From Fibrobacter succinogenes (GTDB lineage Bacteria > Fibrobacterota > Fibrobacteria > Fibrobacterales > Fibrobacteraceae), in NCBI RefSeq assembly GCF_902779965.1, contig NZ_CACZDK010000029.1, positions 1-44,867 on the forward strand: a stretch of DNA of 44,867 bases, given 5' to 3'. The notes under the pieces are model-generated. The model had not been told where the DNA came from and made no database searches. It worked only from the letters and a program-made list of their open reading frames with translations. The translations under genes and the position numbers were made by a program. Below are positions 1 to 44,867 of this stretch, in pieces. Each line of letters starts with the position of its first letter. The first letter of the stretch is position 1.

Positions 1-233
1 GTTTTGGGTGACCCGTTCGAGGGTGAGACCAATTATAGAATTTTCAGGAATAAAAACAAGGGGTCATCGGCAAAAAAATTCACTTTTTTTCATTTTTTTC
101 GATAAAAACGGGTTCTATCCAGCTTCTACATCATGATATTCACATTCTATTCACCTATTTTTTAGGACCATAAAATTTCAACAAGGCAGATTTAGCCTTT
201 TGCCCCCTATTTTTTATAAAAAATTTTTCGGCG
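1..233. other. Left-edge region, possible tail of an upstream gene
   Basis: No gene can be assigned with confidence. A plus-strand frame is open from base 1 to a stop at 103-105 (about 34 codons, including GDPFEGETNY) and could be the 3' end of a gene entering from the left. It turns into Lys/Phe-rich low-complexity sequence before the stop, and a second frame is also open, so this is weak. A plus-strand terminator follows, which mildly supports a plus-strand transcript. The rest is AT-rich. Confidence 0.25.
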
Positions 234-256
234 AGCGTTCAAAAAAACGCTTTTTT
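234..256 (+). terminator. Hairpin terminator at left edge
   Basis: A six-base stem (AGCGTT / AACGCT) with a six-base loop is followed directly by a run of T on the plus strand. It would end a transcript coming from beyond the left edge. It could also partly serve miaA, which ends just to its right on the other strand, but the T run favours the plus strand. Confidence 0.5.
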
Positions 257-260
257 GCAC

Positions 261-1154
261 CTAATCCAGTCGTTTTAAGACAAATTCTACAGGATTTGCG
301 CACGTATCCAAGTCCATTTCGGTGGATTTCACCTGCCAACGGAACCAAGTCAACTGCCTTTTTGCATAATTTCGCGTCTTTCGCTTTACTTCTTCAAGAA
401 CAGTCTTTACCTGAATGCCGTCGTTTGCACACAAAAGTTCTTTATAGCCAAGACTTTGCCAAGCCGGAGCATCGAGCGGCACCGTTTTAGCAAGTTCATG
501 AATTTCATCGAGCCAACCATCAGCTATCATCTGGTCCACACGAGCATCAATCCTTGCATAAAGATTTTCGCGAGCGCGGTTCAGCCAGAACACCGGCAGT
601 TCCCCTATCCCACCTTCGCGTTCCTTTTGCCATTCCGAAAGCTTGCGGCCGGTCAACTGATAGACTTCCAAAATGCGAATAATGCGCTGCACATTATTTT
701 CTTCTACCTTTTCCATAGCTTCGGGGTCCACTTCCTTCGCTTTTTTATACAAACTATTACTTCCAAACTTTATGGCATCTTCTTCGAATGATTTTCGAAT
801 CGATTCATCAATTTTTGGAATTTGCGGAAGCCCAAGCATTAAAGACTGGAGATAGAGGCCTGTACCGCCAACCAAGATATAATTCTGGTCCGGATTTTCA
901 GACAAAAGCTTTTTCACATTTGCACAGAAGTCGCCAGCAGAGTAAACCTTACGCGGATCGAGGAAATCAATCTGGTGGTGTTTTACCCGAGCCATATCTT
1001 CAAGAGATGGCTGCGCGGTTCCAATAGCAAAGCCCTTGTATATCTGACGGGAATCTACGCCAATGATTTCGGCGTTAAAGCGTTCCGCCAGTTCCAGTGA
1101 AAGGCGAGACTTGCCAACACCAGTAGCTCCAACAAGTGCAAAGAGAATAGGCAT
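261..1154 (-). CDS. miaA: tRNA dimethylallyltransferase MiaA
   Basis: MiaA transfers a dimethylallyl group to N6 of A37 in tRNAs that read codons starting with U, the first step of ms2i6A synthesis. The protein opens with the P-loop GATGVGKS, followed by the DSRQIYKG substrate-binding stretch, ARVKHHQIDFLDP, the VGGTGLYLQSL motif, and near the end WQSLGYKE and RNYAKRQLTWFR, all standard for the family. I start at the ATG at 1152-1154, which gives MPILFALVGATG. An in-frame ATG 16 codons earlier would overlap the divergent gene starting at 1185 and add a non-conserved tail. The resulting 297 residues match usual MiaA length. No strong Shine-Dalgarno sequence is visible. Confidence 0.95.
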   Translation of the reverse strand: MPILFALVGATGVGKSRLSLELAERFNAEIIGVDSRQIYKGFAIGTAQPSLEDMARVKHHQIDFLDPRKVYSAGDFCANVKKLLSENPDQNYILVGGTGLYLQSLMLGLPQIPKIDESIRKSFEEDAIKFGSNSLYKKAKEVDPEAMEKVEENNVQRIIRILEVYQLTGRKLSEWQKEREGGIGELPVFWLNRARENLYARIDARVDQMIADGWLDEIHELAKTVPLDAPAWQSLGYKELLCANDGIQVKTVLEEVKRKTRNYAKRQLTWFRWQVKSTEMDLDTCANPVEFVLKRLD

Positions 1155-1184
1155 GCGCTCAATGTAGTTATATTTGTAGGCGTA

Positions 1185-2294
1185 ATGATTAAGCTTAAAC
1201 ACATTGTCGCTCTTTTTTTAGCATCGGGGATTTTTGCCGGCTTGGCATTTTTTTTGAACAACCAAGACAACGCATACTTCTTTCTCGAAAAAATAGAGGA
1301 AACCACAGGCATAAGCCCTCCCGATGCAGTAACAATTGTGAACGACACGACTCCTTTCGAAAAAGGTTTGCAAGACGAACTGAAAATAATCTCATCGAAT
1401 TATTCTAAAAGATCCAAGCGAAATATTTGGACACTTGCTCGCGGAAAGACAATCGTTGTCTATTTAATGCAGGCTCAAAAGTTTATCCAAAAACGAGGCG
1501 GTACAATCCTCTTGATGGAAGAACTCAATGATAATCCAAATTCTTATCAATCCGCAAAGGTGGAAATTTTAACGCCCAAAGGCGATTCGCTTCATCTGAC
1601 ACTTCAGGTTTCGGACAATATTTTCATGAAGAATGCATCACTGATGTCGATTGCATTCCAAACGACGAGCCTCACGCAAGAGATTATTGAAAAACTAAAC
1701 CATCTAGATTTTCCATTCGACTTGCTTGTTCCGCCATTCGGCCTAAACGACGATTTCTACAAGGATTTAAATAAAATAACCAACAAAGAAATCGTTCTAT
1801 GGCTAGCCATGGAATCAACTAAATTAAATAAAGTCCACAACAAGCTTCGCCCGCTTCGCATCCACCATACCGAAGAACAAATCGAAGAAACCATCAACGA
1901 TGCAAAAGAAATCCTTCCAAACGCAGCAGGCATCGCCACTCGCTATGGGGAACAGGCGGTCAAGCACAAGCAACTGTTACAGGCCATTCTAAAACCAGCC
2001 GAAAAGAAGGACATGTGGTTTTTAGATTTATCCATGGAAGAACGAACCGTCGTTCCGCAATCTTGCAAAGACTTTGAGATTATCTGTAAAATAGCGTTCC
2101 CGTACAATCCGGACAACAGTTCCGTTGAGGATTATGTCCACCAAAAACTCAGGGAAGCGCCCAAAAGCGGAACATCTATCATGATTCTCCCGCTGACAGA
2201 ACAAAATTTGTCTAAAATTGAGGACATCGCCAAAAAGGCAGCCAAGCAAGGCACGACCCTCGTTGACTTATCGACTTTATTCAATTCTAAATAG
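1185..2294 (+). CDS. YibQ-like divergent polysaccharide deacetylase, membrane-anchored
   Basis: The protein has 369 residues and an N-terminal hydrophobic segment (about residues 7-24) that should act as signal anchor. The rest resembles the divergent polysaccharide deacetylase family 2 (YibQ/DUF610): a PPFG loop after a beta strand, then EIVLWLAMES where the family usually has a LLHLPME-type strand, then the spacer containing IRIHHTEEQIEETINDAKEILPN written here in family terms as the region before the NHMGS loop. That loop reads ATRYGEQAV, so the usual His is absent. WFLDLSMEE matches the next conserved strand. Catalytic activity is therefore doubtful. It lies 8 bases upstream of pdxJ on the same strand and is probably co-transcribed. 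The family assignment rests on motif spacing only. Confidence 0.6.
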   Translation: MIKLKHIVALFLASGIFAGLAFFLNNQDNAYFFLEKIEETTGISPPDAVTIVNDTTPFEKGLQDELKIISSNYSKRSKRNIWTLARGKTIVVYLMQAQKFIQKRGGTILLMEELNDNPNSYQSAKVEILTPKGDSLHLTLQVSDNIFMKNASLMSIAFQTTSLTQEIIEKLNHLDFPFDLLVPPFGLNDDFYKDLNKITNKEIVLWLAMESTKLNKVHNKLRPLRIHHTEEQIEETINDAKEILPNAAGIATRYGEQAVKHKQLLQAILKPAEKKDMWFLDLSMEERTVVPQSCKDFEIICKIAFPYNPDNSSVEDYVHQKLREAPKSGTSIMILPLTEQNLSKIEDIAKKAAKQGTTLVDLSTLFNSK

Positions 2295-2302
2295 GAGAGC
2301 TT

Positions 2303-3031
2303 ATGTCTATCAAACTCGGTGTAAACGTGGACCACATTGCTACAATCCGTGAAGCCCGTAAAGGCAAGGAACCCGACCCAGTCGCCGCCGCTATGATCGC
2401 GGAGCTCGCCGGTTGTAACGGGATTACCGCCCATCTCCGTGAAGACAAGCGCCACATCCAGGACAGAGACATCAGACTCCTCCGCGGAATCGTTACGACA
2501 AAATTGAATCTTGAAATGGCTCCGGCTCAGGCAATGGTGCAGTTTGCCATCAACCGCCAGCCCGATATGGTGACTCTTGTCCCGGAAGTCCACACCGAAC
2601 TATCCACAGAAGACGGACTGAACGTTTCAGCAAAGATCGACGAACTCGCCAAGTACGTCATGACGCTCAGGAACAACGATATTCTCGTAAGCGTATTCAT
2701 TGATGCCGAAACCGAACAGGTTAAAGCAGCAAAGAAGGTCGGCGCAAACTTTGTGGAATTCAACACCGGCAAGTACGCGACGGCATTCGAACTCGGCAGC
2801 CGCGAAGAAGTCGATCGTGAAATTTCGGCATTGCAAGACATGACTGTTCTCGCCCACAAGTACGGCTTGAACGTTCTCGCCGGACGCGGGCTCAACTACA
2901 GAAACGTGCAGCCAGTTGCCAAAATTGACGGGATTGACGAAATCATTATCGGGCACAGCATCGTGAGCCGCGCAACACTAGTCGGCATGGAACGCGCCGT
3001 GAAAGAAATGCTCGAAGCGATTAGGCATTAG
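2303..3031 (+). CDS. pdxJ: Pyridoxine 5'-phosphate synthase PdxJ
   Basis: PdxJ condenses 1-deoxy-D-xylulose 5-phosphate with 3-amino-2-oxopropyl phosphate to make pyridoxine 5'-phosphate, the ring-closing step of DXP-dependent vitamin B6 synthesis in the cytosol. The start LGVNVDHIATIREARKG, the stretch GITAHLREDKRHIQDRD, LVPEVHTELSTEDGL, and the C-terminal AGRGLNYRNV and IIGHSIVSRA motifs are all characteristic. The length of 242 residues is normal. A good ribosome binding site (AGGAG, about 7 bases before the ATG) follows the upstream gene closely, so the two form a transcription unit. Confidence 0.97.
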   Translation: MSIKLGVNVDHIATIREARKGKEPDPVAAAMIAELAGCNGITAHLREDKRHIQDRDIRLLRGIVTTKLNLEMAPAQAMVQFAINRQPDMVTLVPEVHTELSTEDGLNVSAKIDELAKYVMTLRNNDILVSVFIDAETEQVKAAKKVGANFVEFNTGKYATAFELGSREEVDREISALQDMTVLAHKYGLNVLAGRGLNYRNVQPVAKIDGIDEIIIGHSIVSRATLVGMERAVKEMLEAIRH

Positions 3032-3091
3032 CGGCTTTTGCGCTCTGGGCACGCTCGTAAACTCGCTCTGAGGTCGCTTCGCTTTGGGGTC

Positions 3092-3108
3092 GCCTTGCTC
3101 TGCAAGGC
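3092..3108. terminator. Short hairpin between pdxJ and truA
   Basis: A perfect seven-base stem (GCCTTGC / GCAAGGC) with a three-base loop lies between the convergent pdxJ and truA genes. It may help end either transcript, but there is no real T run on either side, so its role as terminator is uncertain. The surrounding 150 bases contain several imperfect repeats of the word CGCTCTG or CGCTTCG. Confidence 0.35.
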
Positions 3109-3183
3109 TTTGGGCATTTCTAATTCAATAACCTCATACCTCAAAGGGAGCCGTAGGCGACCGAGCCCATAGCCCATACCGCT

Positions 3184-3936
3184 CTAATAATCCCTATATT
3201 CCACGTTTTCCAGCACAAGCCCCTGCGGGGGCGCCCATGTGCGTTCACCTTTGAACTGCTTGGCGAAAATTTGATTGACCGTTCCTTCGGGATAGCGGCC
3301 TCGCCCGACATCAAAGAGTGTGCCGACCATGGCACGAACCTGACGATGCAAAAAACGATTCCCTTTGATATGGAACATGCAACTCCAGTCGTTCAAACGT
3401 TCCAAGCGGAATTCGCTTAACGTACAAAGCGTTGACTTTCCATCGTTTCGCGGAATACAGAAATCAATAAAATCATGTTCGCCAAGGAACGAAGCCGCCT
3501 CGCGGCCCATCGCCTCGATATCGAGATTGAGCGAACCGCACTCCCAACCAAAGTCACGCATCAACGCCACAGGTCGTGTAAAAATCGTGTACTGGTAATA
3601 GCGCAACACAGCGTCGTAGCGTGCATTGAAGTCCGGGGCGCAAGCTTCCAAATCGCGAATACGGATAAGACGTTTTGTAAGACCGTTGACAGAACGAACA
3701 ACCTTCATCGGATCAAGTTCACCGTCAAAATCAAAATGAACACACTGCCCACGAGCATGCACGCCGGTATCCGTCCGGCCCGACCCCGTTACGCGGATTG
3801 GCGTACGCAAGGCAATCGACAACGCCTCTTCGAGCGTAGATTGCACCGTTACAAACCGGAGTTTGCCTCCGCAATTTTGTTCTTGCCAGCCGTAAAAAGC
3901 GCTGCCTAAATATTCACAACGAAAGCGGTAACGCAT
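3184..3936 (-). CDS. truA: tRNA pseudouridine(38-40) synthase TruA
   Basis: TruA isomerises uridines 38 to 40 in the tRNA anticodon stem. The protein begins with the typical YLGSAFYGWQEQ, and the catalytic Asp is in GSGRTDTGVHARGQ (about residues 51-64). KGNRFLHRQVRAMVGTLFDVG near the C-terminus is the other signature block (quoted here in part: FLHRQVRAMVGTL). The length of 250 residues is normal. Its ATG overlaps the stop codon of the upstream membrane-protein gene by one base (TAATG), so translation of the two is probably coupled. Confidence 0.96.
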   Translation of the reverse strand: MRYRFRCEYLGSAFYGWQEQNCGGKLRFVTVQSTLEEALSIALRTPIRVTGSGRTDTGVHARGQCVHFDFDGELDPMKVVRSVNGLTKRLIRIRDLEACAPDFNARYDAVLRYYQYTIFTRPVALMRDFGWECGSLNLDIEAMGREAASFLGEHDFIDFCIPRNDGKSTLCTLSEFRLERLNDWSCMFHIKGNRFLHRQVRAMVGTLFDVGRGRYPEGTVNQIFAKQFKGERTWAPPQGLVLENVEYRDY

Positions 3937-4886
3937 TAGTTACCTGCTTCTACAGCTTCCTTGATAACAGCTTCGACCTTCGCCTGAGGAATCTTTAGCT
4001 TCGAAGCAATTGCCGAAGCCGGGAAGCCTCTGCGGGACATTTGCAAGACTTTGCTATTCACCGACGATTCGCGATCGAATCGGTTCATTTCAAGCGGATG
4101 TGCGACTGCCGTAGCTACAACTTCGGGTCTTGGTGGGGTTTGTTCCTTTGCACGAACCTTTGTACGGTCGTGGTGCAGCACATCAGAAAGCGACTGCATG
4201 GCCGAGGTAATACGTTCTCTTGCGGTCGGACGGAGCACCGTCTTTCCGTTAAACGGAGATGTCAAAATTCGATTTTCGGGAACTCCATGTTCATCTTCAA
4301 ACGCAGCCTTCGAAGCGTCTCCGGACTTCGTTTGAAGTTCCATCGTCTCGCGACGTCTGGCTGCAAATTCTTCAGCTTCGTCAATAATGGACTTTTTAGG
4401 AGAATGAATACGAGTCGTTGCAATCGTTTCAGAATCGTCAATAGCAGGAAGCTCGCCAGTTTCTCTTGCTTTTGCAAGTGCTTCCATCATTCGAGTCTCA
4501 ACCACTTTTTTGCGGTGGATAAGCACAAGCACGAGAATTACACAGCAGAGAAGTACGGAAAGCGTACCACCGATAATCCAAAGCCATACGCCTCCAGAAA
4601 AACCGCCCACGTTTTCTTCGGGCGTTTCTGTTTCACTCGCCGTATTTGACCGCATTGCCGAAAGATCTTCCCAAGCATTGGAAAGTTCATCGCGAATTTT
4701 CACCTGAGAATCGACATTACCCTGAGCATTCCACAAGGCCATTTCCAACGAATCAATCTTGGCGCGCGTCTGCATGTACCGATTAACATCGAACGATGAA
4801 GACGAACCAGAAAAATCAACTTTGAGATAAACAATTAAGGCACAAGCCAAAACAAAAAGAATAACTGGAGCTGCGTATTTCTTCAT
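3936..4886 (-). CDS. Two-helix membrane protein with C-terminal helix-turn-helix-like segment
   Basis: I do not recognise a named family. With the ATG at 4884-4886 the protein has 316 residues. Residues 5-22 form a first hydrophobic helix. A short, probably periplasmic region follows with a predicted coiled segment, then a second strong hydrophobic helix (about 101-123). The long cytosolic tail is rich in Glu, Arg and Ala. The last 40 residues (VLQMSRRGFPASAIASKLKI and onward) look like a small helix-turn-helix of the kind seen in DUF2802 proteins. The ATG 35 codons further upstream is in frame but would place a charged tail before the first membrane helix. The gene is translationally coupled to truA by a TAATG overlap. 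Confidence 0.6.
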   Translation of the reverse strand: MKKYAAPVILFVLACALIVYLKVDFSGSSSSFDVNRYMQTRAKIDSLEMALWNAQGNVDSQVKIRDELSNAWEDLSAMRSNTASETETPEENVGGFSGGVWLWIIGGTLSVLLCCVILVLVLIHRKKVVETRMMEALAKARETGELPAIDDSETIATTRIHSPKKSIIDEAEEFAARRRETMELQTKSGDASKAAFEDEHGVPENRILTSPFNGKTVLRPTARERITSAMQSLSDVLHHDRTKVRAKEQTPPRPEVVATAVAHPLEMNRFDRESSVNSKVLQMSRRGFPASAIASKLKIPQAKVEAVIKEAVEAGN

Positions 4887-5112
4887 ACCAGGAAATCTAG
4901 AAATTATTCCCGTAACATTTTCATTTTGAAAGTTCGACACGGAACAAAACCTCTTTTTTACATACTTGCCATTAATTGTAGAAAAATTCACAACGGTTCA
5001 TTGAGAGTTTCACAACACTTTTCAACACGAAAAGCCCCAAAAAACGATAATCGACCTCAACATTAAATACCTTTATGTTCAAGAACTCTTTGTTCTCCTC
5101 CTAACCCCAAAA

Positions 5113-5145
5113 AAAACACCATAGCCCCAACAGCTATGGTGTTTT
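5113..5145. terminator. Strong bidirectional terminator hairpin
   Basis: A 13-base perfect inverted repeat (AAAACACCATAGC and its complement) with a seven-base loop has A on one side and T on the other, so it can terminate in both directions. It lies between two divergently starting genes (membrane protein leftward, OLD gene rightward), where no terminator is expected. This points to a short transcript within this 380-base gap, or to a lost gene. Confidence 0.85.
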
Positions 5146-5264
5146 TTCCTTTTTGTCGCAATTTCGGCAAACCCATTCCATTTTATACTGTTAATAAATG
5201 CACTTTTTAGCTTCCAATCGCTCAAAACAAGACTTTTTGGAAAAAGTTTTTATAGTTTCAAGCT

Positions 5265-7043
5265 ATGCAGCCGCAAGCACTTAGATTGTCCCGAATTACG
5301 ATTTCAAATCTCCGCTCCATACAGCGCGAGACGTTTCCGCTTAGTGATTTTACCGCCTTAATTGGATACAACAATGCCGGAAAAACGAATATTTTGATGG
5401 GTATTCGTTGGTTACTGGCACATTTTTCGCTAGACATCTCGTATTTTGACGACCCGAACCACCCCGTCGAAGCCGAAGGGATTTTTGAGGGTATTACAGA
5501 ACAAATTTTGAACCGCCTTGGCGACGAAAAAGCGGCCGAACTCATGCCGTACCTTTCGGGCACCACACTCCGCGTCAAGAAAGTCCAACGCATTCCGGGC
5601 GAACTCCCCGGCAACATTGAATTTTGGGCATTCAGCCCTACTAACGGCAAGCGGAAAGGCAAAGATTGGGTCCGCGTCAACGACCACTTTATAACAGCGT
5701 TCAACCGCATATTCCCGGAATCCATCGCAATTTGGGATTTTGAAGGGAACAACGCCTACACAAAATTGATGCACGAGATTTTCAAGCCGCTCGAACGCAA
5801 ATTCGGTGGCGAACTGAGTCAAGTCATCGAACAATTTACGGAATTGCTCGCCCCCGGAAGCGACAAACGAGCCGACGAAATCCAGGCGTTCGACAAAGAA
5901 GTCAACGCAGCGCTGCGTCCGCTATTTCCAAGCGTTAAAGTGGAGCTCGATATTCCCGTGCCAACTCTTGAAACATTCCTCAAGAGCGCAACGATTAAGG
6001 TCGTTGACGAAGATGACGGTTTCGAGCGCGATATTTCGCGCATGGGCGCTGGCTCGCAACGAGCCATCCAAATGGCGCTTGTCCGTTACCTCGCCGAAAT
6101 CAAGAAGCACCACAACAATCATTACCTGAGCCGCAAGCTTTTGCTGATTGATTCGCCGGAACTGTTCTTGCATCCGCAAGCAGTTGAGCTCGTGCGTGTG
6201 GCATTGAAGAACCTTTCGAACGAAGGCTACCAAGTTATATTCGCAACGCATTCCGCACAGATGGTCACGAGCGAAGATGTAAGTACGTCTCTCTTGATCC
6301 GCAAGAACAGGGAACGCGGCACGTTCATGCGCAAGCGAATGGAAGATGCCGTTCGCCAAGTCGTGAAAGATGCGCCGAGCCAATTGCAAATGCTGTTTAG
6401 TTTGTCTAACAGCAACGAGCTTTTATTCGCCGATTACGTACTCCTTACCGAAGGTAAAACGGAATGGCGTGTGCTACCCGCCCTTTTCGAGCGCATTACC
6501 GGGCAATCTTTTGCACTAATCAAGTGCGCGCTCGTGCGTCAAGGCGGCGTAAGCAACACCCGCAAGAGTATGCAGGTTTTGAGCGCCATGGACATTCCCG
6601 TGCGCGCCATTGTCGATTTGGACTACGCGTTTACCACGGCAACTCGCGATGGATTCTTGAGCGCCAATGACCCGGATATTACCGAGTGCCGTAACTTGTT
6701 CCGCGAGCTTGCCTGCCACAACCATTTGCGCTTGGTGAACGGCCTCCCCGTCAACAAACACAGCAATATCAGCGCTTCCACTGCTTATGCAATGATGGCC
6801 TCTATGCCAGAAGCCGAACGCCCCATCCGCAATATCCACAACAAACTTTGCGAGCAAGGCATTTGGGTCTGGACTCGTGGCGCAATTGAAGAACACCTTG
6901 GGCTAAATGGCAAAAACGAGATGGTATGGCGCAATTTTATTGAACGCAGCAAGTCCAAGAACTTTGTGCAGACGCTCCCCGATTACGAAGGCATTGAAGC
7001 GTTGTGCCAATGGATTATCAACGGGAGCCGCGGGCAATTCTAA
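5265..7043 (+). CDS. OLD-family ATP-dependent endonuclease (ABC ATPase + TOPRIM)
   Basis: The 592-residue protein has the two-part layout of overcoming-lysogenization-defect (OLD) nucleases. Residues 34-41 (GYNNAGKT) are the Walker A loop after the SNLRSI strand typical of RecF/SMC-like ATPases. Around residue 291, LLLIDSPELFLHP is the Walker B region with a Ser in place of the usual Glu-adjacent residue, followed by the switch histidine in IFATHSAQMV. From about residue 393 the TOPRIM domain begins with LLTEGKTEWRVLPAL and continues with VDLDYAF (about 450). OLD proteins are DNA nucleases linked to phage defence. No UvrD-like GajB partner lies next to it, so it appears to be a stand-alone class 1 type. 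A decayed second copy of its last codons lies 460 bases downstream. Confidence 0.88.
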   Translation: MQPQALRLSRITISNLRSIQRETFPLSDFTALIGYNNAGKTNILMGIRWLLAHFSLDISYFDDPNHPVEAEGIFEGITEQILNRLGDEKAAELMPYLSGTTLRVKKVQRIPGELPGNIEFWAFSPTNGKRKGKDWVRVNDHFITAFNRIFPESIAIWDFEGNNAYTKLMHEIFKPLERKFGGELSQVIEQFTELLAPGSDKRADEIQAFDKEVNAALRPLFPSVKVELDIPVPTLETFLKSATIKVVDEDDGFERDISRMGAGSQRAIQMALVRYLAEIKKHHNNHYLSRKLLLIDSPELFLHPQAVELVRVALKNLSNEGYQVIFATHSAQMVTSEDVSTSLLIRKNRERGTFMRKRMEDAVRQVVKDAPSQLQMLFSLSNSNELLFADYVLLTEGKTEWRVLPALFERITGQSFALIKCALVRQGGVSNTRKSMQVLSAMDIPVRAIVDLDYAFTTATRDGFLSANDPDITECRNLFRELACHNHLRLVNGLPVNKHSNISASTAYAMMASMPEAERPIRNIHNKLCEQGIWVWTRGAIEEHLGLNGKNEMVWRNFIERSKSKNFVQTLPDYEGIEALCQWIINGSRGQF

Positions 7044-7060
7044 GAATTTCACAGCGAAGC

Positions 7061-7098
7061 AAAAAGGAGTGCGCATTTCTGCGACACTCCTTTTTTTT
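7061..7098 (+). terminator. Terminator of the OLD gene
   Basis: AAAAAGGAGTG pairs with CACTCCTTTTT, with an inner GCG/CGC pair set, and ends in eight T. It starts 18 bases after the OLD stop codon. The A run before the stem means it may work in both directions. Confidence 0.85.
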
Positions 7099-7502
7099 CA
7101 ACATTTCCCCAAAACAACGTCTAAGGCGACAACCGCAAAACACATTTTACAGAATAAAAAACACTTTTTCGTCTTTTTTTTACGTAAGAAACAGTGAAAA
7201 ACTGGAGTTTCTTACGTAATTTTTCATACAAAATAATCAACCGTAACAAAAAAAATGGACATAATTCTAAATTTTTTTGATAAAATTTCTAAAAAAGGAG
7301 GGGGAATTAGAGTTTTAGCCCCTCATGCGACCAAAAAACAACGTTAAAAGCGCAAACAATCACAAACAACGTTAAAATTTTACGTAAAAAAGTTAAATAA
7401 ACAGGGCTTTTTCACGTAAAAATCGCCATTTTTTCAAAATCAGCTTTTTTTAGCCTCCCCAAAACAGCTGATGCCGGCATTAGGGCCGGCACAACAGCTT
7501 AA
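7099..7502. other. AT-rich intergenic region with repeated ACGTAA motifs
   Basis: No gene is seen in this 400-base stretch. It holds four copies of a (T)ACGTAA or CACGTAAAA word and two copies of ACAACGTTAAAA. At 7180-7219 a 13-base perfect inverted repeat (TTACGTAAGAAAC) encloses a second small hairpin (CAGT gaaaa ACTG). A purine-rich AAAAAAGGAGGGGGAA run occurs near 7290. The same ACGTAA-type word recurs in the gap upstream of 27,595. Confidence 0.5.
7180..7219. repeat. 13-bp perfect inverted repeat centred on ACGTAA
   Basis: The arms TTACGTAAGAAAC and GTTTCTTACGTAA are perfectly complementary, and the 14-base loop can fold once more (CAGT/ACTG). Five T follow the right arm, so it could be a second terminator on the plus strand. 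Each arm also contains a palindromic TTACGTAA, which would suit a dimeric DNA-binding protein. Confidence 0.6.
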
Positions 7503-7559
7503 GAACTTGAACCCGCTCTTTGCCAGCGGATCATCAACGGAAGTTGGGAATCGTTCTAA
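7503..7559 (+). pseudogene. Remnant of the 3' end of an OLD-family gene
   Basis: The last 18 codons here read ELEPALCQRIINGSWESF then stop. The intact OLD protein at 5265-7043 ends with the very similar EALCQWIINGSRGQF. Only this tail survives, and an in-frame stop lies directly before it. It is followed by a terminator hairpin and by a remnant of the 3' end of icd in the opposite direction, so an old OLD/icd convergent arrangement once existed here. Confidence 0.75.
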
Positions 7560-7566
7560 AAACAGC

Positions 7567-7616
7567 AAAGCCCGCGCGAGGACAGGCGCGGGTATGACAA
7601 TTATTTTGCGGGCTTT
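7567..7616. terminator. Double-stem terminator between OLD and icd remnants
   Basis: An outer pair (AAAGCCCGC / GCGGGCTTT) surrounds an inner perfect stem (CCCGCGC / GCGCGGG). A and T runs lie on the outer sides, which suits termination of convergent transcripts. It is a leftover of the intergenic space between the decayed OLD and icd copies. Confidence 0.7.
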
Positions 7617-7618
7617 TA

Positions 7619-7926
<308 letters not shown>

Positions 7927-7949
7927 TGTTTCAAAAAGCCCTCTGAAAG

Positions 7950-10661
7950 CTACCGTTGCAGTTTATTCAATAGGGAATCTAGCCGCAAAGACAGTTTCTT
8001 TGCTCCAGCGACACACAAATGATCGAAATCCAGCGCCATTTCATCCGTATAGTCATGTGCGCCATAATGGTATTCGTCCATCATTACAAAATGGGAATAC
8101 TTCGCAGCAAGGGAATCCAGATGTACTAAAGTTTTCTGGGCTACGCTTCTGGGAGGACCATGGCGGCCAAAAGATCCTGTTTTCGCAAAAAGAGGAGACT
8201 GAGGGAAAACAAGTCCCACAACAAGGAAGCCCGCATTCTTCGTTTTTTCGATAAAGTCATCAAATTCCTTAAAGACGTCATCATACACCTTCATTTCCGC
8301 TTCACTATAATTGGAATCCCTGGTCACTTCGCCAGTTTTTCCCCAGCCCAAACAAGGTTGGCTGTACAAGCCCCCCGTAGATACACAAGAATCCAGGTCA
8401 AACTGTGAATAGGAGACATTTTCATCCACCATATCCACAAAATTATTTGGCAAGCTGTCCTTCCAAAAATTCTGGCTCGCATCGTAGATATAGCCAGGAG
8501 CCCGTTCAAATAAAACCGTATTTTTAAATTCAGGCGTATTCGACTGCAGGTCAGGAGCTATTTCAATGACCAGAGTTTTCAAGTTCTTTACGTGAGGAAT
8601 TACGTAATTTTCCGCCATATAAAGTTCTCCCCAAAGTTCACTGCCGTCATAACCAAGGTTTAAGGATGGACGAGTCATATAGCGTGGGTCAAAACCCCTA
8701 CGAACACGGGAGGACCCCAGCATCACAAGTTCCAGAGTATCTTTCATGTCCCAGAACATGCGCATCTTGGGGTTCATGATTATTTCACTGATTTCTGCTG
8801 TCTGGTCTCGGTAAGCTCCCGCGCTGTCCAAGTCAAGGGATCCGACATCACTACTTTTAATTCGTGACCACAAATAAGGATGGTATAGGTCGTCGCCTTG
8901 CGCCAACTCCGTAATCGAAGAATCCTTGAAATCCACTAAAACAATCTTGCCATGAAGTCCGGCTGCATCAGTAAGCGTTGCCACAGCAATATCGCTGACA
9001 TCGGTCCACTCCGTATGGTCAAAACTGTATCCTTTCGGCGCAGCAACAGACTGTATCAACTTTCCGCTACTATCGACAACAAAGATCCGTTCATGAACGC
9101 CATAGTTTGTTCCAACGAAATCCTTACCAGTAGAGCTTGCAAAATCAAGGAATAACGATCGCTTGCTGCCATCCTTTGCCAACGATACATTGCAAGCCTG
9201 TTCTCCATTATACCAAACGGTGTCAGAACCATTTATACGGGCCCTCAACAAGCGTGCGCCAGAAACAGCAAGTTTTTCATCAGGTGAAACGCCGTCATGA
9301 TAAGCACCATCAAAGAGCTTTTGGGCTTTGCCGAATTTCCCGTTTTCGAATTTGACCTGCCAAGTACTCATAGAGGCAAAGGTCGCCCCATCTTTATTGT
9401 TTCCCGCATCGTTTGTATAAACAATAACTGTATCTCCAGATGGAAGAACGCGCCAACGCGGGATTGCCGCACTTTCTACATCAAGCTTTACAAGGTTGGA
9501 ACCTTTTTCATTCAAATCTCGAACATACAAGCTAGACTGTCCTGAAACGCCTTCCAACTTTGTACAAAAAGCAACATGATGGCCATTGGGAGAAACATCC
9601 GGATGGTAAGCATCCAAAGAATCAACAATTTCAATAAAAGCCGAATTACCATTCAAATAATCTAGATAGACAAGATTGCCGGACATTTCATTCCTAAAAA
9701 CAAGCTTTGCCCTCAAAGTTTTAATTTTTTCGCGAAGTATCGCCGTAGTTGCCGTAGAGGTAAATGTCGAAGTTGTAACAGAGCCATTGGGGTTCATCCA
9801 CACGGGGTCAGGAATGGCGCCAAACGCCAATCGAAAACCCACATATTCTGCCATCGTTGATGATGTCACGGTATACACATCACTCCGTGAATAGACGGTC
9901 ATGTTTTCCGGAGCATTCCGATAACTGCCTCCCTTCACGACTCGTTCTCCAAGTGAACCTCCATTAGGAGCCCCAACATAGTTTACAATGGTAGTATCCT
10001 TAAAATTGCCTAGCCAATCATTTACCCATTCCATTGCGTTGCCGGCCATATCGCAAACTTGGGTTTCATCTTTTTTCTTTTCGCAAACAGGGTGCAACTT
10101 ATAATCTGAATTCTTGTTGTTCCAGGATTCCTGTGGATTCCAATCTTGTGATGCCACAAGCACCCATTCTGCTTCCGTCGGCAACCTGTACCCCTCAACA
10201 TTGGGAAGAAATGAAAAGTTCTCCAAGACGAGTGCATGATGCTGCTCATCAAATGTAATGGCATCGTAGGTATAGACGGTGTCGTAGCCTTCGCTTTTCG
10301 AACGCGCATTGGCAAACAGAATCGCATCGCCAAAGGTCGCGTTGGTAATAGGTAGATCGCTATTAGCCACATTCGGTCCCCCACTCATATAAGCCGCGTA
10401 TTCACCCCTTGTGACTTCATGTTCCGAGATAGAAAAGTCATAGGTGAAAAGAGCCTTCATCGCAGGGCGTTCTTTGGCCAAAGCGCTGCTGGAATTTGTC
10501 CCCAAAATAGTGTGGCTATCCGAAGCCTTAACGAGAACCATTCCCTTGTGTGCGTCGTCCAATTCAAATGCGACCTTGGAGCCTTCCTCTTCCGGGCCTG
10601 TACTAGACGAGTCATGGCATGAAACCATCAAAAAAAGCAGGCACAATAGCAACCGAATCAT
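7950..10661 (-). CDS. TIGR02171-type lipoprotein with formylglycine-enzyme-like domain
   Basis: The 903-residue protein starts with a lipoprotein signal (LMVSC, lipidated Cys15). Residues of about 40-280 resemble the FGE-sulfatase/SUMF1 fold: ISEHEVTRGEYAAYM, YRLPTEAEWVLVA, VCDMAGNAMEWVNDW, VVKGGSYRNAPE and YVGFRLAF. The middle (about 310-600) has repeated strands like TolB/WD40 propellers, for example YHPDVSPNGHHVAFCTK. The C-terminal 280 residues contain VMLGSSRVRRGFDP and may be SGNH-hydrolase-like. The layout and length fit the TIGR02171 paralogue family of Fibrobacter, whose function is unknown. It probably sits at the outer membrane. It lies between the decayed and intact icd copies and has a hairpin before its start. 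Confidence 0.8.
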   Translation of the reverse strand: MIRLLLCLLFLMVSCHDSSSTGPEEEGSKVAFELDDAHKGMVLVKASDSHTILGTNSSSALAKERPAMKALFTYDFSISEHEVTRGEYAAYMSGGPNVANSDLPITNATFGDAILFANARSKSEGYDTVYTYDAITFDEQHHALVLENFSFLPNVEGYRLPTEAEWVLVASQDWNPQESWNNKNSDYKLHPVCEKKKDETQVCDMAGNAMEWVNDWLGNFKDTTIVNYVGAPNGGSLGERVVKGGSYRNAPENMTVYSRSDVYTVTSSTMAEYVGFRLAFGAIPDPVWMNPNGSVTTSTFTSTATTAILREKIKTLRAKLVFRNEMSGNLVYLDYLNGNSAFIEIVDSLDAYHPDVSPNGHHVAFCTKLEGVSGQSSLYVRDLNEKGSNLVKLDVESAAIPRWRVLPSGDTVIVYTNDAGNNKDGATFASMSTWQVKFENGKFGKAQKLFDGAYHDGVSPDEKLAVSGARLLRARINGSDTVWYNGEQACNVSLAKDGSKRSLFLDFASSTGKDFVGTNYGVHERIFVVDSSGKLIQSVAAPKGYSFDHTEWTDVSDIAVATLTDAAGLHGKIVLVDFKDSSITELAQGDDLYHPYLWSRIKSSDVGSLDLDSAGAYRDQTAEISEIIMNPKMRMFWDMKDTLELVMLGSSRVRRGFDPRYMTRPSLNLGYDGSELWGELYMAENYVIPHVKNLKTLVIEIAPDLQSNTPEFKNTVLFERAPGYIYDASQNFWKDSLPNNFVDMVDENVSYSQFDLDSCVSTGGLYSQPCLGWGKTGEVTRDSNYSEAEMKVYDDVFKEFDDFIEKTKNAGFLVVGLVFPQSPLFAKTGSFGRHGPPRSVAQKTLVHLDSLAAKYSHFVMMDEYHYGAHDYTDEMALDFDHLCVAGAKKLSLRLDSLLNKLQR

Positions 10662-10682
10662 TTTGTTTCTCCATAAATTAAA

Positions 10683-10734
10683 AGCGGGGAGTCCAATGAA
10701 CCGGCATATGCCAGCATAATTGGGCTACCCCGCT
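10683..10734. terminator. Long interrupted hairpin between icd and the TIGR02171 gene
   Basis: AGCGGGG and GTCCAAT pair with ATTGGGC and CCCCGCT on the other side, with the self-complementary GGCATATGCC in the loop. It lies directly after the icd stop codon on the minus strand and just before the lipoprotein gene start, so it may terminate icd and limit read-through. There is no long T run, so it might instead be a regulatory structure in the lipoprotein leader. Confidence 0.55.
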
Positions 10735-10746
10735 AAATATAGTATC

Positions 10747-13028
<2,282 letters not shown>

Positions 13029-13088
13029 ACTTAGGTAGTCAGCGAGGCTCCCCCTCCTGATGGTGTCTGTTCTTTTTAGAAGGTGAAT

Positions 13089-14618
13089 TTAGTCAACACC
13101 AAATAGTTTTACATATTTGCCATAATCGTACATCGTAGAAATAATCCACTCACCGTACGGCTCTATTTTCGCAAGAGTTTCCGGCTTGTCGCAATTCCAT
13201 TTGTCGCTCGCATAAGTCGTTTTCACAATGGGGTGATTCAAACCATCCCAATCCGGTGAATCCGCCAACAAAATTATAGGATAGTAAACCGTCGTATCTT
13301 CAGGGCAGTTGTTCCCGCTCTTCACGATATCTGTCACATAAATTCCATTTTCATCAATACGAGTTATTAAATGTCCCTTAGCGCCAATATCTTTTAGAAC
13401 AACTAGGTAGTAAATGGAGTTTTTAGAAGAACGATACGTCCTAAACTCGTCCAATCGGCCTGGATATTCTGCCAACTTGGGGAAGAATGTTGTTAACAAC
13501 GAATCTGGCAATATATAAACACCCTCATTGCGATACGTATCTGCGATTGGAGTATTTGGCAACGTATTATAAGCGAGACTCAATCCTCCATAAAGCTTAC
13601 TATCATCTATTTCTTTGTAAGTAACTTTGCCATCCGAACTAACTTTGACGGTACTATCGATTATCGAAAACTGCCACTTATATGCATACGTTGTACGCTT
13701 TAAAGTATTAGCCCAATCACTTTCAGCAAAGTAAACTCTATTCATACTATCCAAATAGGGCTGATACGTAAAAGGATTGATGCGAACGTAATTTTCGTCA
13801 TCAAACGGAGCGTAATTTATGGAATCATCAATACATTGATTTTTATACTGAGCCGTATAATCATTCAAGACATCATACCATGCCTGACCTTCAGGGATAA
13901 ATGATGCGCAAGCCAATTCCAAGTCATCTTCGCTACACCCATCTCCAAAATCCCAAAAGAGACCATTCGCATCTTTGCAAGATTTTTTAAATAGATTCAA
14001 CTTCTCGGCACATGAAACACCATATCCCCAAAAACCATTTCTCATTTTCCTTGACCCCATCGTATTTATCACGACTGGGACTCCATCAACATCAACAATT
14101 TTAGTAGCTTCGATGGATTCATTAGGATGGTTATAGAAATAGTCTTGCGCGGCCTCCTCCGAGTAGCATCTTTTATACGGATCAACGTCATGAGCACATT
14201 CATGATCGTCGTCATACGATGTTGCGCGCAACACGCCATTCCTCTCTAAATTGTTCTCCTTTGAATAAGTCACAACGTCACAAACTTTACGCCGATCCTT
14301 GCTGGGATAATGATATACCTGACTATTCTTTATGCTCCACGGAAGCGTATTGACATAATCAAAGTAGAACTTATTTGTATTAGAGCCCATAGACACCATC
14401 AAAGAATCAAAAAGCCGTTCTAATGAATCTGCCATCGATGGGTCCGCCAAAGAAATGAGCGACCTCGCCAAAATAGCTTTCTGCTCTTCCGTCAGCCCTA
14501 TCGGCGAAGAATTCGGTTCGGTAGTCGCACCCGTAAAATCAGGTGTAAAGACGTCATTTGAGCATGACATCAAGAGAGCGGTAAGTCCCGTCATGATTGT
14601 TTTATTTATTTTTTTCAT
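13089..14618 (-). CDS. Predicted lipoprotein, unknown function
   Basis: The 509-residue protein has a lipoprotein signal (LLMSC, Cys19) followed by a Ser/Thr/Pro-rich stretch. The mature part is rich in Asp, Tyr and paired Cys, for example SYDDDHECAHDVDPYKRC and CSEDDLELACASF, and shows no motif that I recognise. It is probably anchored in the outer membrane facing the surface. Its ATG lies one base after the stop of the upstream TIGR02147 gene and is preceded by AAGGAGA inside the end of that gene, so translation is coupled. Such regulator/lipoprotein pairs are frequent in Fibrobacter, which suggests the regulator controls this gene. Confidence 0.7.
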   Translation of the reverse strand: MKKINKTIMTGLTALLMSCSNDVFTPDFTGATTEPNSSPIGLTEEQKAILARSLISLADPSMADSLERLFDSLMVSMGSNTNKFYFDYVNTLPWSIKNSQVYHYPSKDRRKVCDVVTYSKENNLERNGVLRATSYDDDHECAHDVDPYKRCYSEEAAQDYFYNHPNESIEATKIVDVDGVPVVINTMGSRKMRNGFWGYGVSCAEKLNLFKKSCKDANGLFWDFGDGCSEDDLELACASFIPEGQAWYDVLNDYTAQYKNQCIDDSINYAPFDDENYVRINPFTYQPYLDSMNRVYFAESDWANTLKRTTYAYKWQFSIIDSTVKVSSDGKVTYKEIDDSKLYGGLSLAYNTLPNTPIADTYRNEGVYILPDSLLTTFFPKLAEYPGRLDEFRTYRSSKNSIYYLVVLKDIGAKGHLITRIDENGIYVTDIVKSGNNCPEDTTVYYPIILLADSPDWDGLNHPIVKTTYASDKWNCDKPETLAKIEPYGEWIISTMYDYGKYVKLFGVD

Positions 14619-14619
14619 T

Positions 14620-15441
14620 TCATTTCTCCTTCCCTTTTGTCAACGGGAACAGTTGTAAATTCAAGCGATAAACTTTATCGTAATCTTTTTCTTTAGCAGC
14701 CATGGCAACCACCTGCTGCCTGAGAACTTCAAGCTTTTGCACAAGCCATTTGTACGTCGCATCGGACATGCCAAGCGTCACGCCCGCGACATGGCGCTTT
14801 TCCGGCGGGATTTCGTCAATGGCATCAACAGCAAGCTTTGACATTTGGCGGTTCATGGAACGCAACGCCAAAGGAATCGCCTCGGAAGATCCCGTTACAA
14901 TTTTTTCAGTTTGTTTGTAGGTATCCTCGTCAACCTTTTTCAAAAAATCAGTACGGCACAAAAAGTCCAACGCATAGCGCACTTCGGCCGCACTTACGAC
15001 TGGATAGCATTGGTGCGCAAGCTCCAACGGTTTTGCTCCCGGCATAATCGGCGCAAGTTCCCGCATCACAGGATTCACCCACGTTTCGAAATACTTGAAC
15101 GCCTCGGAGTCCACAACTCGCAAGTGATTTTCCTTCGCGATTCTTTGCATTTCTTTAAAAGCCTGGGTTTTCTTTGCATCGCTTTTGGCGTCGCCAAAAA
15201 GCACCATCGCACGGAAAAAATCTCGATCAATACCTTCAATCGACATGGCATTGGCAACACCCTCGACACCATTCTTGCTCAAACCGCTTTTTCCATCGCA
15301 AACGAGCTGAATGTAGTTGGGCGAAGTAAACCCCGCCAAACGAGAAAATTCACGCCACGAGAACAAAGAACTGCGTTTACGTTCTTCGTAAAAATCGCGC
15401 ATGTATTTTCGATAATCTTGATATTCTGTTATCGGTTTCAT
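14620..15441 (-). CDS. TIGR02147-family protein (DUF4423), putative regulator
   Basis: The 273-residue protein belongs to the large Fibrobacter family TIGR02147. The N-terminus (ITEYQDYRKYMRDFYEERK, then FSWREFSRLAGFTSPNYIQL and DGKSGLSKNGVEGVANAM) has the form of a helix-turn-helix DNA-binding domain. The middle region DFFRAMVLFGDAKS and the C-terminal DUF4423 region (VTLGMSDATYKWLVQKLEV) are also typical. Members are thought to be transcription regulators, but the function is not established. It starts a two-gene unit with the downstream lipoprotein. The 350-base gap upstream would hold its promoter. Confidence 0.88.
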   Translation of the reverse strand: MKPITEYQDYRKYMRDFYEERKRSSLFSWREFSRLAGFTSPNYIQLVCDGKSGLSKNGVEGVANAMSIEGIDRDFFRAMVLFGDAKSDAKKTQAFKEMQRIAKENHLRVVDSEAFKYFETWVNPVMRELAPIMPGAKPLELAHQCYPVVSAAEVRYALDFLCRTDFLKKVDEDTYKQTEKIVTGSSEAIPLALRSMNRQMSKLAVDAIDEIPPEKRHVAGVTLGMSDATYKWLVQKLEVLRQQVVAMAAKEKDYDKVYRLNLQLFPLTKGKEK

Positions 15442-15793
15442 ACCTATAAAATAAATTCATTCTATAGCTTCCGCAACAGATTTTACTATACAAAATCAAG
15501 ATTTTTGAAGAAATTTTAAAGATTTTTGAATTTTTCAAAAATTTTTACAAAAATATTATACAGAGCGTATTATAAAAACGAGAAGACGACGCTCCACGCC
15601 ACGCGCGCCCCTCAAAAAAAAGTAAGTAGGCCATCAAAGCGGTCTATTTTCAACATTTAAAGCAAGTGGTCCCCAAAATGCAGACTTCATTGCCAAAAAT
15701 TCAATGTTTAAAAAGCATTTCTTAACAAATATTGACCCGTCAGAATATAAATTATAGGTGTGGTGTGGATAAAAACTCTTCTATAGGTTTTTT
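15442..15793. other. Divergent intergenic region between TIGR02147 and pectate lyase genes
   Basis: No gene is seen. It should hold promoters for both flanking genes. The part next to the TIGR02147 gene (15,480-15,560) is extremely AT-rich with repeated ATTTTTGAA and TTTTTCAAAA words. A candidate promoter toward the pectate lyase is TTGACC at 15732-15737 and TATAGG 15 bases later, with rather short spacing. Confidence 0.4.
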
Positions 15794-17533
15794 ATGAAGA
15801 ATTTTGGGTTTGGAATTGTCAATTACAGGCTTTTTTGCGCGACTTTGTCGGTCGCTTGTTATTCATTTGCAGCAAGCTATGCGCCCCCATCAACAGCAGT
15901 TTCGAAAATCAACAGCTATCGAGGCTATTCGGAGCTGACTTCGGCGGCATCCGGCATGGATATTGACCAGTACACTTACAACATGACCACTTGGCAAATC
16001 GCAAATGGAGGTTTTGACAAAGCCCACGCCGACAAGTACAAGAACGCATACACAGGCGGTGCAAAATCCTCTTGGACGGCAAAAGGCGGCGGTGACCTCG
16101 GCACGATCGACAACAACGCCACCGTTCAAGAAATGCGTTTGCTCGCCGTGCGTTACAAAGAGACGACGAACAACAATTACAAATCAGCATTCAAGACAAG
16201 TTTCAACAAGGCCGTCAATTTTCTTTTGACAATGCAGCGCTCCAAAGGCGGGCTCCCACAAGTTTGGCCCAAGCGCGGCAACTATTCCGACCAAATCACA
16301 CTGAATGACAACGCCATGATCCGCGCAATGGTCACCATGATGGATATCGCCAACAAAACGAGTCCATTCGACAGTGACATCATCGACGACGCCACTCGTA
16401 GCAAGATGAAATCGGCTCTCGACAAAGCAGTCGATTACTTGCTCAAGGCACAAATCGTAAATGACGGAAAACTCACAGTCTGGTGCGCCCAGCATGACAC
16501 CAACAGCTTTGCCCCGGTTGGCGCACGCGCTTATGAACTCGCCAGCAAGTCCGGCAGCGAATCCGCAGGTGCCGTATGGTTCTTGATGAACTGGCCCGAA
16601 CAAACCGAAGCCATCCAAAAATCCATCAAGGGCGCGATTGAATGGTACAAGAAAACACGTGTGACCGGACTCTACTTCAACAAAAAAGCAGGAACATTCG
16701 AAAAGCGCGACGGTAACGTTCTCTGGTACCGATTCTACGAAGTCAACAACGACAATTACTTTTTCTGCGACCGCGATGGCGCGAGCACCAAGACGCAGGA
16801 TTTTACCAAGATTAGCGAAGAACGCCGCACGGGATACCAGTGGGCAGGTGATTACGGCACCGGCATCATCAACACCGAAAAAAATTATCTCGAAGCGCTC
16901 GCCAAGATGGACGACAACTATGTCCCGCCCCCACCCGCACCCGCCATGTGCGGGAGCGACACTTGCAAGACATACATTGACGGCGTAGACTTTATCGATA
17001 TTCAGGGCGTCAAGGAAGCAAGCAACACGGGATTCGTCGGCGAAGGTTACGCCAACGTAGACAACTCCACCGGAAGCTACGTGACCTACGGCGTTACCGC
17101 ATTCAAGGAAGGCAAATACACATTGTTCATCAGCTTCGCAAATGGCGGAGGTTCCGCGCGCGGATTCAACGTTTCTGCAGGCAACGACACGTTACTCGCC
17201 AACGGCAGCATGGAATCGACCGGCGGTTGGACCGAATGGAAAATGCAAAAAATCGAGATTAAATTGCCCATTGGCTACAGCGAACTCAAGTTCACAAGCC
17301 TTTCGAAAGATGGCATGTCCAATATCGATTACATCGGCTGGATGAGCGACGATTTGAAAATTGGCGAAGTTGAAGTTCCACGCACATCCATTGAGGCAAT
17401 GCGCGCAATCCGCAAAACGAAACAAGGCAACCGCTACTTTGTGGACTTTGGCGGCAAAGCCAATGGCGCGGGAGCTTACTTTACGAGAGGAAATGGAAAA
17501 ACGTACAGAGTAAACGGAAGGAACGCAAAATAG
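15794..17533 (+). CDS. Pectate lyase, family PL10, with C-terminal CBM35/6-like module
   Basis: The 579-residue secreted protein has a signal peptide (about residues 1-26). The catalytic domain (about 30-380) has the PL10 pattern: TWQIANGGFDKA, GDLGTIDNNATVQEMRLLA, the motif region LTMQRSKGGLPQVWPKRGNY, ITLNDNAMIRAM and KRDGNVLWYRFYEV with NYFFCDRDG. PL10 enzymes cleave polygalacturonate by Ca-dependent beta-elimination. After a short PPPPAPA linker, residues of about 395-530 look like a CBM35/CBM6 beta-sandwich (GFVGEGYANVDNSTGSYVTY). The last 45 residues are basic, similar to terminal domains of other Fibrobacter secreted enzymes. The pectinesterase gene follows on the same strand, and together they would de-esterify and cut pectin. 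Confidence 0.88.
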   Translation: MKNFGFGIVNYRLFCATLSVACYSFAASYAPPSTAVSKINSYRGYSELTSAASGMDIDQYTYNMTTWQIANGGFDKAHADKYKNAYTGGAKSSWTAKGGGDLGTIDNNATVQEMRLLAVRYKETTNNNYKSAFKTSFNKAVNFLLTMQRSKGGLPQVWPKRGNYSDQITLNDNAMIRAMVTMMDIANKTSPFDSDIIDDATRSKMKSALDKAVDYLLKAQIVNDGKLTVWCAQHDTNSFAPVGARAYELASKSGSESAGAVWFLMNWPEQTEAIQKSIKGAIEWYKKTRVTGLYFNKKAGTFEKRDGNVLWYRFYEVNNDNYFFCDRDGASTKTQDFTKISEERRTGYQWAGDYGTGIINTEKNYLEALAKMDDNYVPPPPAPAMCGSDTCKTYIDGVDFIDIQGVKEASNTGFVGEGYANVDNSTGSYVTYGVTAFKEGKYTLFISFANGGGSARGFNVSAGNDTLLANGSMESTGGWTEWKMQKIEIKLPIGYSELKFTSLSKDGMSNIDYIGWMSDDLKIGEVEVPRTSIEAMRAIRKTKQGNRYFVDFGGKANGAGAYFTRGNGKTYRVNGRNAK

Positions 17534-17571
17534 GCGCCCCGGCACAGAGGCCGGGCGACAAGCAAAAAAAA

Positions 17572-17629
17572 CGTCATTGCGAGCTACACTTACTCCGAGC
17601 GAAGCGTGGGAGCCTGGCGAAGCAATCCA
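17572..17629. repeat. Dispersed palindromic repeat (GTCATTGCGAG type)
   Basis: The stretch begins CGTCATTGCGAG and ends GCGAAGCAATCCA, with GAGCGAAGC inside, which is the widely seen bacterial intergenic repeat of the form GTCATTGCGAG...GCGAAGCAATC. The ends are partly complementary (ATTGC / GCAAT). It fills the gap between the two pectinolytic genes. A GC-rich hairpin (CGCCCCGG / CCGGGCG) lies just before it. Confidence 0.65.
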
Positions 17630-17649
17630 TGCATTAGAATTGAGGTAAT

Positions 17650-19749
17650 ATGTTGAATAATTGGTTTTACAGGTTTGCAGTTTGTATGCCGTTTGCAATG
17701 ACGGTGAGCGCTTCCGCAATTGCAAAGCACGGCTTTGATTTTGTATTGGGCGTCGATGGAGACTTCAAGGCGGCAATCGCAAAGGCATCTTCTTCGGGCG
17801 CAAGCGAATCAAACCGCTTTATTTTATTCGTGCCAAACGGTGAATACAATATCACCAAGATCACCGGCGATGAACATGGCAGATCGACTTTCAGCGGTTC
17901 GAACATTTCCATTATCGGGCAATCGGCTGATAAAACAATTATTTGGAACACGACCGATACCGAAGGCATAAGCACCACGGCAACAATATACTTCCCAAGC
18001 AACAAAAACATGTACATGCAGGACATCACCCTGCAAAACAGAAGTTCCGTTAGCTCTTCAAATGCAGCGCGACAAGTCGCCTTGCAGCAAAATGCGGGCG
18101 ATAAATTTATCTACAAAAACGTACGCCTTTTGAGCGGCCAAGACACTTACTACACCAAGAAAGGCCGCACCTATTGGGAAGGCGGCGAAATTGACGGAAC
18201 GGTAGATTTTATCTGTGGTGGCGGCGACGTATTCTTCGAAGGCACGAAGCTTGTGATGACGCGAAACGGCGGCTACATTACCGCTTCACAAAATCCAGAT
18301 ACCTGGGGCTACGTTTTCAACAACGCCATTATCGAAGTCAGCAATTCTAGTTTCAATAAAACATTTTATCTCGGACGCTCCTGGGGCCGTGCAAAAGTCG
18401 TCTTCTTAAATACCATCATGCGTGCAGAGCCCAGAGCCGAAGGCTGGGGTCCCGACATGAATTCCGCTCCGCAGATTTTTGGCGAATACAACAGCAAAAA
18501 CGGGAATGGTGGCGCCATCAACACAAGCCAACGCAAAACGTATTTTGATGGCGGCAAGGACAAATCCACTGCAACGACGCTCAAGACTGTTTGGAATGCA
18601 AGCGACGCTGCTAAATACACGCTCAAAAACGTCCTTGGCGGTAGCGACAACTGGGAACCGAACAAACTCACAGCGCAAGTCTCTGCGCCAAAGATTTCTC
18701 AGGAAGGCGCCAACATTGTATGGAACGATGACGACAACGCCATTTGCTGGGCCATCTTTGTGAACGGCAAATACCACAGCAACACTACCACAAATTCCAT
18801 TGACATCGGCGGCATTGCCACAGGCTCCAAAGTCACCGTCCGCGCCGCAAATTCCATGGGCGGCCTCGGCGCAAGTTCCAACGAAATTACCGTTCTCGAA
18901 GCAAACGTCACTTACTACAACTTAACAATTAATTCTTCTATCGGTGGCTCCATTGTCGCCTCCCCGAACCGCGAAAAAATCGCCGAAGGCACCGCAGTCA
19001 CATTTACCGCAAAACCCGCCAGCGGCTGGAAATTCGCAGGCTGGACCGGCAAAAGCGCAAGCGATGCCGGCAGCGAAAGCACATGGAAAACAACGATGAC
19101 CAAGGACATCGAACTCGGCGCGATCTTCGAAGCCAAAGGCACAACCACATTCCAAGCCGAAGACGGCATCATCGATAACGCCATCAACGAAAGCACAAAC
19201 GCAGGCTTTGCAGGCACGGGCTACATCAACTTCGGCACGGGAAAATCAACCGTCCAAGTTCCCGTCTATGTAGAATATCCCGGCGAATACACGATGGAAA
19301 TGACTTACGCAAACGGCAGCGGCAAAGCTCGCAGCCTTGCCTTCGCCGAACCCGGCACATGCACCACAGGCGTTGACGGATGCAAAGGCGCCGAAGTCAT
19401 TTCGTTCGAAGCCACCGACAAGTGGACCACATACCAAACAAAAGAAGCAACCATTACACTCCCCAAAGGCGCAAGCTACATCACGTTTTCCATCGTTGAC
19501 GGCAATGACGGTCCGAACCTCGACCAAATCAAACTCACCGAAAAAGACGTCGATAAAGGAAGCGTCGCCATCGTGAAAATCAACCGCGTAAACGCAGCAG
19601 TCACCGAATCACGCATCTACGATACGAACGGAAAACTCGTGCGCTATGCGAAAGGGGACGCCAATTTGACCGGTCTTGCCCCCGGAATTTACGTCGTAAA
19701 AACCTTTGTAAAAGGTTATAATAAACAAACATTGGTTCAAGTCCATTAG
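17650..19749 (+). CDS. Secreted pectinesterase (CE8) with InlB-type repeat, CBM and sorting tail
   Basis: The 699-residue protein has a signal peptide (about residues 1-24). The CE8 beta-helix catalytic domain shows GQDTYY (Asp165), GTVDFICGG (Asp186) and YLGRSWG (Arg243), the two acids and the arginine needed to hydrolyse pectin methyl esters. A fibronectin-like segment (about 345-420) and a divergent InlB B-repeat (ISSIGGSIVASPNRE to FAGWTGKS, about 425-495 region) follow. Next is a CBM35/6-like module (FQAEDGIIDNAINES onward). The end, YDTNGKLVRYAKGD... GLAPGIYVVKTF, resembles type IX secretion sorting domains. Pectinesterase prepares substrate for the adjacent PL10 lyase. Confidence 0.9.
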   Translation: MLNNWFYRFAVCMPFAMTVSASAIAKHGFDFVLGVDGDFKAAIAKASSSGASESNRFILFVPNGEYNITKITGDEHGRSTFSGSNISIIGQSADKTIIWNTTDTEGISTTATIYFPSNKNMYMQDITLQNRSSVSSSNAARQVALQQNAGDKFIYKNVRLLSGQDTYYTKKGRTYWEGGEIDGTVDFICGGGDVFFEGTKLVMTRNGGYITASQNPDTWGYVFNNAIIEVSNSSFNKTFYLGRSWGRAKVVFLNTIMRAEPRAEGWGPDMNSAPQIFGEYNSKNGNGGAINTSQRKTYFDGGKDKSTATTLKTVWNASDAAKYTLKNVLGGSDNWEPNKLTAQVSAPKISQEGANIVWNDDDNAICWAIFVNGKYHSNTTTNSIDIGGIATGSKVTVRAANSMGGLGASSNEITVLEANVTYYNLTINSSIGGSIVASPNREKIAEGTAVTFTAKPASGWKFAGWTGKSASDAGSESTWKTTMTKDIELGAIFEAKGTTTFQAEDGIIDNAINESTNAGFAGTGYINFGTGKSTVQVPVYVEYPGEYTMEMTYANGSGKARSLAFAEPGTCTTGVDGCKGAEVISFEATDKWTTYQTKEATITLPKGASYITFSIVDGNDGPNLDQIKLTEKDVDKGSVAIVKINRVNAAVTESRIYDTNGKLVRYAKGDANLTGLAPGIYVVKTFVKGYNKQTLVQVH

Positions 19750-19768
19750 AATTTGTTAATTTTAGGGC

Positions 19769-20680
19769 ATGCTTGGAATTGAACAGAAAAAAGGAAATGA
19801 CGATCAGTTGTGCGGCAGAATGATTGCCTATGCGCGCATTTTGCCCTCCCCCGATGCCGAACCCAACGAAACTCCGTTTGACGACATGATCAAAAACGGT
19901 CTTTTGACGTTGGAAGGCGATTTTCGCCAATTTGCCCACACGCCAAGTAAAAGAGAAGTCAACCGCGCCGTCGATGCAAAGTTCAACAACTTTCTCAAGA
20001 CGATGGAAGAAAACGGCGTTGAACTTCCCGAAAATTTAGACGTCGATGCCATGCGCGAACGCCTCCATGAACTTTCGAACATGGAAGTGATTCCTATTCC
20101 GGCCCGCATCGGAAACTTCACCAACGAAGAAGACATCCTCAAAGAAGATGCCGACATCTACTACATTGGTGAATTCATCGGTGCAAATCAGGCGCACTAT
20201 TGCCTCACGACACTCCCGATTTACTATCAGGCGAAGTATCGCGAACAAGCAAAGCGAAGCGAAATGGACATGCTCAACGAAATGCTTTCGCAATTCGAAG
20301 AAGGCGATTTCGTCAACACCGAAGACATTCAAAAAAACACAGAAGAGCTATTCCCGAAAGGGCTTACGCTCAACACGTTCATGGGCGATCTTTCAAAGCT
20401 CCTCAACGTGCGAGTGATTCCGTTCTTGCTCGCCTGCGAATCTGACAGCGAATACAACACGCAAATCCAGCTTTTCTACACGTTCATGAAGGGCTACCCC
20501 GACCAGAACGACATCGAAAGAATCGACAAGGCATTGAGAATTCTCCGCAAGCAAAGCGATTCTATCGAAGCTCGCCACTTGCTCGAACTCAGCTGCCAAA
20601 GAATCAACGCCATCTACAACGAAGATTCGCAGCTCGCTAGTGAACTCGGGAAGCAGATCGAAGCCATCGAAGGGGTGTAA
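19769..20680 (+). CDS. Hypothetical cytosolic protein
   Basis: I do not recognise a family. The 303-residue protein has no signal peptide or membrane segment. It is acidic, and after a globular first half (with VIPIPARIGNFTNEEDI and DIYYIGEFIGANQAHYC) it becomes mostly helical. It starts 19 bases after the pectinesterase stop codon with no obvious Shine-Dalgarno sequence. A strong terminator follows its stop, so it may be the last gene of a pectinase-led transcript, but a functional link is not evident. Codon use is like that of the neighbours, so I take it as a real gene. Confidence 0.75.
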   Translation: MLGIEQKKGNDDQLCGRMIAYARILPSPDAEPNETPFDDMIKNGLLTLEGDFRQFAHTPSKREVNRAVDAKFNNFLKTMEENGVELPENLDVDAMRERLHELSNMEVIPIPARIGNFTNEEDILKEDADIYYIGEFIGANQAHYCLTTLPIYYQAKYREQAKRSEMDMLNEMLSQFEEGDFVNTEDIQKNTEELFPKGLTLNTFMGDLSKLLNVRVIPFLLACESDSEYNTQIQLFYTFMKGYPDQNDIERIDKALRILRKQSDSIEARHLLELSCQRINAIYNEDSQLASELGKQIEAIEGV

Positions 20681-20682
20681 TT

Positions 20683-20716
20683 AAAAAAGCGGCGCATCAG
20701 CGTCGCTCGTTTTTTA
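20683..20716. terminator. Bidirectional terminator between convergent genes
   Basis: AAAAAAGCGGCG pairs with CGTCGCT followed by T after a six-base loop, with A and T runs on the two sides. It ends the plus-strand unit of the hypothetical gene and, in the other direction, the M16 peptidase transcript. Confidence 0.8.
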
Positions 20717-20752
20717 TAATGAAATTTTTCCGCTCGGCGGAAAAGTTACGTT

Positions 20753-22222
20753 TTATTCTTTCACCAAGAATCCGGCAACAGATTTTTCGCGAACGAATGT
20801 TTTCTTAGCGACATCCTGAACTTCGGCAACATTTACCTTGTCCAAATTGTCAGCCCAGTTGAGGAACAGGCGGTAGTCTCCATAGACTTCGTACCAACCA
20901 AGCATGGTCGCCACATTTTCCATATCGGTCAAACTGCGGATAAGGCCTGCATAGGCGCGGTTTTTCACCTTCTGGAATTCTCGTTCGCTGACTTGTTCCT
21001 TCTTGAGCTTTTCGAGTTCTTCCCACACGATTTTCTCGACCTTTTCGCGGTTAGCATCGGGGCGGAGGTTCACGCGGACAGAGAACTCTGAAACATACTT
21101 GTTCGGGCTATTGCTTGCACTGACACCGACAGCCAGTTTTTCTTCTTCGACAAGGCGCTTGTAAAGGCGACCGGAACGTCCGTTCAAAACGCCTTCGGCA
21201 ATGTCGAGTGCATAGAGAGTGCTATCGCCAACGGCTGGAGTCTTGAAGACAAGCGTATACAAATTCGGAGCGTCCTTGCGCTTTACGACCAAGCGCTTTT
21301 CACCCGCCTGTTCCGGATCGCGCACCGTAAGATCCGGGAAAGCATCGCCCGTCGGAATCGGTCCAAAATACTTCTTGACAAGTTCCATCGTTTCAAGCGT
21401 ATCAAGGTCACCCGCCATAACGAGAATCGCATTGCGCGGTTTGTAGTACTTGCGGTAATGTTCATCCGCCTGTTCACGAGTCAAGTTGTCGATATCGCTT
21501 GGCCAGCCAATGGTCGGCACACGGTACGGGAACGCTTCATAAATCATGGAATTGAGCGTTTCGTAAAAACGGCCTGTCGGGCGGTCGTCATAGCGCATAC
21601 GGCGTTCTTCGCGCACAACAGAGCGTTCCGAATAGAACTCGCGCAAAACGGCATTCTGCATGCGGTCCGATTCAAGCCACATGAAAAGTTCAATCTTGTT
21701 CTTGGGGAGCGTGACCGTGTAAGCTGTCAGCAAATCGCTTGTAAAGGCGTTAAGCCCAGTGCCACCGGCAGCTTGATAAGCGCCCCAAAGTTCATCCTTC
21801 ACAAAAATCTTGCGGTGTTCATTCAACACAGAATCGTGCTCGGCAGTCAGCTTCTTGACAAGAGCCGTATCGTGAGCCAACTTTGCCGGGCGAATGAGCG
21901 CCTGCAAGGAGTCTTGAGTTGCAATGAACTTGGCATCGGCAATGCTATCCGAAATGCCGACCTTTTTCGTTCCCTTGAACAGTTCATGTTCCAAAATGTG
22001 AGCAAGCCCGGACTTGCCCGGAACTTCGTGAACAGAACCGGTCACATAAAACAGACGGAAACTCACTGTAGGAGCCTGCTTGTTGGGGTATAAAAGCACC
22101 GTAAGTCCATTATCCAGAACTTCTTTATGCACGGGTAAATTTACAGCTGCCATGGATGTTCCCGCAAGCAATGCTGGAACCAAGGCGCAACTTAAAGCAA
22201 TTCGGGCGAAAAGTTTTTTCAT
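20753..22222 (-). CDS. M16 family zinc peptidase, secreted
   Basis: With the ATG at 22220-22222 the protein has 489 residues and starts with a signal peptide (MKKLFARIALSCALVPALLA). The inverted zinc motif HILEH (His75, Glu78, His79) and the downstream ERSVVREERRMRYDD block with the third zinc-binding Glu are typical of M16 peptidases (insulinase/pitrilysin-like). The C-terminal half has the R...Y type substrate region (LNGRSGRLYKRLVEEEKLAV). It is a single-chain member of the size of PqqL/YmxG-like proteins and probably acts in the periplasm on peptides. The unrelated M6 peptidase gene lies upstream, separated by a terminator. Confidence 0.9.
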   Translation of the reverse strand: MKKLFARIALSCALVPALLAGTSMAAVNLPVHKEVLDNGLTVLLYPNKQAPTVSFRLFYVTGSVHEVPGKSGLAHILEHELFKGTKKVGISDSIADAKFIATQDSLQALIRPAKLAHDTALVKKLTAEHDSVLNEHRKIFVKDELWGAYQAAGGTGLNAFTSDLLTAYTVTLPKNKIELFMWLESDRMQNAVLREFYSERSVVREERRMRYDDRPTGRFYETLNSMIYEAFPYRVPTIGWPSDIDNLTREQADEHYRKYYKPRNAILVMAGDLDTLETMELVKKYFGPIPTGDAFPDLTVRDPEQAGEKRLVVKRKDAPNLYTLVFKTPAVGDSTLYALDIAEGVLNGRSGRLYKRLVEEEKLAVGVSASNSPNKYVSEFSVRVNLRPDANREKVEKIVWEELEKLKKEQVSEREFQKVKNRAYAGLIRSLTDMENVATMLGWYEVYGDYRLFLNWADNLDKVNVAEVQDVAKKTFVREKSVAGFLVKE

Positions 22223-22384
22223 ATAAAACAATTTAGATATTTTTCAAAAAAAATATGCACTGGATCCTGCTCCTACGAACCTAATTCAACTAAGGCACTA
22301 AAGTGCCAAGTTTCATATATCACTCCGTTCAGGAAGACGGTACAAAAGAATGACGTTTCCAAGACTTAAGCCGAAATGACCCTA

Positions 22385-22407
22385 TAAAAAAGGGGCTTAC
22401 GCCCCAA
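22385..22407 (-). terminator. Terminator of the M6 peptidase gene
   Basis: On the minus strand GGGGC pairs with GCCCC around a four-base loop, and six T follow. It lies directly after the stop codon of the upstream M6 peptidase gene. Confidence 0.8.
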
Positions 22408-22409
22408 AT

Positions 22410-24590
22410 TTATTTCACTCGAATTTTCTTTGTTTTTATGAGTTGTCCGCCGGATTCTAGCGTTACAATCACAAACGATTTTCCACGCAAGGCATCCATG
22501 CTAATTTCGCAATACTTATCGGCAAAGGTATTGCTCAAAAGGAGCGTTCCGTTAGCATCGAACAAATTGACCGTCTTACGCCCTTCAAGATTCGCATCCA
22601 CTCTCAAAATTCGATTATCCACGAAGAATCGAACCGCAGAAGAAGCAATCCTACTTTCCGAAATCATCACGCCATCAGAAGAGGAACTCTGTTTAAATAC
22701 ATGGACACTGCTGGATGAACTCAAAGCATTCGATGAACTTGACAAAACAGAAGACGACGAAACCTTTACAGAACTGCTCGATGCAACCGACGAAGAGCTT
22801 ACTCTAGAAGACGATGACGATACAGGCTTACTTGATGAAGAAACCACCTTGCTTGACGAAGACCTAGCAGAACTCGACGAAGACTTTGCAGAACTTGAAG
22901 ATGACTTTGCAACACTCGAAGATGACAAAACAGGAGCCACACGACTGCCGCGAGTTTCAAATTCTACATGGTCATCGACAATTTTAATATCATAGACTTC
23001 AAGACCAAGGCTATCGCCACTCCAAGTTACAAAGCCATTAAAGCGATTCACACTTTTCGTCGGGAAAGCGTCATCCTTCGTCGTATAGCCATCCGCTTTG
23101 CCATCAGCTTCAATCAAATCGACACGCATAGGATCCGAAGTGTTGACTTCGTTGTACATCCAAGAATACCTGTCATAATTGATATGCCAAATCAACATTC
23201 CCTGATTCGGAAGGCCTTCGTCAAAATCATTTTTCAGGCGAAAATCAACAAAGTAATATTCATTATCATTTTTCGAAGTCAATACCAAACCGTCATTTTC
23301 TTGAATTGCATTTAAGATAAATGTCGTATCCGAAATTTCCAAACGGCGCGGTTCGAGCCAGCCCAAGCTAAAACGCTCAAAAGCAGATAAATTCGCAGGC
23401 GAGCAAGATGTAGACTTATACTTATTTTGCGGACAGTTGTAAGAGCCAGCATCCATCAAGTCCCAAGCACCCGGCGTATAACGAACCTTCGTGCGTGATT
23501 CATTCACGCCAACATCATAGTGGTCTTGCAAGCCAAGGACATGGCTAAATTCATGGCAGAACGTTCCAATGCCATTTAACGCATCGGTACTTTTGCGGTA
23601 CAAATACGCCTGACCATCAATTTCTGGAGAGCAGGCATAACGGTACATGGACATATTGCGCGTAAGGCGCTTGCTTATATTGTAAGAATGGGGCCAAATG
23701 GCTGACTGCACATCAGTATCCGCCGAACCGACACCCGCATAAATCATATAGACGAAATCAACAATTCTATCGTTGTCACTATCATAAGGCGTAAAATCAA
23801 CATTCGCAGCCACGAGAGAATCCATCGCCTCACTGACAGCTTTGACTGCACCCGCCGCGATGTTATTGGGATCAACCAAGGCGCCATACGAATCGCGTTT
23901 ACCCTTAAGCGTCACTGGTCCAAAAACGTCAAATGTAGGGCGATATTTTCCAGAAGAATTCAAAATAAAGAAGTCTCTGGCGCTACCTTTCATATAGTAA
24001 TTTGAATAGCCTTCTTTATTGAGGAAATCGTGGTATTCCTCATTGGCATTATCGCGTTTGAACTTTACATCACTAAACTGGACAAGGACAACAAGCCCGC
24101 GAACATCGCCCTCTTTTTTAACAGAATTTAAGTTCGGTCGAGTTGGGGTATTGGTATTTTTGGTTCCACCGCCCCCCCAAGCATTAGCTTTCATGGGAGA
24201 AGAGGACCGAAGGATCTGGGGCTCGGAGGAGTTTTGTTCCTCAAGCTGTTTCAAGCGTTTTTCGCGGAATTTTTCAAGAATTTCACGAGAATTGCGTTTT
24301 TTTAGAAAATTTCGCTCTTTTGGGGTACGTTTGGACTTGGCATGGACCCTCATTCCCGTCTTTTTGCCATGTTCGTCAGCATAGTTCCAATAACCACTGG
24401 AATCGCGTACCACAAGCACGCTATCTTCACCAGTAACTGTATAATTAAAGCGCTCGTTTCCGATTTTTCGAATCTGCACCACAGAGCCATCCGGCTGCGT
24501 GGAATTAATCAAAAACGGTGCAGCTTTAATAGCCCACGTCGAAGCGGCCCCCAGCAAAGACGCAATTAAAAAATATTTCCCAAATCTCAT
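22410..24590 (-). CDS. M6-family secreted metalloprotease with Ser-rich linker
   Basis: The 726-residue protein has a signal peptide (about residues 1-22). Residues of about 165-540 form an M6 (immune-inhibitor-A-like) peptidase domain: DVRGLVVLVQFSDVKF, the zinc site in GTFCHEFSHVLGLQDHYD (HExxHxxGxxD, about residue 345), and GAWDLMDAGSYN. A linker of repeated SSSS blocks separated by Val/Lys/Arg/Ala (about residues 560-655) is a hallmark of Fibrobacter extracellular proteins. The last 70 residues (VNLFDANGTLLLSNTF to LIKTKKIRVK) look like a secretion sorting tail. It is probably a secreted or surface protease. Confidence 0.9.
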   Translation of the reverse strand: MRFGKYFLIASLLGAASTWAIKAAPFLINSTQPDGSVVQIRKIGNERFNYTVTGEDSVLVVRDSSGYWNYADEHGKKTGMRVHAKSKRTPKERNFLKKRNSREILEKFREKRLKQLEEQNSSEPQILRSSSPMKANAWGGGGTKNTNTPTRPNLNSVKKEGDVRGLVVLVQFSDVKFKRDNANEEYHDFLNKEGYSNYYMKGSARDFFILNSSGKYRPTFDVFGPVTLKGKRDSYGALVDPNNIAAGAVKAVSEAMDSLVAANVDFTPYDSDNDRIVDFVYMIYAGVGSADTDVQSAIWPHSYNISKRLTRNMSMYRYACSPEIDGQAYLYRKSTDALNGIGTFCHEFSHVLGLQDHYDVGVNESRTKVRYTPGAWDLMDAGSYNCPQNKYKSTSCSPANLSAFERFSLGWLEPRRLEISDTTFILNAIQENDGLVLTSKNDNEYYFVDFRLKNDFDEGLPNQGMLIWHINYDRYSWMYNEVNTSDPMRVDLIEADGKADGYTTKDDAFPTKSVNRFNGFVTWSGDSLGLEVYDIKIVDDHVEFETRGSRVAPVLSSSSVAKSSSSSAKSSSSSARSSSSKVVSSSSKPVSSSSSRVSSSSVASSSSVKVSSSSVLSSSSNALSSSSSVHVFKQSSSSDGVMISESRIASSAVRFFVDNRILRVDANLEGRKTVNLFDANGTLLLSNTFADKYCEISMDALRGKSFVIVTLESGGQLIKTKKIRVK

Positions 24591-24708
24591 ACCATAAACA
24601 TATACTTTTATGGGAGACTTGCTTTAAATTATATGTTATTTTTACGATTTTTTTCGTTGACAGAAAGCCAATAAACGACAACAATCACAAAAAAATCGAA
24701 ACAAATCC

Positions 24709-25596
24709 TCACATTTTGGACATTGCAAGCAATACGGCACCGCCAAGAATGACCATGGTCGCAATAGCAAGTCTAATCCGCTCCGGTTTTGTAGGGTATT
24801 CGTGGAAAACGACAACGCCCCAAAGCAAGTTGACGAGCAAGTTCAACTGCGTAAGCGGATAGCCAACAGCATAGCCCAAAGCGCCCTTGGTATCAATCGC
24901 CCAAAAACAGCCATGTTGCCCGATTACCCACAAAAGTCCCATCAGAATGGAGACTATGGAAGGAGCCAAGCGAAATTCAAAAATCGCACGACGCTTTATA
25001 CACAAAATTCCAACCAAAAGTTGTGCAGCGATAAAAATACCGATCGTAAACGAGCTCATGAATTCGAGCAAGGGGACTTCGGCAAACTTATACGGAATCA
25101 GAAAAAGTCCGAACACCATACCCGCCAAAAGCGAACGCCAATTCCTTAAAATATTCCCCTGCGGCGGAGCTAGCAATTTAAGTCCGAACAGCAAAAGCAC
25201 AATCGCCGGAATCGAGAAATAAAGCAACGTGGATTCCGAAAAAATCAGCACGCCGCTCAAGAACGAAGCTAGAATGCTCATGCCCATCGAACGGACACCC
25301 GCACCCGCCAAATCTTTTTCGGTCTGCACCGCCCAAAAACAAAACGCGCCGCCAAGGACCCAAAGGAACCCGCAAAGGATTCCCACAGGCAAAATGCACA
25401 AAGTCCCCGTCAAAAGAGAGATGACAAGTTCACCAGAGGCAAGGCCTAATGCAACACACGCAAGGTACGCCCAAGACGAAAACTTTGGCCACGCCTTGAG
25501 CGGGACCATGTAAGTTCCAAACGCAACAATTGCGAGAACGACGCCGATATAACTATTTCCCAATGCAGAACCCCGCAAAAATCTTTTGTAAAACAT
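24709..25596 (-). CDS. GRP-type sugar transporter (DMT superfamily)
   Basis: The 295-residue protein has about ten hydrophobic segments over its whole length and fits the glucose/ribose porter (GRP, GlcU/RhaT-like) group of drug/metabolite transporters: GTYMVPLKAW in the first helix, GFLWVLGGAFCFWAVQ, GLLWVIGQHGCFWAID and GYPLTQLNLLVNLLWGV, two repeats of five helices. It would import a monosaccharide, but the substrate cannot be told. The start overlaps the end of mnmE by 44 bases. A TTG start 11 codons later would shorten the overlap. The two genes read in the same direction and are likely co-transcribed. Confidence 0.8.
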   Translation of the reverse strand: MFYKRFLRGSALGNSYIGVVLAIVAFGTYMVPLKAWPKFSSWAYLACVALGLASGELVISLLTGTLCILPVGILCGFLWVLGGAFCFWAVQTEKDLAGAGVRSMGMSILASFLSGVLIFSESTLLYFSIPAIVLLLFGLKLLAPPQGNILRNWRSLLAGMVFGLFLIPYKFAEVPLLEFMSSFTIGIFIAAQLLVGILCIKRRAIFEFRLAPSIVSILMGLLWVIGQHGCFWAIDTKGALGYAVGYPLTQLNLLVNLLWGVVVFHEYPTKPERIRLAIATMVILGGAVLLAMSKM

Positions 25597-27049
25597 CTTC
25601 GGACGAAATTTCGCCCGTTATACTTTGGAGCGCACGGCGCACCAGCTGCATTTCAAACGCAATAAGCTCCACTGCCGGATTCGTGCGGATAAGCGAAAGT
25701 GTGCGGTCAATACCCGCAAGGGCTTCTTCGAGGCAAGTCTTTTCGCGTTCGCTCGTAATCCAGAGATCTTCAGAATTCTCCGTTTTCTTGAAAAGCGCGG
25801 CATTCATCGTCTGGCGCAGTTCCACAAGGCCCGCACCGGTCTTGGAAGAAATGTGGATCGAATTCGTCATATCCATGCAAGCATTGCCCTGTCGAGATGC
25901 GCCCAAGTCGCTCTTTGAAATGACGATAAAGTCCGGATGGATTGCATCGTCACTATGGCGAAGACTAGAAATAATGGATCCCCTCCCTTCGGTCGAGGAT
26001 GACGCAGGAAAATCGGTCGAGGATGACGCAGGCAAATCGGTCGAGGATGACGCAGGCAAACCAGTCGAGGATGGCGAAAATGCGCAATTTTCGTTGGCCC
26101 CGTCGAGGACGAGAATTTTCATGTCCGCTTCGGCGAGGATTTCACGGCTTTTTTCCATGCTAAGCGCATCGAGAGCATCAGCAGCCTTGTCTGCGATACC
26201 CGCAGTGTCCACCAAGCGAATTTCACCGCCATCCAAGAACAAACGAACTTCGACAAAGTCACGGGTTGTCCCCGGAATGTCACTCACGAGAATGCGGTCT
26301 TCGCCAAGGAGCGCATTTACAAGACTCGACTTGCCTGCATTCGGAGCGCCATACAGCACCGCCAGCGGCAAGCGACTCACGGCCGCCTTTTCCCTGAAAC
26401 TTTTTAAAATAGACAACACGCTTTCGCGAATGGCTTCGATCTTTGTACCCCAAGTCGCATAATCCGGGTCCGCCTCTTCTTCGGCAAAATCAACATCTAA
26501 TTCGAGACGCGCCGAAATGTCCATGACCTGTTCCGTAAGCGTCTTGACTTTTTTCGAGAGGGCACCGCCGAGCAAGCGATGGGCGTTCTTGAGCTCATCG
26601 CGATTGGCACTGTGAATCACATCGGCAACGGATTCTGCTTGCACCAAGTCCATCCGGCCATTCAAAAAAGCACGACGCGTGTACTCGCCGGGTTCGGCAA
26701 GGCGAACCCCATCAACACTTTTAATAACTTGAATCAGTTCGCGCACGATAATCGGATTGCCATGCGGATAAAGTTCCAGAACATCTTCGCCTGTGTAGGA
26801 ATTCGGACCTTCAAAAAAGATGTAGAGGAGACTATCAATGACTTGCGCCGTGGCACGGTCATCGCCTGCCATCGTGCGATAATCCCTCGCAGTCGCCAAC
26901 TTAGCTTCGCGGGCTTTCAAATTTTTTAACGCAGCCTCGCCAAAAAGCAAGCGCACAACCTCACGTACGCGAGAACCGCTAACTCGAATAGCAGCTACGG
27001 CACTCACGCCCGCAGGCGTCATCGGGGCAACAATCGTCAGGGAATCCAT
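25553..27049 (-). CDS. mnmE: tRNA modification GTPase MnmE (TrmE) with unusual insertion
   Basis: With MnmG, MnmE makes the carboxymethylaminomethyl group on wobble U34 of certain tRNAs. The N-terminal folate-binding domain starts TIVAPMTPAGVSAVAAIRVSG and includes GPNSYTGEDVLELYPHGNP. The G domain has GAPNAGKSS (about residue 232), DIPGTTRD, DTAGI and ISKSDL. The C-terminus ends with the catalytic CIGK. The length is 498 residues instead of about 455. The excess is one block between the LVLDGAN strand and the SKSD motif, residues of about 326-372, made of repeated ASSSTD units with a further Ser-rich stretch. It stays in frame and the rest of the gene is intact, so it is probably functional. 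Confidence 0.95.
   Translation of the reverse strand: MDSLTIVAPMTPAGVSAVAAIRVSGSRVREVVRLLFGEAALKNLKAREAKLATARDYRTMAGDDRATAQVIDSLLYIFFEGPNSYTGEDVLELYPHGNPIIVRELIQVIKSVDGVRLAEPGEYTRRAFLNGRMDLVQAESVADVIHSANRDELKNAHRLLGGALSKKVKTLTEQVMDISARLELDVDFAEEEADPDYATWGTKIEAIRESVLSILKSFREKAAVSRLPLAVLYGAPNAGKSSLVNALLGEDRILVSDIPGTTRDFVEVRLFLDGGEIRLVDTAGIADKAADALDALSMEKSREILAEADMKILVLDGANENCAFSPSSTGLPASSSTDLPASSSTDFPASSSTEGRGSIISSLRHSDDAIHPDFIVISKSDLGASRQGNACMDMTNSIHISSKTGAGLVELRQTMNAALFKKTENSEDLWITSEREKTCLEEALAGIDRTLSLIRTNPAVELIAFEMQLVRRALQSITGEISSEDVLQKIFAGFCIGK
25991..26076. repeat. 24-bp tandem repeat inside mnmE
   Basis: The unit GGTCGAGGATGACGCAGG plus six bases occurs three times in full and once in part, head to tail. 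A GGATCCCC...GAGGATGAC palindrome type, known from extragenic elements and seen again at 43546, begins just left of the first unit (25976). Because 24 is a multiple of three, the repeat adds eight residues per copy to MnmE without breaking the frame. Confidence 0.9.
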
Positions 27050-27594
27050 GAAGGGAAAGATAGCTTTTTTCAGCTGGCAGTTGGAAGTAGACAGTAGCCG
27101 GTTTATAATCGCGGCTCCGCCGCAGTAGACAGCAGTCAGTAATCAGCAACAAGTTGCGATAAGTAGTTTGGAAAGGGAACGAGAGCTCATCAGAAAGGAT
27201 GAAATTGAAAAAAGGGCGAAATTTACGTCAAAAATGGTGTATTTTCAAAGATATTGACGTAAAATTTTAATGTTGTCTGCAATTTTTTATGAAGTTTTCA
27301 GGATTTTGGAGGCAAATCCTTCAAAAACAGACGGAAACAAATAACTTTTTAAAGGAAAAAAGCCCGGCGACATCAAAACACGACATTTTCGCGCAAAATC
27401 AGTTAGTTTGTACAGAATTTTACGTAAAAAAACGAAATTTTTCCATCATTTTGACGTAAAAAATGGCAAAAATTCAAAATCAAGAAAAAAGTGACAGTTT
27501 AAACACACTCTCGCCTATAGCGAGCCCACGAGCGTTCTTTCGTCTTATTACTAAATTCTCTAGTAACTAATAACTATTAACTAATAACTATACA
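27050..27594. other. Intergenic region with repeats and ACGTAAA motifs
   Basis: No gene is seen in these 545 bases. From 27,080 to 27,160 there is a direct repeat of GTAGACAG(T/C)AG around a GCGGC-TCC-GCCGC hairpin. From 27,220 to 27,460 four copies of TTACGTC, TGACGTAAAA or TTTACGTAAAA occur, the same word as in 7099-7502. Just before the next gene, ACTAATAACTATTAACTAATAACTA is a short tandem of the unit TAACTAATAACTAT (written here in overlapping form). The latter ends four bases before the ATG. Confidence 0.45.
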
Positions 27595-28596
27595 ATGAGC
27601 AACTTCAAACTTATTTCCCGCCCCATTGGCACCGTCGAGTGCTACGTTTTACAGCGCGACGACGGCGCTGAATTTGAAATTTTAAGCGGTTACGGCGCAG
27701 GCCTGAACGCTTGGCGCATCCCCGACGCAAGCGGCAAACTCACCGACCTCCTTTTCGGCTACCGCGAAGGCGACGACATTTACAAAATGGGCCCGGACAC
27801 CAACGCCGGTTGCCGACTCGCCCCATTCCCAGGGCGCGTGGCCTACGCCAAATTTAACTGGAACGGCAACGATTACCAGCTCGTGAACAACGTGAGCTGG
27901 GCCCCGCACGCTCTCCACGGCTTTTTGCAAAACAAAGAATGGAAATTCGTGAGCTTCGAAAGCGATAACGAAAAATGCACCGCGACATTCTCCATCGACT
28001 GGCCAGGAGCATTTACCGGATTCCCGTTCCCCTTCCGCGCGATTAACAAAATCACGTTTACCGGCGAAAGTTACACCGTAGAATCCACCGTCACGAACAT
28101 CGGCGCAAACGACCTTCCCTATTCCGAAGGCTGGCACCCCTATTACACGCTTGGCGAGAAAATCGACAACCTCACCATGACCCTCCCCGAAACAAACCTC
28201 GCCCTCCTCGACAAGGCCGACATCCCAACAGGAGAATTTAAGCCGGATACCCGTTTTGTAGGTGGACGCCTCATCAAAGACGAATTCATCAACGACTGTT
28301 TCTGCTTAAACCAGGGCAACGGCCCCTACGTCCTCAAAAACAAGAAAAATTTTGAGAACATTTTAGCTACTGTAGAGCTCAAAAGCGACACAAAATCCCT
28401 CCAGATTTGGCAGAAAGCCGGCGACGAACAATATAACGCCATCCAGATCTACACACCCCCTGACCGCATGAGCATCGCCATTGAACCAATGACCGCAGAA
28501 CCCGATACTTTAAACCACCATAGAGACTTAATTGTAATTAAGCCGGGCGAAACCAAGACGTTCAGCTTTGGCGCAACGGTGGAAAAAATCGGCTAG
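27595..28596 (+). CDS. Aldose 1-epimerase-like protein
   Basis: The 333-residue cytosolic protein belongs to the galactose mutarotase-like beta-sandwich superfamily. The two conserved histidines are seen in APHALHGFL and in YSEGWHPYYTLG, and IQIYTPPDRMSIAIEPMT is the usual region with the catalytic glutamate. CRLAPFPGRVAY matches the substrate Asn/Arg loop of GalM (NRI type) in altered form. It would interconvert sugar anomers, and its place before a GH26 mannanase gene suggests a role in hexose use. No typical Shine-Dalgarno sequence is visible before the ATG. A good terminator follows. Confidence 0.88.
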   Translation: MSNFKLISRPIGTVECYVLQRDDGAEFEILSGYGAGLNAWRIPDASGKLTDLLFGYREGDDIYKMGPDTNAGCRLAPFPGRVAYAKFNWNGNDYQLVNNVSWAPHALHGFLQNKEWKFVSFESDNEKCTATFSIDWPGAFTGFPFPFRAINKITFTGESYTVESTVTNIGANDLPYSEGWHPYYTLGEKIDNLTMTLPETNLALLDKADIPTGEFKPDTRFVGGRLIKDEFINDCFCLNQGNGPYVLKNKKNFENILATVELKSDTKSLQIWQKAGDEQYNAIQIYTPPDRMSIAIEPMTAEPDTLNHHRDLIVIKPGETKTFSFGATVEKIG

Positions 28597-28636
28597 GCGC
28601 CCCTAAGAGCTACCAGTAAACATATTTTTTCCTTTC

Positions 28637-28668
28637 AAGCAAAAATGCGGTTGCATTTTTGCTTTTTC
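28637..28668. terminator. Terminator after the epimerase gene
   Basis: AGCAAAAATGC and GCATTTTTGCT form an 11-base perfect stem with a GGTT loop, followed by TTTT on the plus strand. It separates the epimerase gene from the mannanase gene, which must have its own promoter in the 40 bases that follow. Confidence 0.9.
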
Positions 28669-28705
28669 TTATATATTTTGAGAACATACCTTTTAAGGAG
28701 TGAAC

Positions 28706-31036
28706 ATGGGATTCAAAAAAGTTTTGTTAACATGCGGCCTTTCTGCAGCATGTTCCGTCTTTGCGGCTCAGTACGAAGCCGAGAGCGCAACCCTTTCCGG
28801 GGACGCAGCCGTTGGCAATAGCACAGCAGCATCCGGCGGCAAGTACGTCAAGATGAACGGTGGCGACATCACATTTTCTAAGGTTACAGTCGAAAAAGCA
28901 GGTAAATACACCATCGTAATCCATTACATGAACAATTACGGCGGCTCCAAAATCAACAACGTCGAAGTCGGCGGAGCCTCCTCTGCAGTCACGTTCGACG
29001 TGACCGATAAAGGCAAATTCGTCGATGTCGAAACAGTCATGAACCTCGCCGCCGGCGAGAACACCATCGCCATCACCAATAGCTGGGGCTGGATCGACGT
29101 GGACTACATCGACATCAAGGGCTACGAAGCAAAAGCGTTCAACCTCTGCAATGCTCCGGTAACCAAGACCGCCACCCCGTCTGCCATCAAGCTTTACAAC
29201 TTCCTCGTCAATAACTTTGGTAAAAAGACCATTTCTGGCGTAATGACCGGCAACATGGACGCCTACACCGTGGGCGACGCCACCCAGCACGAAGACGTTC
29301 AGGCCGTGTTCTCAGCAGGCGGAAAGTACCCCGCCCTCGTCGGCGTTGACCTCATGAACGCCACCGGCGGAGACAAGGACAACGCATGGTTCCAGGAATA
29401 CACCAAAAAGTCCATCGACATCGCCAAGAGCACCTGGAAGAAGGGCGGCATTCCCGCTTTCACATGGCACTGGCGCCCAGGTGACGAAACCGACTTTTAC
29501 GTAAAGAGCGCACGCAAAGAAGGCGAAACCTACACCGAATTCGATTTCACCGAAGCATTCATTACCGGCACCACCAATTGGGATACCGTTTCGACCGCTT
29601 ATAAAGCACTCATCGGCGACATCGACCTCGTCTCTAAAATTTTCCTTGACTTGCAGAAAGAAGGCGTCGCAGCTATCTTCCGTCCGTTGCACGAATCCGG
29701 CGGGAACTGGTTCTGGTGGAGCACGCATACCGGCAAGCAGTTCGCAGCCCTCTACCAGTTGCTCTACGAACGCATGGTATTCACGAACGGCGTGAACAAC
29801 CTCATTTGGGACTTTAACCCGAAAGACGCCGCAACCATGTCCTGGACTCCGGGCGAAACCTACTATGACGTTCTAAGCGTTGACATTTACAACGCCGCAA
29901 ACGATCACCAGAGCAACAGCTCCGCATTCATCGACCTCACGAACAAGGCTGGCACAAACAAGCTCATCTCGCTCAGCGAAAACGGCCCGATTCCTGACGT
30001 CGAAAAAATGTACGAAGATGGAGCCACATGGAGCTGGTGGATGCCATGGTACGAATCCCCATCTTGGGGAGGCGGATACGTTAGCCAAACTTCCGCAAGC
30101 GTATGGCAGAAGAATCTCGCCGACGAACGCATCATCACCCTCGACAAAATGCCCGGCTGGGACAACTACAACGAAGCTGCCGCCGCAACAAACGTTTGCC
30201 CAACGTCTACCGCTAACGCCAAGTTCGGTGCCGACACAGCCAAGGCAAACCCAGAAAACGTAGACCTTATCATGGGCGTAACCTACAAGGCCATCAATGA
30301 CAGCGGTGCCAATATCGAATACAGAAAGGTACCTAATTTAACAGGCGCAAAGAGCATCTCCGTGACCATCGAAAACAAGGGCTCTGGCGGAGCCGATAAC
30401 GGCATCTGGATTGGCATGGCTTTTGTCCGCGACGGGTCCAAGGACAAGGAATGGACCTGGGAACAGTCCCCGTCTGACGGCTGCTGGCTCAACGACGGTG
30501 CCAAATTGACCTGCGAATTTGACATCACGACTTACACCGACGATAAGGGCGTCGAACACCCGATGGATCTCGACAACCTATTCTCCGTCACCTTCATCTT
30601 GGCTGGTGCAAACGGTTTTGAAGGCACAGTGCTCTTCGACAACATGGTCACCGACAACGGAATCATCATCAACGGATTCAACAAGAAAACAGAACTCTTC
30701 ACCGCAGCAGACCAAAGCAAGGGCCACATCGCAAGCATTGAGCTCTTGAACAAAGACGGCACGCCGCTCACTCCGAACGCCATCAAGCCCATCGCAGCGA
30801 CAAAGAAGGCTAGCCTCCGCGTGAACGGCATGAACGTTGCACTCACCGCAGGCAAGGCGGGCTTCGCAAGCATCGACGTGTTCAACATGATCGGCAAGCG
30901 CGTCACAACACTCTACCGCGGAAACCTCAGTGCAGGCGAACACTCGTTCAGCCTCAAGAACCTCACCAAGGGTCAGTACATCATCCGCGCGAAGGGCGCA
31001 GGAATCGCTGCCACGCAGAAAGTTCTCATCAAGTAG
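28706..31036 (+). CDS. GH26 beta-mannanase with CBM35 and C-terminal sorting domain
   Basis: The ATG at 28706 follows AAGGAG by five bases; an in-frame GTG two codons earlier is less likely. The 776-residue protein has a signal peptide (about 1-19) and an N-terminal CBM35-type module (YEAESATLSGDAAVGNST to about residue 142). The GH26 barrel (about 150-490) has the acid/base Glu in RPLHESGGNWFWW and the nucleophile Glu in SLSENGPIPD. GH26 enzymes mostly cut beta-1,4-mannan. A second beta-sandwich (about 505-680, ending VLFDNMVTDNG) resembles CBM11-like modules. The final part, IDVFNMIGKRVTTLYRG to QKVLIK, is a type IX-like sorting tail. It is a secreted hemicellulase. Confidence 0.93.
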   Translation: MGFKKVLLTCGLSAACSVFAAQYEAESATLSGDAAVGNSTAASGGKYVKMNGGDITFSKVTVEKAGKYTIVIHYMNNYGGSKINNVEVGGASSAVTFDVTDKGKFVDVETVMNLAAGENTIAITNSWGWIDVDYIDIKGYEAKAFNLCNAPVTKTATPSAIKLYNFLVNNFGKKTISGVMTGNMDAYTVGDATQHEDVQAVFSAGGKYPALVGVDLMNATGGDKDNAWFQEYTKKSIDIAKSTWKKGGIPAFTWHWRPGDETDFYVKSARKEGETYTEFDFTEAFITGTTNWDTVSTAYKALIGDIDLVSKIFLDLQKEGVAAIFRPLHESGGNWFWWSTHTGKQFAALYQLLYERMVFTNGVNNLIWDFNPKDAATMSWTPGETYYDVLSVDIYNAANDHQSNSSAFIDLTNKAGTNKLISLSENGPIPDVEKMYEDGATWSWWMPWYESPSWGGGYVSQTSASVWQKNLADERIITLDKMPGWDNYNEAAAATNVCPTSTANAKFGADTAKANPENVDLIMGVTYKAINDSGANIEYRKVPNLTGAKSISVTIENKGSGGADNGIWIGMAFVRDGSKDKEWTWEQSPSDGCWLNDGAKLTCEFDITTYTDDKGVEHPMDLDNLFSVTFILAGANGFEGTVLFDNMVTDNGIIINGFNKKTELFTAADQSKGHIASIELLNKDGTPLTPNAIKPIAATKKASLRVNGMNVALTAGKAGFASIDVFNMIGKRVTTLYRGNLSAGEHSFSLKNLTKGQYIIRAKGAGIAATQKVLIK

Positions 31037-31062
31037 ATTTTTACACATAAAGCTAAATACAC

Positions 31063-31092
31063 AAAGGTGACCGCGAAAGCGGCCACCTTTTC
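31063..31092. terminator. Terminator of the mannanase gene
   Basis: AAAGGTGaCCGC and GCGGcCACCTTT pair with one mismatch around a GAAA loop, followed by TTCTCGTTTTT. It lies 27 bases after the stop codon. Confidence 0.85.
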
Positions 31093-31129
31093 TCGTTTTT
31101 GCATCTGATTCGCGAAAAAAAGCGGCCCC

Positions 31130-31159
31130 TTGACACACATTATCGGACAAGTATATATT
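31130..31159 (+). promoter_or_regulatory. Strong sigma70-type promoter upstream of the Rpn gene
   Basis: TTGACA and TATATT lie 18 bases apart. Transcription would start near 31,166, about 370 bases ahead of the next start codon, giving an unusually long leader. The same pair of boxes with the same spacing is seen before sfsA. Confidence 0.6.
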
Positions 31160-31165
31160 ACCCCG

Positions 31166-31534
31166 TAGATTGCATTAATCCTGCCGACACCGAGAAATTG
31201 ACGCCGTTGGCGTCCGTATCATAGTCTCGGTCATAGTTTCCAAGCTTGAAACTGCGACTCTCGACTCAGTACTATTCAGGGCAGGAAGTTCCACTATCTG
31301 CTTGAGGTCGTTTCCCTTTGCTGTGCCGACGACACCGCGAATCGAGACAGTTGCCCTGTGGAGGACCGGCTCCGTGGCTATCAACGTAGAGCACCGTCTG
31401 CCTTAGAATTGGCGGACGTTAAAACCGAGTCATTGAAAAATTTGCAAGCGATTGCCTGACGGCGACCGTGGTTTATGGCTGTTGTCTTTGCAGCTTTCGC
31501 ATGCGGGCTTTAACAAACTTATACGGAGATTCAG
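31166..31534. other. Long leader or decayed gene with strong secondary structure
   Basis: No intact gene is seen. On the plus strand the sequence can fold: CCGAGA/TCTCGG encloses a perfect GACGCC-GTT-GGCGTC hairpin, AGTTTC/GAAACT flanks a seven-base loop, CAGGGCA pairs with TGCCCTG about 70 bases away, and CGTCTGCC with GGCGGACG. Against an RNA role, the minus strand near 31,168-31,245 reads like the end of a decayed protein gene (NYDRDYDTDANGVNFSVSAG then a stop) in local codon usage. It may be the 5' leader of the Rpn gene built from dead coding sequence. Confidence 0.35.
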
Positions 31535-32770
31535 ATGAATCGCACACAACATTATTCCTTGCTCAGGGCAATGGAAATCGACAAGAAAAACCTTCTCAAG
31601 TACCAGGAAATCTACAACTACGCCTACATCCTCAGCGACGGCATTTTCAAGATTGTGTTTGCCGAAGAAAAGGACCATACGCTCCTCATTTCGCTTGTGA
31701 ACGCGATGCTCGACTTGCACGGCGGTGAAACCATCAAGGAAATCACGCTTGAAATGCAGGAGTTCCCCGGCGCGTTCACCAAGAAGGACTGCATCGTGGA
31801 TATTATCGGAACGACCAACGCGGGCGAACGCGTGCTAGTGGAAGTGGTCAACAATCTCATTCCTGTTTCCAAAACAAGTTTTGGACAGGAATGGATTCAG
31901 ACATCCTTCGGCTATCAAGCGGCGAAGCCGCTTTCCCGCAATAAAATTGCGGAGCCTCAAGGACAGCAGCAGGGTGACGAATTTTACCGCGACCGTGTGG
32001 AATATTACATGTCCCGCGTCATCGAGAATCAGGTGCATACAAGCGAAAAGTATGAGTTGCCGCGTATTTACTTCCTCGGGCTCCTGGACTTTACACTTTT
32101 CCCGGAGGAGCCTCAGAAATACATTCACCATGTCGATGAAATGTGCAACGGGAGGAAGTTCTTCCCGAAAATCCAGAAGATTTTCGTGGAAATCGAGAAA
32201 TTTTTCAGGCTTGAAGAAAAGGGGATTACTACAAACGACAACTCAGAAGCCGCTCAGTGGCTTCGCGCCATCAAGGTGACAATCAACGAGGAACCCGTTC
32301 CCGAAAAGATTATGCAGAACGAGACCTTCCGAAGGTTGCTCGACTCGGTGAAATTGATTAATTTTGCAGAAGAGCTTTTCAACTGCGAGATAAAAAACGT
32401 GACGGACTTGATGGCAGAACATGAAATCGGATTTGCCGAGGGCAAGAAAGAAGGTCATGCTGAAGGTTTTGTTCAAGGCAAAACTGAGGGACACGCCGAA
32501 GGACACGAAGCGGGTCTCGCTGAAGGTCGTGCGGAAGGTTTCGCTCAAGGCAAAACTGAGGGACACGCTGAAGGCCGTGAAGCGGGTCTCGCTGAAGGTC
32601 GCGAAGCAGGACGCGCAGAAGGTTTTGCGCAAGGCAAGACCGAAGGGTTGAACGAAGGCGAACTGAGGAAAGCTCGTGAAATAGCAAAAGGGCTCCGCGA
32701 TGACGGAGTCCCGATGGAAATCATCGTCCGCAGATCAGGACTCTCCGAAGACGAAATCCGCAAACTGTAA
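31535..32770 (+). CDS. Rpn/PD-(D/E)XK transposase-family nuclease with insertion at the active site
   Basis: The 411-residue protein belongs to the PD-(D/E)XK transposase family (PF12784-like; Rpn recombination-promoting nucleases). It starts YILSDGIFKIVFAEEKD, has the catalytic Asp in DCIVDIIGTTNAG and the Glu in RVLVEV. Normally E-x-Q continues directly into an aromatic/Arg helix. Here about 41 foreign residues (from VNNLIPVSK to PQGQQ) separate VEV from QGDEFYRDRVEYYMS. The C-terminal 80 residues are repeated GHAEG, GLAEGR and GFAQGKTEG units, usual for the family, then a short helical domain LRKAREIAKGLRDDG. The open frame is kept, but nuclease activity is uncertain. The RBS is CGGAG ten bases upstream. 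Confidence 0.85.
   Translation: MNRTQHYSLLRAMEIDKKNLLKYQEIYNYAYILSDGIFKIVFAEEKDHTLLISLVNAMLDLHGGETIKEITLEMQEFPGAFTKKDCIVDIIGTTNAGERVLVEVVNNLIPVSKTSFGQEWIQTSFGYQAAKPLSRNKIAEPQGQQQGDEFYRDRVEYYMSRVIENQVHTSEKYELPRIYFLGLLDFTLFPEEPQKYIHHVDEMCNGRKFFPKIQKIFVEIEKFFRLEEKGITTNDNSEAAQWLRAIKVTINEEPVPEKIMQNETFRRLLDSVKLINFAEELFNCEIKNVTDLMAEHEIGFAEGKKEGHAEGFVQGKTEGHAEGHEAGLAEGRAEGFAQGKTEGHAEGREAGLAEGREAGRAEGFAQGKTEGLNEGELRKAREIAKGLRDDGVPMEIIVRRSGLSEDEIRKL
31847..31969. repeat. Hairpin-rich in-frame insertion in the Rpn gene
   Basis: The insert of about 123 bases lies between the codons for VEV and QGDEF. It contains three hairpins in a row: TCCTG..TCCAAAA with TTTTGGA.CAGGA (31861-31890), AAGCGGC-gaa-GCCGCTT (31917-31933, perfect) and CCGCAAT-aaa-ATTGCGG (31936-31952, perfect). 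The words AAAACAAG and GGCGAAGC occur in the same order as in the insert at 44466-44546. The exact borders are inferred from where family similarity stops and resumes. Confidence 0.65.
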
Positions 32771-32794
32771 AAAACGCTTTCACCTAAAAAACTC

Positions 32795-32825
32795 CCGCCG
32801 GCTCAGTTCAAAACCGGCGGTTCTT
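32795..32825 (+). terminator. Terminator of the Rpn gene
   Basis: CCGCCGG and CCGGCGG form a perfect seven-base stem with a 12-base loop, followed by TTCTT. It lies 25 bases after the stop codon. The T run is weak. Confidence 0.6.
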
Positions 32826-32890
32826 CATATACTGGCACAGCTTGCCAATAATAGATTGTTGCTCGCCCATCAAAAAGCTAAAGAAACGGA

Positions 32891-32920
32891 TTGACAAGGA
32901 CTTTGCGAAAGATGTATATT
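32891..32920 (+). promoter_or_regulatory. sigma70-type promoter of sfsA with very short leader
   Basis: TTGACA and TATATT are 18 bases apart. The expected start site near 32,927 lies only about five bases before the sfsA ATG, and no Shine-Dalgarno sequence is present in between. The sfsA mRNA is therefore predicted to be nearly leaderless. Confidence 0.65.
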
Positions 32921-32931
32921 CATCACGATTT

Positions 32932-33651
32932 ATGCAATACGGTCAAATTGTAAAGGCGACATTCATTTCTCGACCTAACCGCTTTATAGCCCATGTGAAC
33001 ATCAAGGGGCAAAAGACCGTAGTCCACGTGAAAAATACGGGCCGATGCCGGGAACTGTTGCAACCCGGCGCTGTTGTTTACCTCGAAGAATCTACCAATC
33101 CCGCCCGCAAGACTCCTTACGACCTCATAGCAGTGGAAAAAGTTACGCCACGAGGCACGATTCTCGTAAACATGGACAGCCAAGCTCCAAACAAAGTAGC
33201 GGCAGAATGGATTCGAGCAAACAAGCGGCGGTTTCCAAAATTGCAACTAGTACGCCCTGAATTTACCTTCGGGAATTCGCGATTCGATTTCTACATTGAA
33301 TTCAATGGCCGCAAGATGTTCCTGGAAGTGAAAGGCGTTACCCTAGAACACGACGGTTTTGCCACCTTCCCCGACGCCCCCACGGAAAGGGGAATCAAGC
33401 ACCTGACGGAACTCACCCGCATAAAATCGGAGCAAATGACCGCCGAAGACGGCACGCCCTACGAATGCGGCGTCCTGTTCCTGATACAGATGAAAGGCTG
33501 CAAGCGCTTTGGTCCCGACGACAAAATCCATCCGGAATTCGGCAAGGCCCTCCGAGGCGCCCAAAAAGCAGGTGTGGAAATTTTCGCGGTGGACTGCAAA
33601 GTCACGCCAGACAGCCTCGTGGCCGACAAGCCCGTTGACCTGTTTTTGTGA
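32932..33651 (+). CDS. sfsA: SfsA family DNA/RNA nuclease (sugar fermentation stimulation protein)
   Basis: The ATG at 32932 gives a 239-residue protein, the usual size for SfsA. Motifs include ATFISRPNRFIAHV, KTVVHVKNTGRCRELLQPGA, ARKTPYDLIAVEK, the nuclease-like block RFDFYIEFNGRKMFLEVKGV (Asp and E-x-K) and EVKGVTLEHDG, AMFPDAPTERG in the variant TFPDAPTERGIKHL, and GVLFLIQM. SfsA was named for effects on maltose metabolism in E. coli. Its fold suggests nucleic-acid binding with a PD-(D/E)XK-like core, but its role is not settled. Earlier in-frame starts would lie inside or before the promoter. Confidence 0.92.
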   Translation: MQYGQIVKATFISRPNRFIAHVNIKGQKTVVHVKNTGRCRELLQPGAVVYLEESTNPARKTPYDLIAVEKVTPRGTILVNMDSQAPNKVAAEWIRANKRRFPKLQLVRPEFTFGNSRFDFYIEFNGRKMFLEVKGVTLEHDGFATFPDAPTERGIKHLTELTRIKSEQMTAEDGTPYECGVLFLIQMKGCKRFGPDDKIHPEFGKALRGAQKAGVEIFAVDCKVTPDSLVADKPVDLFL

Positions 33652-34085
33652 AAGGTCGCGGTGGGGAAGTTTACATAGGGATTCTCGACAATCAGCCCAA
33701 TTACCTTTTGCTCGGTTATACCGACATTTATACCGACATTCACCCACTCAGTTGTCTCATTTTCGCCAATTAGGGCACTTTTTAGGGCGCTAAAATGTAC
33801 CCGCATCCCGTTTCCAACAATCTCGTACCAGGGCAAATCTACACCGAGTTTCCGACACGCGTCGCAAATTTTTTCGATGCAGCGACCCCAGTTTTCAATA
33901 TACCCGGCACGGTAGAATACACTGGCAAAGTCGGGATTATAGGGAATAGAATCATGCGGGTTCATCAGCGTTTCTGCAGTCCACCCATCCGGCAAAACGC
34001 AACGATTGCTTATGATAACGGATTCGTTTTCCACCCGAATCTGAACGGGACTACCGAACATATAACAGTTATGGACTATCGCATT
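33652..34085 (-). pseudogene. C-terminal fragment of an AlbA/RecG-like ATP-binding protein
   Basis: The frame reads NAIVHNCYMFGSPVQIRV, then VIISNRCVLPDGWTAETL, the block NPHDSIPYNPDFASVFYRAG, YIENWGRCIEKICDAC and a winged-helix start (GINVGITEQKVIGLIVENPY). This is the C-terminal half of the AlbA_2 (divergent AAA-4)/RecG-like family, usually NAIVHRDY...GRGIEKI. The N-terminal AlbA domain is missing: the sequence begins where the SIR2-like fragment ends. The other end runs into the 3' end of sfsA on the opposite strand, so the winged helix is also cut. It is a remnant. Confidence 0.75.
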
Positions 34086-34308
34086 ATACGATTTTTATGA
34101 GAGAATCTTCAATGGTATCCTGGTACTGCAAATCAGCACCATCACCAAACCGGCCTATTTTTACATAGCTTCCGTTTTGAACTCGGCTAGGGTCGCTATA
34201 AAATTTTCGGCCATAATTGAATCTTTTTAAGCTCTGCATCAAATCACGGCCCGTAGGGAATCCATACGGGACACTGCAACCGGCACCTATGATAAAGACA
34301 TCAGACAT
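34084..34308 (-). pseudogene. N-terminal fragment of a SIR2-like protein
   Basis: The 74-residue frame starts MSDVFIIGAGCSVPYGFPTG, the NAD-binding GAG-S loop at the start of SIR2-like domains of the kind found in phage-defence proteins. It keeps an AGGA ribosome binding site and the original start codon, but stops after IEDSLIKIV, exactly where the AlbA/RecG-like fragment begins. A full SIR2 domain needs about 250 residues, so a deletion has joined two unrelated genes. Function is not expected. Confidence 0.65.
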
Positions 34309-34314
34309 TAATCG

Positions 34315-34386
34315 TTATCCTACTTCCGTACCGGCTTTTTTCTTAGACATTATCTCAGTCATTTTCTTGGACATTTTCTTGGTCAT
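34315..34386 (-). CDS. Possible 23-residue Lys/Met-rich small ORF
   Basis: The frame reads MTKKMSKKMTEIMSKKKAG then TEVG and stop. It starts directly after the stop of the YhcG remnant and ends six bases before the SIR2-like start, so it may have been a coupling peptide or the remains of a small gene in this operon. The ATGTC(C/T)AAGAAA unit repeats three times. No family is recognised and there is no proof of translation. Confidence 0.2.
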   Translation of the reverse strand: MTKKMSKKMTEIMSKKKAGTEVG

Positions 34387-34394
34387 TTGACATT

Positions 34395-34670
34395 TCAATA
34401 CTTTATTTTGGAGGGGCGAGTTTTCCCTTTGGATTTAGGCAAGTTTTTCTTTTGATATTCTATTTTCAAATCTGGATGTTGCAAATAGAAATTTTTCTTT
34501 TCTTGTTCAATGGCCAGTTTCAGCTCATCTTGCGTGGGCATATAGGGCATGTACTTTGCCTTGAATATCTGATTTGAATCATGTTATACAGAATAGCGAT
34601 TGATATCTTCATCTGTCTTAGAACAGAGAACTATGCCAATAGTCAGATTATCATACATCCGTATATACAT
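34395..34670 (-). pseudogene. C-terminal remnant of a YhcG/DUF1016 PD-(D/E)XK nuclease
   Basis: Read on the minus strand, the sequence gives MYDNLTIGIVLCSKTDEDIN, then RYSV, an in-frame TAA where a Leu codon is expected, then HDSNQIFKAKYMPYMPTQDE and LKLAIEQEKK. This is the end of the DUF1016 catalytic domain (family pattern TIGIVLC...DEDIxRYSVL...YMPTEEEL). The N-terminal part is missing and replaced by the non-coding flank of the CRISPR array. A short basic tail ends at the stop codon 34395-34397. Confidence 0.75.
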
Positions 34671-34787
34671 CTATGCAAACAGCGAAAAAAGCCACTTGCT
34701 TGAACTGTCAGACGTCTTTTCACTAAAGAACGGAACAACTAAAAAAATTTGTCTATATTCATGACTTAATCTGAAAGCAATTCACAA
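34671..34787. other. Leader-distal flank of the CRISPR array
   Basis: This AT-rich stretch between the last (leader-distal) repeat and the YhcG remnant shows no gene and no clear terminator. The array transcript would run into it on the minus strand. Confidence 0.4.
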
Positions 34788-35908
34788 ATCTACAAGAGTA
34801 GAAATTTTATGAAGCTTCTAGGCGTACAAATAATTCAAAATCCTTATTTTCATCTACAAGAGTAGAAATTTTATGAAGCTTCTAGGCAAGAGAGCACTTA
34901 CGAAAGGCGGAACGATCTACAAGAGTAGAAATTTTATGAAGCTTCTAGGCAATCCCTTTGTTGGAGAATACTTAAAAATCTACAAGAGTAGAAATTTTAT
35001 GAAGCTTCTAGGCGAAGTTAGCGTTAGAGCCAACATTGTTATCTACAAGAGTAGAAATTTTATGAAGCTTCTAGGCTACAAAAGGGAAAAACAACATGGC
35101 AAAATCTACAAGAGTAGAAATTTTATGAAGCTTCTAGGCATAAAGGAGACAAAATAATGACAACCGACATCTACAAGAGTAGAAATTTTATGAAGCTTCT
35201 AGGCTGACGATTAATGAGGCGTGAGCTTGAATCTACAAGAGTAGAAATTTTATGAAGCTTCTAGGCCCGCTTGCGACAATCGCATACATAAACATCTACA
35301 AGAGTAGAAATTTTATGAAGCTTCTAGGCCGGCGACGCATCCTGTATCGCATTCGGATCTACAAGAGTAGAAATTTTATGAAGCTTCTAGGCCATCGTTT
35401 CGGCGGTGCGTGGTTAGACTTATCTACAAGAGTAGAAATTTTATGAAGCTTCTAGGCCGCGAGCTTGCTAAAGGATGTACTTTGTAATCTACAAGAGTAG
35501 AAATTTTATGAAGCTTCTAGGCGAGCTTCTATCACGAGGTGCTTCCGTAATCTACAAGAGTAGAAATTTTATGAAGCTTCTAGGCCGACGAGGACGTGGA
35601 TTTACCATTTTAGCAATCTACAAGAGTAGAAATTTTATGAAGCTTCTAGGCGTACCCTCGGATACATTCCCAACCAGGATCTACAAGAGTAGAAATTTTA
35701 TGAAGCTTCTAGGCCCTGACTCTCGTTTGCACGTACAAGCCATTATCTACAAGAGTAGAAATTTTATGAAGCTTCTAGGCTTGTGCCCAGTGCGCAGATG
35801 GTATGGGATCTACAAGAGTAGAAATTTTATGAAGCTTCTAGGCGGCTCGTTTGTCGAAAACGCAGAAAGCACATCTACAAGAGTAGAAATTTTATGAAGC
35901 TTCTAGGC
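34788..35908 (-). CRISPR. Type V-A CRISPR array, 18 repeats and 17 spacers
   Basis: Eighteen identical 36-base repeats start at 34788, 34852, 34915, 34978, 35041, 35104, 35169, 35231, 35294, 35357, 35422, 35487, 35550, 35616, 35679, 35745, 35808 and 35873. The 17 spacers are 26-30 bases and all differ. In the transcribed (minus) sense each repeat begins GCCTAGAAGCTTCATAAA and ends AATTTCTACTCTTGTAGAT, the Cas12a handle with its TCTAC-TCTT-GTAGA pseudoknot stem. The leader and cas2 are at the high-coordinate end, so the newest spacer is near 35,844-35,872. Even the leader-distal repeat shows no decay, which suggests an active or recently active array. Confidence 0.99.
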
Positions 35909-36092
35909 TCTACATTTATAATATAGTTTAAAATAGTAAGAATTTCAAGGAAAACGAGCGACGTTTGAAAAACTTCTTAGACATACTGCTTAGATGCGCA
36001 CTAGCAACAAATTTGATGCTAACTTTATGATATACAACGAAATACGGAGTTGTCTTGAAACTCCATCAAAAATGTTAAGACCGAGGTTTGCA
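35909..36092 (-). promoter_or_regulatory. CRISPR leader with promoter
   Basis: This AT-rich segment between cas2 and the array holds, on the minus strand, TTGAAA (35943-35948) and TATATT (35920-35925) at the ideal 17-base spacing. Transcription would start about four bases before the first repeat, so the pre-crRNA begins almost directly with repeat sequence. The cas2-proximal part has GGAGTTTCAAGACAACTCC, a nine/ten-base imperfect hairpin around 36,040-36,065, possibly for cas2 termination or integration-host recognition. Confidence 0.65.
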
Positions 36093-36365
36093 TTAAAAGA
36101 ATAACAGGTCCTGATCACGATGAACAGCATTTCCATATTTGATAGTCTTTTTTACATCAACATCAAATAATATGACGCTGTCATCTGGAGAAAACTCTTT
36201 CTTGAAATAGGTCTCTATTTCCATTTTCAGAATGTCAAGAAAACGTTGTGTATGATTAACTTCGTACACTGAATATTGAAGTCGTATAGCTCCATTTGAT
36301 TGGAGCATCTTTGAGAAGGTAGTTCTCAATTTGTCGTCCTTTATGTCATAGCTTACTAATAGCAT
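36093..36365 (-). CDS. cas2: CRISPR-associated endoribonuclease Cas2
   Basis: The 90-residue protein starts MLLVSYDIKDDKLRTTFSKM, the beta1-Asp of the ferredoxin-like Cas2 fold, followed by GAIRLQYSVYEV. It forms the adaptation complex with Cas1 that inserts spacers. It starts two bases after the cas1 stop codon, and its ribosome binding site GGAG is inside the end of cas1, so the two are coupled. The array leader follows at once. Confidence 0.95.
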   Translation of the reverse strand: MLLVSYDIKDDKLRTTFSKMLQSNGAIRLQYSVYEVNHTQRFLDILKMEIETYFKKEFSPDDSVILFDVDVKKTIKYGNAVHRDQDLLFF

Positions 36366-36367
36366 TT

Positions 36368-37336
36368 TTACTCCAATATGAACAAGTCCATTAAATCAGC
36401 ACGTTCCTTCATAAATGCTCTATAGTACGACTGCACGAATTTGAAAACTTCTTTTTTGTAGTTAACTAAATCTTGATAAAATAGAGCCGCATAATCAGAG
36501 TATTTCTCAAATTTCAACAAGTACTCTTTTTTGACTATATTAAAATCATCCTCTTTTATTTGCTTAAGATTTAAAGCCTTCCGAACTTTCGCATCAATTA
36601 AACAGCGAAAAGGTTCCATGATATCACATACTAAAGACTTTCTCTTGAACCAAAGTCGGTGATAAACGCCAACATATGGGTCAAACCCGAATAACCGTAG
36701 AAAGACCTCGATGTAATTGAATAGAATTGTGTAACCAATATCTAGCGTTGCGTTTATAGCGTCATTCTTTGCCCGAGGAAGCCTAACGGTCCAATTGAAT
36801 CCATCGAAGTAACTTTCAAAGAATTTCTTTGAAATGTAGCCCTCTGTACCCATAAGTTCGTTGTAATCATCAATGCCGCCTAGATTGTCCAGGGCTTTAT
36901 CGCACAATTCCCTTGCTTCAAGTATCGCGAAACTTTTTAATCTTGTTTTTTCTAGAGTTTTCTTTTGATTCATTATTTTATTTCGAACAATTTCTCTTGC
37001 AAAGGAAATGTCTGTTTTTTCAAAGAAATATTGCTTTTGATGCAATAAGAAATTGGCTTCGGCATGATTAGCCCAAAAAAAGACTGGTCGCAAATTAGAT
37101 TTCATTACAACAAGAGCCACGTCAAATTTTTTGCATTTTTCCAGTAAAGGCGTTGTTATTGTAATCGGCCCAATGATAAAGAGAGCCAAGATCTTTTGGA
37201 ACGGAAATTTTGTGAGAGTTTTGTGTTCCTCACCTTCTTCAAGAAGCAGTTCTCCTGAAGAAACCCTTAGGTTTCGCTCCTTTATACAGTTGATGACGAA
37301 AATGCTTCGACATTCAATGTCTTTACTGGTAAACAT
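36368..37336 (-). CDS. cas1: CRISPR-associated integrase Cas1
   Basis: The 322-residue protein (start ATG at 37334-37336, preceded by GGAGG) is the spacer integrase. The metal ligands fit the family pattern: Glu in MGTEGYISKKFFESYF, His in GVYHRLWFKRKSLVCD, and the Asp/Glu in DIMEPFRCLID. The start overlaps the end of cas4 by 14 bases. A longer in-frame start 20 codons upstream would overlap cas4 further and adds no conserved sequence. Relationship to other type V-A Cas1 proteins cannot be measured here. Confidence 0.95.
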   Translation of the reverse strand: MFTSKDIECRSIFVINCIKERNLRVSSGELLLEEGEEHKTLTKFPFQKILALFIIGPITITTPLLEKCKKFDVALVVMKSNLRPVFFWANHAEANFLLHQKQYFFEKTDISFAREIVRNKIMNQKKTLEKTRLKSFAILEARELCDKALDNLGGIDDYNELMGTEGYISKKFFESYFDGFNWTVRLPRAKNDAINATLDIGYTILFNYIEVFLRLFGFDPYVGVYHRLWFKRKSLVCDIMEPFRCLIDAKVRKALNLKQIKEDDFNIVKKEYLLKFEKYSDYAALFYQDLVNYKKEVFKFVQSYYRAFMKERADLMDLFILE

Positions 37337-37889
37337 TTTCAACCTCCGCTTTGTCACATAAGCTGTTGTATATACAATGTTGACATTTGCTAGCAATGAC
37401 GCTTATCGAATCAGATGGATTGTAGTTTCGAAATTTTGTTATGAAATCTGAAAATTCTTTTTCTTCTTCTTGGGTGGGTATGCCAATAGGGTGCATTTTA
37501 TTTGTAGATATTTCATAAAAAGCGAGACTTTCTATGTCATAACCCATTTCGTGCATACAAAAATATTGCGCCCACAATTGATAGATTTGCCCCCGAAATA
37601 TTTGCTTTAATTGATATTTGCGTTCTATTAATTTCTTTTCGTTGACCTTGAACAAATCGATTTTACCTAAAAGACCGTATTTGTCACTAAAAACAGGCAA
37701 AGCGGTAATACAGTCGTTTCGCGGACTATAGGTTTTCTTGTCTATGCCAGTATGGGCAATTTTCCCTCGAACTTGAGGTGTTGCGTAGTATATGGATTCA
37801 TCAGTCTCCATATAAACATTATGGAGATATATGGAATAAGGACAGAAGATGAAATCATTCAATGTAGATATGAGTATGTAGTTATCCAT
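37323..37889 (-). CDS. cas4: CRISPR-associated exonuclease Cas4
   Basis: With the ATG at 37887-37889 the protein has 188 residues. Cas4 is a PD-(D/E)XK nuclease with an iron-sulfur cluster that trims prespacers and selects for the PAM. The nuclease core is GKIDLFKV with KKLIERKYQL (Asp, E-x-K), then the QYFCMHEMGYD helix. Cluster cysteines are in DFIFCPYSIYLH and in CQHCIYNSLCDKAEV. A TTG 22 codons upstream is in frame but overlaps cas12a and the terminator stem. No clear ribosome binding site precedes the ATG, and the terminator hairpin is directly upstream. Confidence 0.93.
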   Translation of the reverse strand: MDNYILISTLNDFIFCPYSIYLHNVYMETDESIYYATPQVRGKIAHTGIDKKTYSPRNDCITALPVFSDKYGLLGKIDLFKVNEKKLIERKYQLKQIFRGQIYQLWAQYFCMHEMGYDIESLAFYEISTNKMHPIGIPTQEEEKEFSDFITKFRNYNPSDSISVIASKCQHCIYNSLCDKAEVENVYQ

Positions 37890-37892
37890 ATA

Positions 37893-37921
37893 CAAAAATC
37901 CGGAGATTTTACCTCCGGATT
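37893..37921 (-). terminator. Terminator between cas12a and cas4
   Basis: On the minus strand AATCCGGAG pairs perfectly with CTCCGGATT around a seven-base loop and is followed by TTTTTG. It lies 12 bases after the cas12a stop and four bases before the cas4 ATG, so it should reduce read-through from the effector gene into the adaptation genes. Confidence 0.85.
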
Positions 37922-37932
37922 GGTTAGAGGTT

Positions 37933-40900
37933 TTAACGATTTCGACTTTGTGCAAATTTGAACCAATCTTCGTGCGAAATTTTCAAATCTTTACCTCCAG
38001 CGTCAAATACGTTCTTTATTAGATATAGCCCCTTAAGTGCAATATGGTACGCTCCATTTGCATCTGCATTCTTTGGCAAGGAGTCGCCACAAGACCTACT
38101 ATCATAGAATTCTCCTTTTTTGTTCATTACGGGAGATACAAGATAGTCTTCATCAGTATTTGGAATGCTATTACGCATTTGAAGAGTTTTTTCAAACGCA
38201 TAGCAAATATCACCAAAGAAAGAAGCTGTTTCGCGAGAAGCCTCGACAGAATTGATTGCAGAAAGAACGTCTAATTGGTCTGTCAAAGCTATGTTCTGTT
38301 TTGCGAGAGCTGCCTTGATGATCTCAACAGGGGAAATCGCCTTTGCTGATTTTGATTCCTTGTCATACACAATTCGTTTACCTTGAGAGTAAACAGTCCA
38401 CTTCTTGATGTAATCCGTTTGGAAACACTTGAATTTCTTGTAATCAAAGCTGAACAAAAATCTGTCATTCTTTCCGTCATAAGTAATGTCTTCAAAGTGA
38501 GAAAGGAATTCTTTTTTCTTTTCTGCACTCGTCAATTCTGTCATATTGAACAGATTTGCGAAACCTGTGGTCGGATCAATCTTTGATGTATACGCAGCAG
38601 GAATATAGAACAGAAATCCGCTCTGCTTGCCCAATTTCTGGAAACTATCAAATTTTTCCGCAAGTTGATAACCTTTAAGAACGCCACCTACATCTCCTTC
38701 AGGCTTATTCTTGAAAACAAGATAGTTGAGTTTGTCAATCAACATTTTTTCGAACTTCTGATAAACCTGACGTTCCACACAGAAACGACCTCGTTTAAAG
38801 CCGAAGTTTAAATCTTCAAGAACGACAATGGCATTATTTTCAATCATTGTTGTGGTGATTTCATGAATTACCTGGCTCAAGAAGCCCTCTTTAAGGTCCT
38901 TGATTTTGCCAACACTACTCCAACTCCTTCTAGCAGTGTCTCGTTCCTTTTCACGTTGAACAAGTTTTGCTTGGTAGTTGACTGACTCAACGATATTGAA
39001 ACTTTTCTGCTTAAGAATTTCACCCTTTTGATTTATCAATGTCATATAAAGCAAATGACGTTCGCCACGGTCGATGCCGATGATGTTTACATCAGGATTG
39101 TCTTTCAAAAAATGACGAACACGTTCATTCATGTATTCATTCTTTGAATCGGCCTTGAAGTTTAAAGTTAGCGGCACATGGAACTCAAACTTGTCTTGCG
39201 TGTATCGACGATCCTTTACAATTTCATGCTTGACATCCTTAACGACAGCTACATCAAGATACCTTTTTGCTTCATCGCTAAGTTCGCCATCAAGTTTCCC
39301 GTTGAAATAGCGGAATAATTCGCCAAAGACTGATTCCGGCAAAGGAAGACCATCTTTTCCTATTCGATTCACAAGTTTTTCGCCAACTTTATGACTATAA
39401 GGTTTTTTGACGCTGCTAGGTCTATAGAAAAGTTCGGCTTCGCCATTCAACTTGACAACAACATCTTTCAAGTTTTCAGGAGAGAATACGGACTTCCAAT
39501 ACAGAGTATGCAAATTTGGAGAACCCTTTGCTCCAGGAGCGAAATCCTTGTTGTAAATCTGGAAGAGGAAGAGCTTTCCTTCATTCACCCATTCATCAAT
39601 TTGGGGTGTGGGAATTTTGGAGAAGGTGATTTTGTAGCCTTGATCTGTAACTTCCTTGTAGAAACCACTAATATCCTCGTAGGAAGAAGTATCCGAAAAT
39701 TTGAAATCAAATTTCTTCCAATCAGGATGCTTTGCAATGGATTCCTTAAAGAAATCTATCAACTGATGGCAAAAACCAATATCAAACAAGTCGCCTTTTT
39801 TGTGTTTACCAGCGTTATAGCCGTCAAGAATATCTTTGGGCGGTTTAAAGGTTGCTAGCCCCTTTTCGGAGAAGAAAACCTTTGGTAACATCTTATTCGG
39901 ACCAGGCAACAGCTTATACACCATTTTATCGTAACAATCTTCGCTTTCTGAAGTCTTGAAATCTTTGATTTTAGGCTTATTTTTGGCATTCATAATGCCG
40001 AGATAATACAATCCATTTTTCAGAAGCAAAATGGCTGTGTTTGCTTCCTCTTTGTTTTGATCCCAACCGTCTGCCAATGTGGGATTGTCAAAATTCAACT
40101 TAAACTTTTCAGATTCAGTCAGTTTCTGGGTTGCATAATTACGAATCTTATTGTAAAGAGGGACGACGAGAGAAAGTTGGTCGTACAACGGCATCAGTTC
40201 GTTGTAGAAAGACAAGTCTCGATTTTCTGCATCAGAAATCAAGGGCTTGATTGAATGCATGATTTCTATTAAGGCATCAAGGAAAGCCTTCAGTTTTTCA
40301 ATGACTTTAGAATCTTCTCTTAATGCGTTATTCTCGTTAAAAGTTGCTGAGATGAATTCATCAAGATTCCTTCGGTTATCTCCACAAAGAATACTTTGGA
40401 CCTTCGCCTCAAAATTATTCCAATATGATTCAATCTTAACTCTTGAAATCTCTTCAGAATCACTTTCTGCAATAGCAAGATTCAATGTTGCTATGGAGAA
40501 TTCATTGCTCTTCATCCATGCGTCTATTTTCTTTTTATTTGCAGCTTTTTCTGCAGATCCAATTCTATTTTCGGCATTTTTGAATAAAATTGCATTAATT
40601 GTGTTCCAACTTTTAAACAGTTCCAAAGAAATGCTGGAAAGTTCTTCTTGATTAACATATATGCTACCCAAATCAAATTCTGTGATTCGCTTAATCAAGG
40701 AAGACAATTCTTTAAGGACATTGACCTTACGACCGGCAATATCACAATTCAGGATTTGCGATTCGAAGAATTCTTTCACACTTTCTTGAACTTGAGAATC
40801 AGTGGAATAAGATTCCAAAATAAAAGATTTTGTTTCGCGATCACTAAGAATTTGCTTGTAAAGAGGAATCATCTTTGTCGCAAGACGCTTTTGTGCAAAT

Positions 40901-41721
40901 TCGGGATGCTGTTGGCGATAGAGGTTCGAGAATTCATTGATGCCTCTTGTCTTTTTCTCGCCACCTTCACCACTGAACCCCCCAATCACTTGATTAAAGA
41001 AATCAATTCCAGATTGAGTCAATACATCATTATATGCATTAAGTTCGAAAATGTTAGCAAGCGGTTTTCCGTTCAAAAAATCTTTTAATTCATTTTCTGC
41101 GTCAGACAGCACTGAGGGAGCATTGTCTTTCAAAATATTATAAACTTCGATATTAGACAAGAACTTCGGGAAATTGTCATGAACTAAACGGTATGGAATA
41201 GCAGTACTGATGGCTTCGTCCGAGTAAATGTTTTGCCGATTTTCTTGGAAACCTGTAAAATAAGACGAAAAACCATCAAACGTATCAATGGCAGGCTGTT
41301 TGCCAAAATGGTCTGGGAACACTTTCAAAAATAAATCTTTAGGAGTAGATGCGGTCAGTTCTTTATAGTGGCCATGAGTAGTCAGAGCTTTAGCAATTTT
41401 CTTTCTAAATTCCGTCTGGGTTTTCTCAAGTTTCTTTTTACTTGCGTCAGATCTATCAAGAGATCTTTCAATAGCTTCTTTAAGGGGGTTCCAATCTATG
41501 CAAGGAAACTTACTAAGAGCAGCGTCAATAAAATATTTATGATATTTGTCAATAATCTTTTTCGCGTCAAAATAGTCGTTGTGACGTTTTTTATCATTTT
41601 CAATGATGCCAGTTTCTTTGATTTTTTCAAGTGTTTTTCCCATTGGCTTCAATTCAAAGCGCAGGGTTTTGGAAACTGGGTAAAGTCCAGTGAACTGGGA
41701 GAAGTATGTATTTAGGTTCAT
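37933..41721 (-). CDS. cas12a: CRISPR effector nuclease Cas12a (Cpf1)
   Basis: The 1262-residue protein is an RNA-guided DNA nuclease that also processes its own pre-crRNA. The N-terminus (FTGLYPVSKTLRFELKPMGK) and all main blocks are present. The PAM-facing block is KMLPKVFFSEKGLATFKPPK with KHPDWKKFDFKFSDTSSYED. The RNA-processing and WED region has GEAELFYRPSSVKKPYSHK and KDRRYTQDKFEFHVPLTLNF. RuvC has Asp884 in IIGIDRGERHLLY, Glu969 in VLEDLNFGFKRGR and Asp1220 in KNADANGAYHIALKG. The length is in the usual 1200-1300 range and no frameshift is seen, so activity is expected. GAGG lies six bases before the ATG. No clear promoter is visible. Confidence 0.98.
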   Translation of the reverse strand: MNLNTYFSQFTGLYPVSKTLRFELKPMGKTLEKIKETGIIENDKKRHNDYFDAKKIIDKYHKYFIDAALSKFPCIDWNPLKEAIERSLDRSDASKKKLEKTQTEFRKKIAKALTTHGHYKELTASTPKDLFLKVFPDHFGKQPAIDTFDGFSSYFTGFQENRQNIYSDEAISTAIPYRLVHDNFPKFLSNIEVYNILKDNAPSVLSDAENELKDFLNGKPLANIFELNAYNDVLTQSGIDFFNQVIGGFSGEGGEKKTRGINEFSNLYRQQHPEFAQKRLATKMIPLYKQILSDRETKSFILESYSTDSQVQESVKEFFESQILNCDIAGRKVNVLKELSSLIKRITEFDLGSIYVNQEELSSISLELFKSWNTINAILFKNAENRIGSAEKAANKKKIDAWMKSNEFSIATLNLAIAESDSEEISRVKIESYWNNFEAKVQSILCGDNRRNLDEFISATFNENNALREDSKVIEKLKAFLDALIEIMHSIKPLISDAENRDLSFYNELMPLYDQLSLVVPLYNKIRNYATQKLTESEKFKLNFDNPTLADGWDQNKEEANTAILLLKNGLYYLGIMNAKNKPKIKDFKTSESEDCYDKMVYKLLPGPNKMLPKVFFSEKGLATFKPPKDILDGYNAGKHKKGDLFDIGFCHQLIDFFKESIAKHPDWKKFDFKFSDTSSYEDISGFYKEVTDQGYKITFSKIPTPQIDEWVNEGKLFLFQIYNKDFAPGAKGSPNLHTLYWKSVFSPENLKDVVVKLNGEAELFYRPSSVKKPYSHKVGEKLVNRIGKDGLPLPESVFGELFRYFNGKLDGELSDEAKRYLDVAVVKDVKHEIVKDRRYTQDKFEFHVPLTLNFKADSKNEYMNERVRHFLKDNPDVNIIGIDRGERHLLYMTLINQKGEILKQKSFNIVESVNYQAKLVQREKERDTARRSWSSVGKIKDLKEGFLSQVIHEITTTMIENNAIVVLEDLNFGFKRGRFCVERQVYQKFEKMLIDKLNYLVFKNKPEGDVGGVLKGYQLAEKFDSFQKLGKQSGFLFYIPAAYTSKIDPTTGFANLFNMTELTSAEKKKEFLSHFEDITYDGKNDRFLFSFDYKKFKCFQTDYIKKWTVYSQGKRIVYDKESKSAKAISPVEIIKAALAKQNIALTDQLDVLSAINSVEASRETASFFGDICYAFEKTLQMRNSIPNTDEDYLVSPVMNKKGEFYDSRSCGDSLPKNADANGAYHIALKGLYLIKNVFDAGGKDLKISHEDWFKFAQSRNR

Positions 41722-41861
41722 TTTTGCCTCTATATATTATTCTTTTTCAATATAACATCTTTACACGACAAATACTGACATTCAACTTATTTTTCAAAAA
41801 AAATCCCCCCCCATCATCGAGCCGTGCTTCATAAGGCAAGGTGATTCCATTTTTCTTCTGC

Positions 41862-41990
41862 CTATACCATATCGTTAGCCTACTCCTTGGTGTTTTTTCC
41901 GCTTTGCCAGCGTGCTTGAGCAGGTTATGCCTGCACTCTTCGGCGTTCACGATTTGTTCACAGTACGTTTTTATCAAATCGGAACGGATG
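41862..41990 (-). pseudogene. Remnant of an Rpn/PD-(D/E)XK transposase-family gene
   Basis: The minus-strand sequence aligns with the C-terminal part of the gene at 43635-44858. NAEECRHNLLKHAGKAEKTP here matches TAEERWLYLLKHAGKAEKLP there, and the bases for MVWTEEE (ATACCATATCGTTAGCCT on the plus strand) are shared too, with about 60 bases missing between the two blocks. The reading frame is broken and the catalytic domain is absent. It borders the 42-bp tandem repeat on its other side. Confidence 0.75.
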
Positions 41991-42034
41991 TTTTCAATAA
42001 TCGGCTAACCCCATTCGTAATTACTTCGGAAATT

Positions 42035-42484
42035 GCTCTTAAACTTTTGTAGAAGCACTTTCCCACTTTTGGGAATGCTCTTAAACTTTTGTAGAAGTAC
42101 TTTCCCACTTTTGGGAAAGCTCTTAAACTTTTGTAGAAGCACTTTCCCACTTTTGGGAAAGCTCTTAAACTTTTGTAGAAGTACTTTCCCACTTTTGGGA
42201 AAGCTCTTAAACTTTTGTAGAAGCACTTTTCCACTTTTGGGAAAGCTCTTAAACTTTTGTAGAAGCACTTTCCCACTTTGGGGAAAGCTCTTAAACTTTT
42301 GTAGAAGCACTTTCCCACTTTGGGGAAAGCTCTTAAACTTTTGTAGAAGCACTTTCCCACTTTGGGGAAAGCTCTCAAACTTTTGTAGAAGCACTTTCCC
42401 ACTTTTGGGAAAGCTCTCAAACTTTTGTAGAAGCACTTTTCCACTTTCGGGAAAGCTCTCAAACTTTTGTAGAAGCACTTTCCC
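42035..42484. repeat. 11-copy 42-bp tandem repeat with hairpin units
   Basis: Units start every 42 bases from 42035 to 42455 (GCTCTTAAACTTTTGTAGAA on the plus strand is the first half). The second half, CTTTCCC-ACTTTT-GGGAAAG, forms a perfect seven-base stem, and outer AAG/CTT can pair as well. The last unit is cut. Units differ by only a few bases, and there are no variable spacers, so it is not a CRISPR array. Because 42 is a multiple of three, several frames are open on both strands (for example KCFYKSLRAFPKVG repeated on the minus strand), but none has a ribosome binding site that I can defend. Confidence 0.95.
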
Positions 42485-42505
42485 GTTCCTAAAATCATTT
42501 TTTAA

Positions 42506-42556
42506 ACAAGTTTTTACAAATAAAACACTATTTTACACAAACTTGACAAAACTTGT
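42506..42556. repeat. 9-bp inverted repeat with 33-base loop
   Basis: ACAAGTTTT and AAAACTTGT are perfectly complementary, in the AT-rich gap between the tandem repeat and the DUF6261-like gene. TTGACA lies inside the right part, but no matching -10 box is evident. It could be an operator for the downstream gene. Confidence 0.35.
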
Positions 42557-42676
42557 ACAAAATCAAGCAAAAATAGAGCAACCAGCTATGCAACCGGCAC
42601 ATCTAATTTGTTGAAAGGTGGTTAGAAAGCCTTTCAGAAACAAAAACCATAAACCTTCTAGAACGAGGATAAAATA

Positions 42677-43447
42677 ATGATGAAAATCAATACTATCAGC
42701 AACAAGAAATTACGCAACGAAGAATTTTTGGGTCTCCACAAGAATTTCGTTGAACTGACAGCCAACATCACTGCAGAAGAAATTTTAACGCCTATCGAAG
42801 CTTACCGTACCGCCGTGACTGAATTTGCAAATTCGATTGAGGTTTCCGTTGACGATAGTGCTGCAAGCATTGCTGCCCGCCTTGACAAGGAACGCAACAT
42901 TGCCTACACCGCCTGCAAGAACTTTGTGAAGAGTATCAAGCTTCTCCCCGACAGCGAAATGCAGGCCATCGGCTCGGCGCTCTGGAAACTCATTACCGAA
43001 AACGCGGACCCGCTCAAGCTTAATCAGGACCAGTCTACCGGTATTTACGAGAACCTTATCGCAGGCTTCAAGAACACCGGCAACGATACCCTGAGCAAAT
43101 GCGGATTCAAGCCATACCTCGAAAATCTTGAACGCAAGCAAGCCGAATACTTGAACGCCGTGCAGACGCGCAACAAGGAACTTGCCTCAAAAGAAACTGG
43201 TGTCAACAAGATCTATCGAAAAAAATGCCTGGAAGCGTTCAACCTTGTAGCCACACTCGCCATAGTGAAGGCTACAGTCAACAAAGACGAGGCCTGCACG
43301 CAGTTTATAAAGGCAATCAACCACCACATCGACCAGAAAAAGGTGCAGCTCAAAATTCGCAAGGGAAAGAGTAAAGCTACCGTAACGCCAGAAACCGCGG
43401 TAGCCAAGCTCCATACCGAAACGAAGGAAGAGGAAAATGCCGCATAA
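42677..43447 (+). CDS. DUF6261-like protein
   Basis: The 256-residue protein starts MMKINTISNKKLRNEEFLGL, the LRNEE start seen in DUF6261 proteins of Bacteroidota, and is almost entirely alpha-helical. The C-terminal 50 residues are Lys/Glu/Thr-rich and probably disordered. There is no signal peptide or membrane segment. The function of the family is unknown. AGGA precedes the first ATG by eight bases, and a strong terminator follows, so it is a single-gene unit. Family naming is from memory of the N-terminal pattern. Confidence 0.7.
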   Translation: MMKINTISNKKLRNEEFLGLHKNFVELTANITAEEILTPIEAYRTAVTEFANSIEVSVDDSAASIAARLDKERNIAYTACKNFVKSIKLLPDSEMQAIGSALWKLITENADPLKLNQDQSTGIYENLIAGFKNTGNDTLSKCGFKPYLENLERKQAEYLNAVQTRNKELASKETGVNKIYRKKCLEAFNLVATLAIVKATVNKDEACTQFIKAINHHIDQKKVQLKIRKGKSKATVTPETAVAKLHTETKEEENAA

Positions 43448-43476
43448 CATTAAGCCACACAATTCATACAAAATAG

Positions 43477-43513
43477 CTCCCGCCTGATGAAGAATCAAGC
43501 GGGAGTTTTTTTT
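43477..43513 (+). terminator. Terminator of the DUF6261-like gene
   Basis: CTCCCGC pairs with GCGGGAG, with a further TGAT/ATCA pair inside, followed by eight T. It lies 30 bases after the stop codon. Confidence 0.92.
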
Positions 43514-43545
43514 ACAAATTACAGTTAAACGCGGTTAGAACTGTA

Positions 43546-43572
43546 TGGATCCTCCTAACGGAGGATGACGGT
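43546..43572. repeat. REP-like palindrome (GGATCCTCC...GGAGGATGACG)
   Basis: ATCCTCC and GGAGGAT form a perfect seven-base stem around TAAC, followed by GACG. This GGATC...GAGGATGACG form matches the unit that appears to have expanded inside mnmE and, more loosely, the palindrome before icd. Confidence 0.6.
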
Positions 43573-43634
43573 TGCTATTATGCAATCTAAATTTGTACAT
43601 TCATGGTTCGAAAATCAAAGGCACATGCTTGCTG

Positions 43635-44858
43635 TTACTTGATAGCATCGCCTGACGATGAAGCCTTAAGCTCAAGAATCTTGCTTTCAGGCAGATGCGA
43701 ATACTTGACAATTTTCTCGATAGGTTCGTTATTGGAAAGCATATCGAGAGCCATTTCAATACGGCCTTTTTCAAGGCCTTTAATCTCACCTTCAGCACGT
43801 CCTTTTTCAAGTCCCTGTTCATGGCCCTGTTCATGGCCCTGTTCAAGACCCTGTTCAAGACCCTGTTTAAGCCCCTGTTTAAGCCCCTGTTCAAGACCTT
43901 TCTTTAAGCCTTTCTCAAGCCCTTTCTGTTCGGCACGGACTTCCAACAAGGCCAAATGATCCAATTCCTCTTCTGTCCATACCATATCGTTAGCCTGATC
44001 CTTGATGAGTTTTTCTGACGCTCGGTTCACTAAGATCCTGTGAATAGCCTTCGCAATAACGGAATCGTTGAAGTCAGGGAGCTTTTCTGCTTTGCCAGCG
44101 TGCTTGAGCAGGTAAAGCCAGCGTTCTTCTGCGGTCATGATTTCTTCGAAGGTTTTGTTGAACTTCGTCAAATCATATAGAATATACATCATCTTATCGC
44201 TCAGCGTCAAGCCGTCCTTGTTGCGGACAGCCCAATCACCACGGAAATTTTTCTGTTCGCTTATGGGAAAGTCACAAATCCAGATGGCGTAGGTCGGAGG
44301 TACTTCATAACGGTGAATTTCGCGTGTGGCGCGTTGTTCTTTCGTCAAGTCAGAAGGGAGATTTCCAAAAATCAGCTGGTCCCATTCGCATTTGCTTTGG
44401 AGCATGAAGGCGCTGTGTTGTAAAAGAACTCTATCGACAAAATAGTCTGGTTTCGCCTTTTGCATTTGACGCCTACGGCGTCAGCTGCTTCGCCTCAGTT
44501 ATAAAAACAAGCAAGCTTGTTTTTGCAACGTTCGGCTAGCACGCTACTCTACATTAATGTGTATGCCATTCGAGGTTGTCGCTCGGATATCGAGTCTAAA
44601 GGACTTGACCGCCGGGAAAATAACATTGATTTCTGAATTTTTGATGACAACCGATTCTATTTTGTTACTCTCTTTTAAGTGAAATACACCATTCAAGAAA
44701 TTTATCAGAGCTTCTTCATCGCTTAATAAAGCCTTGAATGCGGCATCAAAGAGCGGATCGAGATAAGTGTGTTTCTTGATTTCTTCGATAGTTTTGTCAA
44801 CCAACTGGTCACGAGAAGTCGTGATTGAAAATTCGAGCGTTTTTTGTTTTTCTGACAT
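43635..44858 (-). pseudogene. Rpn/PD-(D/E)XK transposase-family gene split at the catalytic E-x-Q motif
   Basis: The 5' part (from an ATG at 44856-44858 with AGGAG upstream) reads LDPLFDAAFKALLSDEE, typical of the family, has the catalytic Asp in FRLDIRATTSNG, and stops just after HINVE. The 3' part starts MQKAKPDYFVDRVLLQHSAF and continues to YLLKHAGKAEKLPDFNDSV and a GLEQGLKQG-type repeat, ending with a small helical domain (EKIVKYSHLPESKILELK). Joining the two gives INVE-MQKAKPDYF, the normal E-x-Q site. An 81-base insert with an immediate TAG separates them. The 3' part could still be made from its own ATG, but no protein with a whole active site results. It is otherwise free of frameshifts, so the interruption looks recent. 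Confidence 0.85.
44466..44546. repeat. 81-bp palindromic insertion in the Rpn-family gene
   Basis: The insert lies exactly between the Glu and Met codons of the INVE-MQ motif. It contains two perfect hairpins: TGACGCC-TAC-GGCGTCA (44467-44483) and AAAAACAAG-CAAG-CTTGTTTTT (44503-44524). Its length is a multiple of three, yet it carries a TAG at once in the gene's sense. In gene sense the words AAAACAAG and then GGCGAAGC occur as in the insert at 31847-31969. No clear target-site duplication is visible. Confidence 0.8.
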
Positions 44859-44867
44859 AATTCTCCT

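Follow-up and report, generated by a model that had tools for sequence, protein, structure and literature searches.

Close to the end of the 44,867-nt stretch of Fibrobacter succinogenes DNA analysed here (the window), a gene of the Rpn family of PD-(D/E)XK nucleases is split by 81 nt at the glutamate codon of its catalytic E-x-Q motif, and the question is what this insert is and why it sits at that very codon. The minus-strand sequence of the gene runs as far as AAT GTA GAG, is then interrupted by TAGCGTGCTAGCC...GGCGTCAA (81 nt), and resumes with ATG CAA AAG (MQKAKPDYF). The upstream half has the Glu of E-x-Q as its last residue, with read-through halted by a TAG at 44544–44546, while the open frame of the downstream half begins with the native Met of E-M-Q and carries C-terminal repeats of four residues. 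The insert corresponds to 27 codons, three of which are in-frame stops (TAG as the first codon, later TAA and TGA); since TAG comes first, the nuclease active site is likely lost. A precise insertion of 81 bases between INVE and MQKAKPDYF had been proposed by a sequence-only reading, and it is confirmed by the exact empty site in L016, a paralogue in the same genome (C18:58702-59745, 90% nucleotide identity), which reads GTG GAG|ATG CAG; comparison of the filled and empty sites shows zero bases lost or duplicated. The Glu|Met-Gln codons are also uninterrupted in relatives with 83–91% identity from other genomes, the uninterrupted close relatives, with the paralogue included, being L016, G001, G054, G069 and G067. 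The boundaries slide by 2 nt (AGTAGCG...GGCGTC, 44468–44548) if the pre-insertion Glu codon was GAA. An assembly error, which that reading had named as a refuting alternative, is ruled out because the element recurs at this site in other assemblies.

Table 1. Positions in the window of the two interrupted Rpn-family genes, their inserts and the related hairpins.
Feature	Position	Strand	Basis and remarks
Inserted element, 81 nt	44466..44546	minus	begins TAGCGTGC, ends GGCGTCAA; empty-site paralogue L016 and BLAST copies in own genome and genus
Core hairpin	44482..44547	minus	covariance model R1, 71.6 bits; covariation in 27 copies
Second small hairpin, GACGCC-GTA-GGCGTC	44468..44482	minus	sequence; closes the element just before AA
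Upstream half of interrupted Rpn (PD-(D/E)XK) gene	44547..44858	minus	PF12784 profile 1-72; TIGR01784 profile 2-70
Downstream half of interrupted Rpn gene	43635..44465	minus	PF12784 profile 92-212; translation
Second core copy	31214..31276	minus	R1, 54.7 bits; intergenic, upstream of the gene at 31535
Hairpin GACGCCAACGGCGTC after the second core copy	31200-31214		sequence
Rpn-family gene with 117-nt insert	31535..32770	plus	PF12784, two stretches
117-nt insert at E-V|Q, in frame, stop-free, three perfect hairpins	31847..31963	plus	empty in orthologues

The interrupted gene is adjoined by an Rpn-gene remnant (41833–42580), which contains two stretches 79–85% identical to 43948–44147 and is fused to about 11–15 tandem copies of a 42-nt repeat. 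The window also holds a type V CRISPR locus (34778–41721) comprising Cas12a (1262 aa), Cas1, Cas4 and an array of 18 repeats.

The element is built around a core hairpin whose parts, from the outside in, are a variable outer stem, an AAG/GAA loop, a 3-bp helix, a GA/GA internal loop with one bulged base, three covarying pairs, an invariant G.T and C.A, and a variable stem usually capped by GCTTGC. Among 27 aligned cores, the 3-bp helix shows G-C/C-G/A-U swaps, and the three covarying pairs occur as GTC/GAC, GTT/AAC, GAT/ATC and GCT/AGC. Compensatory changes are found in 13 of the 17 pairs, 95.7% of cells are paired, and the covariation score is 0.687, against 0.226 for shuffled and at most 0.143 for slid alignments. 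The core is followed by a stem of at least 5 in 74 of 118 own-genome copies, compared with 54 of 590 random places. The window insert itself folds better than shuffled sequence (DNA z −2.8), and a search of Rfam gave chance-level matches only and no curated family. At four loci (L038, L040, L041 and L084) the element lies inside a longer recurrent frame, GGAGCGTCGGCCAAGG...CCGAGCTGGGGCCCCGCCCGCAT, which is perhaps another repeat family or a composite.

This structured element is present in high copy throughout the genus. BLAST with the 81-nt insert finds it at more than 30 places in its own genome, and the covariance model detects at least 150 core copies there (4.1 Mb, E ≤ 1e-5); given these covarying copies and the fold, the insert is not a chance sequence. 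The same model found the core in 25 of 25 Fibrobacter genomes scanned and in 0 of 16 genomes from other genera. When 84,980 species genomes were searched with the exact core pattern, 42 stretches were recovered, 40 of them titled Fibrobacter, one Fibrobacterales and one an 'uncultured proteobacterium' MAG. The exact pattern had 0 matches in IMG/VR, and viral spread was set aside on that ground. No prior description was found in the literature searched, the coverage of which was partial; the family appears to be previously undescribed and has so far been seen only in Fibrobacter.

Another hairpin insertion at an E-x-Q motif, 3 nt from the equivalent site, is seen in the Rpn-family gene at 31.5 kb, and the sequence-only reading had regarded it as a relative of the 81-nt insert. 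The two inserts do lie in one motif, but at E-V|Q in the 31.5-kb gene and at E|M-Q in the 44.5-kb gene, the former being one codon downstream. Both octamers that had been noted as shared, AAAACAAG and GGCGAAGC, are indeed present in the 117-nt insert, but there they belong to unrelated perfect hairpins. The core model gives this insert 6.4 bits, for one bare hairpin, compared with 71.6 bits for the 44.5-kb insert; its fold is strong (DNA z −8.85), and no other copy was found in its own genome. In the orthologues that other Fibrobacter genomes yielded, the alignment covers residues 1–104 and 144–304 and leaves out the insert; the closest of them (G093, 97.8% identical) has no DNA between these two parts. 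Kinship of the two inserts is therefore not supported, as the core is absent, no other copy exists in the genome and the insertion point is different; to judge from its sequence, the 117-nt insert is a different one, private to its gene. Nor is there support for a shared ancestral insert that decayed differently in the two genes, since the 31.5-kb orthologues found have no insert and no interruption at this site is seen in close relatives of the interrupted genes.

The suggested search for inserts at this codon in other Fibrobacter Rpn genes was fruitful: ten Rpn-type genes, spread over nine Fibrobacter genomes, have the element family at exactly E|MQ. Besides the window gene, three of them (G075, G006 and G055) were obtained by a genus search with the uninterrupted protein, three (two genes in G084 and one in G053) by BLAST with the element, and three (G056, G046 and G063) by scanning 80 genomes for the terminal hairpin followed by ATGCAR. 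In this pattern scan, every one of the ten loci whose hairpin is followed by ATGCAR belongs to an Rpn-type gene; the continuation is altered at three further loci, which are other genes. The TIGR01784 profile is split at the insert, with the N-part of the window gene matching 2–70 and the C-part of G056 matching 71–217; G046 and G063 are called Rpn by motif and by similarity to G056, without a profile match. The elements are much more alike than the genes that carry them. Those of the two G084 genes and G053 are 100% identical in genes of 81–89% identity, those of G075 and G006 are 96% identical in genes of 62–66%, and those of the window gene and G075 are 84% identical in genes of about 65%, the overall ranges being 84–100% for the elements and 46–89% for the hosts. 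Moreover, the G066 gene, 94% identical to that of G075, shows no interruption. Because element identity far exceeds host identity and close relatives are uninterrupted, the comparison indicates that recurrent independent insertion at E|MQ is the simplest reading. Site-directed insertion, as proposed earlier, is thus supported by these ten genes and their elements, but not by the 44.5/31.5-kb pair from which it had been deduced.

Beyond the Rpn genes, the majority of copies in the own genome are intergenic, and 69 of the 98 neighbouring gene ends within 150 nt (long-ORF calls) are 3′ ends. Neighbours lie 49 on the same and 49 on the opposite strand, so a general orientation bias was rejected; in a looser, pooled tally same-strand neighbours prevailed, but its loci had partly been picked around genes. 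The first bases of the element supply the stop codon of at least nine longer genes. Copies that are in frame and open were found in otherwise normal genes, those for RNase HII (rnhB, PF01351; L077:939-1871), a UPF0020 methyltransferase (L245) and one Rpn protein (L005), and these are possible translated insertions. The L005 insertion is a clean one at GA|A, at another position than E|MQ. In other genomes, 5′-truncated extra thrS fragments are studded with copies, again cleanly inserted at ...GA|A..., between or inside codons, and a carB fragment is interrupted at E|K. The base that precedes the model start is A in 77% of cases and never T (n=114), and these frequencies agree with a weak GA|A insertion target.

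Arrays of the truncated thrS fragments were seen at L180 (G073), L181 (G009), L183-L184 (G072), L185 (G058) and L186 (G000). Several of them lie downstream of an intact thrS, and some fragment starts are marked by a recurrent ATATAGCCCGACCGCACAT-type hairpin.

We consider it probable that the 81-nt insert represents one copy of a small interspersed palindromic element, about 80 nt long and specific to Fibrobacter, which spreads cleanly and for which GA(A/G)|ATGCA(A/G) is a favoured site. The unit consists of the structured core hairpin and the terminal hairpin, and its insertions, at weak ...GA|A... sites, are clean, with no base loss and no clear target duplication; the mobilising enzyme probably acts in trans. 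In Rpn nuclease genes, the E|MQ codons have been struck independently many times, for two putative reasons. The sequence GA(A/G)|ATGCA(A/G), held constant by its coding for the catalytic E-x-Q, may be preferred by the machinery as a target, and an insertion at this point may be tolerated or favoured because the nuclease would end at its active-site Glu. The nuclease would be lost in the interrupted gene; as the Rpn family (PF12784/TIGR01784) acts in E. coli as an anti-phage toxin with an intragenic antitoxin (PMC10327210), this may be of no consequence to the cell, or useful. Selection that favours a nuclease broken at the catalytic Glu may also contribute to the E|MQ excess, since a weak GA|A preference by itself fails to explain the choice of E|MQ over the other GAA sites, of which an Rpn gene of such length has about 37.

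How much of the excess could be due to retention? Insertion might be near-random over GA|A, with E|MQ prominent because only such insertions were kept: the toxic nuclease is killed, and the native Met restarts the C-terminal part that holds the antitoxin. This agrees with the toxin and intragenic antitoxin described for Rpn (PMC10327210), with the ATG that opens the downstream half in all ten E|MQ cases, and with the fact that other Rpn positions have been struck as well (L005 and G044). Among the Rpn genes met by protein similarity, four inserts are at E|MQ and those two elsewhere, and by simple arithmetic the chance of 4 in 6 falling on one given site among 37 is about 1e-5. Against retention, an insertion anywhere before the motif would knock out the nuclease just as well, the downstream half is truncated in G006 and G063, and the G084 and G053 copies have no stop directly after the Glu on entering the insert. 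This account is, in our view, unlikely. A bolder one credits a mobile RNA-like hairpin with true specificity for Rpn active-site codons: it would enter genes in sense orientation only, perhaps via an RNA intermediate, or be removed or bypassed in the transcript and so leave the interrupted genes open to expression. This seems to us distinctly improbable.

Gene conversion or recombination between Rpn paralogues could have moved the insert from gene to gene, as these paralogues are numerous (26 profile matches in the own genome) and the two in G084 carry identical elements. Host divergence, however, runs up to the junctions on both sides, the inserts belong to several subfamilies and the genes struck are from different species, leaving this route very improbable.

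The core does have RNA-like traits (a CUUG loop, G.U and tandem G.A), the insertions seen in conserved coding sequence are in sense, and the reading frame is continuous exactly across them, so splicing-like RNA removal or ribosome bypass, likened to the 'byp' elements of yeast mitochondria and to phage T4 gene 60, might keep the interrupted genes functional. Substitutions found only in the interrupted window gene are also mostly synonymous (11 versus 3, with no stop), as would fit a recent insertion or persisting constraint, but a set of roughly 14 is too small to demonstrate constraint. Programmed bypass is marked by take-off and landing codons that match, and these are absent: GAA or GAG precedes the element, while its last triplet is CAA or CCA. 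The rnhB, L005 and UPF0020 copies are in frame and can simply be translated. The thrS pieces that bear the element are extras, several of those genomes having an intact thrS as well, and are thus probably dead remnants that give no evidence for introns; the carB pieces open in unrelated sequence shortly before the element. On these grounds intron-like removal was rejected for essential genes, and RNA-level removal or bypass as a whole appears unlikely, with a chance that we take to be slim. An early insertion in the Rpn family, precisely lost many times since, would account for empty sites exact to the base, but it is the least probable of all, given elements so much more similar than their genes, variable stems that differ at the E|MQ site (AAAAACAA, AATAAAAT and GGCAGACC types), uninterrupted relatives that outnumber the interrupted ones, and interrupted genes that are scattered tips in the pairs examined.

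The Fibrobacter element behaves like a small interspersed palindromic repeat, and can be compared with several known systems. Like the Rickettsia palindromic elements (RPE), it is small and palindromic, has many copies within and between genes, and is sometimes in frame, so that RPE-like translated insertion may apply to rnhB and Rpn L005. Unlike RPE, it belongs to another taxon and recurs at the same codon of one gene family, and the window copy has three in-frame stops and breaks its gene; compared by description only, the stop-free trait is seen in the rnhB, L005 and UPF0020 copies and absent from the window copy. With REP/BIME sequences and their RAYT transposases it shares an imperfect hairpin of similar size, a conserved mismatch region, high copy number, a mostly intergenic location, often at gene 3′ ends, and tandem clusters, but it also enters conserved coding sequence. 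A search with the Y1 (RAYT) transposase profile PF01797 found no match in the own genome; the profile is present in 27 of 80 genus genomes, and the flanks of six Y1 genes were without the core. A REP/RAYT identity was rejected for these reasons, and no transposase was found linked to the element. MITEs are likewise short, non-autonomous, high-copy and devoid of coding capacity, but here an internal structured core takes the place of terminal inverted repeats, none of a known transposase being recognised, and no target-site duplication was seen at the clean sites examined, apart from an AA ambiguity. An integron attC site was set aside on sequence alone, since the outer ends are variable and the copies dispersed. 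The host genes agree with the Rpn family as described (PMC10327210), including the four-residue C-terminal repeats, but here Rpn is the target of an element and not the element itself.

Taken together, Fibrobacter, whose members are major fibre degraders of herbivore guts, carries an apparently undescribed and very abundant family of small structured repeats. The element accounts for split or stop-containing Rpn annotations in Fibrobacter genomes, and its repeated, base-exact insertion in the catalytic codon of toxin/anti-phage nuclease genes offers a natural and directly testable case of target choice versus selection.
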